DNA of 57,137 nucleotides from Nitrospirales bacterium (lineage in GTDB: Bacteria > Nitrospirota > Nitrospiria > Nitrospirales > UBA8639): the NCBI GenBank assembly GCA_012270585.1, contig JAAXIB010000016.1:1-57137 (forward strand). Reading direction: 5' to 3'. Under the pieces are notes generated by a model. It saw only the letters and a list, made by a program, of their open reading frames with translations, did no database searches and was not told where the DNA came from. A program made the position numbers and the translations under genes. Positions 1-57,137 of the stretch are shown here, one piece after another. The first letter of the stretch is position 1. Each line of letters begins with the position of its first letter.

Positions 1-368
1 ATGACTGAACATTTACAATTCCTGCGAAAGCAGGAATCCAGGGTCGTTCTCTTCGTAAACGGAGGAAAAAGAAAAGACACTGGATTCTCGATTACTAATG
101 TCGAGAATGACAGAAGGGGGAAAGGAAAAAACAAAGGCACTGGATCCTCGATTTGGATCCTCGATTAAAAATGTCGAGGACAAGCGTCGAGGACAGGCGT
201 CGAGGATGACAGAAAGGGACAAAGACAGAAAACAAAGACCTTGGCTCCCTGCTAAAACCTGCGTGGATGACGGGCGGGAGGTACATTTGTGTGGATTTCA
301 GAGACTTTGTTACACTAAGTCCATAGGTGATGTGTCGGTGACCATGGGGAGAAAACACGATCGGACCG
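1..368. repeat. Cluster of dispersed palindromic repeats
   Basis: Gene-free leader built from short inverted repeats. A palindrome ATTCCT-N8-AGGAAT lies at 18-37, followed by several copies of a TCGAGGATGACAGAAA/GGATCCTCGATT family up to about 216. Related copies occur at about 15672-15782, 19538-19585, 20844-20940, 38264-38455, 40745-40802 and 57041-57137. Open frames crossing this stretch are repeat-derived and low in complexity, so they are not called as genes. Bases 230-368 show no clear promoter. Confidence 0.75.
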
Positions 369-821
369 ATGAAGATATTTAAACGGGCCGGTGTTCTCGT
401 GCTATTGATGTATGGAGTGTTTGGCCCGTCCATCTGCTTTGGGGCATCCGTGCCCGCCGCGGTGCTGGGTCAGGAAGATATCGCTGTTACGGTTCACATC
501 GAGAGTCGGCGGTTTATTCCACACGTGGTGAAGCTTCGCGTCGGTCAGCAGGTCCGTCTTATCCTGAAGAACGAAGACGTTGAACTCCATGCGTTTGTTC
601 CCGCGAATCTCCTGGTTCGGACGAACGTCCAAGTGAGTGGTGACGGAGCACCGCAGTTCGGCAAAGAGGGGCTTCGCCGCGTGTTGATTCCTTCAGGCGG
701 TCAGGTCGAATTGGTGTTCACGTCGACGAAGGCAGGCTCCTTCCCGTTTTTCTGCGATTTGCCCGGGCATATGATGAACGGGACGTTCGTGATTGACGGC
801 CGGACGGATAGGTTGGAGTAG
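369..821 (+). CDS. Secreted cupredoxin-domain protein
   Basis: A 150-residue protein with a signal peptide (about residues 1-26, ending in an SICFGA-type site) and one cupredoxin domain. The type-1 copper ligands can be read directly: His74 in ELHAF, then Cys129, His134 and Met135 (or Met136) in the C-terminal FFCDLPGHMM motif. It should be a periplasmic copper protein acting as a small electron carrier or copper-binding protein; partners are not evident. Start is ATG at 369. The next gene starts 38 bases downstream and may be cotranscribed. Similar small cupredoxins are common in nitrite oxidisers, but the exact redox partner is unknown. Confidence 0.85.
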   Translation: MKIFKRAGVLVLLMYGVFGPSICFGASVPAAVLGQEDIAVTVHIESRRFIPHVVKLRVGQQVRLILKNEDVELHAFVPANLLVRTNVQVSGDGAPQFGKEGLRRVLIPSGGQVELVFTSTKAGSFPFFCDLPGHMMNGTFVIDGRTDRLE

Positions 822-859
822 TTTCATTATGGTTATGTTTTTGAAGAGGAGAACAGTTC

Positions 860-2602
860 ATGAGGTTGGTTAATTTTTTCTACGATGGACGGACCCGCGC
901 AGGTCGCCAAAATCAGTCACGAGTGTTCACGATACGTGGTCTCGGCCTTGGAGTCCTGATGGTCGGGTTGGTTGGGTTCAGTGCGGACAATCCGTCACGT
1001 GCCGCGGAGCCCGTTCCGGCGAATCAGAGTCAGGCGGCCGTGCAGGCGGTGCAAGACTACGTTCAGGCGGTGGCCGGCCGGGATGCCGCGGGGGTGGCCC
1101 AAAACGACGTGGTCTGTCTGCTCAGGATGGTGGAAGCCGGGGCCACGGGGCAAGGGCAGTTTTTGCCTGAGTCGGACCCGGTGTATTCCTGGTGTTGGGA
1201 CCGGTTGGCTCAGGCGCACGCGGAGGTGGTCGAAAGCCGCGACCGGGCCCTGGATGAGTTATGGCCGGGCGTGGGAAAGCTGGTGAATTTCCGGGATTTC
1301 AAGCGGTTCGAGATCGCGGAAACCCGGGCCTATCAGCGCGCCCCTTCCTTTTTCGTGATGCCTGAGATCGGCGACATGTCCGGGCAGCCCGGGTTCGCCC
1401 TCAAGGTGCTCGAAACGGCGCCGCTGCCCCATGCGTCCTTTCAGGTTCCGGGCTCCGACCATATGGTGGCCGTGCCGACCACCCTGGTGCGGGTGCGCAT
1501 TGCCTATCCGGATCCGATGACGTCACCGGCGGCGAATGGCCCGGGGCAACAGGATTGGGTCGTGCCGTATAAGAAGCCCATCCATCCGGTCAAAGCCGTG
1601 ACCGTGAAATGGATCGTGATGTCCGGGCTGCTGCAACACGGATTTCCCGTGGACGTCGCCGTCCTCAATATCCCGTTGGTGTCTTCCATGGGGACGCCGA
1701 TTCCGTTCGTCGTGGACCCCGGCGGGTTTGAGCAGCATTCCACGGAGTATTGGAGTCCGAAGGAAGCGCAAGCGGCAATGACGGCCGGGCTGGCGCGGGT
1801 CAAAACGTTGCCCACGCGTCGGGAACGGATCTCTATGCTCAACCGGATTTTGGTGGTGAACCCCTTGCACGAGGAGGGGTTGAAAGCCATTACCGCCGAA
1901 TTGTACGCCGGCTTGTTGGACTTTGGTGCACGGACGCATGGCGTTCAGTTAGAAAGCGGGCCGCTGTATCAGGCGTTTAACGCGCTCTATTGGACGATCC
2001 AGTCGTCAACCGACCGGATGGATATTTCTCTCGAGATGGAAATGGGCGGCAAATCCGAACCGACCCCGGCCGATTATCTGTACCGCCTGATTCCCGCGAT
2101 GGAAACTCTGGTGGATTTACAGCCCGGTGATGTTGAAACGCGCTTGAAACTGACGATGGCCTATCGGTGGACGAACGACCAGGTATCGTCCATCATGACG
2201 CCCCAGCAATTGCTCTCGGAGTTGCCGGCAGACCAGGCCGACATGCGCGCCAGGGTGTTGATGGCCATTGCCTGGTCACGAATCAGCAAGGTCGCGTGGA
2301 ATCGTTTCTTTGACGACCCGGATATCATGCAAGGATACAAAGACGCTGACGAGGCTTTTGGCTTGACCGCCGATCCCCTGGTCAAGTTCTCCGCAGCCTA
2401 CGCCAAGGCGTACAGTTTGGTCTTTCGCCCCAAACGTGACAATCAGGAGATGCTTGAACTCCTGCAGGAAGCGAGACGCTGGTATCAACAGATTCCGGGT
2501 GCCACGACTCAATCCTGGGTTTTTCTCCTGCAAAATGACACCCTGAAAGGGTTGGTGGAAACGGATCCCACGTTTCAATCGTTGATGGCAGCGAATTCTT
2601 AA
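860..2602 (+). CDS. Secreted protein of unknown function, helical C-terminal half
   Basis: A 580-residue protein I do not recognise. A hydrophobic stretch at about residues 26-44 followed by an SRAAEP site reads as a long signal peptide, so export is likely. The N-terminal third begins with a QAAVQAVQDYVQAVAGRDAAGV helix-rich part. The middle is beta-rich and Pro/Val-rich (VAVPTTLVRVRIAYPDP). The C-terminal half, from about residue 300, is helical and resembles tetratricopeptide-type repeats. ATG at 860 is preceded by GAAGAGGAG. It sits 38 bases after the cupredoxin gene, which suggests a shared transcript, but no functional link is shown. Confidence 0.8.
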   Translation: MRLVNFFYDGRTRAGRQNQSRVFTIRGLGLGVLMVGLVGFSADNPSRAAEPVPANQSQAAVQAVQDYVQAVAGRDAAGVAQNDVVCLLRMVEAGATGQGQFLPESDPVYSWCWDRLAQAHAEVVESRDRALDELWPGVGKLVNFRDFKRFEIAETRAYQRAPSFFVMPEIGDMSGQPGFALKVLETAPLPHASFQVPGSDHMVAVPTTLVRVRIAYPDPMTSPAANGPGQQDWVVPYKKPIHPVKAVTVKWIVMSGLLQHGFPVDVAVLNIPLVSSMGTPIPFVVDPGGFEQHSTEYWSPKEAQAAMTAGLARVKTLPTRRERISMLNRILVVNPLHEEGLKAITAELYAGLLDFGARTHGVQLESGPLYQAFNALYWTIQSSTDRMDISLEMEMGGKSEPTPADYLYRLIPAMETLVDLQPGDVETRLKLTMAYRWTNDQVSSIMTPQQLLSELPADQADMRARVLMAIAWSRISKVAWNRFFDDPDIMQGYKDADEAFGLTADPLVKFSAAYAKAYSLVFRPKRDNQEMLELLQEARRWYQQIPGATTQSWVFLLQNDTLKGLVETDPTFQSLMAANS

Positions 2603-2844
2603 AGGCGTGTCCGGGCGGGAAATCCGCGGTTCGTTACGTTGGAGCGGCGGCGTCCGGTTTCCGGTTTGGGGCCGAACGACCCCACCTCGTGATCCCTTGG
2701 ACCCTCGCTCGGCCATGATTCGCTGTTCGCATCGGCTCTGGACGGTGAGGCTTGGGGGCGAGTCCCAACCCGGACGGGTCGACCGGCCGTGCAAGGCGGC
2801 CAAGAGAGTGTAAACACGCGGGTACGGTTTGACGGGTTCAGGCC

Positions 2845-4260
2845 TTGTCCATTCCAGAAGAAGACTTCCAACTCGATTTTCGGAAAAATCCGCAGGTCCT
2901 CGGTACCATGGTCGATGCCATGGCCGATGGCGTGTTTACGGTGAATGCCGAGGGCAATCTTGTCGCCTGGAGCGTGGGGGCAGCCCGCATTACCGGCTAT
3001 TCCAGCGATGAAGTGATTGGCAAATCCTGCCACATTCTTGAAGGGCCGAACTGCAAAGGGTTTAACAAGCTTGCCGAGTTTCTGGAGAACCCGACGCCCT
3101 ATCCGTGGGGCATCTGCAATCAGGAATGCAAGGTATGGTCGAAGGACGGCAGGGAACTCTATCTCTATGGAAACGTCTCCGTCCTGCGGGATGACCACGG
3201 CGCGATTGTCGGAGCCGTGGGGACGTTTACGGACCTGACCTCCTTTATTTTAGCCAAAGAAAAAATTCGGGTCTTGGAAGAACAGGCTCGGTCCAGAGAG
3301 TCGTTTCAGCAAATGATCGGGCGCAGCGCCGAGATGCAGGAAGTCTTTCGACGCGTGCGATTGGCGGCGCAGGGCGATGTACCCGTTTTGCTGACCGGAG
3401 AGTCGGGAACGGGGAAGGAATTGGCCGCCCGGGCCATTCATGCCCTCAGCGCCAGAAAAGACAAGCCGTTTTTGGCGATCAATTGCTCGGCGGTTCCCGA
3501 AACCTTATTGGAAAGTGAATTGTTCGGTCACGTGAAGGGCGCCTTTACCGGCGCGATCCGCGATAAAGTCGGCGTGTTCCAGGCGGCCGAGGGGGGCACC
3601 CTGTTTCTGGATGAGGTCGGGGACACGAGTCCGTTGCTCCAACTCAAATTGCTCCGGGTGTTGCAGGAGAGCGAGATCCGGCGCGTTGGTGATGAAAAGA
3701 ACGTCAAAGTCGACGTGCGATTCGTGACGGCGACCAACAAGGATTTGAAGCACTTGTTGACCACCGGCGCCATGCGAGAAGATTTCTATTATCGGATTCG
3801 CGTGTTTGAAATTACTCTCCCTGCCCTCAGGGAACGGCGCGAAGACTTGCCCTTATTGGTCAATCATTTTATTGCCGAAGGGTCCAACGTCCACGCCCAT
3901 CCCATCAACGACGTTGCCCGGGATGCGATGAAGCAGATGATGAAGTATACATGGCCGGGCAACGTTCGGGAATTACGGAATGCGATTGAACATGCGTTTG
4001 TCACGGCGGAAGGAGACTGTTTAAGCGTTCTCGACCTCCCTCCGGAGATTCGCACGACCGCGCCTCTTTCGCGTTCGGCGTCAATCAAGGAACCTCTCAC
4101 CCCTGAGCAACAGGCCGAACGCGACCGGATCTTCGATGCCCTTCGGGAAACCCGGGGGAGTAAAACCAAGGCTGCCCGGTTATTGGGGTATAGCCGGGTG
4201 ACGCTCTGGAAAAAGCTGAAACAGTTCGGCATTCGAGGAACTTCCTCTCAAGTTCGTTGA
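2845..4260 (+). CDS. PAS-domain sigma-54-dependent transcriptional activator
   Basis: A 471-residue bacterial enhancer-binding protein. An N-terminal PAS sensor domain (about residues 15-135) contains several cysteines ([20 protein letters not shown]) that could bind a metal or cluster. Next is an AAA+ domain with Walker A GESGTGKE (185-192) and the sigma-54-contacting loop GAFTGA (232-237). A Fis-type helix-turn-helix follows at about 425-465 ([20 protein letters not shown]). There is no receiver domain, so it senses through PAS rather than phosphorylation. The start used is TTG at 2845; ATG at 2908 is possible but would cut the PAS domain. A strong sigma-54 promoter lies just downstream at 4390, so the likely targets are the following cytochrome genes. 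Confidence 0.9.
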
Positions 4261-4300
4261 CACGTTAAGTTAACGAATTAACGCTCTATCGTTAACATCA
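4261..4300 (+). promoter_or_regulatory. Inverted-repeat cluster, candidate upstream activator sites
   Basis: A perfect 13-base palindrome CGTTAAGTTAACG (4263-4275) is followed by a TTAACG half-site (4278-4283) and a CGTTAAC half-site (4290-4296). The cluster centre is about 110-125 bases upstream of the -24 element at 4391, a normal distance for an enhancer bound by a sigma-54 activator. Binding by the PAS regulator encoded immediately upstream is an inference. Confidence 0.55.
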
Positions 4301-4389
4301 CCTCCCCTCCATAAACATTCTCAACGGATTCACATTGCAACCCATTGAAATGAAAGGGCAACTTTTTTCTGTTGTGCCGATTTCAAAAG

Positions 4390-4405
4390 TGGCATAGGCT
4401 TTGCT
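4390..4405 (+). promoter_or_regulatory. Sigma-54 (-24/-12) promoter
   Basis: TGGCATAGGCTTTGCT matches the sigma-54 consensus: GG (4391-4392) and GC (4403-4404) are separated by exactly 10 bases. It faces the DUF1264 and cytochrome genes and lies directly downstream of a sigma-54 activator gene with a palindromic cluster in between. Confidence 0.85.
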
Positions 4406-4451
4406 TTATGAAGGAAGGGTATATGAAAAGCGGTTGCAAGGAGGCGACCCC

Positions 4452-4526
4452 ATGACAAAAAATGTTGGCGGAGTCGAGCAAAAAATACGATTCTGCACGA
4501 GAGGAAAGATCGCTCGTCGTTCGTAG
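4452..4526 (+). pseudogene. Remnant of a DUF2892-type small membrane protein
   Basis: A 24-codon frame opens with ATG 7 bases after a strong AAGGAGG site and reads MTKNVGGVEQKIRFCTRGKI. The first 14 residues match the typical N-terminus of DUF2892 (YgaP-like) membrane proteins (KNVGGxDRxLR), but the two membrane segments that should follow are missing and a stop comes at once. It is either a relic or a short leader peptide of the sigma-54 transcript. The family match is from memory of the motif and is moderate. Confidence 0.45.
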
Positions 4527-4565
4527 AAAAGGACGATTTATTCATTAACCACAAGGAGGTGGGTC

Positions 4566-5081
4566 ATGTTCGGTTCGATTCGCTCGATGAGTTTCATCGT
4601 GCTGCTCAGTGTCTTCTTTCTTGGTCTGATGATCACCCCGGCCATGAGCAACGGTACTCCGGCTGATGGCTTCGGCCTGCACGTCCAAGCCCCGCACATG
4701 ATGGCCGACGGAAAGGTCGGCGGTCCCTTCCATCACTATTGCAAAGGCATTTCCGATCAGATCATCCAATGCCTGCTCTTTCCATCCACCGACCCCAAGG
4801 CACCGTTGGTAGGGGTGGAATACTTCGTGGCCAAGGACCTGGCCCGCAAAGAAGTTCCGCTTATCACATGGAACAGAAACTTCCATGATCATGAAGTGGA
4901 AATCGCCACCGGTCGCGTACTGATTCTGGACATTGAGGATAAAAACAAGGTCGCGGAAATCGCCGCCGCCGCCGCACAAACGGACGGCGTCATTTATCAC
5001 CTCTGGCAACCAGGCCAAAAAGTGCCCGATGGAACGGTGACGATTCCGAATTCCGTCGGTCACAAATTCCGGACCGAGTAA
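4566..5081 (+). CDS. Secreted DUF1264 (OBAP-like) protein
   Basis: A 171-residue protein with a signal peptide (about residues 1-28, ending PAMSNG). The remainder matches DUF1264: a HHYCKG segment, QCLLF, LVGVEYFV, the central NFHDHEVEIATG and a C-terminal VIYHLWQPG motif. The family includes plant oil-body-associated proteins; its biochemical role in bacteria is not established. The conserved HxHE-like part and Cys/His content would allow metal binding, but this is only suggested. The start is ATG 4566 behind an AAGGAGGTGGGTC ribosome site. It is the first full gene after the sigma-54 promoter at 4390 and is followed by two cytochrome c genes, which points to a redox or stress role. Confidence 0.85.
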   Translation: MFGSIRSMSFIVLLSVFFLGLMITPAMSNGTPADGFGLHVQAPHMMADGKVGGPFHHYCKGISDQIIQCLLFPSTDPKAPLVGVEYFVAKDLARKEVPLITWNRNFHDHEVEIATGRVLILDIEDKNKVAEIAAAAAQTDGVIYHLWQPGQKVPDGTVTIPNSVGHKFRTE

Positions 5082-5088
5082 CGTATCG

Positions 5089-5127
5089 CCGGTGCGGGAA
5101 GTGAGACATTCCCGCACCGGTTCTTTC
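5089..5127 (+). terminator. Hairpin between DUF1264 gene and cytochrome gene
   Basis: A perfect 12-base stem CCGGTGCGGGAA/TTCCCGCACCGG (5089-5100 with 5109-5120) closes an 8-base loop and is followed by TTCTTTC. With only a short T-run it may be a partial terminator or an mRNA processing/stability element that lowers expression of the downstream cytochromes relative to the DUF1264 gene. Confidence 0.65.
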
Positions 5128-5161
5128 CCGCCTTGGTTTCTTCACGATAAGGAGATGTCTG

Positions 5162-5608
5162 ATGTTCTTGACGAGCAAACAAGGGGCGAGTTGTGCCTTG
5201 ACCGTGTTCCTCCTGGGAGGGGCAATGGCCTTGGGGGCCGACCCGGCGGTGCTCAAGCCGCGCGTGCCGCCTGACCGGATCGAAGAAGCCAAGACATGGC
5301 AAAATCCCTTTACCGAAACTCCCGAACGTCTTGAACGGGGCCGGGAAATCTTTCATGGCAAGGGGTTTTGCGTGACGTGTCATGGACGGGACGGCAAGGG
5401 TTTGGGAAGCATTCCGGGTCTGCGAGGGAAGCTCCCGAGAAATTTCACGGATAAGGCGTGGCAGGCCGCGCGGACCGATGGCGAACTGTTTTGGATTTTG
5501 AAAAACGGCAGCCCGGGCACGGATATGGCCTCGTTCATCCCGCTCGTGTTGACGGAAGAAGAGGCCTGGGACGTTCTCCTGTACGTGCGCGCCTTTGGCG
5601 GAACGTAA
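5162..5608 (+). CDS. Monohaem cytochrome c
   Basis: A 148-residue secreted c-type cytochrome. An N-terminal signal segment (about residues 1-26, GGAMALGA) precedes one haem site CVTCH (Cys70-His74). Met122 in GSPGTDMASF is the likely distal ligand. The fold is cytochrome c class I (cbb3-CcoP/cyt c551-like, with GRDGKG after the haem). It should carry single electrons in the periplasm. ATG 5162 follows an AAGGAGATGTCTG ribosome site. It lies between the DUF1264 gene and the tetrahaem cytochrome and resembles the last haem domain of the latter (NGSPGTxM), so the two may have arisen by domain duplication. Confidence 0.9.
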   Translation: MFLTSKQGASCALTVFLLGGAMALGADPAVLKPRVPPDRIEEAKTWQNPFTETPERLERGREIFHGKGFCVTCHGRDGKGLGSIPGLRGKLPRNFTDKAWQAARTDGELFWILKNGSPGTDMASFIPLVLTEEEAWDVLLYVRAFGGT

Positions 5609-5645
5609 ACGGTTGGCCCGCATGATCGCAGAAGGAGGCATCGAG

Positions 5646-7076
5646 ATGAAACAGAAGTTCCGGTCTTTAGCAAAAATGATGGAAACGACAGGCAGGATCG
5701 TGATCGTCGGAGTCTGCCTGACCCTGTTGGCATCCTCACCGCTTTGGGCCGCCGATGCAGGACAGGCCGAGACCACGGTGCGGAACGTGTGCTCGACCTG
5801 CCACAAATTTGAAGGTGAGCCGGAAAGCCGGTTCAATTTGAAAGCTCCGGATTTGATGTGGGCCGACAGCAAATACCAGCACACTTGGCTGGTCGGGTTT
5901 CTCTCCGGAAAAGAAGAACGCTTGTACGCCAAGGGCTATAGGTGGGATCAGGGGTGGGAACCGGATGCACACGTGACCCTTCCCGAGGATCAAGCCGAAG
6001 AAATCGCGGCGTACCTGGAAAAACAGTACATTGACCCGCGCGTGCAAGTCGGAGCGTTTGACGTTTCAAAGGTCTCCAAAAAAGAAGCGGAGTTCGGCGC
6101 CGTCGCGTACAAGGAGCATGCCTGCATTGGCTGTCATACCATCAAGGAGAATGGGCAACGGGTCGGTGGACCGCAGAGTGTCGACTTGGCGGAGGCCGGC
6201 AGGCGCTACAATCCGGATTGGCTTTACCGGTTTGCACTCAACCCGCAGGATTTCACGCCTCACAGTGGAGAGTTCTTGGCTGACGCCACGGATTTCGGCG
6301 TGCGGGCGGTTGTCGGGTATCTCATGACCTTGGGCGTTCCGGATTTCAACTATGATGAACCGTGGGAAAGCCCGGAGTTTTCGCAGGCAAGCGCGGAACG
6401 TGGAAAGGTGGTGTACAAGGAGTACTGTTCGCAATGTCATGGTGCCACGGGAGAGGGGGATGGCCCGGCTGCATCGGGCTTGAGTCCCAACCCCGCGGTG
6501 CATGCGAAAATGGCCTTTGACAAGCTGCCGATGGAATACCTCTACAACGTGATCTATCACGGCGGGCGAAGTGTGGGAAAGTCGCCCACCATGCCTTATT
6601 GGGGCCTCACGATCGGCCGACAGGGGGTGGCGGACGTCATGGCGTATCTCAAAGTGACGTTTAAGGGCATGGCGGAATCCACGCCTTCCAAAACGGGGAC
6701 GGGTCCGTCCGGAGTGTGCCCGCAGCCGCGTAAGACCAAACTGGCTCCGGGAAAGTTCCGAAACATGACGAACCCGTTACCTGCGACCGTGGCCAATGTC
6801 AAAGCCGGTGAAACATTGTTCCAACAAACGGCGCAACCATTGGCGTGCTTCAACTGCCATGGGACCAGAGGTGACGGACAGGGACCCATGGGAGCTGCTT
6901 TGAATCCGCCTCCGCGGAACTTTACGTGTGGAGAAACCATGAAGGATATATCCGACGGTCAGATGTTCTGGACCATCAAAAACGGCTCCCCAGGTACCGG
7001 CATGATGGCCTTTTCCAATATGCCCGACAATCAGATCTGGCAATTGATTCACTACATCAGGACGTTGGTGGAATAG
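5646..7076 (+). CDS. Tetrahaem cytochrome c
   Basis: A 476-residue secreted protein with a signal peptide (to about residue 36, LWAADA) and four CxxCH haem sites: Cys49-His53 (CSTCH), Cys160-His164 (CIGCH), Cys261-His265 (CSQCH) and Cys401-His405 (CFNCH). The domains are serial cytochrome c class I units, and the last ends in an NGSPGTGMMAF methionine-ligand segment. I chose ATG 5646 because GAAGGAGG lies just upstream and it gives a normal signal peptide; an upstream in-frame start would overlap the previous gene. It is probably a periplasmic electron-transfer chain linking the monohaem cytochrome to a terminal acceptor. The partner oxidoreductase is not in the window. Confidence 0.9.
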   Translation: MKQKFRSLAKMMETTGRIVIVGVCLTLLASSPLWAADAGQAETTVRNVCSTCHKFEGEPESRFNLKAPDLMWADSKYQHTWLVGFLSGKEERLYAKGYRWDQGWEPDAHVTLPEDQAEEIAAYLEKQYIDPRVQVGAFDVSKVSKKEAEFGAVAYKEHACIGCHTIKENGQRVGGPQSVDLAEAGRRYNPDWLYRFALNPQDFTPHSGEFLADATDFGVRAVVGYLMTLGVPDFNYDEPWESPEFSQASAERGKVVYKEYCSQCHGATGEGDGPAASGLSPNPAVHAKMAFDKLPMEYLYNVIYHGGRSVGKSPTMPYWGLTIGRQGVADVMAYLKVTFKGMAESTPSKTGTGPSGVCPQPRKTKLAPGKFRNMTNPLPATVANVKAGETLFQQTAQPLACFNCHGTRGDGQGPMGAALNPPPRNFTCGETMKDISDGQMFWTIKNGSPGTGMMAFSNMPDNQIWQLIHYIRTLVE

Positions 7077-7079
7077 AAA

Positions 7080-7126
7080 AAGAGGGGCGGAACCAGCCGT
7101 CGTTATGACGGCCGCCCCTCTGTTTT
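7080..7126 (+). terminator. Rho-independent terminator of the cytochrome operon
   Basis: A long stem with AGAGGGGCGG pairing to CCGCCCCTCT, and an inner GCCGTC/GACGGC arm, is followed by a GTTTTTCC run. It starts a few bases after the tetrahaem cytochrome stop codon. Confidence 0.85.
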
Positions 7127-7447
7127 TCCTGGTTCGGATTTATTTTGCACGGGTTCCCGTTGATCGGATGCCGACTCCCTTCCCGTCGTCTTTCACAACA
7201 TCTCCAACTCAGCAGAATAGTCGTTGTGAACCTATCCGGTTAATGCCGGCTGTCCTTCGTCTGGCTATGTTGGGCCGCCTCCGGGGAGCCATGTCATGGA
7301 GCGTCGTTCCTCCGACGCCCTTCAGATCTGAGGCCGTAGCAGCGGCAGATGGGTTGACAAACGGGTAAAATGATGAGTGTATTAGACTGTTAACCCTAAT
7401 TAGTAGTGCGTTAGGATACAACTCGAGTGCCTTGCAGGATAGCAGAA
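7127..7447 (+). promoter_or_regulatory. Intergenic region with sigma-70-type promoter for the secretin cluster
   Basis: Gene-free stretch. A perfect -35 box TTGACA (7354-7359) is followed, after 18 bases, by a -10-like TGTATT (7378-7383). The rest holds no frame I could support. Confidence 0.5.
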
Positions 7448-9022
7448 ATGGTGAAAGTTCCAGTCAACCACGTACCGATGAAAGCGCCCCTCGGTCTCTG
7501 TGATTGGCGACGAGAACGGGTGTGGCGACCAGGGATCGCCGTGCTGAGCGTTCTCATGGCCTGCATGATTGGGAGTTGCACGGCCATTCCTGGTCAGCCA
7601 ACGAGGCCACTTCAGAGTGAATTCCCCAACCCATCGGATATTGAGCTTGATGCTCGTTCTGCGGAAACGGTCGTCCGGGAAAGTCCCGAACCAAGCCCGT
7701 CCCCGTTTTCTCTCGAAGATCGGATGGCATTTGGAACCCTTTCAGGCCCGCTTCTCACTGACGACGAGCCTGCCAGGGTTTTCAGTTTTCGGGCACGGGA
7801 AATGCCGTTGGTCGATGCGTTACGTCTGTTCTCCCGTGCGAATACGCTTAATATCGTCGTCGAGCCGGGGGTCGAAGGTGTGGTGACGGTGGATTTTCAG
7901 GGCCTTGCTATCGAAAAAGCCATGGCTGCGCTGTTGGATACGCAGGGTTACTATTGGGAAAGAGATGGAGAACTGCTTGTCGTACGCCGGCTGAAGACAC
8001 GTATCTTCACTCTGGATTATATTCGCCTGGAGCGTTCCGGTGAAGGACGCAATAAAGCGCAAGTCACGTCCGGGTCCGGGAGAAGCGGCGGGCAGGACGC
8101 GGGCGAAGTCATCTTGAGCCAACAGGACCACATCAAATTTTGGGAAGAAATCGAAACGCAGATAGGCGCGCTTCTCTCGCCCGAAGGACGCTTCGTGGTG
8201 AATCGGTTGTCCGGCACCATTCAAATCACGGATTTGCACCGGCGGGTCGAAGAGGTGGCGACGTTTTTGGTCAATATTCGCAACTCACTCTATCGCCAGG
8301 TCGAGATCCAAGCCAGGATTTATGAAATTGCGCTCCGGGACGATTACAGCCTGGGAGTGGATTGGAGCCGGATTGATCTCAGGACGCCCAGGGGCAGTTT
8401 CAAGCTGGCCAACATCATCACGGCGCCGGCCGGTGGCTTTATCGCGAGAGCAGCGACCGCAGCCTTCAGTTTTAACGACGGCGACTTTGAGGGCGTGATC
8501 GAAGCCTTGCAGGAGCAGGGAGACGTGCAGGTGGTGTCCCAGCCTCGGATTCTGACGCTGAATAACCAACCGGCGCTGATCAAGGTCGGGACGGATCAAT
8601 CCTTTTTTACTTCAACCACCACGCAAGGGACGGCGGGAGCCGGGAACATTATTACGGAGCAAGTGCGGACCGTGACCTCGGGGCTCGTCCTCTCGGTGAC
8701 TCCGCAGATTTCCCAGGACGGGTGGATCATGATGGACGTATCACCCATTATCACCCGGTTGACCGATACCGTGGAGTCACAGAATGGGTCCACTGCGCCT
8801 GTCTTGGAGGTGAAACAGTCCGGAGGGCTGGTCCGCATCCGAGATGGACAACTGGTGATTATCGGCGGGCTTATCCAGGAGCAACTCACGAATACCGAAC
8901 GGAAGGTGCCGTTGCTGGGCGATATTCCCCTGATTGGTTCGTTCTTCAGCGGCACCTACCAGGCCGAGAGAAATACCGAACTCGTCATCTTCCTCATGCC
9001 TCGTATTTTAAAGGTGACGTGA
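7448..9022 (+). CDS. Secretin-family outer-membrane protein (MshL/PilQ-like)
   Basis: About 524 residues. An N-terminal lipobox-like MACMIGSCTAIPG suggests a lipoprotein. A secretin N-domain follows (AREMPLVDALRLFSRANTLNIV, then VVTVDFQGLAIEKAMAALLD). The C-terminal secretin domain carries VVSQPRILTLNNQPALIKVGT and ends LLGDIPLIGSFFSG...ELVIFLMPRIL, the diagnostic secretin block. It would form a ring channel in the outer membrane for a pilus or type II-like export machine. ATG 7448 is preferred because AGGA lies 8 bases upstream; GTG 7427 is an alternative. It overlaps the next gene by one base, so translation is coupled. Confidence 0.9.
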   Translation: MVKVPVNHVPMKAPLGLCDWRRERVWRPGIAVLSVLMACMIGSCTAIPGQPTRPLQSEFPNPSDIELDARSAETVVRESPEPSPSPFSLEDRMAFGTLSGPLLTDDEPARVFSFRAREMPLVDALRLFSRANTLNIVVEPGVEGVVTVDFQGLAIEKAMAALLDTQGYYWERDGELLVVRRLKTRIFTLDYIRLERSGEGRNKAQVTSGSGRSGGQDAGEVILSQQDHIKFWEEIETQIGALLSPEGRFVVNRLSGTIQITDLHRRVEEVATFLVNIRNSLYRQVEIQARIYEIALRDDYSLGVDWSRIDLRTPRGSFKLANIITAPAGGFIARAATAAFSFNDGDFEGVIEALQEQGDVQVVSQPRILTLNNQPALIKVGTDQSFFTSTTTQGTAGAGNIITEQVRTVTSGLVLSVTPQISQDGWIMMDVSPIITRLTDTVESQNGSTAPVLEVKQSGGLVRIRDGQLVIIGGLIQEQLTNTERKVPLLGDIPLIGSFFSGTYQAERNTELVIFLMPRILKVT

Positions 9023-9852
9023 TGGACAGACGCGATCTGAACGTATGCTACGAACAACTGGGCTTCGCCGAAGCTCCGTTTCGGATGACACCGGATACCG
9101 ACTATTTTTTCCGCGCGCCGCAGCACCTGCACGCACTGGAGCATTTGCAATTTGGGATCGCCAGTGGCGAACTGGCGATGTTGACCGGTGAAGTCGGGGT
9201 CGGGAAAACACTGGTGTGCCGGTACCTGATGCGGCATCCTCCGAAAGGTGTACGCTTTGCCTACCTCTTGAATCCCGACCAATCGTATGTGGACCTCCTT
9301 GGTTCGATTTGCCGGGACCTCACCGGGCAGGTCCCCGAAGCTCGCAGCATCGGGGTCTTGCAACGAACATTGTCCCACGTATTGCTGCAATTGGCCGGGC
9401 GGAGCGAACGTGTGGCCGTCCTGGTTGACGAAGCGCATCGCTTGAGCGGGAAAGTGTTGGAAGGACTCCGGCTGTTGTCGAATCTGGACACGGAAAAGGA
9501 AAAACTCATGTGCCTGTTGCTTGTGGGACAACCCGAACTCGAGCGGACGTTGTCCCATCGAGTGCTCCGTCCCTTGGCGCAACGCATCAGTATTCGATTC
9601 AGATTGAAGCCGTTCGATTGTTGGGAAACCATGGAGTATATCCGGCATCGCCTGCGGGTCGCGGATCCGCGAACCCGGTTTCAATTTCCTCCCTGTGTCA
9701 TGATGCTCACGCACTACCTGAGCGGAGGAGTGCCTCGCCGGATTAACCAGATCTGTCATCGTTCTCTTCTTGCGGCCTTTGCCAGTCACCGGTTCGAGGT
9801 CAGCCTTCGCATGGTCCTGCGTGCGAAACGGGAAATCACCGGCTTGACCTGA
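9022..9852 (+). CDS. ExeA/MshM-like AAA ATPase
   Basis: A 276-residue AAA ATPase of the ExeA family. Walker A GEVGVGKT is at 56-63, Walker B VLVDEAH at about 134-140, and a sensor-like LLLVGQPEL segment follows. Family members load or position secretins through the cell wall, or drive MSHA-type pilus assembly. The start ATG overlaps the secretin stop (TGATG). The genes either side, a secretin and a GspB/MshN-like protein, fit that role. There is no peptidoglycan-binding domain at the C-terminus, which is closer to MshM than to ExeA. Confidence 0.9.
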   Translation: MDRRDLNVCYEQLGFAEAPFRMTPDTDYFFRAPQHLHALEHLQFGIASGELAMLTGEVGVGKTLVCRYLMRHPPKGVRFAYLLNPDQSYVDLLGSICRDLTGQVPEARSIGVLQRTLSHVLLQLAGRSERVAVLVDEAHRLSGKVLEGLRLLSNLDTEKEKLMCLLLVGQPELERTLSHRVLRPLAQRISIRFRLKPFDCWETMEYIRHRLRVADPRTRFQFPPCVMMLTHYLSGGVPRRINQICHRSLLAAFASHRFEVSLRMVLRAKREITGLT

Positions 9853-9922
9853 GGCGTCAGGACGCTCCCCCCGAAAAGAGAACGACGACGGGAAAGAAAA
9901 GCCCGATGACCAGGGATGAACA

Positions 9923-10969
9923 GTGAGTATTATCACGGATGCACTGAACCGATTGCAGGCGGAACAGGCGCGGCGCTCAGGGCAGCCCCGGGTTACGCCG
10001 ACACCGGACCGTGCGGAAGCCACCGATTTCCATGGTTACGATTTTTCCTTTCCTCGTCCCTCGGCCCTGGCGCTTCGCAATCGTCTGCCGTCTATTATGG
10101 TCGTGCTGGGAGTTGTTGGGATTGCGGCCTACCTGTGGGGACTGCCCCTGATTGCGGCTCCGGACAAGGTGACCTCTGAGCAGGGAACGGTGAAGAAATT
10201 GACTCCCGTGCAACACGTTCCGTCTCCGAGCATTGCGGCGATTCCTGAACAACGGGAAGAACCTCTCACCGCGACGGTGGCAGTGGCGAGCGAGGCCCCC
10301 GAGCCGATGGACGCAGCGTCAGTCCCCGATCCGCCGGCGAAGACGCAACCGGTTGTCAAGAACGTACCGGCCAGGAAGCCGCGTTCTTCTCCCGGTATGC
10401 GGTCAACAGCGGCAGCGCCACCAGCGCGCAACGGCGATTCAGTATTTTCCCATCAACGGAAAAACCGGGTTTCCTCATTTCTTCGAAATGCCACTCCGCT
10501 TCAAGTCAAATTGGCCCGTGCCCAATATTTCATCAAGCAACGACAATACGCACGGGCCGTGACCGTCCTGCAATCCCTCTTTGTACAGCCGCCTGAACGT
10601 TGGGAGCCCTGGTTTTGGTTGGGGACGGCGCAATTGGGTTTAGGCCAATGGGAGAAGGCTCGGGCATCGTTGGTGGAAGGGCTCGCTCGTGATGCCACGG
10701 TGCCGCAACTGTGGGTGCAACGTGCCTTGGTGAGTCAACAGCAGGGCCGATTCGGCGAAGCGTTGGATGCCCTCCGGCAAGCGGAACTGTTGGCTCCGAA
10801 GCTTCCCGAAGTACACCTGAATCTGGCGTATGCTCTCGAAGTGGAGGGAAACAGGCTGGTTGCCCTGAAACATTACCGGAGGTTTCTGATCTTAACCGAG
10901 GGGAAAAGAGGCTACCACCCGACCCGCAGGAAGGTCCTGGATCGGATGAGTCGCTTGAGCAAAACCTGA
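9923..10969 (+). CDS. MshN/GspB-like anchor protein with TPR repeats
   Basis: A 348-residue protein. The N-terminus MSIITDALNRLQAEQARR is the hallmark of GspB/MshN proteins. One membrane segment (about residues 55-77, IMVVLGVVGIAAYLWG) is followed by a Pro/Ala-rich linker (80-185) and tetratricopeptide-type repeats from about 190 to the end (AQYFIKQRQYARAVTVLQSL and two more). It should be a bitopic inner-membrane protein whose periplasmic TPR domain contacts the secretin or the cell wall. GTG 9923 is used as start; the MSIITDAL motif fixes it. It is the third gene of the secretin cluster, 70 bases after the ATPase. Confidence 0.85.
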   Translation: MSIITDALNRLQAEQARRSGQPRVTPTPDRAEATDFHGYDFSFPRPSALALRNRLPSIMVVLGVVGIAAYLWGLPLIAAPDKVTSEQGTVKKLTPVQHVPSPSIAAIPEQREEPLTATVAVASEAPEPMDAASVPDPPAKTQPVVKNVPARKPRSSPGMRSTAAAPPARNGDSVFSHQRKNRVSSFLRNATPLQVKLARAQYFIKQRQYARAVTVLQSLFVQPPERWEPWFWLGTAQLGLGQWEKARASLVEGLARDATVPQLWVQRALVSQQQGRFGEALDALRQAELLAPKLPEVHLNLAYALEVEGNRLVALKHYRRFLILTEGKRGYHPTRRKVLDRMSRLSKT

Positions 10970-11007
10970 GCCCCGTCATTCTGCACGCAGCAGGCTGCGT
11001 CGCGTCC

Positions 11008-11355
11008 CTAGCCTTGGAGGAGCGCGCGTCGGATTGTCCGCCACAGTCGAGCCATGGTTCTCTTGGGCTCGGGATCGGGGTGTTCCACCCACGGTTCCTG
11101 GTTGCCCAAATACGCTTCTCCTCGAAATTGGAGGCGGCTCCGAAGTTGGGTGTAGCCCCGCTCCTGTAATTGGTTGATGAGCATGGCGACGGCGGCTTGT
11201 TCGGTCAATTGCGGTTCGGTTTCCATAAGGAAACGCTCGTACCGGAAGACGGCCTGAAACGTTCCATCCAGGACCTTCATTTCGATCTGCCGGTTGAACC
11301 CCCGGCCAAGGTCATCGAGCCCGGCAAGTTGATAGGTATTGGTCGAGGATTCCAC
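11008..11355 (-). CDS. Small protein of unknown function downstream of the two-component system
   Basis: A 115-residue protein that I do not recognise. It starts at GTG 11355 and lies 38 bases after the NtrC-type regulator on the same strand, so it is probably the last gene of that operon. It is soluble, with beta-strand-like stretches (RQIEMKVLDGTFQAVFRYERFL) followed by a helix (TEQAAVAMLINQLQERGYTQLRSRLQF) and an Arg-rich tail. Codon use looks like that of its neighbours. It could be a PilZ- or adaptor-like effector, but no motif supports that. Confidence 0.6.
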   Translation of the reverse strand: MESSTNTYQLAGLDDLGRGFNRQIEMKVLDGTFQAVFRYERFLMETEPQLTEQAAVAMLINQLQERGYTQLRSRLQFRGEAYLGNQEPWVEHPDPEPKRTMARLWRTIRRALLQG

Positions 11356-11393
11356 GTGGTCGACCGGGGTGGGGTGGTTCTCTGTCGGACCGG

Positions 11394-12788
11394 CTATTCC
11401 AGGTCATCGGCGATCTTTTTCAAGCGCCGGTCCAGCGCAAACCGGGTCAGCCCTAATTTTTGAGCGGCCAGACTTTTGTTCTGTCCGCAGAGTCTCATCG
11501 CTTCTTCGATGATCGCGGACTCGGTTTCCGCCAACGTCTGACGTCCCAAGACCATCTCCAACCTGAGAACCGGTTCGTCGACTTGCGTTGCGGATGAAAC
11601 GACTTGTTTGGTTTCTTCATGGAGTTCACCGGGTAAGTCTCCGGGTGTTAACGTTTTCCCGCGACAAAAGATTACGGCTCGTTCGATGACGTTCTCCAGT
11701 TCACGAATGTTCCCTGGGTATGCATAGCGCTCAAGAAGCGCCCGGGCTTCCGGGTCGATCTCGCCGATGTCTTTGTTGATGTCCCGGCTATGGTGAGCCA
11801 GGCAGCGAAGACTCAGGGGATAAATATCTTCAACGCGTTGTCGCAGGGGCGGGAGTTCCAAAGACACGACGTTGAGCCGAAAAAACAGATCCTCCCGAAA
11901 CGTTCCCTGGTTCACTTCCTTCTTCAGATCCCGGTTCGTCGCGGCAATCAGCCTGAAATCCACGCTGATATCTTCACGGCCGCCCAGCCGTTTGAAGGAG
12001 CGTTCCTGAAGGACGCGAAGCAGCTTGGCCTGCATTGAAGGATTCAGATCACCGATTTCGTCTAAAAACAGCGTGCCTCCTTCAGCTTGTTCACAGAGTC
12101 CCGGTTTTCGCTGGGCGGCACCGGTAAACGCGCCTCGTTCGTAACCAAACAGTTCGCTTTCAAACAATTCCTGGGGAATGGCCGTGCAATTCACGCCGAC
12201 AAACGGCGCATCCCGTCGTGGGCCATTGTGATGCAGGACGCGGGCAATGAATTCTTTGCCCGTTCCGGTTTCACCTTGAAGCAGAACGGTGGTTTTTGCG
12301 TTGTGGCTCAATTCCTGGATTTGGGCCACCAGCCCTCGCATGCCGGGGCTGTTGGCGATGAGATCTTTGAGTGTATATCGACCGGCACTGTCCCGGTTTT
12401 CAAAACTGACACGGCGACGGAGGGTTAAATAGTCAATCGCCCGTTCGACAACCGGACCAACGCCGGACAGATCGACGCTCTTGATCAGGAAGTCATACGC
12501 CCCCAACCGCATGGCCTCGACGGCGTCTTCAATGGTCCCATAGGCGGTTAAAAGGATGACCAGCGTGTGCGGGGCCTTGGGCCGAATATGCTTGAGGGTC
12601 TCGATACCGGTCATGCCCGACATTTTCAGATCCAGAAGGATGATATCGGGAATATCATGATCCAACCCTTCCAGCAGGGCCTCCCCGGAGTCGAAGCTCC
12701 GCACGTCGTGCCGGCCGCGAGCCAACCGGCGGGTGATCGACGCGCGAACGACTTCATCATCATCCGTGACAAAAATCGATGCGCGCAT
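11394..12788 (-). CDS. NtrC-family response regulator
   Basis: A 464-residue response regulator. The receiver domain (about 1-120) has the acidic pocket DDDE (9-12), the phosphoacceptor Asp53 (LLDLKMSG) and Lys103. The AAA+ domain follows with Walker A GETGTGKE (172-179) and the sigma-54 contact loop GAFTGA (219-224), then a Fis-type helix-turn-helix at the end (NKSLAAQKLGLTRFALDRRLKKI). It activates sigma-54 promoters when phosphorylated by the kinase encoded one base upstream. Its targets are unknown; sigma-54 promoters elsewhere in this window (19304 and 20608) are candidates. Confidence 0.93.
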   Translation of the reverse strand: MRASIFVTDDDEVVRASITRRLARGRHDVRSFDSGEALLEGLDHDIPDIILLDLKMSGMTGIETLKHIRPKAPHTLVILLTAYGTIEDAVEAMRLGAYDFLIKSVDLSGVGPVVERAIDYLTLRRRVSFENRDSAGRYTLKDLIANSPGMRGLVAQIQELSHNAKTTVLLQGETGTGKEFIARVLHHNGPRRDAPFVGVNCTAIPQELFESELFGYERGAFTGAAQRKPGLCEQAEGGTLFLDEIGDLNPSMQAKLLRVLQERSFKRLGGREDISVDFRLIAATNRDLKKEVNQGTFREDLFFRLNVVSLELPPLRQRVEDIYPLSLRCLAHHSRDINKDIGEIDPEARALLERYAYPGNIRELENVIERAVIFCRGKTLTPGDLPGELHEETKQVVSSATQVDEPVLRLEMVLGRQTLAETESAIIEEAMRLCGQNKSLAAQKLGLTRFALDRRLKKIADDLE

Positions 12789-12789
12789 C

Positions 12790-14718
12790 TCAGGCCAACA
12801 GTGCGGGTTGTGGGTGAATGGTTAACGGAAGCCAGATGGAGATGACGGTGCCGACGCCCACCCTACTGTCGGCCCGGATGCTTCCCCCATGAGCTTCAAT
12901 GATATTTCGACAGATGGCTAATCCCAATCCGGTGCCCCGTCGTTTCCCCATCGTGAAGAAGGGATCAAAAATTTTGGGGAGATCCTCCGGACTAATGCCC
13001 TTTCCATTGTCATGAATGGTGGTGAGCAGTCCTCTGTGCCCGTCCCGTAATTCCTCAAGAGCTTCTACCCGAATTTCTCCGTTCTCTCCCAACGCCTCGA
13101 CGGAATTTTGAATCGCGTTGAGTACCACTTGCTTGATCTGATCACGATCGGCTTCGAGCGCCGGAAGTTCCAAGGGAAAGGACACGGTCACGTTGAAGCG
13201 TTTCCGGCCGGCGGAGTGACGCGCGAGGTCCAAGGTTTCTTCAACGAGCCTGGCCATCTCGAATGACCCCGGGACAATGTCGCGCGGTCTGGCGTATTCG
13301 ACAATCTGAGTGACGATCCGGTCCAACCGCCGGGTTTCCTGGAGGATCGTTTGCAGGTCATGCCGTTTGGCGTCCTCGGGCGGCAAGTCGTCCATGAGCA
13401 ACGATGTCGTGGAGCCGATGCCGACGAGGGGATTCCGGATTTCATGCGCGATACCGGCCGCCACCTGTCCCAGGGTGGCCAGCCGTTCCGCCCGGCTGAG
13501 TTTTTCCTTCATCTGTTCAAAAGCGGTGATATCCACGTTAAAGCCTTGATAGAGCGAACCGCCGCCTTGTCCATCTTGAATGGGGACAGCGCGGCTCAGG
13601 ACCTTATGCGTGGTGCCGTCGGGATGCACGAAACGGAAGACGCTTTCAAAGGGAACCTGTTGCGCCGTGGCCTTGGCGAACGTGTCAGACACTTGGTCAC
13701 GGTCACCGGGGTGAAGGGTGTTCCAGATCCGTTCCGGATCCAAGGGATCGTCCGGATCCTGTCCGGCAAGTCTCCAATTCTGGCGATTGCAGAAAATAAT
13801 GCGCCCGTCCCTGGCCGTAAAAATACCGAATGGGGCATGGTCCACAATGCCGCGATATTTGGATTCGGAATTCGACAGGTCAATGTTGAGGTTACGCAAC
13901 GCGGCTTCCGATGTTTGGATTTGGCCGATGAATTCCCGAATCTGTTGCCCCATCTCGTGCATGACCCTGGTCAGGTCACCGATCTCATCACCTCGGTCCA
14001 GGACCCGGACGTCCGGGACCGTCCCGCCCGGTCGGTTTTCAACGGATTTGGCCAGGGAGACCAGAGGGCCGGCAATCGATTGCGCCAACAGACGGAGCAC
14101 AAACACCATGGGAATGAGCGCCAATGATCCTCCACCGACGATCACGGTCAACAGAAAGCCTCGATCATTCGACGTGCGTTCCAGGGTCTGTCGCAAGACC
14201 TCGCCTTCCCGCTTATCAAAACGGGCAATTTGCTCCCGAATGCTCAACATCAGACTCCGTCCCGCTCCGGATTCGATGTACTGAAGTGCTTGATCCGCAT
14301 GGCCCAGCCTGGCTTGTTCGATCAGACGATCCTTATCTTCCATCAACGTTTGAACCAGGGCTTGCGCTTGCAGGATTTCGGCGTGTTGTTCCTGATCGTG
14401 TTCGACCATTTGGGCGAGCGTTCGACCGACCTCCATCACGCGTTGCTTGGCCGCATGATAGGGGTTCAGAAATTTGGGTTGGAGGGTCAGGACAAACCCG
14501 CGGAAGCCCGTCTCCAGATCGACAATCAGTCGCAAGTAGTCGGCGGCAGTGGTTTGGACGTGATACACTTGGTTGAGCCGGTCTTCATCACGGGAAAAGG
14601 TCTGGACGCTGTTGAAGGTGACAATGCTGAGGACGGCGAGAGTGAGAATAGGAATCACCGAGACAAGAAGGAGCTTCTTTTCAATCGGGAGGTTGTTGAA
14701 ATGTCGAAAAATTTGCAT
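12790..14718 (-). CDS. CHASE3/HAMP/PAS sensor histidine kinase
   Basis: A 642-residue membrane kinase. There is a first membrane segment (about 14-36), then a periplasmic CHASE3-like helical domain with the typical DLETGFRGFVLT motif, a second membrane segment (about 188-212), a HAMP linker (213-265) and a PAS domain (about 285-400). HisKA follows with His425 in AHEIRNPLVG, then HATPase boxes (N-box NAIQNSVEAL, G1 DNGKGI, G2 GTGLGLAI). It should phosphorylate the NtrC-type regulator next door; the genes are one base apart. The signal is unknown; CHASE3 domains sense extracellular stimuli. Confidence 0.93.
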   Translation of the reverse strand: MQIFRHFNNLPIEKKLLLVSVIPILTLAVLSIVTFNSVQTFSRDEDRLNQVYHVQTTAADYLRLIVDLETGFRGFVLTLQPKFLNPYHAAKQRVMEVGRTLAQMVEHDQEQHAEILQAQALVQTLMEDKDRLIEQARLGHADQALQYIESGAGRSLMLSIREQIARFDKREGEVLRQTLERTSNDRGFLLTVIVGGGSLALIPMVFVLRLLAQSIAGPLVSLAKSVENRPGGTVPDVRVLDRGDEIGDLTRVMHEMGQQIREFIGQIQTSEAALRNLNIDLSNSESKYRGIVDHAPFGIFTARDGRIIFCNRQNWRLAGQDPDDPLDPERIWNTLHPGDRDQVSDTFAKATAQQVPFESVFRFVHPDGTTHKVLSRAVPIQDGQGGGSLYQGFNVDITAFEQMKEKLSRAERLATLGQVAAGIAHEIRNPLVGIGSTTSLLMDDLPPEDAKRHDLQTILQETRRLDRIVTQIVEYARPRDIVPGSFEMARLVEETLDLARHSAGRKRFNVTVSFPLELPALEADRDQIKQVVLNAIQNSVEALGENGEIRVEALEELRDGHRGLLTTIHDNGKGISPEDLPKIFDPFFTMGKRRGTGLGLAICRNIIEAHGGSIRADSRVGVGTVISIWLPLTIHPQPALLA

Positions 14719-14892
14719 CGTGAAGCTCTGGCCGTATCTTAGGGGTGACGCGTGGGGGTGTCAAACCGCAACGGGAAACCGCATCACGGTCGACGCGCAG
14801 AGGTGATGAGGCACAGGTGAAAGCCCTCTGGTGAGCCGGGTCCTGTTCAGGTATGATGATTCCTCGGCTCCGTCGTATCCGGGGCAAAGCCG

Positions 14893-15495
14893 GTGAAACG
14901 AGAGAGGCGCATCGAAATCATGAAGGGACGAACAGTCTGGTTGTATGGAGTACTCTTTGTGCTGGGGCTTGTGACGGGATGGACCCTCAGCACGCAGCGA
15001 TTGCCCGTTGAGGGCATTCCCGCACGAACCGTGGCAGATTATCTTCACGGGGTGATCGAGGCCGACCGGACGTTTTATACGCAGCACATTGTCGAGCGTA
15101 TGGAAGCCATGCTGATCGTGAATGCGTCGGAAGACTGGATCAACGACAAAACCCTGCCGCTACCCGCCCAGTTTCTTCGTGAATCGTCTCGAAGTTTGCG
15201 TTTGAGGGATGCGCCGTTTCGCTACCGGTTGGTCAGCCTCTGGCCGCTGAATCCCCAAAACGCGCCCGCTTCGGATCACGAACGGCAGATGCTGGAACAG
15301 GTCGTCGAATTCGGCGAGGTCATGGAGGGAGAAGTGACGCTGAATCACAAACGCTATTTTCAGGCGATCTATCCGGACCGGGCCGTGAGTCGAGCCTGCG
15401 TGTCCTGTCACAATGCGCACGTCGAGTCTCCGAAGCGCGATTTCAAACTCAACGACGTGATGGGGGGGCTGGTCATCGAAGTGCCCCTGGATTAG
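14893..15495 (+). CDS. Membrane-anchored DUF3365 monohaem protein
   Basis: A 200-residue protein with one N-terminal membrane anchor (about residues 14-33) and a periplasmic DUF3365 (Tll0287-like) domain carrying a covalent haem site CVSCH (Cys169-His173). DUF3365 domains act as haem-based or redox sensors, often fused to kinases; here the domain is free-standing. It is divergent from the histidine kinase gene with 174 bases between them, so it may supply the redox signal for that kinase, which is an inference. Start: GTG 14893 gives the full frame; ATG 14920 is a good alternative, with GAGAGG 12 bases upstream. Confidence 0.85.
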   Translation: MKRERRIEIMKGRTVWLYGVLFVLGLVTGWTLSTQRLPVEGIPARTVADYLHGVIEADRTFYTQHIVERMEAMLIVNASEDWINDKTLPLPAQFLRESSRSLRLRDAPFRYRLVSLWPLNPQNAPASDHERQMLEQVVEFGEVMEGEVTLNHKRYFQAIYPDRAVSRACVSCHNAHVESPKRDFKLNDVMGGLVIEVPLD

Positions 15496-15902
15496 TTACA
15501 TGTATGTAAAAAGTTCACGTCCTTTGGTACGAAAATAAAAAATTGTTCATAAAAATCAAGAAGTTAGAAATTAGACATTCTGGAGACCGGAACGCCCCAT
15601 TTTCATCCCTTGGAGTGCAGGCGGCCACGCCTGCATGAAGGATTGATATGAAAATAGCCAAGACACCCCCGAACTGTCAGTCCTGCGGAAGCAGGAATCC
15701 AGGGTCGTTCTTTTCACGAGCGGAGGCAAAGGCAAAAGCAAAGACGCTGGATTCTCGATTTAGATCCTCGATTACCAATGGCCTGGGGGATTTCCGGACG
15801 TTTTTTCTTTCATGGGGATTGAAGATTCATTCCGGCCTTTGCTATTTTCCCCACCAATTCGCTGACGACAAACGGATCATGATGCGGACTCGCTAAATAA
15901 CC
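15496..15902. repeat. Gene-free region with palindrome and dispersed repeat
   Basis: A perfect 14-base palindrome TTACATGTATGTAA lies at 15496-15509 right after the DUF3365 stop. A copy of the dispersed repeat (CCTGCGGAAGCAGGAATCCAGG, GGATTCTCGATT, GATCCTCGATTACC) occupies about 15672-15782. No gene is supported; the region also holds the unseen promoter of nhaD. Confidence 0.6.
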
Positions 15903-17315
15903 ATGTTGTTCTTCGGCGCTCTCGCGCTGCTGCTCGTCGTCCCCGAATCAGGCTGGGGGGCGGAGAGTGCGGCCACCCAGCTTGATATGACCAACTCGGC
16001 CGTCGGGTATTTCGCACTGGGTATATTCGTCCTGGCCTATGCGTTGGTCATGGCCGAGGAGTTTACCCACCTCAGAAAATCCAAACCCGTCATCTTGGCG
16101 GCAGGAATCATTTGGACGTTGGTGGCGTGGGCGTATCCCGGCACTGACCCTCATGCCGTCGAGCAGGCGCTACGTCACAACATTCTCGAATATGCGGAAT
16201 TGATGTTGTTTCTGCTTGCCGCCATGACGTACATCAACGCCATGGAAGAACGGCTGATCTTCGAAAGCCTGCGGTCGTGGCTGGTGCGCAAGGGATTTAC
16301 CTATCGCCAACTGTTCTGGCTCACGGGCATCCTGGCGTTCTTCATTTCGCCGGTGGCGGACAACCTGACGACGGCCTTGCTGATGTGTGCCGTGGTCCTG
16401 GCGGTCGGAGCGGACAATCCCCGGTTCGTCAGTCTGGCGTGTATCAATATTGTCGTGGCCGCCAACGCGGGCGGGGCCTTCAGTCCCTTCGGCGACATCA
16501 CGACGTTGATGGTGTGGCAAAAAGGGATCGTGGACTTCTTCACCTTTTTCCTCCTGTTCGTGCCCTCGGTGGTCAACTTCGTCGTGCCGGCCGCGTTCAT
16601 GCACTTTGCCGTTCCCCGGGTGTCACCGGCGCCGTCGGACGAAGTCGTGTTCATGAAGCGGGGTGCCCGCGTGATCATGCTCCTGTTCTTTTTCACGATC
16701 TGTACCGCCGTGAGTTTTCACAACTTCCTCCATCTCCCGCCCATGGTGGGCATGATGACCGGCCTGGCCTACCTGCAATTTTTCGGGTATTACCTGAATA
16801 AAACGCATTATAAATACGAGGTGCCGGGAACCTGGAGTGAGAAGAAAGCGCGTGAAAGAATTGGCGACGTGGTCCCGTTCGAAATCTTTCACCACGTGGC
16901 CCGGGCGGAATGGGATACCCTGCTGTTTTTCTACGGGGTCGTCCTGTGCGTGGGCGGGCTGGGTTTCCTCGGCTACCTCGCGGTCGTGGCGCAAGTGATG
17001 TATATCGACTGGGGACCCACGTTTGCGAATACGATGGTCGGCATCCTGTCCGCCATCGTGGACAACATTCCGGTGATGTTTGCCGTGCTGACGATGAATC
17101 CCGACATGTCGCTGGGGCAATGGCTGTTGGTGACCTTAACGGCCGGGGTCGGGGGGAGCATGCTGTCCATCGGGTCGGCCGCCGGCGTGGCGTTGATGGG
17201 GCAGGCGCGGGGCAAGTATACGTTCTTCAGTCATCTCAGATGGACCCCGGCAATTGGGCTTGGGTATGCGGCGAGCATCCTGGCCCATCTATGGATCAAT
17301 TCGAGTCAATTTTGA
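15903..17315 (+). CDS. nhaD: NhaD-type Na+/H+ antiporter
   Basis: A 470-residue integral membrane protein of the NhaD family (ion transporter superfamily). It has a signal-like N-terminal segment (about 1-20), then about 12 further hydrophobic helices. Family motifs are visible: SPVADNLTTALLM, NAGGAFSPFGDITTLMVW, and SAIVDNIPVMFAVL near the C-terminus. It exchanges cytoplasmic Na+ for external protons and restores the Na+ gradient. The SulP gene starts 61 bases after its stop, so the two are probably cotranscribed; NhaD could re-export Na+ that enters with bicarbonate. Confidence 0.92.
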   Translation: MLFFGALALLLVVPESGWGAESAATQLDMTNSAVGYFALGIFVLAYALVMAEEFTHLRKSKPVILAAGIIWTLVAWAYPGTDPHAVEQALRHNILEYAELMLFLLAAMTYINAMEERLIFESLRSWLVRKGFTYRQLFWLTGILAFFISPVADNLTTALLMCAVVLAVGADNPRFVSLACINIVVAANAGGAFSPFGDITTLMVWQKGIVDFFTFFLLFVPSVVNFVVPAAFMHFAVPRVSPAPSDEVVFMKRGARVIMLLFFFTICTAVSFHNFLHLPPMVGMMTGLAYLQFFGYYLNKTHYKYEVPGTWSEKKARERIGDVVPFEIFHHVARAEWDTLLFFYGVVLCVGGLGFLGYLAVVAQVMYIDWGPTFANTMVGILSAIVDNIPVMFAVLTMNPDMSLGQWLLVTLTAGVGGSMLSIGSAAGVALMGQARGKYTFFSHLRWTPAIGLGYAASILAHLWINSSQF

Positions 17316-17376
17316 TGGACGCGTTCGCGAACCGGCAGAAAGAAAATCCATTATCGTCCACATGGGGGAGACGAGC

Positions 17377-19017
17377 ATGAACGCCGAGAAAGCAGACATA
17401 CCGCGAGGAACGCTGGCCGGGCTTCAGCAGAACTGGAATGCCGACCTGCTGTCAGGGTTCCTGGTCTTTCTGATTGCGCTGCCGTTGTGCCTCGGCATCG
17501 CCCTGGCCTGCGGCTATCCCGCCATCGCCGGCATCTTCACCGCCATTATCGGCGGCATCCTGGCCACGTTTTTCAGTAATTCGGAACTCACGATCAAAGG
17601 TCCGGCCGCAGGGCTCATCGTCATCGCCATCGGCTGCGTCACGGAATTCGGGTTTACCGGCGGGAAGGACCCCGCCGCGGACTTTCAGGCTTACCGGCTG
17701 GCACTCGGCGTGGGGGTGGCCGCGGGCATCATCCAAATCCTGTTCGGGGTCTTCCGCGCCGGCATCCTCGGGGAATTCTTCCCGACGACGGCCATCCACG
17801 GGTTGCTGGCGTCCATCGGGGTCATCATCATCGCCAAGCAGTTTCCGGTGGTGATGGGACTCAGCCCCGAAGGATCGCCCCTGCAACTGCTGGCCGACAT
17901 CCCGACGTTCATCATGAACATGAACCCCAAGATCGGCCTGATCGGGATCGTGAGTCTCCTCATCGTGTTCGGGTATCCGCTCATCAAGAACCCCAAATTG
18001 AAAGTGATCCCGGCGCCGATGATCGTGTTGATTGTCGCGGTGCCGATGGGCCTGTATTTCAATATCAGCCAGGAAGGCACCTATGCCTTCAACGACCGGA
18101 CGTACGCGCTGGGCGCGAAGTTTCTCGTGGACGTGCCGGCAAACATGTTCAGCGCGCTCACGTTCCCGGATTTTTCGGGCCTGACCACGTCCATCGGGAT
18201 CAAGTACGTGATCATGTTCGCCCTGATCGGGAGCCTGGAATCGCTGCTCAGCGCCAAGGCCATCGACCAGATCGATCCGTGGAAGCGAAAGACGGATCTG
18301 GACCGGGACATGCTGGCCGTCGGCGTCGGCAATACCTTATCGGCCTTTGTGGGCGGGCTCCCGATGATTTCCGAAATCGTGCGCAGCAAAGCCAATATCG
18401 ACAACGGGGCCAGGACGCGGTTCGCCAACATGTTTCACGGCTCGTTCCTGTTGGTGTGCGTGGCCTTGATCCCGGGGATCATCAACCAGATTCCGCTGGC
18501 GGCCCTGGGCGCGTTGCTGGTGTTTACGGGGTTCCGGCTGGCCTCTCCCCATGAGTTTCTCCACATGTACCATTTGGGAAAAGACCAGTTCATTGTGTTC
18601 GTGTCCACGATCATCGGCGTGCTGGCCACGGACCTCCTGATGGGCATTGGCATCGGCATCGCGGTCAAGATCGTCATTCACATCTTCAATGGGGCCCCAA
18701 TTCCCTCGTTTTTCAAATTGAATGCCGAGATCACGCAGGAAGACGACAAGACGGCGACCATCGTGGTACGGGAGTCTGCGATTTTCAGCACCTGGATCCC
18801 CTTGCGCAAACACCTGCACCGGTTGCTCCAGGAAGGGAAAACGGTCACCTTGAACCTGGCCGAGACGCGACTCGTGGATCACACCGTGATGTCGAAACTC
18901 TATGAATGGGTCGGTGAATTCGAGGAAAAGGGGTGCGAGCTGTTCATCCGGGGATTGTCAGAGCACCGGCCGATGTCCGACTCCATGGTCGCGGCGCAGG
19001 TCAAACGCAAGGCCTAG
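17377..19017 (+). CDS. SulP-family anion transporter with STAS domain
   Basis: A 546-residue transporter. About 10-14 membrane segments span residues 20-430; motifs include IALPLCLGIALACGYP, the Gly/Ala-rich IKGPAAGLIVIAIG and SKANIDNGARTRFANMFHG. A C-terminal STAS domain (about 455-540) ends the protein. SulP proteins carry sulfate, bicarbonate or other anions. Pairing with NhaD favours a Na+-dependent bicarbonate role of the BicA type, but the substrate cannot be read from sequence. I chose ATG 17377 because GGGGAG lies 7 bases upstream; ATG 17362 is an alternative. Confidence 0.9.
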   Translation: MNAEKADIPRGTLAGLQQNWNADLLSGFLVFLIALPLCLGIALACGYPAIAGIFTAIIGGILATFFSNSELTIKGPAAGLIVIAIGCVTEFGFTGGKDPAADFQAYRLALGVGVAAGIIQILFGVFRAGILGEFFPTTAIHGLLASIGVIIIAKQFPVVMGLSPEGSPLQLLADIPTFIMNMNPKIGLIGIVSLLIVFGYPLIKNPKLKVIPAPMIVLIVAVPMGLYFNISQEGTYAFNDRTYALGAKFLVDVPANMFSALTFPDFSGLTTSIGIKYVIMFALIGSLESLLSAKAIDQIDPWKRKTDLDRDMLAVGVGNTLSAFVGGLPMISEIVRSKANIDNGARTRFANMFHGSFLLVCVALIPGIINQIPLAALGALLVFTGFRLASPHEFLHMYHLGKDQFIVFVSTIIGVLATDLLMGIGIGIAVKIVIHIFNGAPIPSFFKLNAEITQEDDKTATIVVRESAIFSTWIPLRKHLHRLLQEGKTVTLNLAETRLVDHTVMSKLYEWVGEFEEKGCELFIRGLSEHRPMSDSMVAAQVKRKA

Positions 19018-19172
19018 AGAAGAGCTGTCTCGTCTCGGTGGTATGAAAATAGCCTTATAGAGGGCAGGGTGAGGGAGAGGTTGGCGCGTAGGTCGGATTA
19101 GCGTAGCCCTTCGACTTCGCTCAGGACAGGCGTAATCCTACAATTCAAGATGTTTCTCCTATCCCTGTTTTC
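19018..19172. repeat. Copy of a TAGCG/CCTTCGAC palindromic repeat
   Basis: GTCGGATTAGCGTAGCCC...GGCGTAATCC (about 19090-19140) forms a partial inverted repeat around the segment CCCTTCGACTTCGCTCAGGA. A related copy lies at about 20380-20430, and a shorter GTCGGGTTAGCG/CGTAACCCGAC hairpin at 19616-19640. No gene is seen. Confidence 0.6.
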
Positions 19173-19210
19173 GTGCGATTGCGCTCGCCCAAGCCTGTGC
19201 GTTTTTGCAG
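19173..19210 (+). promoter_or_regulatory. Candidate activator sites upstream of the first 51-residue gene
   Basis: GTGCGATTGCGCTC (from 19173) and GTGCGTTTTTGCA (from 19197) begin 132 and 108 bases upstream of the -24 GG. The same two motifs lie at exactly the same distances from the second copy's promoter (20477 and 20501), which points to selected enhancer sites for a sigma-54 activator. Confidence 0.7.
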
Positions 19211-19303
19211 ATTGTCCCAACGTGATGAGCCGATCCGGCATGTCCTCTTCATAACCGATTGTTTTTTTGTAGGGTTTCCTGGAAGGCGTCCTCCCGTAAA
19301 GTC

Positions 19304-19319
19304 TGGCACATCCTTTGCT
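19304..19319 (+). promoter_or_regulatory. Sigma-54 promoter of the first 51-residue gene
   Basis: TGGCACATCCTTTGCT is a near-perfect sigma-54 element: TGGCAC, five bases, TTGCT, with 10 bases between GG and GC. It lies 42 bases upstream of the start codon at 19361. Confidence 0.92.
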
Positions 19320-19360
19320 TTAGAAAGGATAGGACCTGTTCAAATCTTAGGAGGGATACC

Positions 19361-19516
19361 ATGAGTGGATTCGACGTCTTGTACCGAAGCCTGCACAACG
19401 AGCCGAAAGAACCGAAGAAAGCCGACAAAGACGACTCTTCCTCTCAAGTGAAGAGCGAGGCTCAATCCGGATCGACCGTCAACCCGTTCCGGGCGTTGGT
19501 AGCCAAGATTTTCTAA
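19361..19516 (+). CDS. 51-residue protein of unknown function, copy 1
   Basis: A small hydrophilic protein that I do not recognise. It begins MSGFDVLYRSLHNE, has a charged Lys/Ser-rich centre and ends VNPFRALVAKIF. It shares 31 of 51 residues with the second copy at 20666; conservation is concentrated in the first 20 residues and the last 12, with a variable linker, so both ends are under selection. ATG 19361 follows TTAGGAGGGATACC. It has its own sigma-54 promoter and upstream sites. There is no signal peptide or membrane segment. The amphipathic C-terminal end could bind a partner or a membrane surface. Confidence 0.85.
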   Translation: MSGFDVLYRSLHNEPKEPKKADKDDSSSQVKSEAQSGSTVNPFRALVAKIF

Positions 19517-19537
19517 CCCGGTCCTTTCTCTTCCCTT

Positions 19538-19585
19538 TCTGTCATCCTCGACATCTTTAATCGAGGATCCAGAGTCGTTATTTTT
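19538..19585. repeat. Dispersed palindromic repeat copy
   Basis: CTGTCATCCTCGAC followed by TTTAATCGAGGATCCAGAGTC; the TCCTCGA/TCGAGGA arms pair. It lies just after the first 51-residue gene, and a similar pair of copies follows the second (about 20844-20940), so it may serve as the 3' end of both transcripts. Confidence 0.65.
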
Positions 19586-19659
19586 CTTTGAGTTAAGTTT
19601 CAGCAGAGACCGGAGGTCGGGTTAGCGTAGCGTAACCCGACAGCGGGACCAGCATGGTC

Positions 19660-19694
19660 TTGACTTGCTTTCAGTCTAACTAGATAATAGACTG
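19660..19694 (+). promoter_or_regulatory. Promoter and operator of the toxin-antitoxin pair
   Basis: A -35 TTGACT (19660-19665), 17-base spacer and -10 GATAAT (19683-19688) precede the antitoxin gene. An inverted repeat CAGTCTA-N9-TAGACTG (19672-19694) covers the -10 box, as expected for autorepression by a Phd-type antitoxin. Confidence 0.7.
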
Positions 19695-19713
19695 GTTTGC
19701 TATTCAAGGAGGA

Positions 19714-19959
19714 ATGATGAGAGAAATCGGCATGTTCGAGGCCAAAACCCACCTTTCCGCACTGGTAGACGAAGTCGCGCGCGGGGAAACCATCCTCATC
19801 ACCAAACGCGGGCAGCCAGTGGCCAAGCTGACGCCCCCGGAAGCCCCAGACTGTGGAGCCGCTGTGGCCGCGGCTCAAACCCTCCGTGACCTGCGCAAGC
19901 GCATTGGGTGGGCGACGACCGAGGAGATTCTCCAGATGCGGGATGAAGGCCGGCGTTGA
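19714..19959 (+). CDS. Phd/YefM-type antitoxin
   Basis: An 81-residue antitoxin. The N-terminal DNA-binding Phd/YefM fold is clear (EIGMFEAKTHLSALVDEVARGETILITKRGQPVAKL) and the C-terminal third is the toxin-neutralising tail. It should bind the VapC-like toxin and repress its own promoter; an inverted repeat overlaps the -10 box. ATG 19714 follows AAGGAGGA; ATG 19717 is equally possible. Its stop overlaps the toxin start (TTGA), giving coupled translation. Confidence 0.92.
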   Translation: MMREIGMFEAKTHLSALVDEVARGETILITKRGQPVAKLTPPEAPDCGAAVAAAQTLRDLRKRIGWATTEEILQMRDEGRR

Positions 19960-20360
19960 AGGCTGCCGTCCTGGATAGTTCCGTCACAGTGGCATGGGTG
20001 CTCGGGGATGAACCATCGGCGCGCGCTGACGCGATCCTGGAGGAAGTGACGGAAAGTGGCGGCATCGCCCCGGCGCTGTGGTGGGTTGAAGTCCGTAATG
20101 CCTTGGTCATCGCCGAGCGAAAAGGACGGTTGACCCAAGAAGACACCGCGGCAGCGGTGCGGGCGATTGACGCGCTGGGCGTCCACTTGGATCAGGCCCC
20201 TGACAGCGCTTCCCTACTCCGGCTGGCCAGGACACACGGATTGACCGTGTATGATGCGCTGTACCTGGAATTGTCGATCCGGCAACAGCGGCCCCTGGCT
20301 ACCCTTGACCGCAAACTTAGCGCGGCGGCACAGGCCGAAGGCATCACGCTAACGGTATGA
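19956..20360 (+). CDS. vapC: PIN-domain ribonuclease toxin (VapC family)
   Basis: A 134-residue PIN-domain protein. The acidic residues that bind Mg2+ are present: Asp7 (VLDSSV), Glu45 (WVEVRNAL), Asp100 (TVYDALYLELS) and Asp118 (ATLDRKL). It would cleave RNA when not bound by the antitoxin. It starts at TTG 19956, overlapping the antitoxin stop by four bases. The pair sits between the two paralogous 51-residue genes, so it may have inserted into a tandem duplication, or the duplication may have carried only the flanks. Confidence 0.9.
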   Translation: MKAAVLDSSVTVAWVLGDEPSARADAILEEVTESGGIAPALWWVEVRNALVIAERKGRLTQEDTAAAVRAIDALGVHLDQAPDSASLLRLARTHGLTVYDALYLELSIRQQRPLATLDRKLSAAAQAEGITLTV

Positions 20361-20363
20361 GAG

Positions 20364-20440
20364 TAGGCTTCCTCGGACGCGCGAGCGAAGCCCTTCGACT
20401 GCGCTCAGGACAGGCAGGACAGGCGTAACACGACAATCCC
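20364..20440. repeat. CCTTCGAC-type repeat, second copy
   Basis: The stretch at about 20385-20420 repeats the CCCTTCGACTxCGCTCAGGACAGG core found at about 19109-19132, with GACAGGCAGGACAGGCGTAA following. It lies directly after the toxin gene. Confidence 0.55.
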
Positions 20441-20476
20441 AACTCAAATCTTCCCTCAAACCCGGCAAGGGTTTTG

Positions 20477-20513
20477 GTGCGATTTCGCACACCGAAACCT
20501 GTGCGTTTTTGCC
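20477..20513 (+). promoter_or_regulatory. Candidate activator sites upstream of the second 51-residue gene
   Basis: GTGCGATTTCGCAC (20477-20490) is a perfect 14-base inverted repeat and GTGCGTTTTTGCC (20501-20513) a related half-site. They start 132 and 108 bases before the -24 GG, the same geometry as at 19173/19197. Confidence 0.75.
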
Positions 20514-20607
20514 TGTCGCCTCCCCATAGCCCGTCGGTGATGCATTTTCCTATCCATAAAAGGTTGTTTTTCGAAGAGTTTCTCAGGACACGTCCTACCG
20601 TAAAATC

Positions 20608-20623
20608 TGGCACACCCTTTGCT
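20608..20623 (+). promoter_or_regulatory. Sigma-54 promoter of the second 51-residue gene
   Basis: TGGCACACCCTTTGCT, with 10 bases between GG and GC, is a consensus sigma-54 element 43 bases upstream of ATG 20666. It differs from the first copy's promoter at only two positions. Confidence 0.92.
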
Positions 20624-20665
20624 TTACTATAAGATAGTGCTTGATCAAACCTTTGGAGGGATATC

Positions 20666-20821
20666 ATGAGTGAATTTTCTATCTTGTACAGAAGTTTACA
20701 TTGTGAACAGAAAGAATCGAAGAAAACCGACGAGAACAGCTCTTTCTCCCAAGCGAAGGGCGCGACTGAACCCAAATCGGTCGTCAACCCGTTCCGGGCG
20801 TTGATAGCCAAGATTTTCTAA
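20666..20821 (+). CDS. 51-residue protein of unknown function, copy 2
   Basis: Paralogue of the protein at 19361. It reads MSEFSILYRSLHCE at the start and VVNPFRALIAKIF at the end; the middle is Lys/Ser/Glu-rich and differs from copy 1. It has one cysteine at residue 13 that copy 1 lacks. ATG 20666 follows TTGGAGGGATATC. It has the same promoter architecture as copy 1. Because promoter, upstream sites and both protein ends are kept while the linker and the intergenic DNA have diverged, both copies look functional. The function is unknown. Confidence 0.85.
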   Translation: MSEFSILYRSLHCEQKESKKTDENSSFSQAKGATEPKSVVNPFRALIAKIF

Positions 20822-21043
20822 GCCGGTCGTTTCTCCCCCCCCCTTACTGTCATCCCCGACCAGATCGGGGATCCAGTGCCTTTTCTTTCCTCTTCCTGTC
20901 ATCCTTGATATCTCTAATCGAGGAATCCAGAGTCTTTGGTGGTTGTAGCCGCGCCATCCCGAGTCAAAGCCCGGGACATGCCTTATGGCGTCTTCCATCC
21001 CGACCAATACCCCATCAGATGCGATCCGGGCAGTTGGTGACAT
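20696..21043 (-). CDS. Doubtful small protein reading into a repeat
   Basis: A 115-codon frame starting at ATG 21043, with an AAAGGAGG ribosome site 4 bases upstream that overlaps the stop of the HNH-like gene. Only about the first 37 residues (to GWRGYNHQ) look like protein; after that the frame runs through the dispersed repeat at 20844-20940 and then antisense through the 51-residue gene. Most likely a short gene that lost its natural end when a repeat inserted. Confidence 0.3.
   Translation of the reverse strand: MSPTARIASDGVLVGMEDAIRHVPGFDSGWRGYNHQRLWIPRLEISRMTGRGKKRHWIPDLVGDDSKGGGETTGLENLGYQRPERVDDRFGFSRALRLGERAVLVGFLRFFLFTM
20844..20940. repeat. Two dispersed palindromic repeat copies
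   Basis: CTGTCATCCCCGAC-CAGATCGGGGATCCAG is followed by CTGTCATCCTTGAT...ATCGAGGAATCCAGAG. Each can fold as a hairpin. They lie 3' of the second 51-residue gene, in the same place as the copy after the first. Confidence 0.7.
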
Positions 21044-21056
21044 CGGGCCTCCTTTC

Positions 21057-21356
21057 TTAGATCAGTTTGAGGATCGACAGCCAATGCAACGGCTGTAAGA
21101 GGGTCGTGGTTTTCGCGCCGTCACGCGACCGGATGACCAGCGGCGCGATCTCCCAGCCATACAAAGAGTCACGATCACCATAGGCTCCAAAACGAATCGG
21201 ATAGCCAAAGAAATCGCGTCGCCACTCGTGGTGATCCTTGATGGCCCGTTTACTCGACCACTGGCTTGTGAGGGGTTTGCCGCGCTTCCAGACTTTGGCA
21301 ATGACAGCGGGACTATAGGGGTGACGATGGCGAGTGGGTCCGGGAGCATGGCCCAT
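21057..21356 (-). CDS. Degenerate HNH-nuclease-like protein
   Basis: A 99-residue protein resembling a small HNH family with the pattern WRRDFFG...YGDRDSLYGWEI...LLQPLHW. In active relatives the GWEI motif is followed by DH and the protein continues through an N residue; here it reads GWEIAPLVIRSRDG, so the catalytic Asp-His pair is missing. It begins at ATG 21356 behind a strong AAGGAGGTAGGGT ribosome site. Either it is a decayed nuclease or a structural derivative. The family match is from motif memory. Confidence 0.6.
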   Translation of the reverse strand: MGHAPGPTRHRHPYSPAVIAKVWKRGKPLTSQWSSKRAIKDHHEWRRDFFGYPIRFGAYGDRDSLYGWEIAPLVIRSRDGAKTTTLLQPLHWLSILKLI

Positions 21357-21807
21357 ACCCTACCTCCTTGGTCGGGCGAAACACGAAAGTACGGGCTTTC
21401 CTGTGTTAGAGCACGGTGGTGAGTTTCGTAGTGGTCGGCTGGAGACACCCGCCCTGTTTGTTTTGCGCTACGCTATACTATACTATACTGATTCTTTCGG
21501 TTCGGCGCATCGTATCTGCTCAGGCCTTGCCCGTCAATCCAGCATACGTGATGGTTTTCCCCGGCGTGACCTGCATAACGCCTGCATCGACGAGATTCTC
21601 TTGCAGGCCGTCAACATTAACGTGGTAGCGGTTCTTTTCTTCGTGGTGCTCTCTCCCTTCGATGTAGAGCCGAGAGAGCACCACCACAACATGCCTGCCA
21701 AGTTAAATTCGTAAGTCCCAAGAGACTCTTCTTGACCTCTCTGGGGAAGGGCTTATACCATTGCGAGCTTATGATCTCCCTACAGGCGTTCACACAATCG
21801 TTGCGTA
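21357..21807. other. Intergenic region without a supported gene
   Basis: Several short frames cross this region but none has a ribosome site or recognisable sequence. A TATACTATACTATACT run lies at about 21474-21490. An inverted pair GGTGCTCTCTC/GAGAGAGCACC (about 21647-21682) can form a hairpin on either strand. Confidence 0.5.
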
Positions 21808-22194
21808 GTGGAAAGTTTTTCTCCCGTGAATAATGGACTAACCAAGGGCGAGTCTGAGACGGCCATCCGCAATGCCGTCATCAAATTCGAACAGGAATTC
21901 ATGGGGCGCGGGCCGACGGAGGTCAAGGCGTTCATCCTGCGCGACATGGTCGTGGTGCGGCTCAAGGGTGTTCTGACTCCGGCCGAACGTCAACTCGCCA
22001 AGAACGCCGAGGGCGTGGACATGGTCAAACGCATGCGGCAAAACTTGATCTCCCAAGGACGGGAACGCCTCTGCAGCCAGATTTCCGCCACCGGGGTCGA
22101 AGTTACGGGTCTGTTCACCGACATCGAAACGCACAGCGGTGAACGGATGATCGTCTTTACCCTCGAAAGCGACCTCGACAATTCGTTTCGCTGA
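21808..22194 (+). CDS. mpsC: MpsC-family (DUF2294) protein
   Basis: A 128-residue soluble protein of PF10057 (DUF2294, MpsC). Family blocks are clear: KFEQEFMGRGPTEVKAFILRDMVVVRLKGVLTPAERQLA, then VKRMRQNLISQGRERL, and GVEVTGLFTDIETHSGERMIVFTLE at the end. In Staphylococcus the mpsABC operon supports CO2/bicarbonate supply and membrane potential; MpsA and MpsB are homologues of DabB and DabA. Its position a few kilobases from a dab operon is therefore meaningful, although it is on the opposite strand and not in that operon. Start is GTG 21808; no strong ribosome site is seen, so the start is uncertain by a few codons. Confidence 0.85.
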   Translation: MESFSPVNNGLTKGESETAIRNAVIKFEQEFMGRGPTEVKAFILRDMVVVRLKGVLTPAERQLAKNAEGVDMVKRMRQNLISQGRERLCSQISATGVEVTGLFTDIETHSGERMIVFTLESDLDNSFR

Positions 22195-22296
22195 CGACGA
22201 ACGTACGAGTGGTCATCCCTTGCAGAAGGAAGGTTCTCGCAACCCCTCCCCTCCCCGGCGAGGCTACCGGCCGGCGCCAAATGCGCCCATAAGAAA

Positions 22297-22329
22297 GAGG
22301 GAGACCGGGACGTGGTCCCGGTCTCCCTC
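22297..22329 (-). terminator. Terminator of coiled-coil gene copy 1
   Basis: A perfect 15-base stem GAGGGAGACCGGGAC/GTCCCGGTCTCCCTC with a 3-base loop, followed on the minus strand by TTTCTT. It is identical to the hairpin at 30222-30254. Confidence 0.85.
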
Positions 22330-22395
22330 TCATGCCTGCCGGCCGAGCGTGTTTCTATGACGGCGGCTGGGCTTCTGCTTGCCCCCCGCTTTTTG

Positions 22396-22752
22396 TCATG
22401 TTTTCAACAAGGCAATTTGTTCTTCATGCCAGACAATGCGTTGCCGAATGTCCTTCAATTCTCCGCGCCAAGCCCCTACCATTCTTTTCCAACTGGCGCT
22501 TCGAAAGCCTTTGGGATCCCGGTAGGAGTTCTTGAACATGTCCAGCCGGTTTTCCAATGCTTGGATTTTCTGTTCAAGCATGGTCGCCCTGTCCTGGTGT
22601 TGCTGAATGGCTGCCACGTGAGAAGCGATGGTTTGCACGATGGCCTCTCCTGCCAAGGGTCCGCCGGAAACGGGGCCATCCGCGGCAAATGCGGGTAGCG
22701 TGAGTCCTACACACAGCACGAGAGTCGGAATCACGGAGGTTAAGGTTTTCAT
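22396..22752 (-). CDS. Secreted coiled-coil protein of unknown function, copy 1
   Basis: A 118-residue protein. A signal peptide (about 1-23, LTLPAFAA) is followed by a helical region with heptad-like pattern (IQQHQDRATMLEQKIQALENRLDMF) and a basic C-terminal part (SWKRMVGAWRGELKDIRQRIVWHEEQIALL). It should be periplasmic and oligomeric. I recognise no family. ATG is at 22752 with an AAGGAGGACGAC ribosome site. It is divergent from an nhaR relic with a LysR-type box between them. A second copy lies at 30321 with the same neighbours; the 3' halves of the two genes are identical at the base level. Confidence 0.85.
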   Translation of the reverse strand: MKTLTSVIPTLVLCVGLTLPAFAADGPVSGGPLAGEAIVQTIASHVAAIQQHQDRATMLEQKIQALENRLDMFKNSYRDPKGFRSASWKRMVGAWRGELKDIRQRIVWHEEQIALLKT

Positions 22753-22820
22753 GTCGTCCTCCTTTCTTGTTCTTTGTTCATCAACTGTAACTTCATTATC
22801 GGGTATGATAATGAATAGAA

Positions 22821-22867
22821 CAAATAAATAATTCAGAATTGAAGCATCCAATATTTGGATGTATCAT
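22821..22867 (+). promoter_or_regulatory. NhaR-type regulatory region, copy 1
   Basis: The shared motif CAAATAAATAATTC (22821-22834) is followed by the dyad ATCCAATATTTGGAT (22846-22860), which contains a LysR-type T-N11-A box, and a -10-like TATCAT (22862-22867). The same order is seen at 30746-30792. Confidence 0.7.
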
Positions 22868-22876
22868 TTCATTCCC

Positions 22877-23155
22877 GTGGACTGGCTCAACTACCATCAT
22901 CTGCTCTATTTCTGGGTGATTGCCCCGAAAGGGTCGATGAAGCCAACCCGCGGTATGGCAAAGGTATCGCAGCCTGAGAACGGCTTTGCGGGCTGAAACA
23001 TGTCAGAAGAAGGGGGACTAAGGAATGTCGGAAAAGCCGTCTGCGCTACACGAGGGAATAATGCGGCTGTGCGCGGCCCCAACCGGTACGGCGAAAAAGC
23101 GCGACCCGTATCGCCTCATCGGCTCGACGGTTGGCATTGTGGAAGTCGCCCGGGC
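22877..23155 (+). pseudogene. Relic of an nhaR-type LysR regulator
   Basis: The frame from GTG 22877 reads VDWLNYHHLLYFWVIAPKGS, nearly identical to the intact regulator at 30799, then diverges and stops at about 22997. Downstream, GGAATGTCGGAAAAGC (about 23021) and GGTTGGCATTGTGGAAGTCG (about 23131-23150) still match the intact gene at about 30984 and 31087, with deletions between. The DNA-binding helix-turn-helix is disrupted. It is the decayed partner of coiled-coil copy 1. Confidence 0.8.
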
Positions 23156-23169
23156 ATTCTCGCCCGGGT

Positions 23170-23505
23170 TTAAGATTCCGCTGATTCAAAATGGCCTTTT
23201 CTGAGAACCCCGACGTCCGACACAAAGAGACTTCCGGAATGGCGTTCCAGGAACGGCTTAAGTCCCGAAAGGATGGGTTCGACCTTGTCTTCGGGAACGA
23301 CAGTCAGCACCATTTGCAGGCTGCTCTCATCATTGAACATGAGGTGCCCTTCATGGAAGCCGCTATGACCTTTGCCCGACAGACTGCCGAAGATGGTGTA
23401 GCCACAGGCCTTGATCCGATCCAGCACTTCCGTCACGAAGCTCAGGTGCTCGCCGTTAATAATGATTTTGATTTCCTTCATCGGGTGAAGCGTAATGGTA
23501 CTCAT
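23170..23505 (-). CDS. PII-like regulatory protein of the Dab operon
   Basis: A 111-residue protein with a PII-like ferredoxin fold: a first strand KEIKIIING, a helix HLSFVTEVLDRIKACGYT, then a second half with MVLTVVPEDKVEPILSGLKPFL and SLFVSDVGVLRKG. It lacks the typical PII T-loop with its uridylylated Tyr. PII-like proteins beside inorganic-carbon transporters bind adenine nucleotides (CPII) and probably gate transport. It is the last gene of the minus-strand dab operon, 29 bases after dabA. The ATG at 23505 follows GAGGAGGAATAGC; the internal Met (MKEIKI) is a less likely start. Confidence 0.85.
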   Translation of the reverse strand: MSTITLHPMKEIKIIINGEHLSFVTEVLDRIKACGYTIFGSLSGKGHSGFHEGHLMFNDESSLQMVLTVVPEDKVEPILSGLKPFLERHSGSLFVSDVGVLRKGHFESAES

Positions 23506-23534
23506 GGTCTGCTATTCCTCCTCAACCTGATGGA

Positions 23535-26500
23535 TTACTGAATGCGTTGCCATTGTTCCAAAGAATGCTGATGAAAAAATTCCATAGTCACCGGATCCAA
23601 TGCCACAAGATTGATCCATTGATTGCCGACGAGTCGTTTTAACACATCATGGCGGGCAATAATCATGCTGATTCGTTCCATAGGGGCTTCAATGATCACA
23701 AAGAGTCGCATGGGTTCGTGATAGGGCGTTTCAACGTCCAAGACCGTTTGGAGTGGTAGCCCGATGCAAAGATCACTTTGGGACCCATACATGACTCCGA
23801 CGCGTCCGACCACGTTGTGATAGACCTTGCTTCCGCTGCCGTATACGACGGGATCCACCGTCGAAAAATAATGTTCCATGTTGATCCAATTCGCGACGAT
23901 CATGGGGGCGGTCATGATGATTTCCAGATATTTTCCCGTCGGATCCTGCCGGTGATCATACGAGTGCAAAAAGGTTCGACCTTCGAGATTGAGGCCGTGC
24001 GTCAAGCCACGCCGGCCGACGATAAAAGCCGTGTGCCGCGACAGTCCCCATTCCGGCCGGACTTGCGACCAATCAACGCTGCGTAGTTTCGTACGCGCCG
24101 TCGCATGATTCAGAGATTGCCCATTGCTTCCCTCCGGGAAGCGACTGAGCCGTTCAAGGCTGTTGCGCCTGCCGGCTTCTTCGAGGTCATGAATCAGTCT
24201 GTTCAAGTCTTTCCGGTGTGTCGCGGGAACATCTTCCAGGTCAAACAGTTGCACCTCGTCCGTCGTGGTATCGTGTTGACCCGGAAGAAAATGCGTATCG
24301 GCAGGAATAGTAATCCCTCTTTTGGCCAGTAATTGCCGGACTTGGCTTTTGTTGGCCATGGCAGCAAAGGTCCGGGCGTTGGAGACCCCGTGGTTTCCCC
24401 CGCAGGCCCCACAGTCCAAGGCCGACTCATAGGGATTGTTGTCCGAGGTACTGGCATGACCACAAGCGAGCACCAACCTGGAAAACGTTTTCGTGAATCC
24501 GAGAATCCGAAGCGCCGTTTCGACAAAATGCGCTTGTTCGGTTGTCGTAAATCCCGTCTGTGTGATTCGGTGCATCCGATTCGTCACGGCTCGTTTATGG
24601 ACGCCATACTCCCCCATGAGTTGTTGAAGAAAGTTTTCATGGTCTGCTTCAGTCCAATGTAACAGTCGATGGAGTTCCTGATCTTCTGTGTTGTCTATCG
24701 AAACCTCATTCAGTGCTTGCTTGCGAAGTCGTTCGACCTGGTCGTGGGAGACCGCGTTGCCCAGACGACCGAACCGTTCGATCAACATACGATAGATGAT
24801 GGCCCGATGTTCGGAGGCGACCATTTCCTCGGCCTCATCCTTTAACAGCTTTTCAACGGTCAACGTCGTGCCGATGGAAATGTCAAAATGCTCCTTCACC
24901 CAGGACGTCAGCCTTTCATACCACAACGGTGCCAATGTTTGACCGAATAACCTGACTCCAAAAAACCATCCTATGGCTTCAACCATCACGTATGGCGTGA
25001 TGACGTTTTCTTTCAAATCATGCAGGAGGGTATGGCCGGTTTTGGCGAGTCGTTGCCGTTCCAGAAATTTTTCAGCAGCCTTGTCTTGGTACGCGCGAGG
25101 CACTTCTTTGATGATGTGTTTCGGTTTGAGCAGGACCGGGCATTGGTCGGTTTCATGTTCGCTTCCGAATTTCTCGAAACACAAGGGAACTCCGAAAAAT
25201 CCTGCAAATCCAAAGGTTTCATTGCCTCCCACTTCTTCAAGGTGTCTTCGAAATCCTTCGGAACGAACATCGATACAGAAGATGGCTTGAGTCGACGGAC
25301 GTGATTCGGAAGGATGTTCCACCGACTCATCACTCTGACGAAGTCGTCGAATGTTCGGCGAAAAATCCTGAACAAAGTCCGTGACGAAACTGCGTTCAAG
25401 CGCGTGCAGCCATAACGGACCGTGATGGGATTCCGGAAAACGGTCAACCCAATCGAGCAGGACTTCCAGGGTTTCCGAGGGACTTTCGATGAGATCCTTC
25501 GCGGAGCAATCAAGGCAACGGGCAAGATGGACAAGGATACAGACTTCGCGCTCTTTTGCCTGTTGTTGACGAACGGTTTGCCACGTGTGACTGGTTGCGA
25601 CCCCCTGACGGTCCAACTCATCGATAGGGAGCGGTTCCTGTATGAAGAGAGAAAGATCAAGGTTAGCCACCACTTGCTCGGCCAGTCCCCTGCTGCGCCA
25701 TTCCTTATAGAGCCCATAGCCGTTCGGATGGTCGCGCAAGAAAGATTGGATCGAAGTAAACGTGCCCGGGATGCCGAGCTTCGCTTCGCATGTACGAGCG
25801 ACGAGTTCTCGTTCATAGAAGAGACGAATGGCTATGTACCTCACCAAATCGATGGGGAAGGCCTGTTGCCATTGGTGGTTCGATTGCTCGGATCGCCATT
25901 TGATGAAACCCGTCCATCCCGGCAACTGAGCCAGATGCAAGGTGAAATAGTCTATCCACAGATCCTGAGGAATGGCCAATGTCTCTAAGCTCTCCCCAAT
26001 GGCATCTGACGGGAGGTCCGGAAGGTTTCGGATTTTGGATTTCCAACCCTGAATGCCGAACAACGGGCCGGTCCAGTCCTCTTGGGCCAACATTTTCCAC
26101 CCACCGTAAAACGTCTGGTTGCGACGAGGCATCGGCCACGGCGCATGGCCTTCGTCGAGAAAACCACCACACCATTTGATGAGTTCCTGGTTGATCTGGT
26201 CTTGGATGCCCGTCCCGAGCGTGGCATCGCACCAATGGGCAAGAGTGTACTCTGACCCGAGTTCGCGTTGTTCCTGGTCAGCGTGAAAGTTGAGTGAAAA
26301 TTGTTGTTCCTGCGACCTGGAGAGATCTTGGAGTTTTTCACGCAGTCCGGTCACGTCGGTCTCGCTCAGCGAACGTTCTAAAACGGCTGAAGCCACGTCA
26401 GGCTCGACGGTTCCGGTCCCATGGATGAAAATCGTCTCCAGGACGTCCAGGTGGGAAATCTTTCGATCTCCAATGACGGCGCTCTCCTCTTGTGCTCTGG

Positions 26501-26780
26501 GCCTTAAGACTTCACGAATGGCTTCCGGGGAGATGCGGCCTTGTTGAAAATAATTCCGGTATTCCCTATTGGGCAAATAGCCGTTCCCGCCGATAAATTT
26601 TCTGGCCTCCTCGATGGCTTCTTCGAAGGGTAAATGTTCCAGGCCATGGAGGGGATTATGGTGGATAAAGGTTTGCATGGGCCAGTAATGGGAAATGGTC
26701 TCGCTCGCCAGTTTGACAAGCGAACGCAATTCCATGCGCTGGGTATCTTGCGGTGCTACCGATTGTTTGACGTTTGCCAT
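23535..26780 (-). CDS. dabA: Inorganic-carbon transport subunit DabA (DUF2309)
   Basis: A 1081-residue DUF2309 protein, the zinc-binding carbonic-anhydrase-like subunit of the DAB energy-coupled carbon uptake system. Zinc-site residues are visible: Cys502 and Asp504 in IFCIDVRSE, His775 in LACGHAS and Cys790 in LDCGACGGNHG. The His-to-Cys spacing of 15 equals that of the Halothiobacillus enzyme (H524, C539), but this protein is about 245 residues longer, with extra sequence both before Cys502 and between Asp504 and His775. It is soluble and should sit on the cytoplasmic face of DabB. It lies 11 bases after the antiporter-like gene and 29 bases before the PII-like gene. ATG 26780 is used. Confidence 0.95.
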   Translation of the reverse strand: MANVKQSVAPQDTQRMELRSLVKLASETISHYWPMQTFIHHNPLHGLEHLPFEEAIEEARKFIGGNGYLPNREYRNYFQQGRISPEAIREVLRPRAQEESAVIGDRKISHLDVLETIFIHGTGTVEPDVASAVLERSLSETDVTGLREKLQDLSRSQEQQFSLNFHADQEQRELGSEYTLAHWCDATLGTGIQDQINQELIKWCGGFLDEGHAPWPMPRRNQTFYGGWKMLAQEDWTGPLFGIQGWKSKIRNLPDLPSDAIGESLETLAIPQDLWIDYFTLHLAQLPGWTGFIKWRSEQSNHQWQQAFPIDLVRYIAIRLFYERELVARTCEAKLGIPGTFTSIQSFLRDHPNGYGLYKEWRSRGLAEQVVANLDLSLFIQEPLPIDELDRQGVATSHTWQTVRQQQAKEREVCILVHLARCLDCSAKDLIESPSETLEVLLDWVDRFPESHHGPLWLHALERSFVTDFVQDFSPNIRRLRQSDESVEHPSESRPSTQAIFCIDVRSEGFRRHLEEVGGNETFGFAGFFGVPLCFEKFGSEHETDQCPVLLKPKHIIKEVPRAYQDKAAEKFLERQRLAKTGHTLLHDLKENVITPYVMVEAIGWFFGVRLFGQTLAPLWYERLTSWVKEHFDISIGTTLTVEKLLKDEAEEMVASEHRAIIYRMLIERFGRLGNAVSHDQVERLRKQALNEVSIDNTEDQELHRLLHWTEADHENFLQQLMGEYGVHKRAVTNRMHRITQTGFTTTEQAHFVETALRILGFTKTFSRLVLACGHASTSDNNPYESALDCGACGGNHGVSNARTFAAMANKSQVRQLLAKRGITIPADTHFLPGQHDTTTDEVQLFDLEDVPATHRKDLNRLIHDLEEAGRRNSLERLSRFPEGSNGQSLNHATARTKLRSVDWSQVRPEWGLSRHTAFIVGRRGLTHGLNLEGRTFLHSYDHRQDPTGKYLEIIMTAPMIVANWINMEHYFSTVDPVVYGSGSKVYHNVVGRVGVMYGSQSDLCIGLPLQTVLDVETPYHEPMRLFVIIEAPMERISMIIARHDVLKRLVGNQWINLVALDPVTMEFFHQHSLEQWQRIQ

Positions 26781-26791
26781 GGTCGCTCTTC

Positions 26792-28036
26792 CTAATTGAT
26801 CAATATACTAAAACTTGCGCCGAAAATAATCAGGACCAGGGAGCAGATTTCGGCAACCCTCAAATCGGTATAGGGGATGTCCGATCGTGCTTTTCCAAAG
26901 AGTGTGTGGTGCAGCACATGTGAGAAATGCCAACTTCCAAACATCCAGACACCGACAAACAACAACGAAATGATGACTAAAGAGCCCCCCGGATTTTCCG
27001 TTGCCGGCATGGTCGTAATGCCGCCAAAGATTGGAATGATCGGAAGCAGGACGGCGATGCTGATCAAAAGACCCACTAACGTCCCGAGACGCGGCATGGG
27101 AGACGCCAGCCCGGGGAGATTACCGATGGGGTGCAGTCCATACCGTTGTTGGACAAAGGCATAGGCGATTAACAGTCCGCTCATGACCAGCCCGATCGTG
27201 ATCCCGAACGGGACTCCCCATTCGGAAAAAGAAGAGAAGACGGTGGTCAGTCCCCACAAGAGCGCCGCTTGGACGATGGTGGCATAGGTGAGCAAAACGT
27301 GGATCTGGTTCTGCCCCAAACACTTCAGACACGCGTACAGCCCGCCCAATAAGGCCAGGAATGTGATGGCCGCGTGTACTTCTGTTTCCACGGGAATCAC
27401 CGTTTGCAGGTTGTGGATTTCGACCAATCCGAGGGATAAGAACGTGACCGTCCATACCCCGGAAAGCATTCCTCGAGCGGAGCCGACCAGGGAGGTGAAG
27501 AGAACGTGAAATGGCGGCAGTGGCACGAGCGTAACCGCAAGAAAAAGGCCGGCTGATCCGTCAAAGGAGTCCCCACCCCAGAAGGAAACGCTGATGAGAA
27601 CAATGGCAATAGCCGCCTGCGCAAGGCCAATGGTTTTGCGCGTGGCGGAAAGTTTCGACCGGTAGAGAGAAAAGGCTGCAAAAGCGAACAAGCCAATGAG
27701 AAAATACCGGTTGACGGGTGCGGGGCCGCACAGTGCGGCAAGACACAGTCCCAACACCACCAGGGGTTCGTCCAGAGGCGTTGAAGAACGTTTGGAATCC
27801 CATTGTCCGAGGACGACACAAAACGTCGAAAAGATGACGGCCGCTGACAGATAAATCGCGATTCGAGCGGTTTCGAATGCGGCGTACACGTAGAGGATCG
27901 TTCCGGTCTCCCACCCGATGCACAGCATGGCCAAAAGCTGAAAGATCGAATGCGAAACGCGGCAAGTTCGGTTGAGCAGCCAGAGAACAAGGGGGACGAG
28001 AACGGCCAGCAACGTTATGGAAAATTCTGAAGCCAT
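26792..28036 (-). CDS. Degenerate antiporter-like membrane subunit of the Dab operon
   Basis: A 414-residue protein with about 12 hydrophobic segments. It resembles NuoM/MrpD antiporter-like subunits: LVPLPPFHVLFTSLVGSARGML aligns with the PFHTWLPDAH block, and CLGQNQIHVLLTYATIVQAALL with the xTDIKRLLAYSS block. The key charged residues appear lost: the Lys of DIKR is His, no Lys is present in the preceding helix, and no FWE-type Glu is found. It is probably a structural subunit without its own proton path. I start at ATG 28036 (MASEFSITLLAVL) with GAGGAAGG upstream; a longer frame would overlap dabB. It lies between dabB and dabA with 17- and 11-base gaps. Confidence 0.8.
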   Translation of the reverse strand: MASEFSITLLAVLVPLVLWLLNRTCRVSHSIFQLLAMLCIGWETGTILYVYAAFETARIAIYLSAAVIFSTFCVVLGQWDSKRSSTPLDEPLVVLGLCLAALCGPAPVNRYFLIGLFAFAAFSLYRSKLSATRKTIGLAQAAIAIVLISVSFWGGDSFDGSAGLFLAVTLVPLPPFHVLFTSLVGSARGMLSGVWTVTFLSLGLVEIHNLQTVIPVETEVHAAITFLALLGGLYACLKCLGQNQIHVLLTYATIVQAALLWGLTTVFSSFSEWGVPFGITIGLVMSGLLIAYAFVQQRYGLHPIGNLPGLASPMPRLGTLVGLLISIAVLLPIIPIFGGITTMPATENPGGSLVIISLLFVGVWMFGSWHFSHVLHHTLFGKARSDIPYTDLRVAEICSLVLIIFGASFSILIN

Positions 28037-28053
28037 TGCGGATCGACCTTCCT

Positions 28054-29751
28054 CTAATACCGGTGTCCGAATTTTTGTGCCAATTGGAAGAGCCTGTTGC
28101 CCCACCTCACATAGACCTGATCGACGTACAACCGGTTGATCAGAAGAATATAGAGGCGTTGTTGCAATGCAAGAATCCTGTCCGGGTTGATAATCGTGTG
28201 TCCTTTGGCATCGGTATAGACGTAGAACCAGCCGAAAAGTATCAAGAAGGTGGCCAGCAGGATCATCGTATCGAATACCGTAGGATTCAAGGCTGCGGCC
28301 ACGAAAAATGCGTCTGCCACACCCGGTTCGGGATACAGAAAGTGCGTGAATTGTTCGCCTGCCCAGAGGTACGTGAACCCAATGAGAAACAACGTGCCGA
28401 TCATGGCACCGGACACCTTCCAGGAAGCTACGTTATGCAGTCGAGATAAGCTGAAAATGGCTTGGGAGGCGGTGACCCAACTGAAAAAGAGGAAAATGAC
28501 TGCGCCATGTGCGTCCTGCAGCGGAACTTCCAACAGGCCGTGTGCGACCATCAAAATAAACAGTGGCATGAGTAAGGTAATGGTCAACCCCGTTACCCAG
28601 CTTGCCTGGGTGGGAAGCCTGACGGGTTTGTGAGTTAACGAAGAAGGGAATTTCGGTTCATGTCTGGCACTGTGAATCACGGTCCCGGCGCTTAAAAAGA
28701 GTGAGGCCTTGAACAGCCCGTGCGCAATCAGATGAAAAATGGCCAGGGCAAAAGCCCCGAGGCCGCATTCCATGATCATATAACCCATTTGTCCCATCGT
28801 GGAAAACCCCAGTGTTTTCTTGATATCGTTTTGGACGAGCATCATCGAGGCCCCCAAAAGGACGGTGGCGGCGCCGACAATGAACACGATATGAAGGATG
28901 TCGGGTGAGAGCGCATACAACGGTGCGAGTCGATTAAGAAGGAATCCTCCCGCGTTGACAATACCAGCATGCATGAGTGCCGAAACCGGGGTTGGAGAGT
29001 CCATGGTATCCGGCAACCAGACGTGGAGAGGGAACTGGGCCGATTTGGCCATGGCTCCGATGAAAATGAGCAATGCAATGACGGACGATGCCGTGACGTC
29101 GAGCATATTTCCAGGCAGCAGTGAAATCACGTGGGCTTGTTCGGAGGCTCGCTGGAAGAGCTCGGCAAATTCGAGCGTGCCGAAATAGTGATACGTCAGG
29201 ACAAGGCCGCAGAGGAACGCGACGTCTCCGACCCGGTGCACGATGAACGTTTTGAACGCGTTCTGATAGGCCGGCACGTGTGAAAAATTAAACGCAAGAA
29301 TCAGGTACAGGGCCCAACTCAACAACTGCCAGAAGACAAACAGCATCAGGAGGTTCGGACTGGAAACGAGAGCGAGGATGACAAAGGTTATGAAGCTGAG
29401 TAACGCGAAGAAGCGGGCATAGCCGGAATCACCTCGGAGATAACGAACGGAAAACACGTGAATCACGGTGCTGACGCTCGTGATCAGGACCATCATCACG
29501 GCCGTGAGTCGGTCAACCAGCATGCCGAACGTGAAAAACGAGGAACCATCATCCTGGAGCGGCCAGAGGGTCATCCGAAAAGGCTCGCCCGAACTGACGG
29601 AGTACAGCGTCACAAGGGAGAGAATGCCGGCGCCGACCGTGGCGCTGATTCCTATGGTGGCCACATACGAGGCGAACCGTTTACCGAGAACACTGATCAC
29701 TAACCCGGCAAACAACGGAAGAAGGGGAATGAGGATCGCTGTCGTCGTCAT
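28054..29751 (-). CDS. dabB: Inorganic-carbon transport membrane subunit DabB (NuoL-like)
   Basis: A 565-residue NuoL/MrpA-like membrane protein with about 15 helices. The antiporter core is clear: GAMAKSAQFPLHVWLPDTMDSPTPVSALMHAG and LVQNDIKKTLGFSTMGQMGYM. The lysines in those motifs and the His of ALMHAG are retained, but the TM5 motif reads VFWQLLSW, with Gln where NuoL has Glu (GWEGVG). It is the cation-coupled partner of DabA. First gene of the minus-strand operon; ATG 29751. The region 29752-30016 upstream carries a LysR-type box. Confidence 0.93.
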   Translation of the reverse strand: MTTTAILIPLLPLFAGLVISVLGKRFASYVATIGISATVGAGILSLVTLYSVSSGEPFRMTLWPLQDDGSSFFTFGMLVDRLTAVMMVLITSVSTVIHVFSVRYLRGDSGYARFFALLSFITFVILALVSSPNLLMLFVFWQLLSWALYLILAFNFSHVPAYQNAFKTFIVHRVGDVAFLCGLVLTYHYFGTLEFAELFQRASEQAHVISLLPGNMLDVTASSVIALLIFIGAMAKSAQFPLHVWLPDTMDSPTPVSALMHAGIVNAGGFLLNRLAPLYALSPDILHIVFIVGAATVLLGASMMLVQNDIKKTLGFSTMGQMGYMIMECGLGAFALAIFHLIAHGLFKASLFLSAGTVIHSARHEPKFPSSLTHKPVRLPTQASWVTGLTITLLMPLFILMVAHGLLEVPLQDAHGAVIFLFFSWVTASQAIFSLSRLHNVASWKVSGAMIGTLFLIGFTYLWAGEQFTHFLYPEPGVADAFFVAAALNPTVFDTMILLATFLILFGWFYVYTDAKGHTIINPDRILALQQRLYILLINRLYVDQVYVRWGNRLFQLAQKFGHRY

Positions 29752-30016
29752 TGAGTGCTTCTAGGCAAACGGACAAGGCTGCCGGTCATGACGGTCTGTT
29801 CCAACGAAAACGGCGAAGTCCGGTTACACGTCTTTTCAGATTTCAGTCTGTGCCAAAGAAGGGGGAAGATGAGGTGCGCGCATGGGCTTCGTCTTCTTTT
29901 CTGCTTACGTGGAAGCGTGTTCCTCAATGGCGACATGTAATAATCTGGATCTGCCAAATAGGCAAATAAATAATTCTTTATTCAATCATCTACATTTTAA
30001 TGTCTGGTTTCAAGTC
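29752..30016 (-). promoter_or_regulatory. Upstream region of the dab operon with LysR-type box
   Basis: Gene-free. A dyad TGCCAAATAGGCA (29952-29964) fits T-N11-A, and the shared motif CAAATAAATAATTC (29963-29976) overlaps it by two bases. The region lies between dabB and a divergent nhaR relic, the classical arrangement for a LysR-type regulator and its target. No clear core promoter on the minus strand was pinned down. Confidence 0.55.
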
Positions 30017-30180
30017 ATGGACTGGCTGAACTGCCATCATTTGCTCTCTTTCCGGGTGGGTGCCCGGGCAGGATCCATGAAGCAGGCCGGCGAAGCGCTG
30101 ACGTTCTCCCAGGCGCGCTGAGCGCCCAATTGCGCGCTTGAAGACGCGATGGGCGAACAACAATTTTCGCCAGCATCCCC
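30017..30180 (+). pseudogene. Second relic of an nhaR-type regulator
   Basis: The frame from ATG 30017 reads MDWLNCHHLLSFRVGARAGS and continues KQAGEALTFSQA before a stop at about 30121. Beyond it, CGCCCAATTGCGCGC and GAAGACGCGATGGGCGA still match the intact nhaR in a shifted frame. It ends near the terminator of coiled-coil copy 2. It probably regulated the divergent dab operon before decay. Confidence 0.8.
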
Positions 30181-30221
30181 CTCCTCCCTTTACGCCGTTG
30201 CGGGTTTTCCCCATAAAAAAA

Positions 30222-30254
30222 GAGGGAGACCGGGACGTGGTCCCGGTCTCCCTC
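30222..30254 (-). terminator. Terminator of coiled-coil gene copy 2
   Basis: Identical 15-base stem to that at 22297, with seven A's on the plus strand just before it (30214-30220), i.e. a clean T-run on the minus transcript. Confidence 0.92.
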
Positions 30255-30320
30255 TCATGCCTGCCGGCCGAGCGTGTTTCTATGACGGCGGCTGGGCTTC
30301 TGCTTGCCCCCCGCTTTTTG

Positions 30321-30677
30321 TCATGTTTTCAACAAGGCAATTTGTTCTTCATGCCAGACAATGCGTTGCCGAATGTCCTTCAATTCTCCGCGCCAAGCCC
30401 CTACCATTCTTTTCCAACTGGCGCTTCGAAAGCCTTTGGGATCCCGGTAGGAGTTCTTGAACATGTCCAGCCGGTTTTCCAATGCTTGGATTTTTTGTTC
30501 AAGCATGGTCACCCTGTCCTGGTGTTGCTGAATGGCTGTCATGTGAGTTTGGATGGATTGCACCACGGCCTCCCCAGCGAAGGGTCCGCCTGGAACGGGG
30601 CCATCCGCCGCAAATCCGGGTAGCGTGAGTCCCACACAAAGCACGACGCTTGGAAGCACAGAGGTTAAGGTTTTCAT
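30321..30677 (-). CDS. Secreted coiled-coil protein of unknown function, copy 2
   Basis: A 118-residue paralogue of the gene at 22396, with the same signal peptide type (LTLPGFAA), the same coiled-coil core and an identical last ~80 residues. Differences are confined to the N-terminal third (MTAIQQHQDRVTML against VAAIQQHQDRATML). ATG 30677 follows AAGGAGGTTGAC. An upstream in-frame ATG (30812) exists but lies across the regulatory region and lacks a ribosome site. It is divergent from the intact nhaR across 121 bases. The shared location suggests it is part of the NhaR regulon; its function is unknown. Confidence 0.87.
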   Translation of the reverse strand: MKTLTSVLPSVVLCVGLTLPGFAADGPVPGGPFAGEAVVQSIQTHMTAIQQHQDRVTMLEQKIQALENRLDMFKNSYRDPKGFRSASWKRMVGAWRGELKDIRQRIVWHEEQIALLKT

Positions 30678-30745
30678 GTCAACCTCCTTTCTTGTTATGA
30701 GTTCATCAACCGTTAATCTATTAATAACCATACCTATTAATAAAA

Positions 30746-30792
30746 CAAATAAATAATTCTGAATTGAATTATCCAAAATTTGGATGTATAAT
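30746..30792 (+). promoter_or_regulatory. Promoter and LysR box of nhaR
   Basis: CAAATAAATAATTC (30746-30759), then -35 TTGAAT (30764-30769), 17 bases and a perfect -10 TATAAT (30787-30792). The dyad ATCCAAAATTTGGAT (30771-30785), which contains T-N11-A, fills the spacer. Bound regulator would block or reshape the promoter, implying autoregulation. Confidence 0.8.
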
Positions 30793-30798
30793 TTCGTG

Positions 30799-31698
30799 GT
30801 GGATTGGCTCAACTACCATCATCTGCTCTATTTCTGGGTGATTGCCCGAGAAGGATCCATTAAGAAAGCCCGCGAAGTGCTGACGTTGTCGCAGCCCGCC
30901 CTGAGTGCTCAATTGCGCGCGCTTGAAGACGCGATAGGCGAGAAACTGTTTTCTCGCGTAGGCCGCAAACTGGTTCTGACGGACGTCGGAAAAGTGGTCT
31001 ACCGGTACGCGGATGAAATTTTTTCGCTCGGCAGAGAATTAACCAGCACGTTGAAGGGCTATGGAACCCAACGCCCCGTTCGGCTGGTAGTTGGCATTGC
31101 GGAAGTCGTTCCCAAAATGGTGGCCTATAAGCTGCTGAAGGCTGCGTACAAACAGTTCGAGCATATGAAAATCGTGTGCTGGGAAGGTCGCCTGGAACGG
31201 TTGTTGGGGGAACTGGCTCTGCACGCACTGGACATTGTCTTAACTGACACTCCGATCCCGCCCAACGTCAGTATCGAAGCTCATGCCCATCTGCTCGGGG
31301 AATCGGGAGTGACACTCTTCGGACCCGAACACTTGGCTTCTCACTATCAACGAAGGTTTCCACGGTCATTGGATGGGGCGCCGTTTCTGTTGCCCGCGCC
31401 CAATTCCATGCTCAGACGGGGCTTGGATGATTGGTTTCGAAAACACGGCATCGAGCCTTTCATTGTCGGCGAGTTTGAAGATGGGGCCACGATGCAAGCG
31501 TTCGCCCGGGAAGGGCACGGGCTGTTTCCCGGCTCTTCGGTCGTTGAGTCGGAAATAGCCCGGCAGAATCAAGTCCGAAAAGTGGGACACATCACGGGAG
31601 TCAGGCAACGCTTCTATGGCATTACCGTTGAACGCCGTTTAGATCATCCGGCCGTCATGGCCATTTCCGAATCCGCCAAAGAAGAAGTCTTGAAGTAA
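30799..31698 (+). CDS. nhaR: NhaR-type LysR-family transcriptional regulator
   Basis: A 299-residue LysR-type regulator. The N-terminus DWLNYHHLLYFWVIAREGSI matches NhaR, the Na+-responsive activator. The helix-turn-helix spans about residues 18-45 (KKAREVLTLSQPALSAQLRALED) and the effector domain about 85-290. I place the start at GTG 30799, not the upstream ATG 30784. The -10 box TATAAT overlaps the upstream start, and both relics have a start codon at the equivalent place (GTG 22877, ATG 30017). With the -10 ending 6 bases upstream, the mRNA is probably leaderless. It lies between coiled-coil copy 2 and a broken second dabA. Confidence 0.88.
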   Translation: MDWLNYHHLLYFWVIAREGSIKKAREVLTLSQPALSAQLRALEDAIGEKLFSRVGRKLVLTDVGKVVYRYADEIFSLGRELTSTLKGYGTQRPVRLVVGIAEVVPKMVAYKLLKAAYKQFEHMKIVCWEGRLERLLGELALHALDIVLTDTPIPPNVSIEAHAHLLGESGVTLFGPEHLASHYQRRFPRSLDGAPFLLPAPNSMLRRGLDDWFRKHGIEPFIVGEFEDGATMQAFAREGHGLFPGSSVVESEIARQNQVRKVGHITGVRQRFYGITVERRLDHPAVMAISESAKEEVLK

Positions 31699-31821
31699 TT
31701 TTCCTGCTGCAGGGCGGGTAGCAGTTGTACCGAAGGAAGAACGTTGGTATAAAGTTCTGAACGGAAGAGATCAGTTCCGTAGGGTGCCTGCCTTCTACGG
31801 TGTAGGGTGGGTACAGTACAC

Positions 31822-31847
31822 GCCAACCTGATGGGTTGGCTTTTTTA
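31822..31847 (+). terminator. Terminator after nhaR
   Basis: Stem GCCAACC/GGTTGGC with a short loop, then TTTTTTAT. The preceding GGGTGGGTACAGTACA is shared with the terminator at about 35226-35291. Confidence 0.9.
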
Positions 31848-31872
31848 TGTCCCATACGATACACGCCGCGTG

Positions 31873-33421
31873 ATGAGCCTCACGTCGAGACAAACACTTT
31901 CCCAGGAAGAACGGGACCGGATCCGAGAGACGGTTACCCAAGCCAGCGAACCGCCCCCCCCCGTTTTGGCCCATGCAGATCATGGTTTCCCAAAACCCCA
32001 TGCACGGGTTGGAGTATCTGCCCTTCGATCAGGCCGTGCGGAAAGGCCGACACCTGCTCGGCGGTCGCGGGTACCTGCCCAATTCGGAATATCGTGCGTT
32101 CTACCGCGCGGGACGGATCACCGGCGATGGACTCCGAAGGGCGATGGCGCGCGTGGGTCCTCGGTCGGAACAAGTCCGGACAGTCATGGTCGGGAGTCGG
32201 GAAATCACGGTTGAGGAAGTATGGCTGTTGCACGTGGTGTATGGATTCGAGGCGTTGGAGCCCGCGCTGTTGGAATGGAAACTCGGTGAGAAAGGCGCCA
32301 CGAAGCGATTCCGGCAAGACCTGCCGGACGAATCAGCGCAACGGATCATCGAACGCACAATCCGGGAATGTGAGCATTGCCGGGATCATCCCGAGGCAGC
32401 GTATGTGACCAACCTGTGGCAGGTCATCTTGTCTGTCTTGGGGTTGTCCGGCGGCGAGCATGGCAGGCAGGCGAGCCCCGGCGCATCGGACGTATCACAT
32501 GTCCCGAGCGATGTAGCCTTGCCGGCCCAGCGCACCGTCAGCGATTGGGTGGATGTCCTTGCCGGCACGACGCTTGTCGAGGAGATCAATAACCAACTCA
32601 TCAAATGGTTGGCGGCGTTTGTCGATGAAGGCTTGGCTGGCTGGGAAATGCCGGGTAGGTACGGGGGATTCTATGCAGCCTGGCGGGATTTGGCGCAACA
32701 CGATCAGTCCCACCGGTTTGAAGGCATTCGACAATTCCAACAAAAAATCAGCGAACTGCCGTCTGAGCCCGAGGATGCGATTGCGTCGAGCCTGCGTCGT
32801 CTGGGCGTGCCCGAGGCGAATTGGAGCGATTACCTCGCCCGCCAGTTGTCCCAATTGCCGGGGTGGACCCGGTTCGTTCGCTGGCTGGAGACGAATCTCG
32901 CGTATCATGCGCAACGCAAACATCCGGTCGATGCGGTCCAGTATCTGGCGGTGCGGTTGTTCTACGAAGCCGAATTGGCGCAGGCGACCTGCCGGCGGGA
33001 ATGGGGGGCCCACGGTACCGTGCCGGCGCTGGTTGCCTATTGGCAAGAGCGTTCGGATGAATACGCAAAAAGGATGAGTGGGGGCGCACATGCCGTGGAC
33101 TCCATCAAACGGGCCATTTGCCGTGATGCCTGGCGGCTGTTTCACCTTGCTCAGGTGTTGGAAGTGTCGCCGCTCGAGATGCTCGATCTATCTTCGGACG
33201 ATGCGCGCACGGTGTTGGGATGGCTGGATGCCTTTCCTCCGGACCAACACGGTCCGGTGTGGCTTGAGGCCTACGAAGACTTCTTTCGGGCCGACATTAT
33301 CCAAAGACTTACAACGCACTGAGGCATCGTGTCACCGCTCGAAGCACGCCCGCGCGCCCAACTGGTGTTGTGTATCGACGTGCGCTCGGAATCGTTCCGG
33401 CGCCACGTGGGAATTGATTAG
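31873..33421 (+). pseudogene. dabA: Broken second dabA
   Basis: A DUF2309 gene in ruins. The frame starts at ATG 31873 (MSLTSRQTLSQEERDRIRE) and shifts at a run of nine C's (about 31951-31960); the second frame continues FWPMQIMVSQNPMHGLEYLPF and runs to a TGA at 33320-33322. The same frame goes on past that stop into LVLCIDVRSESFRRHVGID, the first zinc-site motif, then ends at a TAG at 33419. The entire C-terminal half, with the second His-Cys pair, is absent. About 470 residues remain against 1081 for the intact gene. No dabB partner lies next to it. Confidence 0.88.
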
Positions 33422-33484
33422 ATAACACACGTTCTTCGCCACGCAGAACTCGCACCCTCCGGGAGAGGCTGACATGAGGGAACA

Positions 33485-33512
33485 TTTGTCAGCGCCGGGC
33501 GTATGGTATAAT
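33485..33512 (+). promoter_or_regulatory. Promoter of the HtrA-type protease gene
   Basis: A perfect -10 TATAAT (33507-33512) with a TTTGTC-like -35 (33485-33490) 16 bases upstream. The start codon is 50 bases downstream. Confidence 0.6.
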
Positions 33513-33561
33513 CTCGTCGTCGGTCGTTCGAAGATTTCCAAGTAACAATGAGGAAAGTAAG

Positions 33562-35112
33562 ATGCGAGAACAATGGTCCTTGAATTCCGTCTTGAAAAAC
33601 CCTGTGGTCCTCACAATCGGGAGTTTTATCTGTGTGTGCCTGGCGTTGGGCGCGAGTGCGATGTTCTTTCAGCCGTCCACGGTCACCCAGGCTTCGGATG
33701 AGCAGGTTGCGCCCCCGGAGCTACTTGCGCAATCCCCCATGGCTCAACCGGCTGCCTTTTCTCTTCCCTCCACAAGTGAAGACCTCCTCCGCTTCAATCA
33801 GCATCTGATCGCGATTGCGAAAAAGGTCAAACCCGCGGTGGTCAATATCTCCATCGTGAAGACGACCGCCCCGCGACGTTCTCCGTTTCCTCATAATCCA
33901 TTCTTTGACGACCCCTTCTTTCGGAGATTTTTCGGAGAGCGGTTCAGAGAGGAACGCCGCCAGGAGCCCAGACGCCGTCAACAGGGCATGGGGTCCGGGG
34001 TCATCGTCAATCCCGACGGCTATATCGTCACCAATAATCACGTGGTGGACGAAGGCGATGAAATCCAAGTGGTATTGGGCGATCAACGGAAGTTCGAGGC
34101 GACATTGATCGGCACCGATCCCAAGACCGACCTCGCCATTGTGAAAATTGAGGCGTCGGGTTTGCCGTATCTCTCCTGGGGTGACTCCAGCACGTTGGAG
34201 GTCGGGGAGATGGTCGTGGCCGTAGGGAATCCCTTCGGCTTGAGCCAGACCGTGACCATGGGCATTATCAGCGCCGTAGGACGGGCCGGCGTGGGGCTTG
34301 CCGATTACGAGGATTTTATCCAAACCGATGCGGCCATCAATCCGGGGAATTCCGGCGGGGCCTTGGTGAATTTGCGAGGGGAACTCATCGGGATCAACAC
34401 GGCCATCTTCACCCGAAGCGGCGGGTATATGGGCATCGGGTTTGCCATCCCGAGCAATATGGCCAAGGGGGTGGCGCGCAGTTTGAAAGCGCACGGCAAA
34501 GTGGTCCGGGGGTGGCTCGGGGTGTCCATCCAGGACCTGTCTCCGGATCTGGCGAAACAGTTTGAGACCACGGATACCAAAGGCGCCCTCGTGACCGACG
34601 TGGTGGAGGACAGTCCCGCGGAAGACGCCCGGTTCCGACGGGGCGACATCATTCGGGAATTTGATGGGCGCCAGGTGGAGAATTCGACCAAATTGCGGAC
34701 CTACGTGGCCGAGACTCCTCCCGAGGCCAGGGTGAACGTGGGGATTCTTCGCGAGGGCAGAAACAAGCGCCTGACCGTGGTGATCGGCCAGATGCCCAAG
34801 GATATGGCCGGGACCGGCGACGTCGGTACGGTCGGCGCGCGGCATGCCCTGTCCGGGTTGACGGTCGAGTCGGCGGCTACCGGGTCTTCTTCCGATGATA
34901 CAGGGGTGCGCGTCTTGAAGGTGCAGCCCGACAGCCGTGCCGCACGGGCCGGCATTCGCAAGGATGACGTCATTCTGGAAATCAACCGGATGACCATCAA
35001 GGACGTAGACGACTTCGATCGCGTGACCAGCCGGCTCGGCGAAGACGATTCGGTCCTGGTGCTCCTGAGACGCGGCCGCTCGATGCTGTTTCTGTCGCTC
35101 GGCGGGAACTGA
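33562..35112 (+). CDS. htrA: HtrA/DegP-family periplasmic serine protease
   Basis: A 516-residue protease with an N-terminal membrane segment (about 15-37) acting as signal or anchor. The trypsin-like domain has the triad His160 (TNNHVVD), Asp190 (DPKTDLA) and Ser264 (NPGNSGGA). An Arg/Phe-rich loop (about 105-140, [12 protein letters not shown]) is typical of DegP LA-loops. Two PDZ domains follow, at about 300-400 and 425-510. It degrades or refolds damaged envelope proteins. ATG 33562 follows GAGGAAAG. It has its own promoter and a terminator-like repeat behind it, so it is probably monocistronic, intact between two decayed loci. Confidence 0.95.
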
Positions 35113-35194
35113 CCGATAGAGCGGACTTCGGAGCAGACAACGCTTGCTTCTCACCTTTTTTCGGCATGCGGCAAACCCTGTTGTGCCCGTGGTC

Positions 35195-35291
35195 GGTAGG
35201 GTGACCACCTGGCGGGTGAAAGGGTGGGCACAGTACAAGCCAACCAGAAGCGTCTCGAAGACTGCCTTCGAGGCATCCGGTTGGCTTTTTT
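35195..35291 (+). terminator. Two-tier terminator with shared 5' box
   Basis: Outer stem GCCAACC/GGTTGGC (35239-35245 with 35279-35285), inner stem CTCGAAG/CTTCGAG (35254-35260 with 35266-35272), then TTTTTTAT. The upstream GGGTGGGCACAGTACA box copies the one before the terminator at 31822, so this is a repeated structured element, not only a terminator. Confidence 0.8.
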
Positions 35292-35355
35292 ATTGCGAGA
35301 TGGCTGAGAAGATGTCTGGCCTCAGAGAGGCACAGGTCGTTCGCTCAGGCTTGAG

Positions 35356-35885
35356 ATGAGACCGGTCTCTTCAGAATTTCTAGTCCTGAAAGCCACGGCG
35401 TTATTTGTGCTGTGGGTCCTGTTGTCCGGCAGTTTCGATTGGATTCATCTTGCCTTGGGCGGCGTTCTTTCCTTCACCGTGGCGTGGATCAATTCCGGCC
35501 ATTCGCCCTTCGTTCCCAAATTCCGGTTGTGGGGCAAGATCTTCCTGTATCTTCCCTGGCTCTTTCTCAGGATCGTCGAGGCCAGCCTTCACTTGTCAAA
35601 GCTCATCCTCCATCCTGCTCTGCCGATTGCTCCCCGGTTGATTCGCGTGGAGACGAACCTGAGTCATCGGGCGGCCGTCGTGCTTCTTGGGAATTCCATC
35701 ACGTTGACTCCGGGAACCATCACGGCTGAAATCGATCACGATGTCGTTCCCGAAGCTCTGGCTGCTGAAGCCGGTCCCGTCTCCTCGTTCATGCCATTGA
35801 TGAGACATCGGCAAGGGACGTAACAAGCGGGCGGCTGGAAGCCAAAATCGCCGAAGTCTTTAAGAACGAAGAGCGTCGTTGGTGA
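35356..35885 (+). pseudogene. mrpE: MrpE (Na+/H+ antiporter subunit E), frameshifted
   Basis: The first frame gives a membrane protein (35356-35823) with MrpE features: two N-terminal helices (LFVLWVLLSGSFDWIHLALGGVLSF) and the VLLGNSITLTPGTIT motif. The expected C-terminus RLLVHAIDETSARDV...LEAKIAEVF continues in another frame up to TGA 35883-35885, so one base appears to be missing in the C run near 35790. The repaired protein would overlap the mrpF start (GTGA). It belongs to a multi-subunit cation/proton antiporter. Confidence 0.75.
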
Positions 35886-36148
35886 AGATCTTTTTTTTCT
35901 TTGTCCTGTTGATCCTGGCCATTCTGATCGGCGTGTATCTGTATCGTGTGCTCCAGGATCCCACGATCTTCGATCGCGTGCTGGGGCTCAACGGTATCTC
36001 CACCAAGGCGATTATTTTACTCGTGCTGATTGGCGTCGTGTTTGAACGGGTGGACATGTTCATCGACATCTCCACCGGTTATGCGTTGCTGAATCTCGTG
36101 GGGGCGCTCGCCGTCGCCAAGTACCTGGAACAAAAGGGACTTCCGTAG
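35882..36148 (+). CDS. mrpF: MrpF (antiporter subunit F)
   Basis: An 88-residue protein with three predicted membrane segments: KIFFFFVLLILAILIGVYLYRV, the helix AIILLVLIGVVFE and the C-terminal ALLNLVGALAVAKYLE. DPTIFDRVLGLNGISTKAI is the MrpF signature. It is the only undamaged subunit of this cluster. Start is GTG 35882, overlapping the restored mrpE stop. The family is always part of a multi-subunit Mrp complex, so without the large subunits nearby it is unlikely to work alone. Confidence 0.8.
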   Translation: MKIFFFFVLLILAILIGVYLYRVLQDPTIFDRVLGLNGISTKAIILLVLIGVVFERVDMFIDISTGYALLNLVGALAVAKYLEQKGLP

Positions 36149-36149
36149 C

Positions 36150-36448
36150 ATGGAAATTCTTTCCATCCTCTTTATTCTGGCGGGATTGTTTTTTTGATTG
36201 TGGCGGCGGTCGGCGTGATCCGTTTCCCTGACGTCTTCAGTCGTGCTCATGCGGTTTCATTAACGGACTCGTTGGGCGTCTTTTTGATGTTGGTCGGCAT
36301 TGCGTTTCATGAGGATCTGAGCAGAAATCTCCTGAAAATCATTGCCGTGTTGGCGTTGCCCTACATCCAGAATCCGGTCATTACGCATGCCACCGTTCGT
36401 GCGGCGCTTCGGGTCGGATTAAAGCCGTGGCAACGGGGAACCCCATGA
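36150..36448 (+). pseudogene. mrpG: MrpG (antiporter subunit G), frameshifted
   Basis: ATG 36150 opens MEILSILFILAGLFF and hits TGA within a run of seven T's; one added T would restore LIVAAVGVIRFPDVFSRAHAV...LGVFLMLVG, the MrpG core, which reads on to TGA 36446-36448. It overlaps the next start codon (ATGA). Confidence 0.8.
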
Positions 36449-37438
36449 CTTTTTCATTTGAAATTCCCCTTCTCCTTCTTCTTTGGTCTTTACCTGGAAG
36501 GCGGACACACCTGCGATCTGTTGGTTCTCAGCGAACAAACCTATTCCTCCACCACGCAATTCTGGCTGTTCCTCGCGTTCTTTTTTGCCTTTGCCATCAA
36601 GATGCCCATGGTTCCCTTCCACACGTGGTTGTCTGACGCGCATTCCGAGGCCCCGACGACCGGTAGCGTCATTCTGGCCGGGGTGCTGCTGAAAATGGGG
36701 GGGGTATGGGTTCTTGCGATTTTGCCTGCCGATTTTTCCTGATGCCTCCGGGCAATTTGCTCCGTTTATTTTGTGGCTGTCCGTATTGGCCATTGTCTAC
36801 GGCGGATACATGGCCTTGGCGCAGTCTGACCTCAAGAAGCTTGTGGCGTATTCTTCCATTTCCCACATGGGTTTCGTGACATTGGGCATTTTCGTCTTCA
36901 ACAGCCAAGGCATCCAGGGTGCCATTCTCCAGTTGTTTAACCACGGCATCACCACCGGCGCTTTGTTTTTGGCTGTCGGGCAATTGTACGACCGCACCCA
37001 CAGTCGGTCCATCCAGGACTACGGAGGGCTTCAAAACCCATGCCCCGGTTCGTCGCGCTGTTTTGTTTCTTCTCCGTGGCATCCTTCGGCCTGCCGGGCA
37101 CGTGTAATTTCATCGGCGAATTCCTGGTGCTCGTGGGCACGTCCTCCGACAGTTTCGTGAAAGTGCTGCTTGCCATGGGAGGTATTGTGCTGGCGGCCTC
37201 GTATATGCTCTGGATGTTGCAGCGCGTGGCGCTGGGCCAATCCCGGACGTCGGTTGCCGCACGGCTTCCCGATCTGAACTGGCGAGAGACGGCCACCTTG
37301 GTTCCATTGGTGGTTATCGTGTTGTGGGTGGGATTGTACCCCGCGCCGTTTCTCGACGCGATGGACGTGAGTGTCACGGCGCTCATTCAACAGGCCACCG
37401 GGGGACTTGCGGTGTCCCAACTGGCTCTTGGGCCCTGA
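36445..37438 (+). pseudogene. NuoM/MrpD-like subunit with deletion and frameshifts
   Basis: A start ATG 36445 gives [18 protein letters not shown], a normal N-terminus, but about 190 residues are then missing. The sequence resumes in another frame with [21 protein letters not shown] and [22 protein letters not shown]. It shifts at a run of eight G's (about 36697) to [11 protein letters not shown]...ALAQSDLKKLVAYSSISHMGFV, and again near 37037 (AAACCCATG) to MPRFVALFCFFSVASFGLPG, ending TGA 37436-37438. The catalytic Lys in SDLKKL is retained, so decay is recent. It was the large membrane subunit of the Mrp-type cluster. Confidence 0.8.
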
Positions 37439-37480
37439 CAAATCCTTATGGGTTCTGTCAAGTGGAAATTTTCGGTTCCC

Positions 37481-37509
37481 TTGACTTGTTCCCTGTTGAG
37501 CCTTATCAA
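37481..37509 (+). promoter_or_regulatory. Promoter of the DUF6573-like gene
   Basis: -35 TTGACT (37481-37486), 17-base spacer and -10-like TATCAA (37504-37509), 8 bases before ATG 37517. If used, the transcript would have almost no leader. Confidence 0.45.
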
Positions 37510-37516
37510 TTTTAGT

Positions 37517-38209
37517 ATGAAGCATTCTCGTCCCTTGACCCATGATGAGAAAAAAGCCGCAGAGGCAGCCTACCGGGGCCGGCCCTTCGATGCCTCGTGG
37601 TCGCAGGCGGCCCGGGCCGTGTATGACGGCATCCTGACGGCCCGAGGGTATGCGGTGGATGCGTTTGACTCGGATCGCGTCAACCGGGAAGCCGCCAAGG
37701 AGTTCGAAACCCCCGACGCCTTGTTTTCGGAGGCGATGGGGCCGGCGCTTATGTCCGGGAAACAAGGCGAAGGGGAGCCGGCCACGGCCCGTCACGTGCC
37801 TTCCCGCCAGGAAGCCATCGAGGCCGGCTTGCTGGTCGATGTCACCAAGAAGGCCAAACGCATCGGCTTTAACGTGGCGGTCGGAATCACGAAGTCTTTG
37901 TGGGATCGGAACATCACGAAGTCCTTGGATCTCGACCCGCATGAATGGGACCTTCGCGTCCGCGATATGTTGCTGGCGGTTCGTCTGAGAATGGCCGGTC
38001 AGGGGACGTCGGAGCCATGGGTTGAAGTGCCCGTCGTGTTTCCGTCCACGCAAGGCGAAGAACCACCCCACGTGTTTTCCATTTACGCGTTGTTTCATAA
38101 AAATCCTGATGCCGAAGACTGCGTGACCTTGATCCATCCCAACGAATTTTCTTCCATCACGGGCTTTCCTTCAGAGACGGAAGAAAACCCGTCTTTCGAT
38201 TCCCTGTAA
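37517..38209 (+). CDS. DUF6573-like protein
   Basis: A 230-residue soluble protein. The N-terminal part (PFDASWSQAARAVYDGILTARGYAVDAF) is followed by a segment resembling DUF6573: AIEAGLLVDVTKKAKRIGFNVAVGITKSLWD, then WDLRVRDMLLAVRLRMA. That family is often found on plasmids and mobile elements; its function is unknown. ATG 37517 is chosen because a promoter-like pair lies just upstream; ATG 37448 would put the promoter inside the gene. It follows the Mrp relics directly. Confidence 0.7.
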   Translation: MKHSRPLTHDEKKAAEAAYRGRPFDASWSQAARAVYDGILTARGYAVDAFDSDRVNREAAKEFETPDALFSEAMGPALMSGKQGEGEPATARHVPSRQEAIEAGLLVDVTKKAKRIGFNVAVGITKSLWDRNITKSLDLDPHEWDLRVRDMLLAVRLRMAGQGTSEPWVEVPVVFPSTQGEEPPHVFSIYALFHKNPDAEDCVTLIHPNEFSSITGFPSETEENPSFDSL

Positions 38210-38573
38210 GGCTGTTCGTTTTTCTTTCTACATGAAAACTCTCTCTCCGAGGCCAGGGACTCCTTTCTGTCATTCCTGTATGTGTTCAGTCATTCGTTGA
38301 CAGATAAAGCCTCCCGATTGCTTTTTCTGTCATCCTTGCGAACGCGAGGATCCAGGGTCTTTCTCCTCGCAACCGCAGAAAAAACAACGACCCTGGATCC
38401 TTTAGAGATTGTCTGGATCCCCGATCGAGTCGGGGACAAGCGTCGAGGATGACAAAAAAGGACATTGCTGCGGAAAGGCCATCGGCGTTTCAGAATGCCT
38501 TCACGTTCGCCCTCCTTCCATGACGGCCATGCCGCCGTGCGGGCGTCGGAAGAAATATGTTAAGGTGGCGTCC
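38210..38573. repeat. Dispersed repeat cluster
   Basis: Contains CTGTCATTCCTGTATGTGTTCAGTC (about 38268-38292, also the last bases of the window), a TCCTTGCGAACGCGAGGATCCAGGG hairpin, and its inverted partner CGACCCTGGATCC, then CCCCGATCGAGTCGGGGACAAGCGTCGAGGATGACA. The upstream frame from 38409 runs through this repeat and is not part of the next gene. Confidence 0.75.
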
Positions 38574-39023
38574 ATGCCGGACGATGCTGTAGGGGCGAAC
38601 CTGAGTGTCCGCCTTCTGGTCAATGCGGTACTTGGAGCCGTGGCTGTCACCGGAGGGCTTTGGCTGCTTCAAGGAGGCCTTTCCCTAGGCGCGACCGTTG
38701 TGGTGGTCGTGGGGCTCATGGTGGTGTTTGCGAAGACCTGCCCCGGCGTGGCTCAGGTTTGGATGTGGTCCACCCTGCTGCTCGGGCTTGAAAGCCTGGC
38801 CTGGCCGTTCCTCATGTTGGGCGAACTCCGGCAATTCGGTCCCGAACCGCCTCTCGAAGAGATGAGCCGGGTTTTTACCGCGGTGCTGTTCGGGGTGTTT
38901 TCCGGAATCTTTTGGCTGACTTTTGCCTACGGCTTGTATCGCCGGACTCAAGCCGGACCCCAAGAACCGCCTGCCCCCCTAACGCCGAATCAGGCCAAAG
39001 CCAAGCGAAAAAAGCAGCGGTAA
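38574..39023 (+). CDS. Small integral membrane protein
   Basis: A 149-residue protein with four hydrophobic segments (about residues 12-32, 36-52, 58-84 and 103-124: LLVNAVLGAVAVTGGLWLL, TVVVVVGLMVVFAKTC, WSTLLLGLESLAWPFLML, VLFGVFSGIFWLTFAYGLY) and a Lys-rich tail. No family recognised. I start at ATG 38574, which has AAGGTGG 5 bases upstream; a longer frame would start within repeats. It may be cotranscribed with nothing: the next gene is convergent. Confidence 0.7.
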   Translation: MPDDAVGANLSVRLLVNAVLGAVAVTGGLWLLQGGLSLGATVVVVVGLMVVFAKTCPGVAQVWMWSTLLLGLESLAWPFLMLGELRQFGPEPPLEEMSRVFTAVLFGVFSGIFWLTFAYGLYRRTQAGPQEPPAPLTPNQAKAKRKKQR

Positions 39024-39055
39024 CGGCTATTCCGCTCACGATCCGTCGCCCATTT

Positions 39056-41422
39056 CTATAATATTTCCAACGGGTCCACGTTCACCCCGAATTTGATGCG
39101 TCGATGGGGTGTTTCCCTGGTCATCAGCTCGAGCGTTTGTCGGACGAGGGTTCGCCCGGCGGCCCCGTCTGCGACTTTGACCAACAGATGGTAGCGGCAC
39201 TGTCCCCGCGGCTTGGCTCCATGCGAGACAAGAGGACCCAGGATGGCGTCCTGTTCATGCCGTTGCATGTCTCCTCGGGCGATCATGAGGGCGAGTCCGT
39301 TTGTGAGATGCTGTTGCCATCGCTTTGCGGCCTTTTCGGTTTCCGCTGCCTCCTGGCCTGAGACGTGCAACTGGATGAGCTGCCCGAAGGGTGGGTATCC
39401 CACCATCCGGCGAAAGGCCAATTCATGGTCATGGAAGAGCTTGGGCGGTTGTTGACCGACGGCGTGCATCACCGGATGCGAGGGCAGGCGCGTTTGGATG
39501 AGCGCGGATCCGGAAAGGCCGGGCGTCAACAGATCGACGGCCTGTTGGAGATGGTGAAACACTCGTTCCGACGATCGAAAATCCGGCACGTGCAAGCCGG
39601 CGTCCGCATAGGGGATGACGACGCATCGCACCGGCGCAAAGGGTGTGGCCTGAAAGAGCAGTTGTGTCCCGACGACAATCTGGATCTGCCCTTGAGTAAA
39701 GCGCTCTCGAATGCGCTGTGCGGCGGATGCACTTCGGATCGTGTTGCCGTCATAACGTGCGATGGTTGCGTGGGGGTACAGACGCTGCAATTCTTCTTCA
39801 AGGCGTTCCGTGCCGAAGCCCACCGGTTCCAAACGCGTGCCGGAACAGGCCGGGCACGCGGTTGGTATGGGCTCGGCCTGCCCACAATAGGAGCACCGCA
39901 GTTGTGATTGCCGGAGACTCAAGGCAATCCTGCAGTGTGAGCATTGCGGCGCCGTTCCGCAATCCCGGCAGGTGACGGACGAAGAAAACCCCTTACGATT
40001 GTGATAGACAACGACCCCGCCGCCATGGGCCAGAGCCTGCTCGATGCCGTTCCGCAAAGTATCGGAGAAGATCGTGCCGAACGGGGCTTCTTGAAGGCCG
40101 ATCATCTGAACCGGATGCGGGGTGCTCCGCTTGGCGAAAGCCCGTTGAGAATCCTCGTCGTGCGCAAAGCGATGGACCGTCTCCAAGGTGGGGTAGGGCG
40201 TGTGCAGCACGAGCACGGCGTCGTCCAACTCGGCTCGTTTTCGTGCGACCTCCCGGGCGTGATAGTGCGGACTCGGATCTTCCTTGTACGCGCTCTCTTC
40301 CTCACGTTCGACCCATAGACAGCCCAGGGAGGGGAGAGGGAGGAAGAGCGCTGACCTCGTCCCCACGACCACCGGATAAAGGCCGTGTTTGACGGCTTGC
40401 CAGTGTTGCAAGCGCTGTCTATCCGAAAGGCCGCTGTGAAACTCTCCTATCGGATGGCTTACCGAGCGCCGGAGATGAGCGACCAGACGCGCGGCTTGGT
40501 GAATATTCGGAGCGATCACCAGGACCGTCCGTGCCCGGGTCGTCGTTGCTCGTATAACGGTGGCTAACAGGGGGTGCGGAAATGCCGCTTCAGTAGCCAG
40601 TACCTCTCCGAATCGTTTGGACTGAAGGTGTTGCGCAAAACTGCCCCACCACGAGGGAAGGCCGGGACGTTCATCCGGGATTTCGAGAAAGCCCTGTACA
40701 GGCGTGCTGTCCTTCCCGTCCCTCCTCTCGTCCTTACCATCTCTCCCTCTGTCATTCCCGCTTCTCCCTCTGTCATTCCCGCGAAAGCGGGAATCCAGGT
40801 TTTCCTTTTTCGAGGTTTCGAGAAAACTCTTTGCAGGGGACGCCGGTGCGGAGCCGCTTTGAAACGGTCGTTCGGTCCAGTCCTGCCGTTTCTGAATCCA
40901 TGTGTGTCGTTTGAGCCGTTGCAGGACCGTGGCGGGGTTGTCCAGCAGCGCCTCAATGGTTGCTTGCGCCAAGCCTTTGGAACGTTTGGCGAGCGCGGCA
41001 AGGAGTTTGTACGTGGAGGTGCCGGTCCGGGTTGCTTCCAGGCGTTGTCGGCCTTGCGGGGTAATGGTCCAACGGGTGCTGCTGCGAAAGGGGAGACCCG
41101 GGGGTTGGACAAGCACCAGGCAGGTTCCCAAGGGGGCCAGGTAATAGTCCGCCATCCATTGCGCCAAGGCAATGAGCCTGGGGTCCGGGTCCCAAAGCGC
41201 AGAGGTGAGGAAATGCAGTTCGCGGATACGGCCCGGAGCAACGGGGGGTTGCTTCACGTGCTCGGCAAGAGAGACAATAATTCCCGGCTTGACACGCGGA
41301 CCGAACGGTGCCAGGACCCATTGCCCTATTTTGGGGCTGGAACTCCATGAGTGAGGAATACGGTACGTAAACGATTGAGAGGTCCCGGGAGGAAAGACGA
41401 CGTCGGCATAGGATGATGGCAT
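39056..41422 (-). CDS. priA: PriA-like primosomal protein without ATPase motifs
   Basis: A 788-residue PriA family member. The N-terminal 3'-DNA-binding domain is recognisable (ADVVFPPGTSQSFTYRIP...GQWVLAPFG). The zinc-binding cysteines are intact (CRDCGTAPQCSHC, CSYCG, CPACSG, about residues 470-510), as is the late helicase block FGTERLEEELQRLYPHATIARYDGN. But the Walker A region reads TEAAFPHPLLATVIRA where GVTGSGKTE is expected, and the Walker B/DEEH site reads WVEREEESAYKED. It should not hydrolyse ATP and may act as a primosome scaffold, as proposed for actinobacterial PriA. Residues about 207-240 are encoded by an inserted repeat (LDSRFRGNDRGRSGNDRGRD). Confidence 0.85.
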   Translation of the reverse strand: MPSSYADVVFPPGTSQSFTYRIPHSWSSSPKIGQWVLAPFGPRVKPGIIVSLAEHVKQPPVAPGRIRELHFLTSALWDPDPRLIALAQWMADYYLAPLGTCLVLVQPPGLPFRSSTRWTITPQGRQRLEATRTGTSTYKLLAALAKRSKGLAQATIEALLDNPATVLQRLKRHTWIQKRQDWTERPFQSGSAPASPAKSFLETSKKENLDSRFRGNDRGRSGNDRGRDGKDERRDGKDSTPVQGFLEIPDERPGLPSWWGSFAQHLQSKRFGEVLATEAAFPHPLLATVIRATTTRARTVLVIAPNIHQAARLVAHLRRSVSHPIGEFHSGLSDRQRLQHWQAVKHGLYPVVVGTRSALFLPLPSLGCLWVEREEESAYKEDPSPHYHAREVARKRAELDDAVLVLHTPYPTLETVHRFAHDEDSQRAFAKRSTPHPVQMIGLQEAPFGTIFSDTLRNGIEQALAHGGGVVVYHNRKGFSSSVTCRDCGTAPQCSHCRIALSLRQSQLRCSYCGQAEPIPTACPACSGTRLEPVGFGTERLEEELQRLYPHATIARYDGNTIRSASAAQRIRERFTQGQIQIVVGTQLLFQATPFAPVRCVVIPYADAGLHVPDFRSSERVFHHLQQAVDLLTPGLSGSALIQTRLPSHPVMHAVGQQPPKLFHDHELAFRRMVGYPPFGQLIQLHVSGQEAAETEKAAKRWQQHLTNGLALMIARGDMQRHEQDAILGPLVSHGAKPRGQCRYHLLVKVADGAAGRTLVRQTLELMTRETPHRRIKFGVNVDPLEIL
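40745..40802 (-). repeat. Repeat element inserted in frame in priA
   Basis: GTCATTCCCGC...GTCATTCCCGCGAAAGCGGGAATCCAGG, including ATTCCC-N8-GGGAAT (40775-40794), a perfect match to the Neisseria dRS3 pattern. It lies in the priA coding frame without a stop and adds an Asp/Arg/Gly-rich loop between the DNA-binding and helicase parts. Confidence 0.85.
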
Positions 41423-41460
41423 ACAGGCTATTGTGCCAAAGGAATCGTGCCCTCACAACG

Positions 41461-42009
41461 ATGAACCGTACAATGACAAAGGAGGACTCGGCATGCCATG
41501 AAGATACGGTACACGTCATGACCAACAAGAGAACGTGGACCGGTGTGCTCTTCGTGATGCTCTGGGCTCTTGTCGAGACCGCGGGCATGCCGGCCGTGCC
41601 GGTGTATGGGCAGGAAGAGGAGAAGACGCATTTGCGGGATTTTTCTCCTCTCCCGGAAGAGCCAGAAGAGTTTGACGATCGTGAGGTCAAGGCGTATTAC
41701 GACTGGCGCAATGACTTGTTTTTCCGGGAATTCGACATGAACGGAGACGGCGTGGTGAATTATATGACCGCCCGGCGAACCTACAAGGTCTGGCTGGATG
41801 AATTCGGCACGCCGGTCGTCGTGACGGTCGGGGCTCCGTTGTTCTATTGGTTGGATCGCAACGGGAATGGAGAATTTGAAACAGGCAAAGGCGAGATGTG
41901 GTCGGACCCGGACGAAGACGGCATCACCGGAAATGAGCGGACGTATGATACCAGCCATCTGGAAGAGCAGCCTTCGCGTATTCCACAGTGGTCCGCACCC
42001 GTTCCATAA
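41461..42009 (+). CDS. Secreted EF-hand-type calcium-binding protein
   Basis: About 182 residues. The start is uncertain: ATG 41461 gives the full frame, while ATG 41518 places a good signal peptide at the very N-terminus (RTWTGVLFVMLWALVETAG, cleavage near VYGQEE). The mature part has a DxNxDG loop DMNGDGVVNY, a second DRNGNGEFETG and a third, weaker DPDEDGITGNE, i.e. two or three EF-hand-like sites. It should bind calcium in the periplasm or outside the cell. Neighbours give no functional hint: priA diverges, a small gene follows. Confidence 0.75.
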   Translation: MNRTMTKEDSACHEDTVHVMTNKRTWTGVLFVMLWALVETAGMPAVPVYGQEEEKTHLRDFSPLPEEPEEFDDREVKAYYDWRNDLFFREFDMNGDGVVNYMTARRTYKVWLDEFGTPVVVTVGAPLFYWLDRNGNGEFETGKGEMWSDPDEDGITGNERTYDTSHLEEQPSRIPQWSAPVP

Positions 42010-42115
42010 TCCCTCGTCGCTTTGTGCGGCTGGTGATGCCCCCCACCGGTTCGCCGGTAGACTTACGCGTTGCTGTTCTTTTATGATGGTCTCCTGACGG
42101 AAGGAGAAAGGAGCC

Positions 42116-42337
42116 ATGGCAAGTTTCACTGCCGGAATAAAGTCGGTCATTCGAGAGAGTGTTCGGACCACAATCCGCAACACGTTGGCCTCGGTGATTC
42201 AGGAAGTCACGGAGGAAGAACTACGAACGGCCTTAAAAACGAAAAACTTTCGTGAGCCGCTGATGGAGATGACTCAATCCGAGTTGCAGCTTGCCATCAA
42301 AGATTTGGCGAAAAACGGGAAACGTCCCCGGTCCTGA
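42116..42337 (+). CDS. Small helical protein of unknown function
   Basis: A 73-residue protein that is largely helical and charged (TTIRNTLASVIQEVTEEELRTAL, EMTQSELQLAIKDLAKNGKRPRS). It is preceded by GAAGGAGAAAGGAGCC, a very strong ribosome site. No membrane segment, no recognised family. It stands alone between the EF-hand protein and a doubtful small frame. Confidence 0.65.
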   Translation: MASFTAGIKSVIRESVRTTIRNTLASVIQEVTEEELRTALKTKNFREPLMEMTQSELQLAIKDLAKNGKRPRS

Positions 42338-42397
42338 CGGTTGCTCTTCAAGGTTTTTCCTCAGAAGGGCGAACACCGCCCCCACCTATCATGCCGG

Positions 42398-42592
42398 ATG
42401 TCTATGATGAATCGCGTTCAACCGGATAAAGAAAGACCACCCGACGAACCATCGCCGAAACGCATTCAAACGCAGATCCATCGACGCAAGAAGGCCAAGG
42501 CGGTCTCTCCCCTGACGAATGAATGGGACAATTCGCAAGCAGGTCCTCCCAAGGGTTTGAAACGCCCACCGCAGGATATGCGGAACTCGTAG
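42398..42592 (+). CDS. Doubtful small basic protein
   Basis: A 64-codon frame, MSMMNRVQPDKERPPDEPSP followed by a Lys/Arg-rich stretch RIQTQIHRRKKAKA. No ribosome site is seen and the sequence is low in complexity. Included because no stronger gene competes for this region. Confidence 0.3.
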   Translation: MSMMNRVQPDKERPPDEPSPKRIQTQIHRRKKAKAVSPLTNEWDNSQAGPPKGLKRPPQDMRNS

Positions 42593-42862
42593 CGAGCCTT
42601 TCCGTCCCTTACGCTCTCCCGGTGCTCCGGATACTATCAGGCTTGCCCCGGACTTGATCCGGGGGTCCCGTTTTACGGGAATATGCTGATTGTTTACCAA
42701 GAAAATTACGGGATTGGGGCTTTTGAAACGGGATGGTAGGTCTTTTGTTCTCTTGATTCGGCCAAAAATGGGGTGCTACGATCCAGAATTGTGCGAAAAG
42801 ATTGAAGTTTTTGCTCCCCGATAAGAGATGCCGGGGACATTTTTTTGCGAGGCCAATTCCTG
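42593..42862. repeat. Repeat copy and nuo leader
   Basis: A copy of a GCTTGCCCCGGACTTGATCCGGGGGTCCCGTTTTACGGGAAT element lies at about 42643-42682 (two nested hairpins). The remaining 180 bases upstream of nuoA are AT-richer and should hold the nuo promoter, but no clear -35/-10 pair was found. Confidence 0.6.
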
Positions 42863-43249
42863 ATGGTCGGCGGGCTTGATCTGTTTCTGGACTATCTTGC
42901 GAAATATTCGCCAATAGTCGTGTTCATTGTCCTGGCATTGGGATTTGGCGTCGTGACGCTCCTCCTGAGTTATCTCGTCCAGCCGAAGTACCCCGAAGTT
43001 GAAAAACTCAGCGTCTATGAATGCGGCAGTGAGCCCTTTTCCGATTCCCGGATGCCGTTTCCCGTCCGGTATTACGTCATCGCGATGCTGTTCGTTATTT
43101 TCGATATCGAAGTCATCTTTCTCTATCCTTGGGCCATCACCTTTGACCAACTCGGCGTGATCGGCCTCATTGAAATGATGATTTTTATCGGCCTGTTCGT
43201 CGTGGCCTACGTGTATGCGTGGAGAAAGGGCGCGTTGGAGTGGGACTGA
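42863..43249 (+). CDS. nuoA: NADH-quinone oxidoreductase subunit A
   Basis: A 128-residue protein with three membrane segments. The loop between the first two contains the conserved [20 protein letters not shown], and the second helix has [15 protein letters not shown]. It helps shape the quinone channel of complex I. ATG 42863 is preferred over TTG 42845. Its 3' end overlaps the start of nuoB by about 30 bases, depending on the nuoB start. Confidence 0.95.
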
Positions 43250-43776
43250 TACAAATAGGGAAAAAGCACGAGAAAGACGGCGATATCGGGGTCATCACGC
43301 TGTCTCTGGAAAAAGCCGCGAATTGGGCGCGAAAGGGTTCGCTTTGGCCGATGACGTTCGGGTTGGCCTGTTGCGCGATTGAGATGATTGCCGCGGTCTC
43401 CTCCCGGTATGACGTGGACCGGTACGGGGCCGGCGTGTTTCGTGGTTCTCCTCGTCAATCCGACTTGATGATCGTGGCGGGCACGGTGTGCCGGCGGATG
43501 GCTCCGGTCATTCGCAAAATCTACGACCAGATGCCCGAACCCAAATACGTCATTTCCATGGGGTCCTGCGCCACGTCCGGGAACATTTACGATAGTTACA
43601 GCGTGGTCCAGGGCGTGGATCGGTTTGTGCCGGTCGACATTTACGTGCCCGGATGCCCGCCGACCCCCGAAGCCCTGTTCGACGGAATTTTGAAGCTGCA
43701 GGACCAGATTATGCAGAAGCGGGTCTTTACCAAACAGCCCGAACAGGTCAGGCCCCGGGACAAGGCCATCGGGTAA
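43219..43776 (+). CDS. nuoB: NADH-quinone oxidoreductase subunit B
   Basis: A 185-residue subunit that carries the terminal Fe-S cluster N2. Its four ligands are visible: Cys51 and Cys52 ([10 protein letters not shown]), Cys117 (GSCATSG) and Cys146 ([12 protein letters not shown]). It passes electrons to quinone. GTG 43219 gives the full frame; GTG 43240 is a shorter alternative near the nuoA stop and cannot be excluded. The stop overlaps the nuoC start (TAATG). Confidence 0.95.
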
Positions 43777-44276
43777 TGCATCCTCTTGCCGAAACCATCC
43801 AGGCTCGCTTTCCCGATGGGTTCCTGACCGCACAGGAATGGCGGGGTGATCTGGCCGTGACGGTGAAACGCGAGGCCCTGCACGCGATCGGCCGTTTCCT
43901 GAAGGATGATCCGTCCATGGACTGTGATTATATCGTGCACGTCAGTTCGGTGGATTGGCCGGACGAGGAGGAGCGCTTTGAAGTCGTGTATGAAGTCTAC
44001 TCCATCCGCCATCGCCATCGTATTCGTGTGAAGACGCGGGTTCCGGAACACGACTGTTTTGTGGATTCGTTGACGGATATATGGCCGGGCGCGGAGTTCA
44101 TGGAGCGGGAAGTGTTCGACATGATGGGCATCCGATTCAACAACCACCCGGACTTGCGACGGATTTTGATGCCGGACGATTTTCCCGAAGGCTATCCGTT
44201 ACGAAAGGATTTCCCTCTCCAGGGCAAGGGCTGGCGCGATACGTTTGATTTTCTGAATGAGGGTACGGCCTCCTGA
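43776..44276 (+). CDS. nuoC: NADH-quinone oxidoreductase subunit C
   Basis: A 166-residue hydrophilic subunit of the peripheral arm. The signature EREVFDMMGIRFNNHPDLRRILMPDDF...GYPLRKDFPL is complete. It is a stand-alone NuoC rather than a NuoCD fusion. It supports the NuoD/NuoB quinone-site module. Translation is coupled to nuoB through the one-base overlap. Confidence 0.95.
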   Translation: MHPLAETIQARFPDGFLTAQEWRGDLAVTVKREALHAIGRFLKDDPSMDCDYIVHVSSVDWPDEEERFEVVYEVYSIRHRHRIRVKTRVPEHDCFVDSLTDIWPGAEFMEREVFDMMGIRFNNHPDLRRILMPDDFPEGYPLRKDFPLQGKGWRDTFDFLNEGTAS

Positions 44277-44303
44277 CGGGCAGGCCTCCTGAGAGAAGCA
44301 ACC

Positions 44304-45554
44304 ATGGCGTATTTGGAAGACCAACGCGAAACCGTCTATAAGGTCGACCCGGCCCATCCGGAGACCAAGGATCTGCCGATCCTGCGGACCGAGGAACTGT
44401 TGTTGAACATGGGGCCGCAGCACCCTGCGACGCACGGCGTGCTGAAAGTGATCCTGGACCTCGAAGGAGAGCGGATTACGAAATCCACGGTGGTCATGGG
44501 CTTTCTCCATCGGGGCGTGGAAAAACTCGCCGAACACGGGACGTATCATCAATTTATTCCTCATACGGATCGTCTCGACTACGTCTGCGCGATGTACAAC
44601 AACTTCGCGTATTGCCGGGCCGTCGAGAAACTGATGAACGTGACCGTGCCCGAACGGGCGGAATATCTGCGCACGATCGTGGCCGAAGTGCAGCGGATTA
44701 TCGGCCATCTGTTCTGGTTGGGCACGCAGGCCCTCGATATTGGGGCGATGACCGTGTTTTTCTACACGTTCCGTGACCGCGAGATTCTGCTCGACTGGTT
44801 CGATGAACTGTGCGGGGCGCGGCTCACGACCAGTTGGTATCGGATCGGCGGCGTGGAACGGGACTTTACCGCCTCGCTGGAAACCAAGATCCGGGACTTT
44901 CTGGCGTACTTTCCTCCCAAGATCGACGAATACGTGGTGTTCCTGGAAAAGAATCGTATCTGGTTGGCTCGGACCGTGGGCGTGGCGGTCATCTCGGCTG
45001 AGGACGCGTTGGGCTACGGGTTGAGCGGGCCCACGCTACGGGGGTCGGGTGTCGATTACGACTTGCGCAAATACGAGTCGTATGGGGCCTATCCCAAGTG
45101 CGAGTTCAGCGTGCCGGTGGGCAAGAACGGCGACACGTATGATCGGTATTGGATCCGTATTGAAGAAATGCGCGAAAGCATCAAGATCATACGTCAATGC
45201 ATGGACCAGATGCCGAAGGAAGGGCCGGTGATGGCCGAGGTGCCCAGCGTCACCCTGCCGCCCAAGAACCGCGTGTTTACCAATCTCGAATCCATGATCC
45301 AGCAGTTCAAGCTGTTTTCCCAAGGGTTCGATGCGCCGCCCGGGGAGATTTATTGCGGGACCGAGGCGCATAAAGGTGAACTGGGATTTTATATCGTGAG
45401 TACCGGGGCAGGGAATCCGTATCGCCTGAAGATCCGGTCCCCGTCCTTTATCCACATGGGAGCGTTTGACTTTATGGCCAAAGGGTACATGATTGCCGAC
45501 GCGGTCACGATTTTCGGCTCTTACGACATTGTCATGGGAGAATGCGATCGGTAA
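44304..45554 (+). CDS. nuoD: NADH-quinone oxidoreductase subunit D
   Basis: A 416-residue subunit, the NiFe-hydrogenase large-subunit relative that forms the quinone site with NuoB. LNMGPQHPATHGVLKVILDLEGE near the N-terminus and the C-terminal GELGFYIVSTGAGNPYRLKIRSPSF...FGSYDIVMGECDR are typical, and the quinone-site His of GPQHPATHG is present. ATG 44304 is 27 bases after nuoC. A repeat-bearing gap of 177 bases separates it from nuoG. Confidence 0.95.
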   Translation: MAYLEDQRETVYKVDPAHPETKDLPILRTEELLLNMGPQHPATHGVLKVILDLEGERITKSTVVMGFLHRGVEKLAEHGTYHQFIPHTDRLDYVCAMYNNFAYCRAVEKLMNVTVPERAEYLRTIVAEVQRIIGHLFWLGTQALDIGAMTVFFYTFRDREILLDWFDELCGARLTTSWYRIGGVERDFTASLETKIRDFLAYFPPKIDEYVVFLEKNRIWLARTVGVAVISAEDALGYGLSGPTLRGSGVDYDLRKYESYGAYPKCEFSVPVGKNGDTYDRYWIRIEEMRESIKIIRQCMDQMPKEGPVMAEVPSVTLPPKNRVFTNLESMIQQFKLFSQGFDAPPGEIYCGTEAHKGELGFYIVSTGAGNPYRLKIRSPSFIHMGAFDFMAKGYMIADAVTIFGSYDIVMGECDR

Positions 45555-45579
45555 GGGGACGTTGAAAAAGCCGCGCCGA

Positions 45580-45650
45580 CCCTCTACCTCCCCTCACCCC
45601 TCCTTACAAAGGAGGGGAACAGGGAGAGGAGAGACGAAGGGAAGGGGAAC
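45580..45650. repeat. Palindromic repeat inside the nuo operon, half copy
   Basis: CTCTACCTCCCCTCACCCCTCCTTACAAAGGAGGGGA (about 45590-45620) matches one arm of the inverted-repeat element at 55113-55243. The CCCTCCTT-ACAAAGGAGGG part is itself a hairpin. It fills most of the 177-base gap between nuoD and nuoG. Confidence 0.75.
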
Positions 45651-45731
45651 ATCTGTGGCGTGGGATTGGCAACCAGAAAGTTGGCAGATGCAAACATGAT
45701 GAGCTCCTCAATGCAGGAGCGGGAGCAATAG

Positions 45732-48425
45732 ATGGCACTCAAACCGGTTACGACACCCGATACTGAAGCCGCGACGATTGCCCTGAATATCGACGGTGAA
45801 ACCGTCACCGCGAAAGAAGGGGTTTCGCTGTATGACGTGATTTCCAGCATGGGGAAAATCGTTCCGGCCATGTGTTATCACTACACGTTCGATCCCTTCG
45901 GATCCTGCGGCATGTGCCTGGTCCTGCAGGAAGGAAAGAAGTCGCCGGTACGTTCCTGCACCGCCAAGGCGACCGAAGGAATGGTGATTCGCACGGATGG
46001 AGAGGATCTGTTCGCGGCACGGAAAAAGGCCGTTGAAAAACACCTCTCCGTGCATCCCTTGGATTGTCCGGTCTGCGACGCGGACGGGCATTGCGAACTG
46101 CAAGACATGGCCTTCGAGCACCAGGTCATCAACCTGGCCAACGCCAAACAGAAAAATATTCCGGAAGATACGCGCAGCCTGGTGCTTGACTTCAACATGA
46201 ATCGCTGCATTGCGTGCGGGGAATGCATCAATATCTGCAAGGACGTCCAGCGGATTGACGCCTTGCAGTTCATGAAGAAGGGCGGGTTTACGCAAGTCGT
46301 GGCGAAGGGGGATCATGCCTTGGACTGCGAATTTTGCGGTGATTGCCTCGCGGTTTGTCCCGTGGGCGCGATTACCAACAAATTTTCAAAATACGTGTAC
46401 AAGCCCTGGCAACTTCGGAAAACCACGACGACCTGCAATTACTGCGGCGACGGGTGCCAAATGCAGGTGGAAACCAAGGACACGGAAGTCGTGCGGGTGA
46501 CCTCTCCCTTATCCTGGAAAAATAAATGGGGCGACCGGGGCGATACGATCAATGGGCACGGAGGGCTCTGCGTGCGAGGGCGGTTCGGCTTTCAATTTAT
46601 TGACAGCAAAGAGCGGCTGAAGGAGCCGCTCATTCGAAAAGAGACGGGTCTGGTTCCCGTCCCGTGGATCGAAGCCTTGGACACGACCGCAGAGCGGCTG
46701 AAGGACATCAAGAGTCGATACGGGTCTGAGGCCATTGCGGGCCTGATCACGGCGCGGTGCACGAATGAGGAACTCTACGTCTTCCAACGCTTCATGCGGA
46801 CCGTGCTCGGGACGAACAACCTCGACAGCAGCGCGCGTTACGGTCATATGAATTTCGTGCGAGCGGTGCACCATGCTCTCGGGATCAACCGGATGATGAA
46901 CACCTCCGCGGATATCACGAAAGCCAAGGCCATCCTGGTGGTGGGGGCCAACGTGACGGAAACGAATCCCGTGGCCAGCCTGCGGGTGAAGACCGCGATC
47001 GGCACCTATAAGGCCTCGGTCATCGTGGTGGATTCCATGCAAACCAACCTGGCCAAGTTGGCGTCGCATCCGGTGATGGTCAAGCCGGGCACGGAAGGAA
47101 CGTTCGTCAAGGGATTGGTCAAATCGGTTCTGGAGCAGGATCTCATCGATTCCGACCTGGTCGCTCAAGCGCCCGAAGCCTTGGTTGCCTTGAAAGCCGC
47201 CGCCCGCGAGCTTTCACTTGAGACCGTGGCCCGGGAAACGGGCGTCCCGGTCGAGATGATTCAGGACGCTGCCAGGGTGTTTGCGGAAGCCCCGCGTTCC
47301 GTCATCGTGTGTGGAGAGGGGATCCTGCGCCAGCACAACGGCTATGACAATACGTTGTCGCTGATCGATCTGGCTTGGGTGACGGGAAAATTGAACAAGC
47401 CCGGGTGTGGGATCAACACGTTCGCCGAAGAAGGGAACGAGCAGGGCGCCGTGGATATGGGGGTCGCGCCGGAATTCCTCCCCGGACCGGTGTCCTATGG
47501 ACACGCCACAGCACGGCAGAAGTTTTCCGAAGCGTGGGGCTCGGCGTTGCCGGATGCACAAACCGGCAAATCCCTCATCGAAATTTTGGAGGACTGTCGC
47601 GCCGGAAAGATTAAAGCGCTCTACGTGGTGGGAGAAAACCCGTTGGCCACGCTTCCGAAATCATTCGGCGTGGAGGAAGCCTTGAGCCAGTTGGAATTGT
47701 TGATCTGTCAGGACCCCTTCCTGACGGAGACGGCACAATATGCGCACGCGGTGTTCCCCGCGTGTACGTTTGCGGAAAAAGACGGCACCGTCACCAACCA
47801 GGAGGGGATGGTGCAATTCGTCAGGCCGGCGTTGGACCCGTTGGGCGAGAGTGCATTGGATTGGCATATCATGGTGGGGCTCGCCAACGGCATGGGGCAT
47901 TCGCTTCCCTATGAAACGACGCAGGATATTCAAGCAGAGATTCGAAAGCTGCTCCCCGGCTACTACAACCTCGGTCAACCCCGACCCGTCGTCGCCGATC
48001 CCACGGCGTACCTTCGAAACGGCTATGCGGATTCGGTTGACGCCAGGTATGCCGTGAATGGCCATGCACGGGAATCAGGCCGGCCCTATGGGCTGAAATT
48101 GATTCAACTCATCTATCATTCGGGCAAATTGTCCACGAAAGCTTCCGGATTGATGGATATTGCACCGAATACCGGCGCGTTACGGATGTCTCTGGAGGAA
48201 TGTGAACGATTGGGCGTTGCCGAAGGGGGGCGTGTGCGCGTGACCTCGGATCAAGGTAGCCTGGAATTGGAGGTGCAAACCGACGTCAACATGTTGCCGG
48301 GAACCTGCGCGTTTCCCGAACATTTCAATGAGCCTCCGGTCAAGGATCTGGTCCGGGTCGTCGTGGACCCCGTGACGCGCGTTCCTTATTTCAAAACCAC
48401 GCAGGTGACGATCGAAAAAATGTAG
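45732..48425 (+). CDS. nuoG: NADH-quinone oxidoreductase subunit G
   Basis: An 897-residue Fe-S subunit. The N-terminal 2Fe-2S domain has Cys48, Cys59, Cys62 and Cys76; a HxxxCxxC site follows (His108, Cys112, Cys115, Cys121). Two ferredoxin-type 4Fe-4S motifs come next (CIACGECINIC, CEFCGDCLAVC), then a formate-dehydrogenase-like 4Fe-4S motif (CNYCGDGC) and a large molybdopterin-oxidoreductase-like domain to the end. It is the electron-input conduit of complex I. With no nuoE or nuoF in the operon, its donor may be ferredoxin or another carrier rather than NADH. ATG 45732 follows GGAGCGGGAGC. Confidence 0.95.
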   Translation: MALKPVTTPDTEAATIALNIDGETVTAKEGVSLYDVISSMGKIVPAMCYHYTFDPFGSCGMCLVLQEGKKSPVRSCTAKATEGMVIRTDGEDLFAARKKAVEKHLSVHPLDCPVCDADGHCELQDMAFEHQVINLANAKQKNIPEDTRSLVLDFNMNRCIACGECINICKDVQRIDALQFMKKGGFTQVVAKGDHALDCEFCGDCLAVCPVGAITNKFSKYVYKPWQLRKTTTTCNYCGDGCQMQVETKDTEVVRVTSPLSWKNKWGDRGDTINGHGGLCVRGRFGFQFIDSKERLKEPLIRKETGLVPVPWIEALDTTAERLKDIKSRYGSEAIAGLITARCTNEELYVFQRFMRTVLGTNNLDSSARYGHMNFVRAVHHALGINRMMNTSADITKAKAILVVGANVTETNPVASLRVKTAIGTYKASVIVVDSMQTNLAKLASHPVMVKPGTEGTFVKGLVKSVLEQDLIDSDLVAQAPEALVALKAAARELSLETVARETGVPVEMIQDAARVFAEAPRSVIVCGEGILRQHNGYDNTLSLIDLAWVTGKLNKPGCGINTFAEEGNEQGAVDMGVAPEFLPGPVSYGHATARQKFSEAWGSALPDAQTGKSLIEILEDCRAGKIKALYVVGENPLATLPKSFGVEEALSQLELLICQDPFLTETAQYAHAVFPACTFAEKDGTVTNQEGMVQFVRPALDPLGESALDWHIMVGLANGMGHSLPYETTQDIQAEIRKLLPGYYNLGQPRPVVADPTAYLRNGYADSVDARYAVNGHARESGRPYGLKLIQLIYHSGKLSTKASGLMDIAPNTGALRMSLEECERLGVAEGGRVRVTSDQGSLELEVQTDVNMLPGTCAFPEHFNEPPVKDLVRVVVDPVTRVPYFKTTQVTIEKM

Positions 48426-48440
48426 GAGAGTCTCTTTTTC

Positions 48441-49016
48441 ATGGATACGCAAAATCAAACGAAACGATTACTGGACGCGATCCTGTTCCGAGAAATCTGG
48501 AAAGCGATGAAGGTCACGTTCAAGCACATGTTTCATCGTCCGATGACCTTCCAATATCCTCGTGAAAAGCGAACGATCCCCGACGCGCATCGCGGGGCAT
48601 TGGGCTTGTTGCGGTACGACAACGGACAGGAACGGTGCGTCGGGTGCGACCTCTGCGAGGCAGCCTGTCCGTCCCGGTGCATCAAGGTCATCAGTGAAGA
48701 GGATAAGTCCTTGCCGCTGCAACGGTATGCGAGCGAGTTTTACATTGATATTACCAAATGCGTGTTTTGTGGATATTGCGTGGAAGCCTGTCCAGTCAAT
48801 GCGTTGGCCATGACGAAGATGTACGAGTATTCGACTCATGATAAACGGACCCTCCTGTTCGACAAAAAGCGACTCTACGAAATCGGCGAGCAACATCTGG
48901 AAGACGCGAAAAAATATCTCTATGCCCATAATCAGGAACAGGATGACGAGGAGAGTCGCGCCTACCGCTACCACTTCCCGCAACCCATAGGAAAAATCGA
49001 GGCTTCCGACTCGTAG
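48441..49016 (+). CDS. nuoI: NADH-quinone oxidoreductase subunit I
   Basis: A 191-residue 8Fe ferredoxin-type subunit carrying clusters N6a/N6b: CVGCDLCEAACPSRC (about 65-79) and CVFCGYCVEACPVNA (about 108-122). It links NuoG to NuoB. It follows nuoG by 15 bases; in most bacteria nuoH lies between these two genes and here it is absent. A long acidic C-terminal tail follows the last cluster. Confidence 0.95.
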   Translation: MDTQNQTKRLLDAILFREIWKAMKVTFKHMFHRPMTFQYPREKRTIPDAHRGALGLLRYDNGQERCVGCDLCEAACPSRCIKVISEEDKSLPLQRYASEFYIDITKCVFCGYCVEACPVNALAMTKMYEYSTHDKRTLLFDKKRLYEIGEQHLEDAKKYLYAHNQEQDDEESRAYRYHFPQPIGKIEASDS

Positions 49017-49025
49017 TCTTTCACG

Positions 49026-49550
49026 ATGATCTATTTATTGTTCGGGTACTTTGCGACCGTGAGTATCCTCTCGGGTATTTTCACGATCGCCTTGAAGAAT
49101 CCTGTCCATTGTGGCCTGAGCCTGCTGTCGTTACTCCTGCACGTGGCCGGGCTTTTCGTGTTGCTCAACGCCGAGTTTCTGTTTGCCGTGCAGATCATCG
49201 TCTACGCCGGGGCCATCCTCGTGCTCTATCTCTTCGTCCTGATGTTGCTCAACCTGAAAACCGAAGAACAGTATCTGCACAAGAAATATCCCTTTTTCCT
49301 GTTCGCCGGCGTTGCGATTCTCGGCGAATTGCTCATTCTGGTGTTTCAAACCCCCTACGGTGGGGCCCAAGGGGCCGCGACCCCGGAGGTCGTGTTGCAG
49401 ACCGGGCCGAGTCACGCCGTGGGCATCACCATGTTCAGCGACTATCTGTTGTTGTTCGAGATCGTGGGAGTTTTTCTCTTGGGCGCAATTATCGGGGCGA
49501 TCGTCCTGGCCAAAACCCCGACTGCTCCGGCTGCGGGGGCCGACAGGTAA
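49026..49550 (+). CDS. nuoJ: NADH-quinone oxidoreductase subunit J
   Basis: A 174-residue membrane subunit with five helices. [29 protein letters not shown] is the signature with the pi-bulge helix TM3, important for coupling. It sits 9 bases after nuoI and 10 before nuoK. Confidence 0.94.
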
Positions 49551-49560
49551 GCGGCTCGTC

Positions 49561-49863
49561 ATGATTCCTCTGTCAGCATACGTGGGGTTGAGTTTCATCC
49601 TGTTCATGACGGGATTGTTGGGCGTCCTGATCCGCCGGAATTTCATCATCGTCCTGATGTCGGTCGAGATCATGTTGAATGCGGCGAATATCAATCTTGT
49701 CGCGTTTTCCCATTACCTCTCATCGATGGCCGGCCAGATGGCGGCGTTGTTCGTGATCGCGATCGCGGCCGGGGAGGCCGCCGTGGGCCTGGCGATCATT
49801 ATCGTGGTGTTCCGTGGAAAAATTGCGACGAACGTCGACCAGATCAATCTGTTGAAGTGGTAA
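49561..49863 (+). CDS. nuoK: NADH-quinone oxidoreductase subunit K
   Basis: A 100-residue MrpC-like subunit with three helices. The two membrane Glu residues of the E-channel are present: Glu36 ([14 protein letters not shown]) and Glu72 ([12 protein letters not shown]). ATG 49561 is chosen; longer frames upstream are artefacts within nuoJ. One base separates it from the nuoL start. Confidence 0.95.
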
Positions 49864-49864
49864 C

Positions 49865-51847
49865 GTGTCCGATCTTCTCGTCACTCTCATACCGATCTTC
49901 CCTCTGATCGCGGTGCTGGTGAACGGCCTGCTGGGTCATCGGTATGCCGCCGACCAGGCCGGCCGTATTGCGGTCGGGTCCGTTGGGCTCTCCTTTCTGT
50001 GTGCCGTCGCGGTGGTGGCCGGTGTGCTCTCCGATCCCACGCCCCGTGAAGTCATTGCCTATTCGTGGATTTTCGGCGGCGACCTGCACGTCAATTTCGG
50101 ATTTCTGATCGATCCGTTGACCGCCGTGATGTTGATGGTGGTGACGGGAGTCGGATTTCTGATTCACGTCTATTCCATCGGGTACATGCATGGAGAAGAG
50201 GGGTTTACCCGCTTCTTCGTGTACATGAATTTGTTTATGGTCTCCATGCTGTTGCTCGTCATGGGGAACAACTTCCTGGTGCTTTTCATCGGATGGGAAG
50301 GGGTCGGCCTCTGCTCCTATCTCCTGATCGGGTACTACTTCAATAAGGTCTCCGCGGCCAAGGCCGCCACCAAGGCGTTTGTGGTCAACCGGATCGGCGA
50401 CGCCGGGTTCCTGCTCGCGATCTTTCTGGTCTTCGTCAACTTCAAGACCCTGGATTATCTGAAGGTCTTCGAAAACGCGAACCAGCTCTCCATAGAAATG
50501 GTTACGGCCATTACGCTGTGCCTGTTGGTGGGCGCGATCGGGAAGTCCGCCCAAATCCCGTTGTATACGTGGCTGCCCGACGCCATGGAAGGCCCGACGC
50601 CGGTGAGCGCGTTGATCCACGCCGCGACGATGGTCACGGCCGGGGTGTACATGGTGGTGCGCACTCACGTGTTATACGACATGGCCCCCGTGTCCATGGC
50701 GACGGTGGGAATCATCGGCGGCCTGACCGCGTTGTTTGCCGCGACGATCGGGCTGGTGCAAAACGACATCAAGCGGGTACTGGCCTATTCGACCGTGAGT
50801 CAACTGGGCTACATGTTTTTGGCCTGTGGCGTCGGGGCGTACATGGCCGCCATTTTTCATCTCGTGACCCATGCCTTTTTCAAGGCGCTCCTGTTCCTGT
50901 CCGCCGGCGCGGTGATCCATTCGCTCGAAGGGGAACAGGACATCCGAAAGATGGGTGGGCTTTCCAAAAAAATTCCCGTGACGCATGCCGTGTTTCTCAT
51001 CGGCACGCTGGCCATCGCCGGCATCCCGCCTTTGGCGGGGTTTTGGAGCAAAGACGAGATCATGGCTCATGCTTTTGTGCATCACCATTACGTGCTGTAT
51101 TTCTTTGCGGCGGCCGGCGCGTTCCTGACTTCCTTTTATATGTTCCGTCTCACCTATGTGACGTTTTACGGGCAGTCCCGGGTCGACCAGAAGGTGGAAC
51201 ATCATATTCATGAGTCTCCACGGATCATGACCGTGCCGCTCATGATTTTGGCGGGGCTCTCCGTGCTGGGCGGGTTTCTGGGTGTGCCGCCGGAACACGG
51301 CTGGTTCCATGGATTTTTGGAATCCGTGGCCGCGCCTGTGGGCGCGATGACGCATGACGCCGGCGCGGGGACCGTCATCGGATTGATGGCAGTGGCCATC
51401 GGGATTGCATTGAGTGGTTGGGGATTGGCGCACTACCTGTACGTGATCAATCCCCGGACGGCCGATGACTGGTCGGCACGGTATGCCGGAGCGTATCGGA
51501 CGATTTTGAACAAATACTACGTGGATGAACTGTACGACGCCGTCTTCGTCGAGCCCTGTAAACGGCTTGCCCGTCTATGGGATTGGATCGATCAACACGT
51601 GATCGATCGCTTCATCAGGGGGATCGGCCGCGGGGCCGACGTCAGTGCGGCAGGAGCGACCTGGGCCGAGAAACACATCATATACGGCGGGATCAACGTG
51701 ATCGGGTACGCCAATCATCTGGCGGCCTGGTCGTGGCGGAAACTGCAAACCGGGTTGGTCAACCATTACGCCGCGGTGATCGTCATCGGCCTTTTTCTGC
51801 TGACGCATTTTCTGCTGGTGTGGTTGACCGGAACCTCTCTCTTGTAG
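49865..51847 (+). CDS. nuoL: NADH-quinone oxidoreductase subunit L
   Basis: A 660-residue antiporter-like subunit. The pump motifs are complete: Glu in FIGWEGVGLCSYLLIGYY, Lys in GKSAQIPLYTWLPDAMEGPTPVSALIHAATMV, and LVQNDIKRVLAYSTVSQLGYM. The C-terminal part (from about 510) is the long lateral helix that clamps the other pump subunits, ending in a last membrane segment. The length, about 47 residues more than the E. coli NuoL, fits a helix that must span an extra pump subunit. Start is GTG 49865. Confidence 0.94.
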   Translation: MSDLLVTLIPIFPLIAVLVNGLLGHRYAADQAGRIAVGSVGLSFLCAVAVVAGVLSDPTPREVIAYSWIFGGDLHVNFGFLIDPLTAVMLMVVTGVGFLIHVYSIGYMHGEEGFTRFFVYMNLFMVSMLLLVMGNNFLVLFIGWEGVGLCSYLLIGYYFNKVSAAKAATKAFVVNRIGDAGFLLAIFLVFVNFKTLDYLKVFENANQLSIEMVTAITLCLLVGAIGKSAQIPLYTWLPDAMEGPTPVSALIHAATMVTAGVYMVVRTHVLYDMAPVSMATVGIIGGLTALFAATIGLVQNDIKRVLAYSTVSQLGYMFLACGVGAYMAAIFHLVTHAFFKALLFLSAGAVIHSLEGEQDIRKMGGLSKKIPVTHAVFLIGTLAIAGIPPLAGFWSKDEIMAHAFVHHHYVLYFFAAAGAFLTSFYMFRLTYVTFYGQSRVDQKVEHHIHESPRIMTVPLMILAGLSVLGGFLGVPPEHGWFHGFLESVAAPVGAMTHDAGAGTVIGLMAVAIGIALSGWGLAHYLYVINPRTADDWSARYAGAYRTILNKYYVDELYDAVFVEPCKRLARLWDWIDQHVIDRFIRGIGRGADVSAAGATWAEKHIIYGGINVIGYANHLAAWSWRKLQTGLVNHYAAVIVIGLFLLTHFLLVWLTGTSLL

Positions 51848-51863
51848 GGTTGAGTGATCGGCG

Positions 51864-53435
51864 ATGCTTGAAGAACTGGAATTCGGATTCCCGATTTTGT
51901 CGATACTGCTCTTTCTCCCGCTTCTCGGGGCGATCGGGTTGTGGACGCAACGGGATACCGACCTGATCAGGAAGTCGGCATTGGGCGTCGCGGTTCTCGA
52001 GTTGGGACTCGCCGTACTCCTGATGCTCCGGTTCATACCGGAATCCGCGGCCATGCAATTCAGCGAACGGCTGAACTGGATTCCGGCTCTCGGTATTTCC
52101 TATCACCTCGCCGTGGACGGCATCAGCGTCCTGTTTGTGGGCCTCTCGGCCTTCATCACGGTCCTGATTATTCTCTACTCCTGGGATGCCGTTCAGGACA
52201 GGGTCAAAGCGTACTTTATGAGTATCCTGGCGTTGGAAACGACGATTATGGGGATTTTTGTTTCCATCGATCTGATTCTTTTCTTTGTTTTCTGGGAACT
52301 CATGCTCGTGCCCAGCTATTTCCTGATTAAACTGTGGGGCGTGGGTGAGGAAAAGGAATACGCCGCGCTCAAGTACGTGTTGTACACCCTGTTGGGCAGC
52401 GTGTTCATGTTGGTCGGATTTGCGCTGTTGAGTTTGAATTACCACGACGTCACGAACGTCTACAGTTTCGATTTGTTGGACCTGTTGAAAGTGCCCGTTC
52501 CGGTCGGGGATCAGATTTTGATCTTCTGGCTCATCTTTATGGGATTGGCCTTTAAGGCTCCGGTTTTTCCGTTCCACACATGGTTGCCGGATGCGCTCGT
52601 GCAAGGACCGATTGGGATGTCCGTGATGTTGGCGGGCGTCAAGTTGGGAACCTATGGGTTCCTGCGGTTCAGTTTCCCGTTGCTGCCGGAAGCCTCGACC
52701 AATGCCACCGTGGTGGTGATCGTCATGGGCTTGGCCCTGGCCGCCATCGTCTGGGGCGCGATCATCGCCATCATGCAACCGGATTTCAGACGCCTGCTCG
52801 TCTTCAGCAGCATCAGTCACCTGGGGTTCGTCGTGTTGGGGCTGTTTGCCTTGAATTTCCAGGGTCTGCAAGGGAGCCTGCTGCAAATGATCAATCTGGG
52901 ATTTACCACCGCAGGGCTCTTTTTCCTGGCGGGCTTTCTCTATGACCGGCTCGGCAATACGCTCCTCGAAAATTGCGGAGGTATCGCCTCGAAGATGCCC
53001 CTGTTGGCCACGTTCTTTCTGATCATCGGGATGGCCTCGATCGGGTTGCCCGGAACGAATGGATTTATCGGGGAATTTCTGATCCTGCTGGGTGCCTTTC
53101 AAGCGCATTGGGTGTATGGGGTGGTGGCCGTCTCGGGGGTGATCTTCGCCGCCGCCTATTTCCTGTGGTATTACGAGCGAGCGATTTTCGGACCCATCGG
53201 CGAGAAAGTCCCGCAAGTGCTCAAGGATCTGACTCGACGCGAATCGATGATCGCCGTGTCCCTGTGCGTGATGATTTTCTGGATCGGGTTATACCCTTCC
53301 CCGTTCTTACGAATGGTCAATGGATCGGTACAGGCCGTGGTGGACCGGTTGGATCGCGGGTCGCTCGCGAGTATTGAACGGGACCGGATGCTGTTGTCCC
53401 GTGTCCTGACTCCTGAACCCGGAGGAAAGGACTGA
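51864..53435 (+). CDS. nuoM: NADH-quinone oxidoreductase subunit M, first copy
   Basis: A 523-residue antiporter-like pump. Pump residues are retained: Glu in LFFVFWELMLVPSYFLIKLWG, Lys in MLAGVKLGTYGFLRF, and the PFHTWLPDALVQGPIGMSV block. MQPDFRRLLVFSSISHLGF replaces the usual DIKR lysine with FRR. ATG 51864 is 16 bases after nuoL. It is the more canonical of the two NuoM copies. Confidence 0.93.
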   Translation: MLEELEFGFPILSILLFLPLLGAIGLWTQRDTDLIRKSALGVAVLELGLAVLLMLRFIPESAAMQFSERLNWIPALGISYHLAVDGISVLFVGLSAFITVLIILYSWDAVQDRVKAYFMSILALETTIMGIFVSIDLILFFVFWELMLVPSYFLIKLWGVGEEKEYAALKYVLYTLLGSVFMLVGFALLSLNYHDVTNVYSFDLLDLLKVPVPVGDQILIFWLIFMGLAFKAPVFPFHTWLPDALVQGPIGMSVMLAGVKLGTYGFLRFSFPLLPEASTNATVVVIVMGLALAAIVWGAIIAIMQPDFRRLLVFSSISHLGFVVLGLFALNFQGLQGSLLQMINLGFTTAGLFFLAGFLYDRLGNTLLENCGGIASKMPLLATFFLIIGMASIGLPGTNGFIGEFLILLGAFQAHWVYGVVAVSGVIFAAAYFLWYYERAIFGPIGEKVPQVLKDLTRRESMIAVSLCVMIFWIGLYPSPFLRMVNGSVQAVVDRLDRGSLASIERDRMLLSRVLTPEPGGKD

Positions 53436-53438
53436 CCG

Positions 53439-55034
53439 ATGGGTCAATTGGCTTTACAGGCAACCCTGTTCGCCCCGTTTCTGGGGGCCATCGTGTTGCT
53501 GTTTGTTCCCAATCGCCGGCCGTTGCTGGTGCGCGCCGTGGCCGTGGCCTCTGCCGGCGTGGCACTGCTCACCTCTCTATTCGTCTTCATGGCCTATGAT
53601 CCTGACCAGGGCGGCTTTCAATTCATCACCAAGTGGGCGTGGTCCGAGGAATTGGGCATCGGGTTTCACATCGGGGTGGATGGAATCGGGGCTCCCTTGG
53701 TCTTTGCCTCGGCCATTCTGCTGTTCGCGGGCATCTTCATTTCGTGGCACATCAAGGATCGCACCAAGGAATTTTACATCTTCCTGTTGATCTTGGCGGC
53801 GGCGACCATCGGGGTGTTCATGTCGCTGGACCTGTTCTTCCTCTACTTCTTTTATGAAATGTCGGTCTTGCCCATGTACGTGTTGCTGGGCGTGTGGGGG
53901 AGTCATACCAAAGGCTATTTGAGCATGACCGATTCCGAAGGCCGCAAGCTCCGTGATTCGGTCGGGTTCATCCTGAACTTCGGGGCGAACAGCAAAGAAT
54001 ACGCCGCGATGAAGCTCACGCTGTTCCTCTCGGCCGGTGCGGTGTTCGCGTTGATGGGCATCCTGCTGATTTATCATTTCTCGCCCGTCCAGACGTTCGA
54101 TATTCTGGTGCTGCGGGAAGTGGCCGATTTTGACGGCACGCTGGCGACGATCATTTGGTTGTTGGTCTTTTTCGGCTTTGCGTCCATCGCGCCAATCTGG
54201 CCTTTGCATTCATGGTCTCCCGTCGGCCATGCCGCGGCTCCGGCCGCGACCAGCATGTTGCACGCCGGTGTGCTCATGAAACTCGGCCATTTCTCCATTA
54301 TCCGCGTGGCGTATGAAATCCTTCCCGAAACCACGCAGGAACTCATGCCCATCGCTGCGGTGTTGTGCGTGTTCAGCATTATCTACGGCGGGTTCGTCGC
54401 GTATTTCGCCAAAGACACGAAGTACGTCATCGGTTATTCCAGTTCCAGTCACATGGGCTACGTGTTCCTGGGCATGGCCGCCTTGGATTACATCAGTCTG
54501 ACCGGCGCGGTGATTTACATGTTTGCACACGCATTGGCCACGGGCATGCTCTTCGCCATGGCGGGCTGGGTGTATGATCAAACGCATACCCGGGACATTC
54601 CGTCCTTGGGCGGATTGGTCAAGAACATGCCGTTCCTGGCCGGGGCCTTTATTATCGCCTGTATGGCGTCGGTCGGCATGCCGGGTACCGTGAACTTCAT
54701 TGCCGAAATCATGATTATCGTCGGTTCGTGGGAGAAATATCCCTTCCAGGTGGTGGTGGCCGTGCTGGGGATCGTGTTGACGATGGCCTATCTCTTTAAA
54801 ATGATGCGCGGGCTGTTCTATGGAAACATGTCGCCCGAATATGCGCATGCCCGTGACACGTCGCAATGGGTGGATCGCCTCCCCCTGCTCGTGATGATCG
54901 GCTGCAGCATCTTCTTTGGCATCTTCCCCATGCACTTTTACAACGTCGTGCGCTCGACGGTCGTGCCGATGTTGGATCGAATTAACCAGGTGAGTCCACT
55001 CATTTCCCAAAATACGACGGGATTATTCCCTTAA
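53439..55034 (+). CDS. nuoM: NADH-quinone oxidoreductase subunit M, second copy
   Basis: A 531-residue second NuoM, 3 bases after the first. It is divergent, not a recent duplicate: the substrate-loop block reads APIWPLHSWSPVGHAAAPAATSM and the following helix HAGVLMKLGHFSIIRVAYE keeps a Lys. TM5 reads FFYEMSVLPMYVLLGVWG with the Glu, and AKDTKYVIGYSSSSHMGYVF keeps the Lys of the DxK motif. It carries an insertion of about 30 residues (SHTKGYLSMTDSEGRKL) after TM5. Two NuoM copies define the 2M complex I. Confidence 0.93.
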   Translation: MGQLALQATLFAPFLGAIVLLFVPNRRPLLVRAVAVASAGVALLTSLFVFMAYDPDQGGFQFITKWAWSEELGIGFHIGVDGIGAPLVFASAILLFAGIFISWHIKDRTKEFYIFLLILAAATIGVFMSLDLFFLYFFYEMSVLPMYVLLGVWGSHTKGYLSMTDSEGRKLRDSVGFILNFGANSKEYAAMKLTLFLSAGAVFALMGILLIYHFSPVQTFDILVLREVADFDGTLATIIWLLVFFGFASIAPIWPLHSWSPVGHAAAPAATSMLHAGVLMKLGHFSIIRVAYEILPETTQELMPIAAVLCVFSIIYGGFVAYFAKDTKYVIGYSSSSHMGYVFLGMAALDYISLTGAVIYMFAHALATGMLFAMAGWVYDQTHTRDIPSLGGLVKNMPFLAGAFIIACMASVGMPGTVNFIAEIMIIVGSWEKYPFQVVVAVLGIVLTMAYLFKMMRGLFYGNMSPEYAHARDTSQWVDRLPLLVMIGCSIFFGIFPMHFYNVVRSTVVPMLDRINQVSPLISQNTTGLFP

Positions 55035-55112
55035 ACTACGAACACTTGAGGAATTATGGGGAAATATTATTGTGATTCGTCAGCTTACTTCCCTTGCCCG
55101 ATCATTCCAAAG

Positions 55113-55243
55113 TCCCCCTCCTTTGTAAGGAGGGGCAGAGGGGAGGTAGACTCTGTCCGCCGAAGGGAATGCGACCTTGGCAAACTGTTCGGCGGTTACC
55201 CCGGCTCTACCTCTCCTATCCTCCCCTTACAAAGGGGAGGGAT
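55113..55243. mobile_element. Inverted-repeat element (MITE-like) between nuoM and nuoN
   Basis: About 130 bases with terminal inverted repeats of about 35 bases: left arm CCCCCTCCTTTGTAAGGAGG to GGGGAGGTAG (about 55114-55150), right arm CTACCTCTCC to CCCCTTACAAAGGGGAGG (about 55205-55241). It is non-coding. A half copy lies at about 45590-45620. It is likely non-autonomous, and sits inside the operon without interrupting a gene. Confidence 0.75.
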
Positions 55244-55319
55244 TATGATGCTCATTCCGTTCGTGAGGCCATCTTTAATCACGAAATGGCCGCACGAAAT
55301 GCTGAAGTACTAAACTAGG

Positions 55320-56819
55320 ATGACCTTCGACCTCACCCTATCAAGTTCGGACCTCCTCCTTCTGGCACCCGAGATTTTTCTCACGATCTGGTTGTGCGTG
55401 GTGTTGGCCGTCGACTTTACCTTTAAACAGATCGACCACGAAAACCTGGCCTACCTGAGTGTGGGAGGCATCATCGCCACGTTGATCAACCTGATCTGGT
55501 TCGATTACACCGAAGTCCAGGGTGCGCTGTTCAAAGACATGTTTGTCCTGGATGGGGTGGCGATCTTCTTCAAGATTTTCATTTTGATCGCCACGGCGAT
55601 GGTCCTGCTGGCTTCGATCGATTACGTCAAATCGTTCAAATTTTTCAGAGGCGAATACTATTTCCTGGTCATGATGTCGGCCTTGGGCATGATGTTCATG
55701 GCTTCGGCGCAAGACCTGCTCTCCGTATTCGTCACGTTGGAATTCTCCACTTTCGGCTTTTACGTCCTGGTGGCCTATCTCCGGGAAGATCAGAAATCCA
55801 GCGAGGCGGGGCTGAAGTTCTTCATCTTGGGCGTATTCGCCGCGGGGTTGCTCGCGTATGGCATCAGTCTCGTCTATGGAGAGACGGGAACGCTGGTGTT
55901 TTCCGAAATGGCATCGATGCCAGGCAGCTATGGGCTGGCCATCGGCTTCATCATGATCTTCGCCGCCTTGGGCTTTAAAATCGGAGCCGTCCCGTTTCAC
56001 TCTTGGATTCCCGATACCTATCAGGGAGCGCCCACGCCCATCACCGCCTTTCTTTCGATAGCACCGAAGGGTGCGGCGTTGGCCATTCTCATCCGAATGT
56101 TCTACGTCGCGCTGGCGACTTTTAAACCCACGTGGGGCCTTCTGTTCGTCGTGGCCTCCATCCTGTCCATGACCTACGGCAACATCGTGGCCATCGCCCA
56201 GAAAAACATCAAACGGCTACTCGCCTATTCCGGCATCGCGCAAATCGGGAACGTCATGATCGGCCTGGCCGCCGGAACCAAACGGGGCAGTGACGCGATG
56301 CTCTTTTATTTGCTCACCTACCTGTTTGCCAACCTGGGCGCCTTTGCCGTCGTCATCGGCGTCAGCAACCTGATCAAGAGCGATGAAATTGAAGATTACA
56401 ACGGATTGAATCGGCGGTCGCCGTTTCTCGCAGCCGCCATGCTGCTCTTTCTGTTGTCTCTGGCCGGTGTGCCGCCGCTCGCGGGATTTATCGGCAAACT
56501 CTATATTTTCGTCGCGGCCATCGAACAGGAACTCTACACGCTGTTGATCGTCGGGCTGATCAATATCGTCATCTCCATGTACTACTATTTGGTCGTGGTC
56601 AAAAAGATGTACATCAACGAACCCCACGACCCCACGCCGCTCTCGGTATCGACCCCACTGAAGACCGTCATTTTCGTCGGCATCGCCGGCACCCTGATTC
56701 TGGGGATTTACCCCAAACCCTTCATCGACTGGGCCGTTGCCGCCACCTTGATGTTCTCGAATCTGAATGCCCCCACGGCCTCAGCCCCTGCCGCCTTGAC
56801 GTCCCTGGCGGGCGGATAA
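55320..56819 (+). CDS. nuoN: NADH-quinone oxidoreductase subunit N
   Basis: A 499-residue antiporter-like subunit, nearest the hydrophilic arm. Motifs are intact: Glu in LSVFVTLEFSTFGFYVLVAYL, KIGAVPFHSWIPDTYQGAPTPITAFLSIAPKGAAL with its Lys, and IAQKNIKRLLAYSGIAQIGN with Lys in KNIKR. ATG 55320 is 285 bases after nuoM, the gap being filled by the MITE-like element. It is the last nuo gene in the window. Confidence 0.95.
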   Translation: MTFDLTLSSSDLLLLAPEIFLTIWLCVVLAVDFTFKQIDHENLAYLSVGGIIATLINLIWFDYTEVQGALFKDMFVLDGVAIFFKIFILIATAMVLLASIDYVKSFKFFRGEYYFLVMMSALGMMFMASAQDLLSVFVTLEFSTFGFYVLVAYLREDQKSSEAGLKFFILGVFAAGLLAYGISLVYGETGTLVFSEMASMPGSYGLAIGFIMIFAALGFKIGAVPFHSWIPDTYQGAPTPITAFLSIAPKGAALAILIRMFYVALATFKPTWGLLFVVASILSMTYGNIVAIAQKNIKRLLAYSGIAQIGNVMIGLAAGTKRGSDAMLFYLLTYLFANLGAFAVVIGVSNLIKSDEIEDYNGLNRRSPFLAAAMLLFLLSLAGVPPLAGFIGKLYIFVAAIEQELYTLLIVGLINIVISMYYYLVVVKKMYINEPHDPTPLSVSTPLKTVIFVGIAGTLILGIYPKPFIDWAVAATLMFSNLNAPTASAPAALTSLAGG

Positions 56820-56938
56820 CACCCCTTGGCCGGGGTCGCTCTCCTCTGCCATTTGTCTGTTGCGTTCACCTTGCAAATCGGCCAATAGGTGAGCGTGAGG
56901 AATGATGTAGATAACTTGACGACTCGGAGGGTGGAACG
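56820..56938. other. Intergenic region after nuoN
   Basis: GCCCCTTGGCCGGGGTC-type stem (ACCCCTTGGCCGGGGT at about 56821-56836) lies just after nuoN but lacks a T-run. No other feature is supported. Confidence 0.4.
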
Positions 56939-57028
56939 ATGTTTGTCGAAAATTGGCTCAACGAACGACAGGAAAAAGGCCGACAGGCCTCCCTCTTGCC
57001 GGCGGCCCGCCTGTACCCCATGCGATGA
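56939..57028 (+). CDS. Doubtful 29-residue peptide or gene remnant
   Basis: ATG 56939 follows a strong CGGAGGGTGGAACG ribosome site and reads MFVENWLNERQEKGRQASLL to TGA 57026-57028. It may be a small protein or the 5' end of a gene truncated by the repeat that starts a few bases later. No family recognised. Confidence 0.35.
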   Translation: MFVENWLNERQEKGRQASLLPAARLYPMR

Positions 57029-57040
57029 AAAGAAAGAGAA

Positions 57041-57137
57041 AGACTCTGGATTCCTGCTTTCGCAGGAATGCCAGCAGCGGAACCCGGGACGCCAGGGGGT
57101 TTGCTTTTCTTTCTGTCATCCTTGTATGTGTTCAGTA
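57041..57137. repeat. Dispersed repeat at the window end
   Basis: ATTCCTGCTTTCGCAGGAAT (57050-57069) is the inverted counterpart of 18-37, and the last 25 bases repeat CTGTCAT...TGTATGTGTTCAGT seen at about 38268. Confidence 0.8.

Follow-up and report, generated by a model that had tools for sequence, protein, structure and literature searches.

The priA gene and its product

The window analysed here is a stretch of 57,137 nucleotides from a Nitrospirales bacterium. On its minus strand, positions 39056–41422 hold an open reading frame of 788 amino acids, the product of which was identified as PriA by TIGR00595 (360 bits; cut-off 230), by Pfam matches to PriA_3primeBD and PriA_C, and by a match to a solved structure (PDB: 4nl4). 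The reading frame is interrupted by a palindromic repeat and, as the preliminary description had stated, reads through it in frame. A structure predicted with AlphaFold2 from an alignment of 40 PriA sequences has a mean pLDDT of 85.3 and a pTM of 0.86, and its only stretch with a pLDDT below 50 comprises residues 197–252. This predicted disordered segment lies between two ordered parts which, from established knowledge of PriA, we take to be the winged-helix region (ending near residue 184) and the helicase region (starting near residue 259). The residues added by the insert, 196–240, fall within this linker, in keeping with the earlier proposal that they are placed between domains; judging from the predicted structure, an insertion at this position need not disturb any fold.

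The PriA of this genus has no recognisable Walker A motif (no GKT), DEAH-type motif II (EREE or EREG instead) or motif VI, and the same motifs are missing from the aligned members of the genus and the near family. The protein may be a pseudohelicase like the PriA of D. radiodurans (PMC4504706).

Anatomy of the insert

Comparison with orthologues in which the site is empty places the insert at 40703–40837 (minus strand; 135 nt, 45 codons), close to the 40690–40830 given previously. In the sense of the mRNA it comprises, in this order, a segment similar to the native linker that follows it, a repetitive extragenic palindrome (REP) and a tail of half-REP units. The REP core occupies 40771–40797 of the plus strand and includes a TGTC tag (40771–40774), an 8-bp stem ATTCCCGC/GCGGGAAT (40775–40782 and 40787–40794), the loop GAAA (40783–40786), and a CCA tail (40795–40797). 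Its palindrome, ATTCCCGCGAAAGCGGGAAT at 40775–40794, corresponds without mismatch to the pattern ATTCCC-N8-GGGAAT noted in the preliminary description, and on the minus strand the core encodes LDSRFRGND within the uninterrupted reading ...KKENLDSRFRGNDRGRSGNDRGRDGKDERRDGKD... of priA. The REP can be read without a stop in five of its six frames. The hairpin has a folding energy of −16.4 kcal/mol (z −2.72) and is the only part of the insert that stands out in this respect, since the RNA fold of the whole insert is no better than that of shuffled sequences (z −0.09).

The tail (40703–40770, minus strand) is built of about three degenerate units of approximately 21 nt, each repeating the 3' half of the REP as GCGGGAATGAC plus a GA-rich spacer; the first unit reads GCGGGAATGAC-AGAGGGAGAG, and an exact copy of GTCATTCCCGC is found at 40751–40761 of the plus strand. 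REPs with such tails are present at other loci of the genus, and in the genome of the window 6 of 59 copies examined carry half-REP units on this side of the core and 1 of 59 on the other.

The insert is also flanked by an imperfect direct repeat of 27 nt with 78% identity, whose upstream copy (40811–40837, minus strand) forms the left part of the insert and whose downstream copy (40676–40702, minus strand) is native linker sequence. The spacing of the two copies, 135 nt, equals the length of the insert. Extended to 42 nt, the repeat has 24 of 42 positions identical, and of 2220 offsets tried within priA, 11 do as well. A duplication flanking the insert is thus suggestive, not proven.

The REP family in the genome and the genus

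Copy numbers were obtained by pattern searches of the genomes. Within the window alone, a match with at most one mismatch would be unremarkable (0.36 expected), so that the significance of the element derives from the genome-wide count: 66 matches to GTCATTCCCGCGNNNGCGGGAATCC with at most three mismatches in the 2.5-Mb genome, against none for the reversed control pattern. The family is found in all 14 genomes of the genus (9–285 matches each), which bears out the description of the element as a dispersed repeat. Two further degenerate REPs with three mismatches each are located in the window at 15676–15700 and 57048–57072.

Among 62 scored genomic copies, the tag is TGTC in 51 and CGTC in two, the commonest loop is GAAA (43 copies), and the CCA tail is present in nearly all. 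One position of the stem covaries completely, being T-A in 50 copies and C-G in 12 with no mixed pair, which indicates that the hairpin is kept. Most copies are followed by a second inverted palindrome, CTGGATCCTCGATTA...TGTCGAGGATGACAG, as a composite dimer (e.g., at L081 and L093); in 35 of the 62 complete copies this second palindrome, which has a different stem sequence, lies within about 135 nt. Unlike these, the REP in priA has no second inverted palindrome nearby. A recurrent motif, TATTTTCATACCAATGACA, was seen adjoining REPs at five loci of this genome and a relative (L019, L023, L076, L082 and L116). The genome with the highest count (G007; 285 copies) has many of them in tandem at a spacing of about 66 nt and has no Y1 transposase match.

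The priA gene was the sole clear instance of a conserved protein interrupted by a REP among 96 copies in the three genomes that carry the insert (G000, the genome of the window, G008 and G011). In ten candidate ORFs scanned for further interruptions, the REP was in no case bridged by a domain.

Relation to known palindromic elements

The features of the element in priA are those of the CGTC-1 REPs, which have CGTC or TGTC as their tag, a stem of 8 bp that starts with A-T pairs, a loop of 4 nt and an unpaired tail with the consensus CCA (PMC3733652; Di Nocera et al. 2013). It has this tag, a stem that begins with two A-T pairs, a loop and tail of the same kind, and tens of dispersed copies; like the CGTC-1 REPs, moreover, it lies inside a gene, and the genes so affected include those of replication and repair (PMC3733652). 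A possible difference concerns dimers, which in CGTC-1 REPs mostly join like units in opposite orientation; many copies in the present genome have a nearby palindrome with another stem, and the copy in priA has none. The earlier analogies with the Rickettsia palindromic elements (RPEs) and with dRS3 of Neisseria were sound, as all belong to one superfamily, in which dRS3 is CGTC-1 in Neisseria, RPE-6 of R. conorii is likewise CGTC-1, and RPE-4 is CGTC-4 (PMC3733652). While the core in priA matches the dRS3 pattern exactly, the association of dRS3 with RS elements in arrays is a feature specific to Neisseria.

A very close parallel is provided by the in-gene RPE-4, RPE-6 and RPE-7 of Rickettsia, in which extended regions rich in ATGAC are found at conserved, solvent-exposed sites (PMC3767692). 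These extended elements form ORF inserts of 68–192 nt, at the same site in orthologues, and the flanks of extended RPE-4 are enriched in the palindrome-derived ATGAC much as the tail in priA is composed of half-REPs (PMC3767692). As in an RPE, the priA element is an in-frame insertion into a preexisting ORF, evident from the empty sites of congeners, at a place that is solvent-exposed as a predicted disordered linker. In Rickettsia, however, many genes are affected and all orthologues keep the insert, whereas here one gene was found and the site is empty in most congeners. Because the host is Nitrospira and a single gene was found, we consider that the insert works like an RPE but do not file it as one.

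The REPs and REPINs linked to RAYTs are similar in being short palindromes possibly mobilised in trans, but their tag is GTAG and that of the priA element TGTC. Genes for REP-associated tyrosine transposases (NF047646) exist in some genomes of the genus; the one in the genome of the window (L072:1456–1920) is truncated to profile positions 1–89 of 146, and that of G008 (L151:1432–1998) is complete. No REP-like site was found in the fetched flanks of these transposase loci (L072 and L150–L154), so that they do not have the arrangement of a REPtron. Matches to Y1_Tnp were noted in all three genomes with the priA insert and in 2 of the 11 others, a post hoc observation in small numbers.

Distribution and history of the insert

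The preliminary description had proposed a comparison with close relatives, and the site in G000 was accordingly compared with the 12 congeneric priA genes that cover it (G001 is represented a second time by L061, and the priA of G007 is cut off before the site). Exactly 45 extra residues are present in G000, G008 and G011 (L031, L032 and L033, respectively) and absent from 10 of the 12 congeneric genes; the compared segment has 106 aa in the three carriers and 59–65 aa in all other congeners. In the 11-species clade, 8 of the 11 species are without the insert and have empty segments of 59–61 aa. All three carriers have the insert at the same site as a single homologous unit that aligns without gaps over its 135 nt, and the 27-nt REP core is identical in all three (27/27), synonymous sites included, so that both congeners having the residues also have the repeat signature in their DNA. 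The outcome of the proposed comparison thus favours the preliminary description. That two other genomes have the same insert in priA, with the divergence one would expect, led us to reject an assembly or binning artefact, to which we assign a negligible probability even though the genome is a draft of 89 contigs.

Outside the core, the inserts of G000 and G008 are identical at 80 of 108 sites (26% divergence), and their priA genes outside the insert are 80% identical. These values fit an insert about as old as the split between the two clades concerned. Between G008 and G011, the non-core part of the insert differs by 13% and the gene by 9%. In a priA tree calculated with the insert left out, G000 joins the empty G001, and G008 and G011 join the empty G013; these clades are strongly supported, and monophyly of the carriers is rejected (lnL lower by 417; p-AU 3e-65). 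The resolution of a nuoD tree was too poor to add to this result.

We regard a single old insertion with several exact losses after it as the likeliest history. The REP insert would have entered once, in an ancestor of the 11-species clade, and would have been tolerated because a REP is open in five of six frames and because there is no fold in the linker for it to disrupt. It would later have been lost exactly, about six times, probably by slippage or recombination between the flanking imperfect direct repeats with the hairpin helping; a deletion of this kind would take out exactly 135 nt in each event. In terms of parsimony, two acquisitions would be preferable to one gain with about six exact losses. 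Hybrid copies of the direct repeat, such as excision could leave, were sought at the informative sites of the empty genes and were not clearly shown. On a bolder reading, the REP hairpin between direct repeats would make the insert an excisable in-frame peptide cassette that can be lost exactly, and the PriA of the genus would switch repeatedly between two linker lengths, an idea that we regard as unlikely.

The main rival to a single gain with losses is an old transfer between the clades, by which one allele would have been acquired twice: after arising in one of the two lineages, the insert would have passed to the other through homologous recombination at priA, shortly after the clades had split. 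Two changes on the priA tree then suffice, and the near-equal lengths of the empty linkers in the 11-species clade look as if these had never been filled. Against this, the sequences on either side of the insert in L031 match the type of its own clade, so that the transferred tract would have to be confined to the insert. For a transfer later than the split of L031 and L034, the 26% non-core divergence between L031 and L032 moreover exceeds the prediction scaled from the ratio of insert to gene divergence in L032 and L033, by about two standard errors only. We consider such a transfer possible but decidedly less probable than a single gain with losses. Two independent insertions of similar tailed REPs at a hotspot in priA might be imagined, as tailed REPs exist elsewhere in the genus and a hotspot has been considered for the RPEs of Rickettsia (PMC3767692). 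Independent events would, however, probably have produced inserts of different length and with different junctions, whereas L031 and L032 are homologous without gaps over the full 135 nt and have both the priA-like left part and the right end AAGGACAGCACG in common, which renders this explanation highly improbable.

Possible function

The most likely role of the insert is, in our estimate, that of near-neutral padding of the linker. Nothing points to a strong function; the differences between the carriers are mainly nonsynonymous and most species of the clade are without the insert. The preliminary description had spoken of a repeat recruited into priA; the insertion into coding sequence is borne out, while nothing in the present analysis demonstrates the function implied by that word. 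It might nevertheless be kept for a role, either as a hairpin in DNA or mRNA or as an Arg/Lys/Asp-rich peptide that tunes PriA. The identical core in three species would agree with this, given that, of 653 other 27-nt windows in priA, no more than 5 are identical in all three carriers, as would the singularity of priA among the REP copies examined. In the literature, many in-gene REPs are found in replication and repair genes, and in some species no other gene is affected, a bias towards such genes that was reported and left unexplained (PMC3733652). On the other hand, eight species of the clade manage without the insert, the codon changes between L031 and L032 are 19 nonsynonymous and two synonymous, the RNA fold of the complete insert is unremarkable, and an orthologous intergenic core (L106/L107) is nearly identical too, so that identity of the core need not be specific to priA. 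A selected role thus appears quite unlikely. In toto, we hold with good confidence that the best explanation is a tailed REP of the CGTC-1 type that entered the flexible linker of PriA while keeping the reading frame, with the history and the near-neutral function proposed above.

Significance

Insertions of REP type in genes have been described in Rickettsia and in other bacteria, and the priA case is a well-documented new example. The host genus is new, as are the patchy distribution of filled and empty sites within it and, as far as the main text of PMC3733652 goes, the gene. That main text does not name priA, and Nitrospira is not mentioned in the article text; a survey of REPs (PMC12306157) includes one Nitrospira species. 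The present case adds Nitrospira to the bacteria in which REPs become protein, again in a gene of replication and repair. As filled and empty sites occur in one genus, unlike in the published Rickettsia cases, gain, loss and effect of such an insert are comparable between close species.
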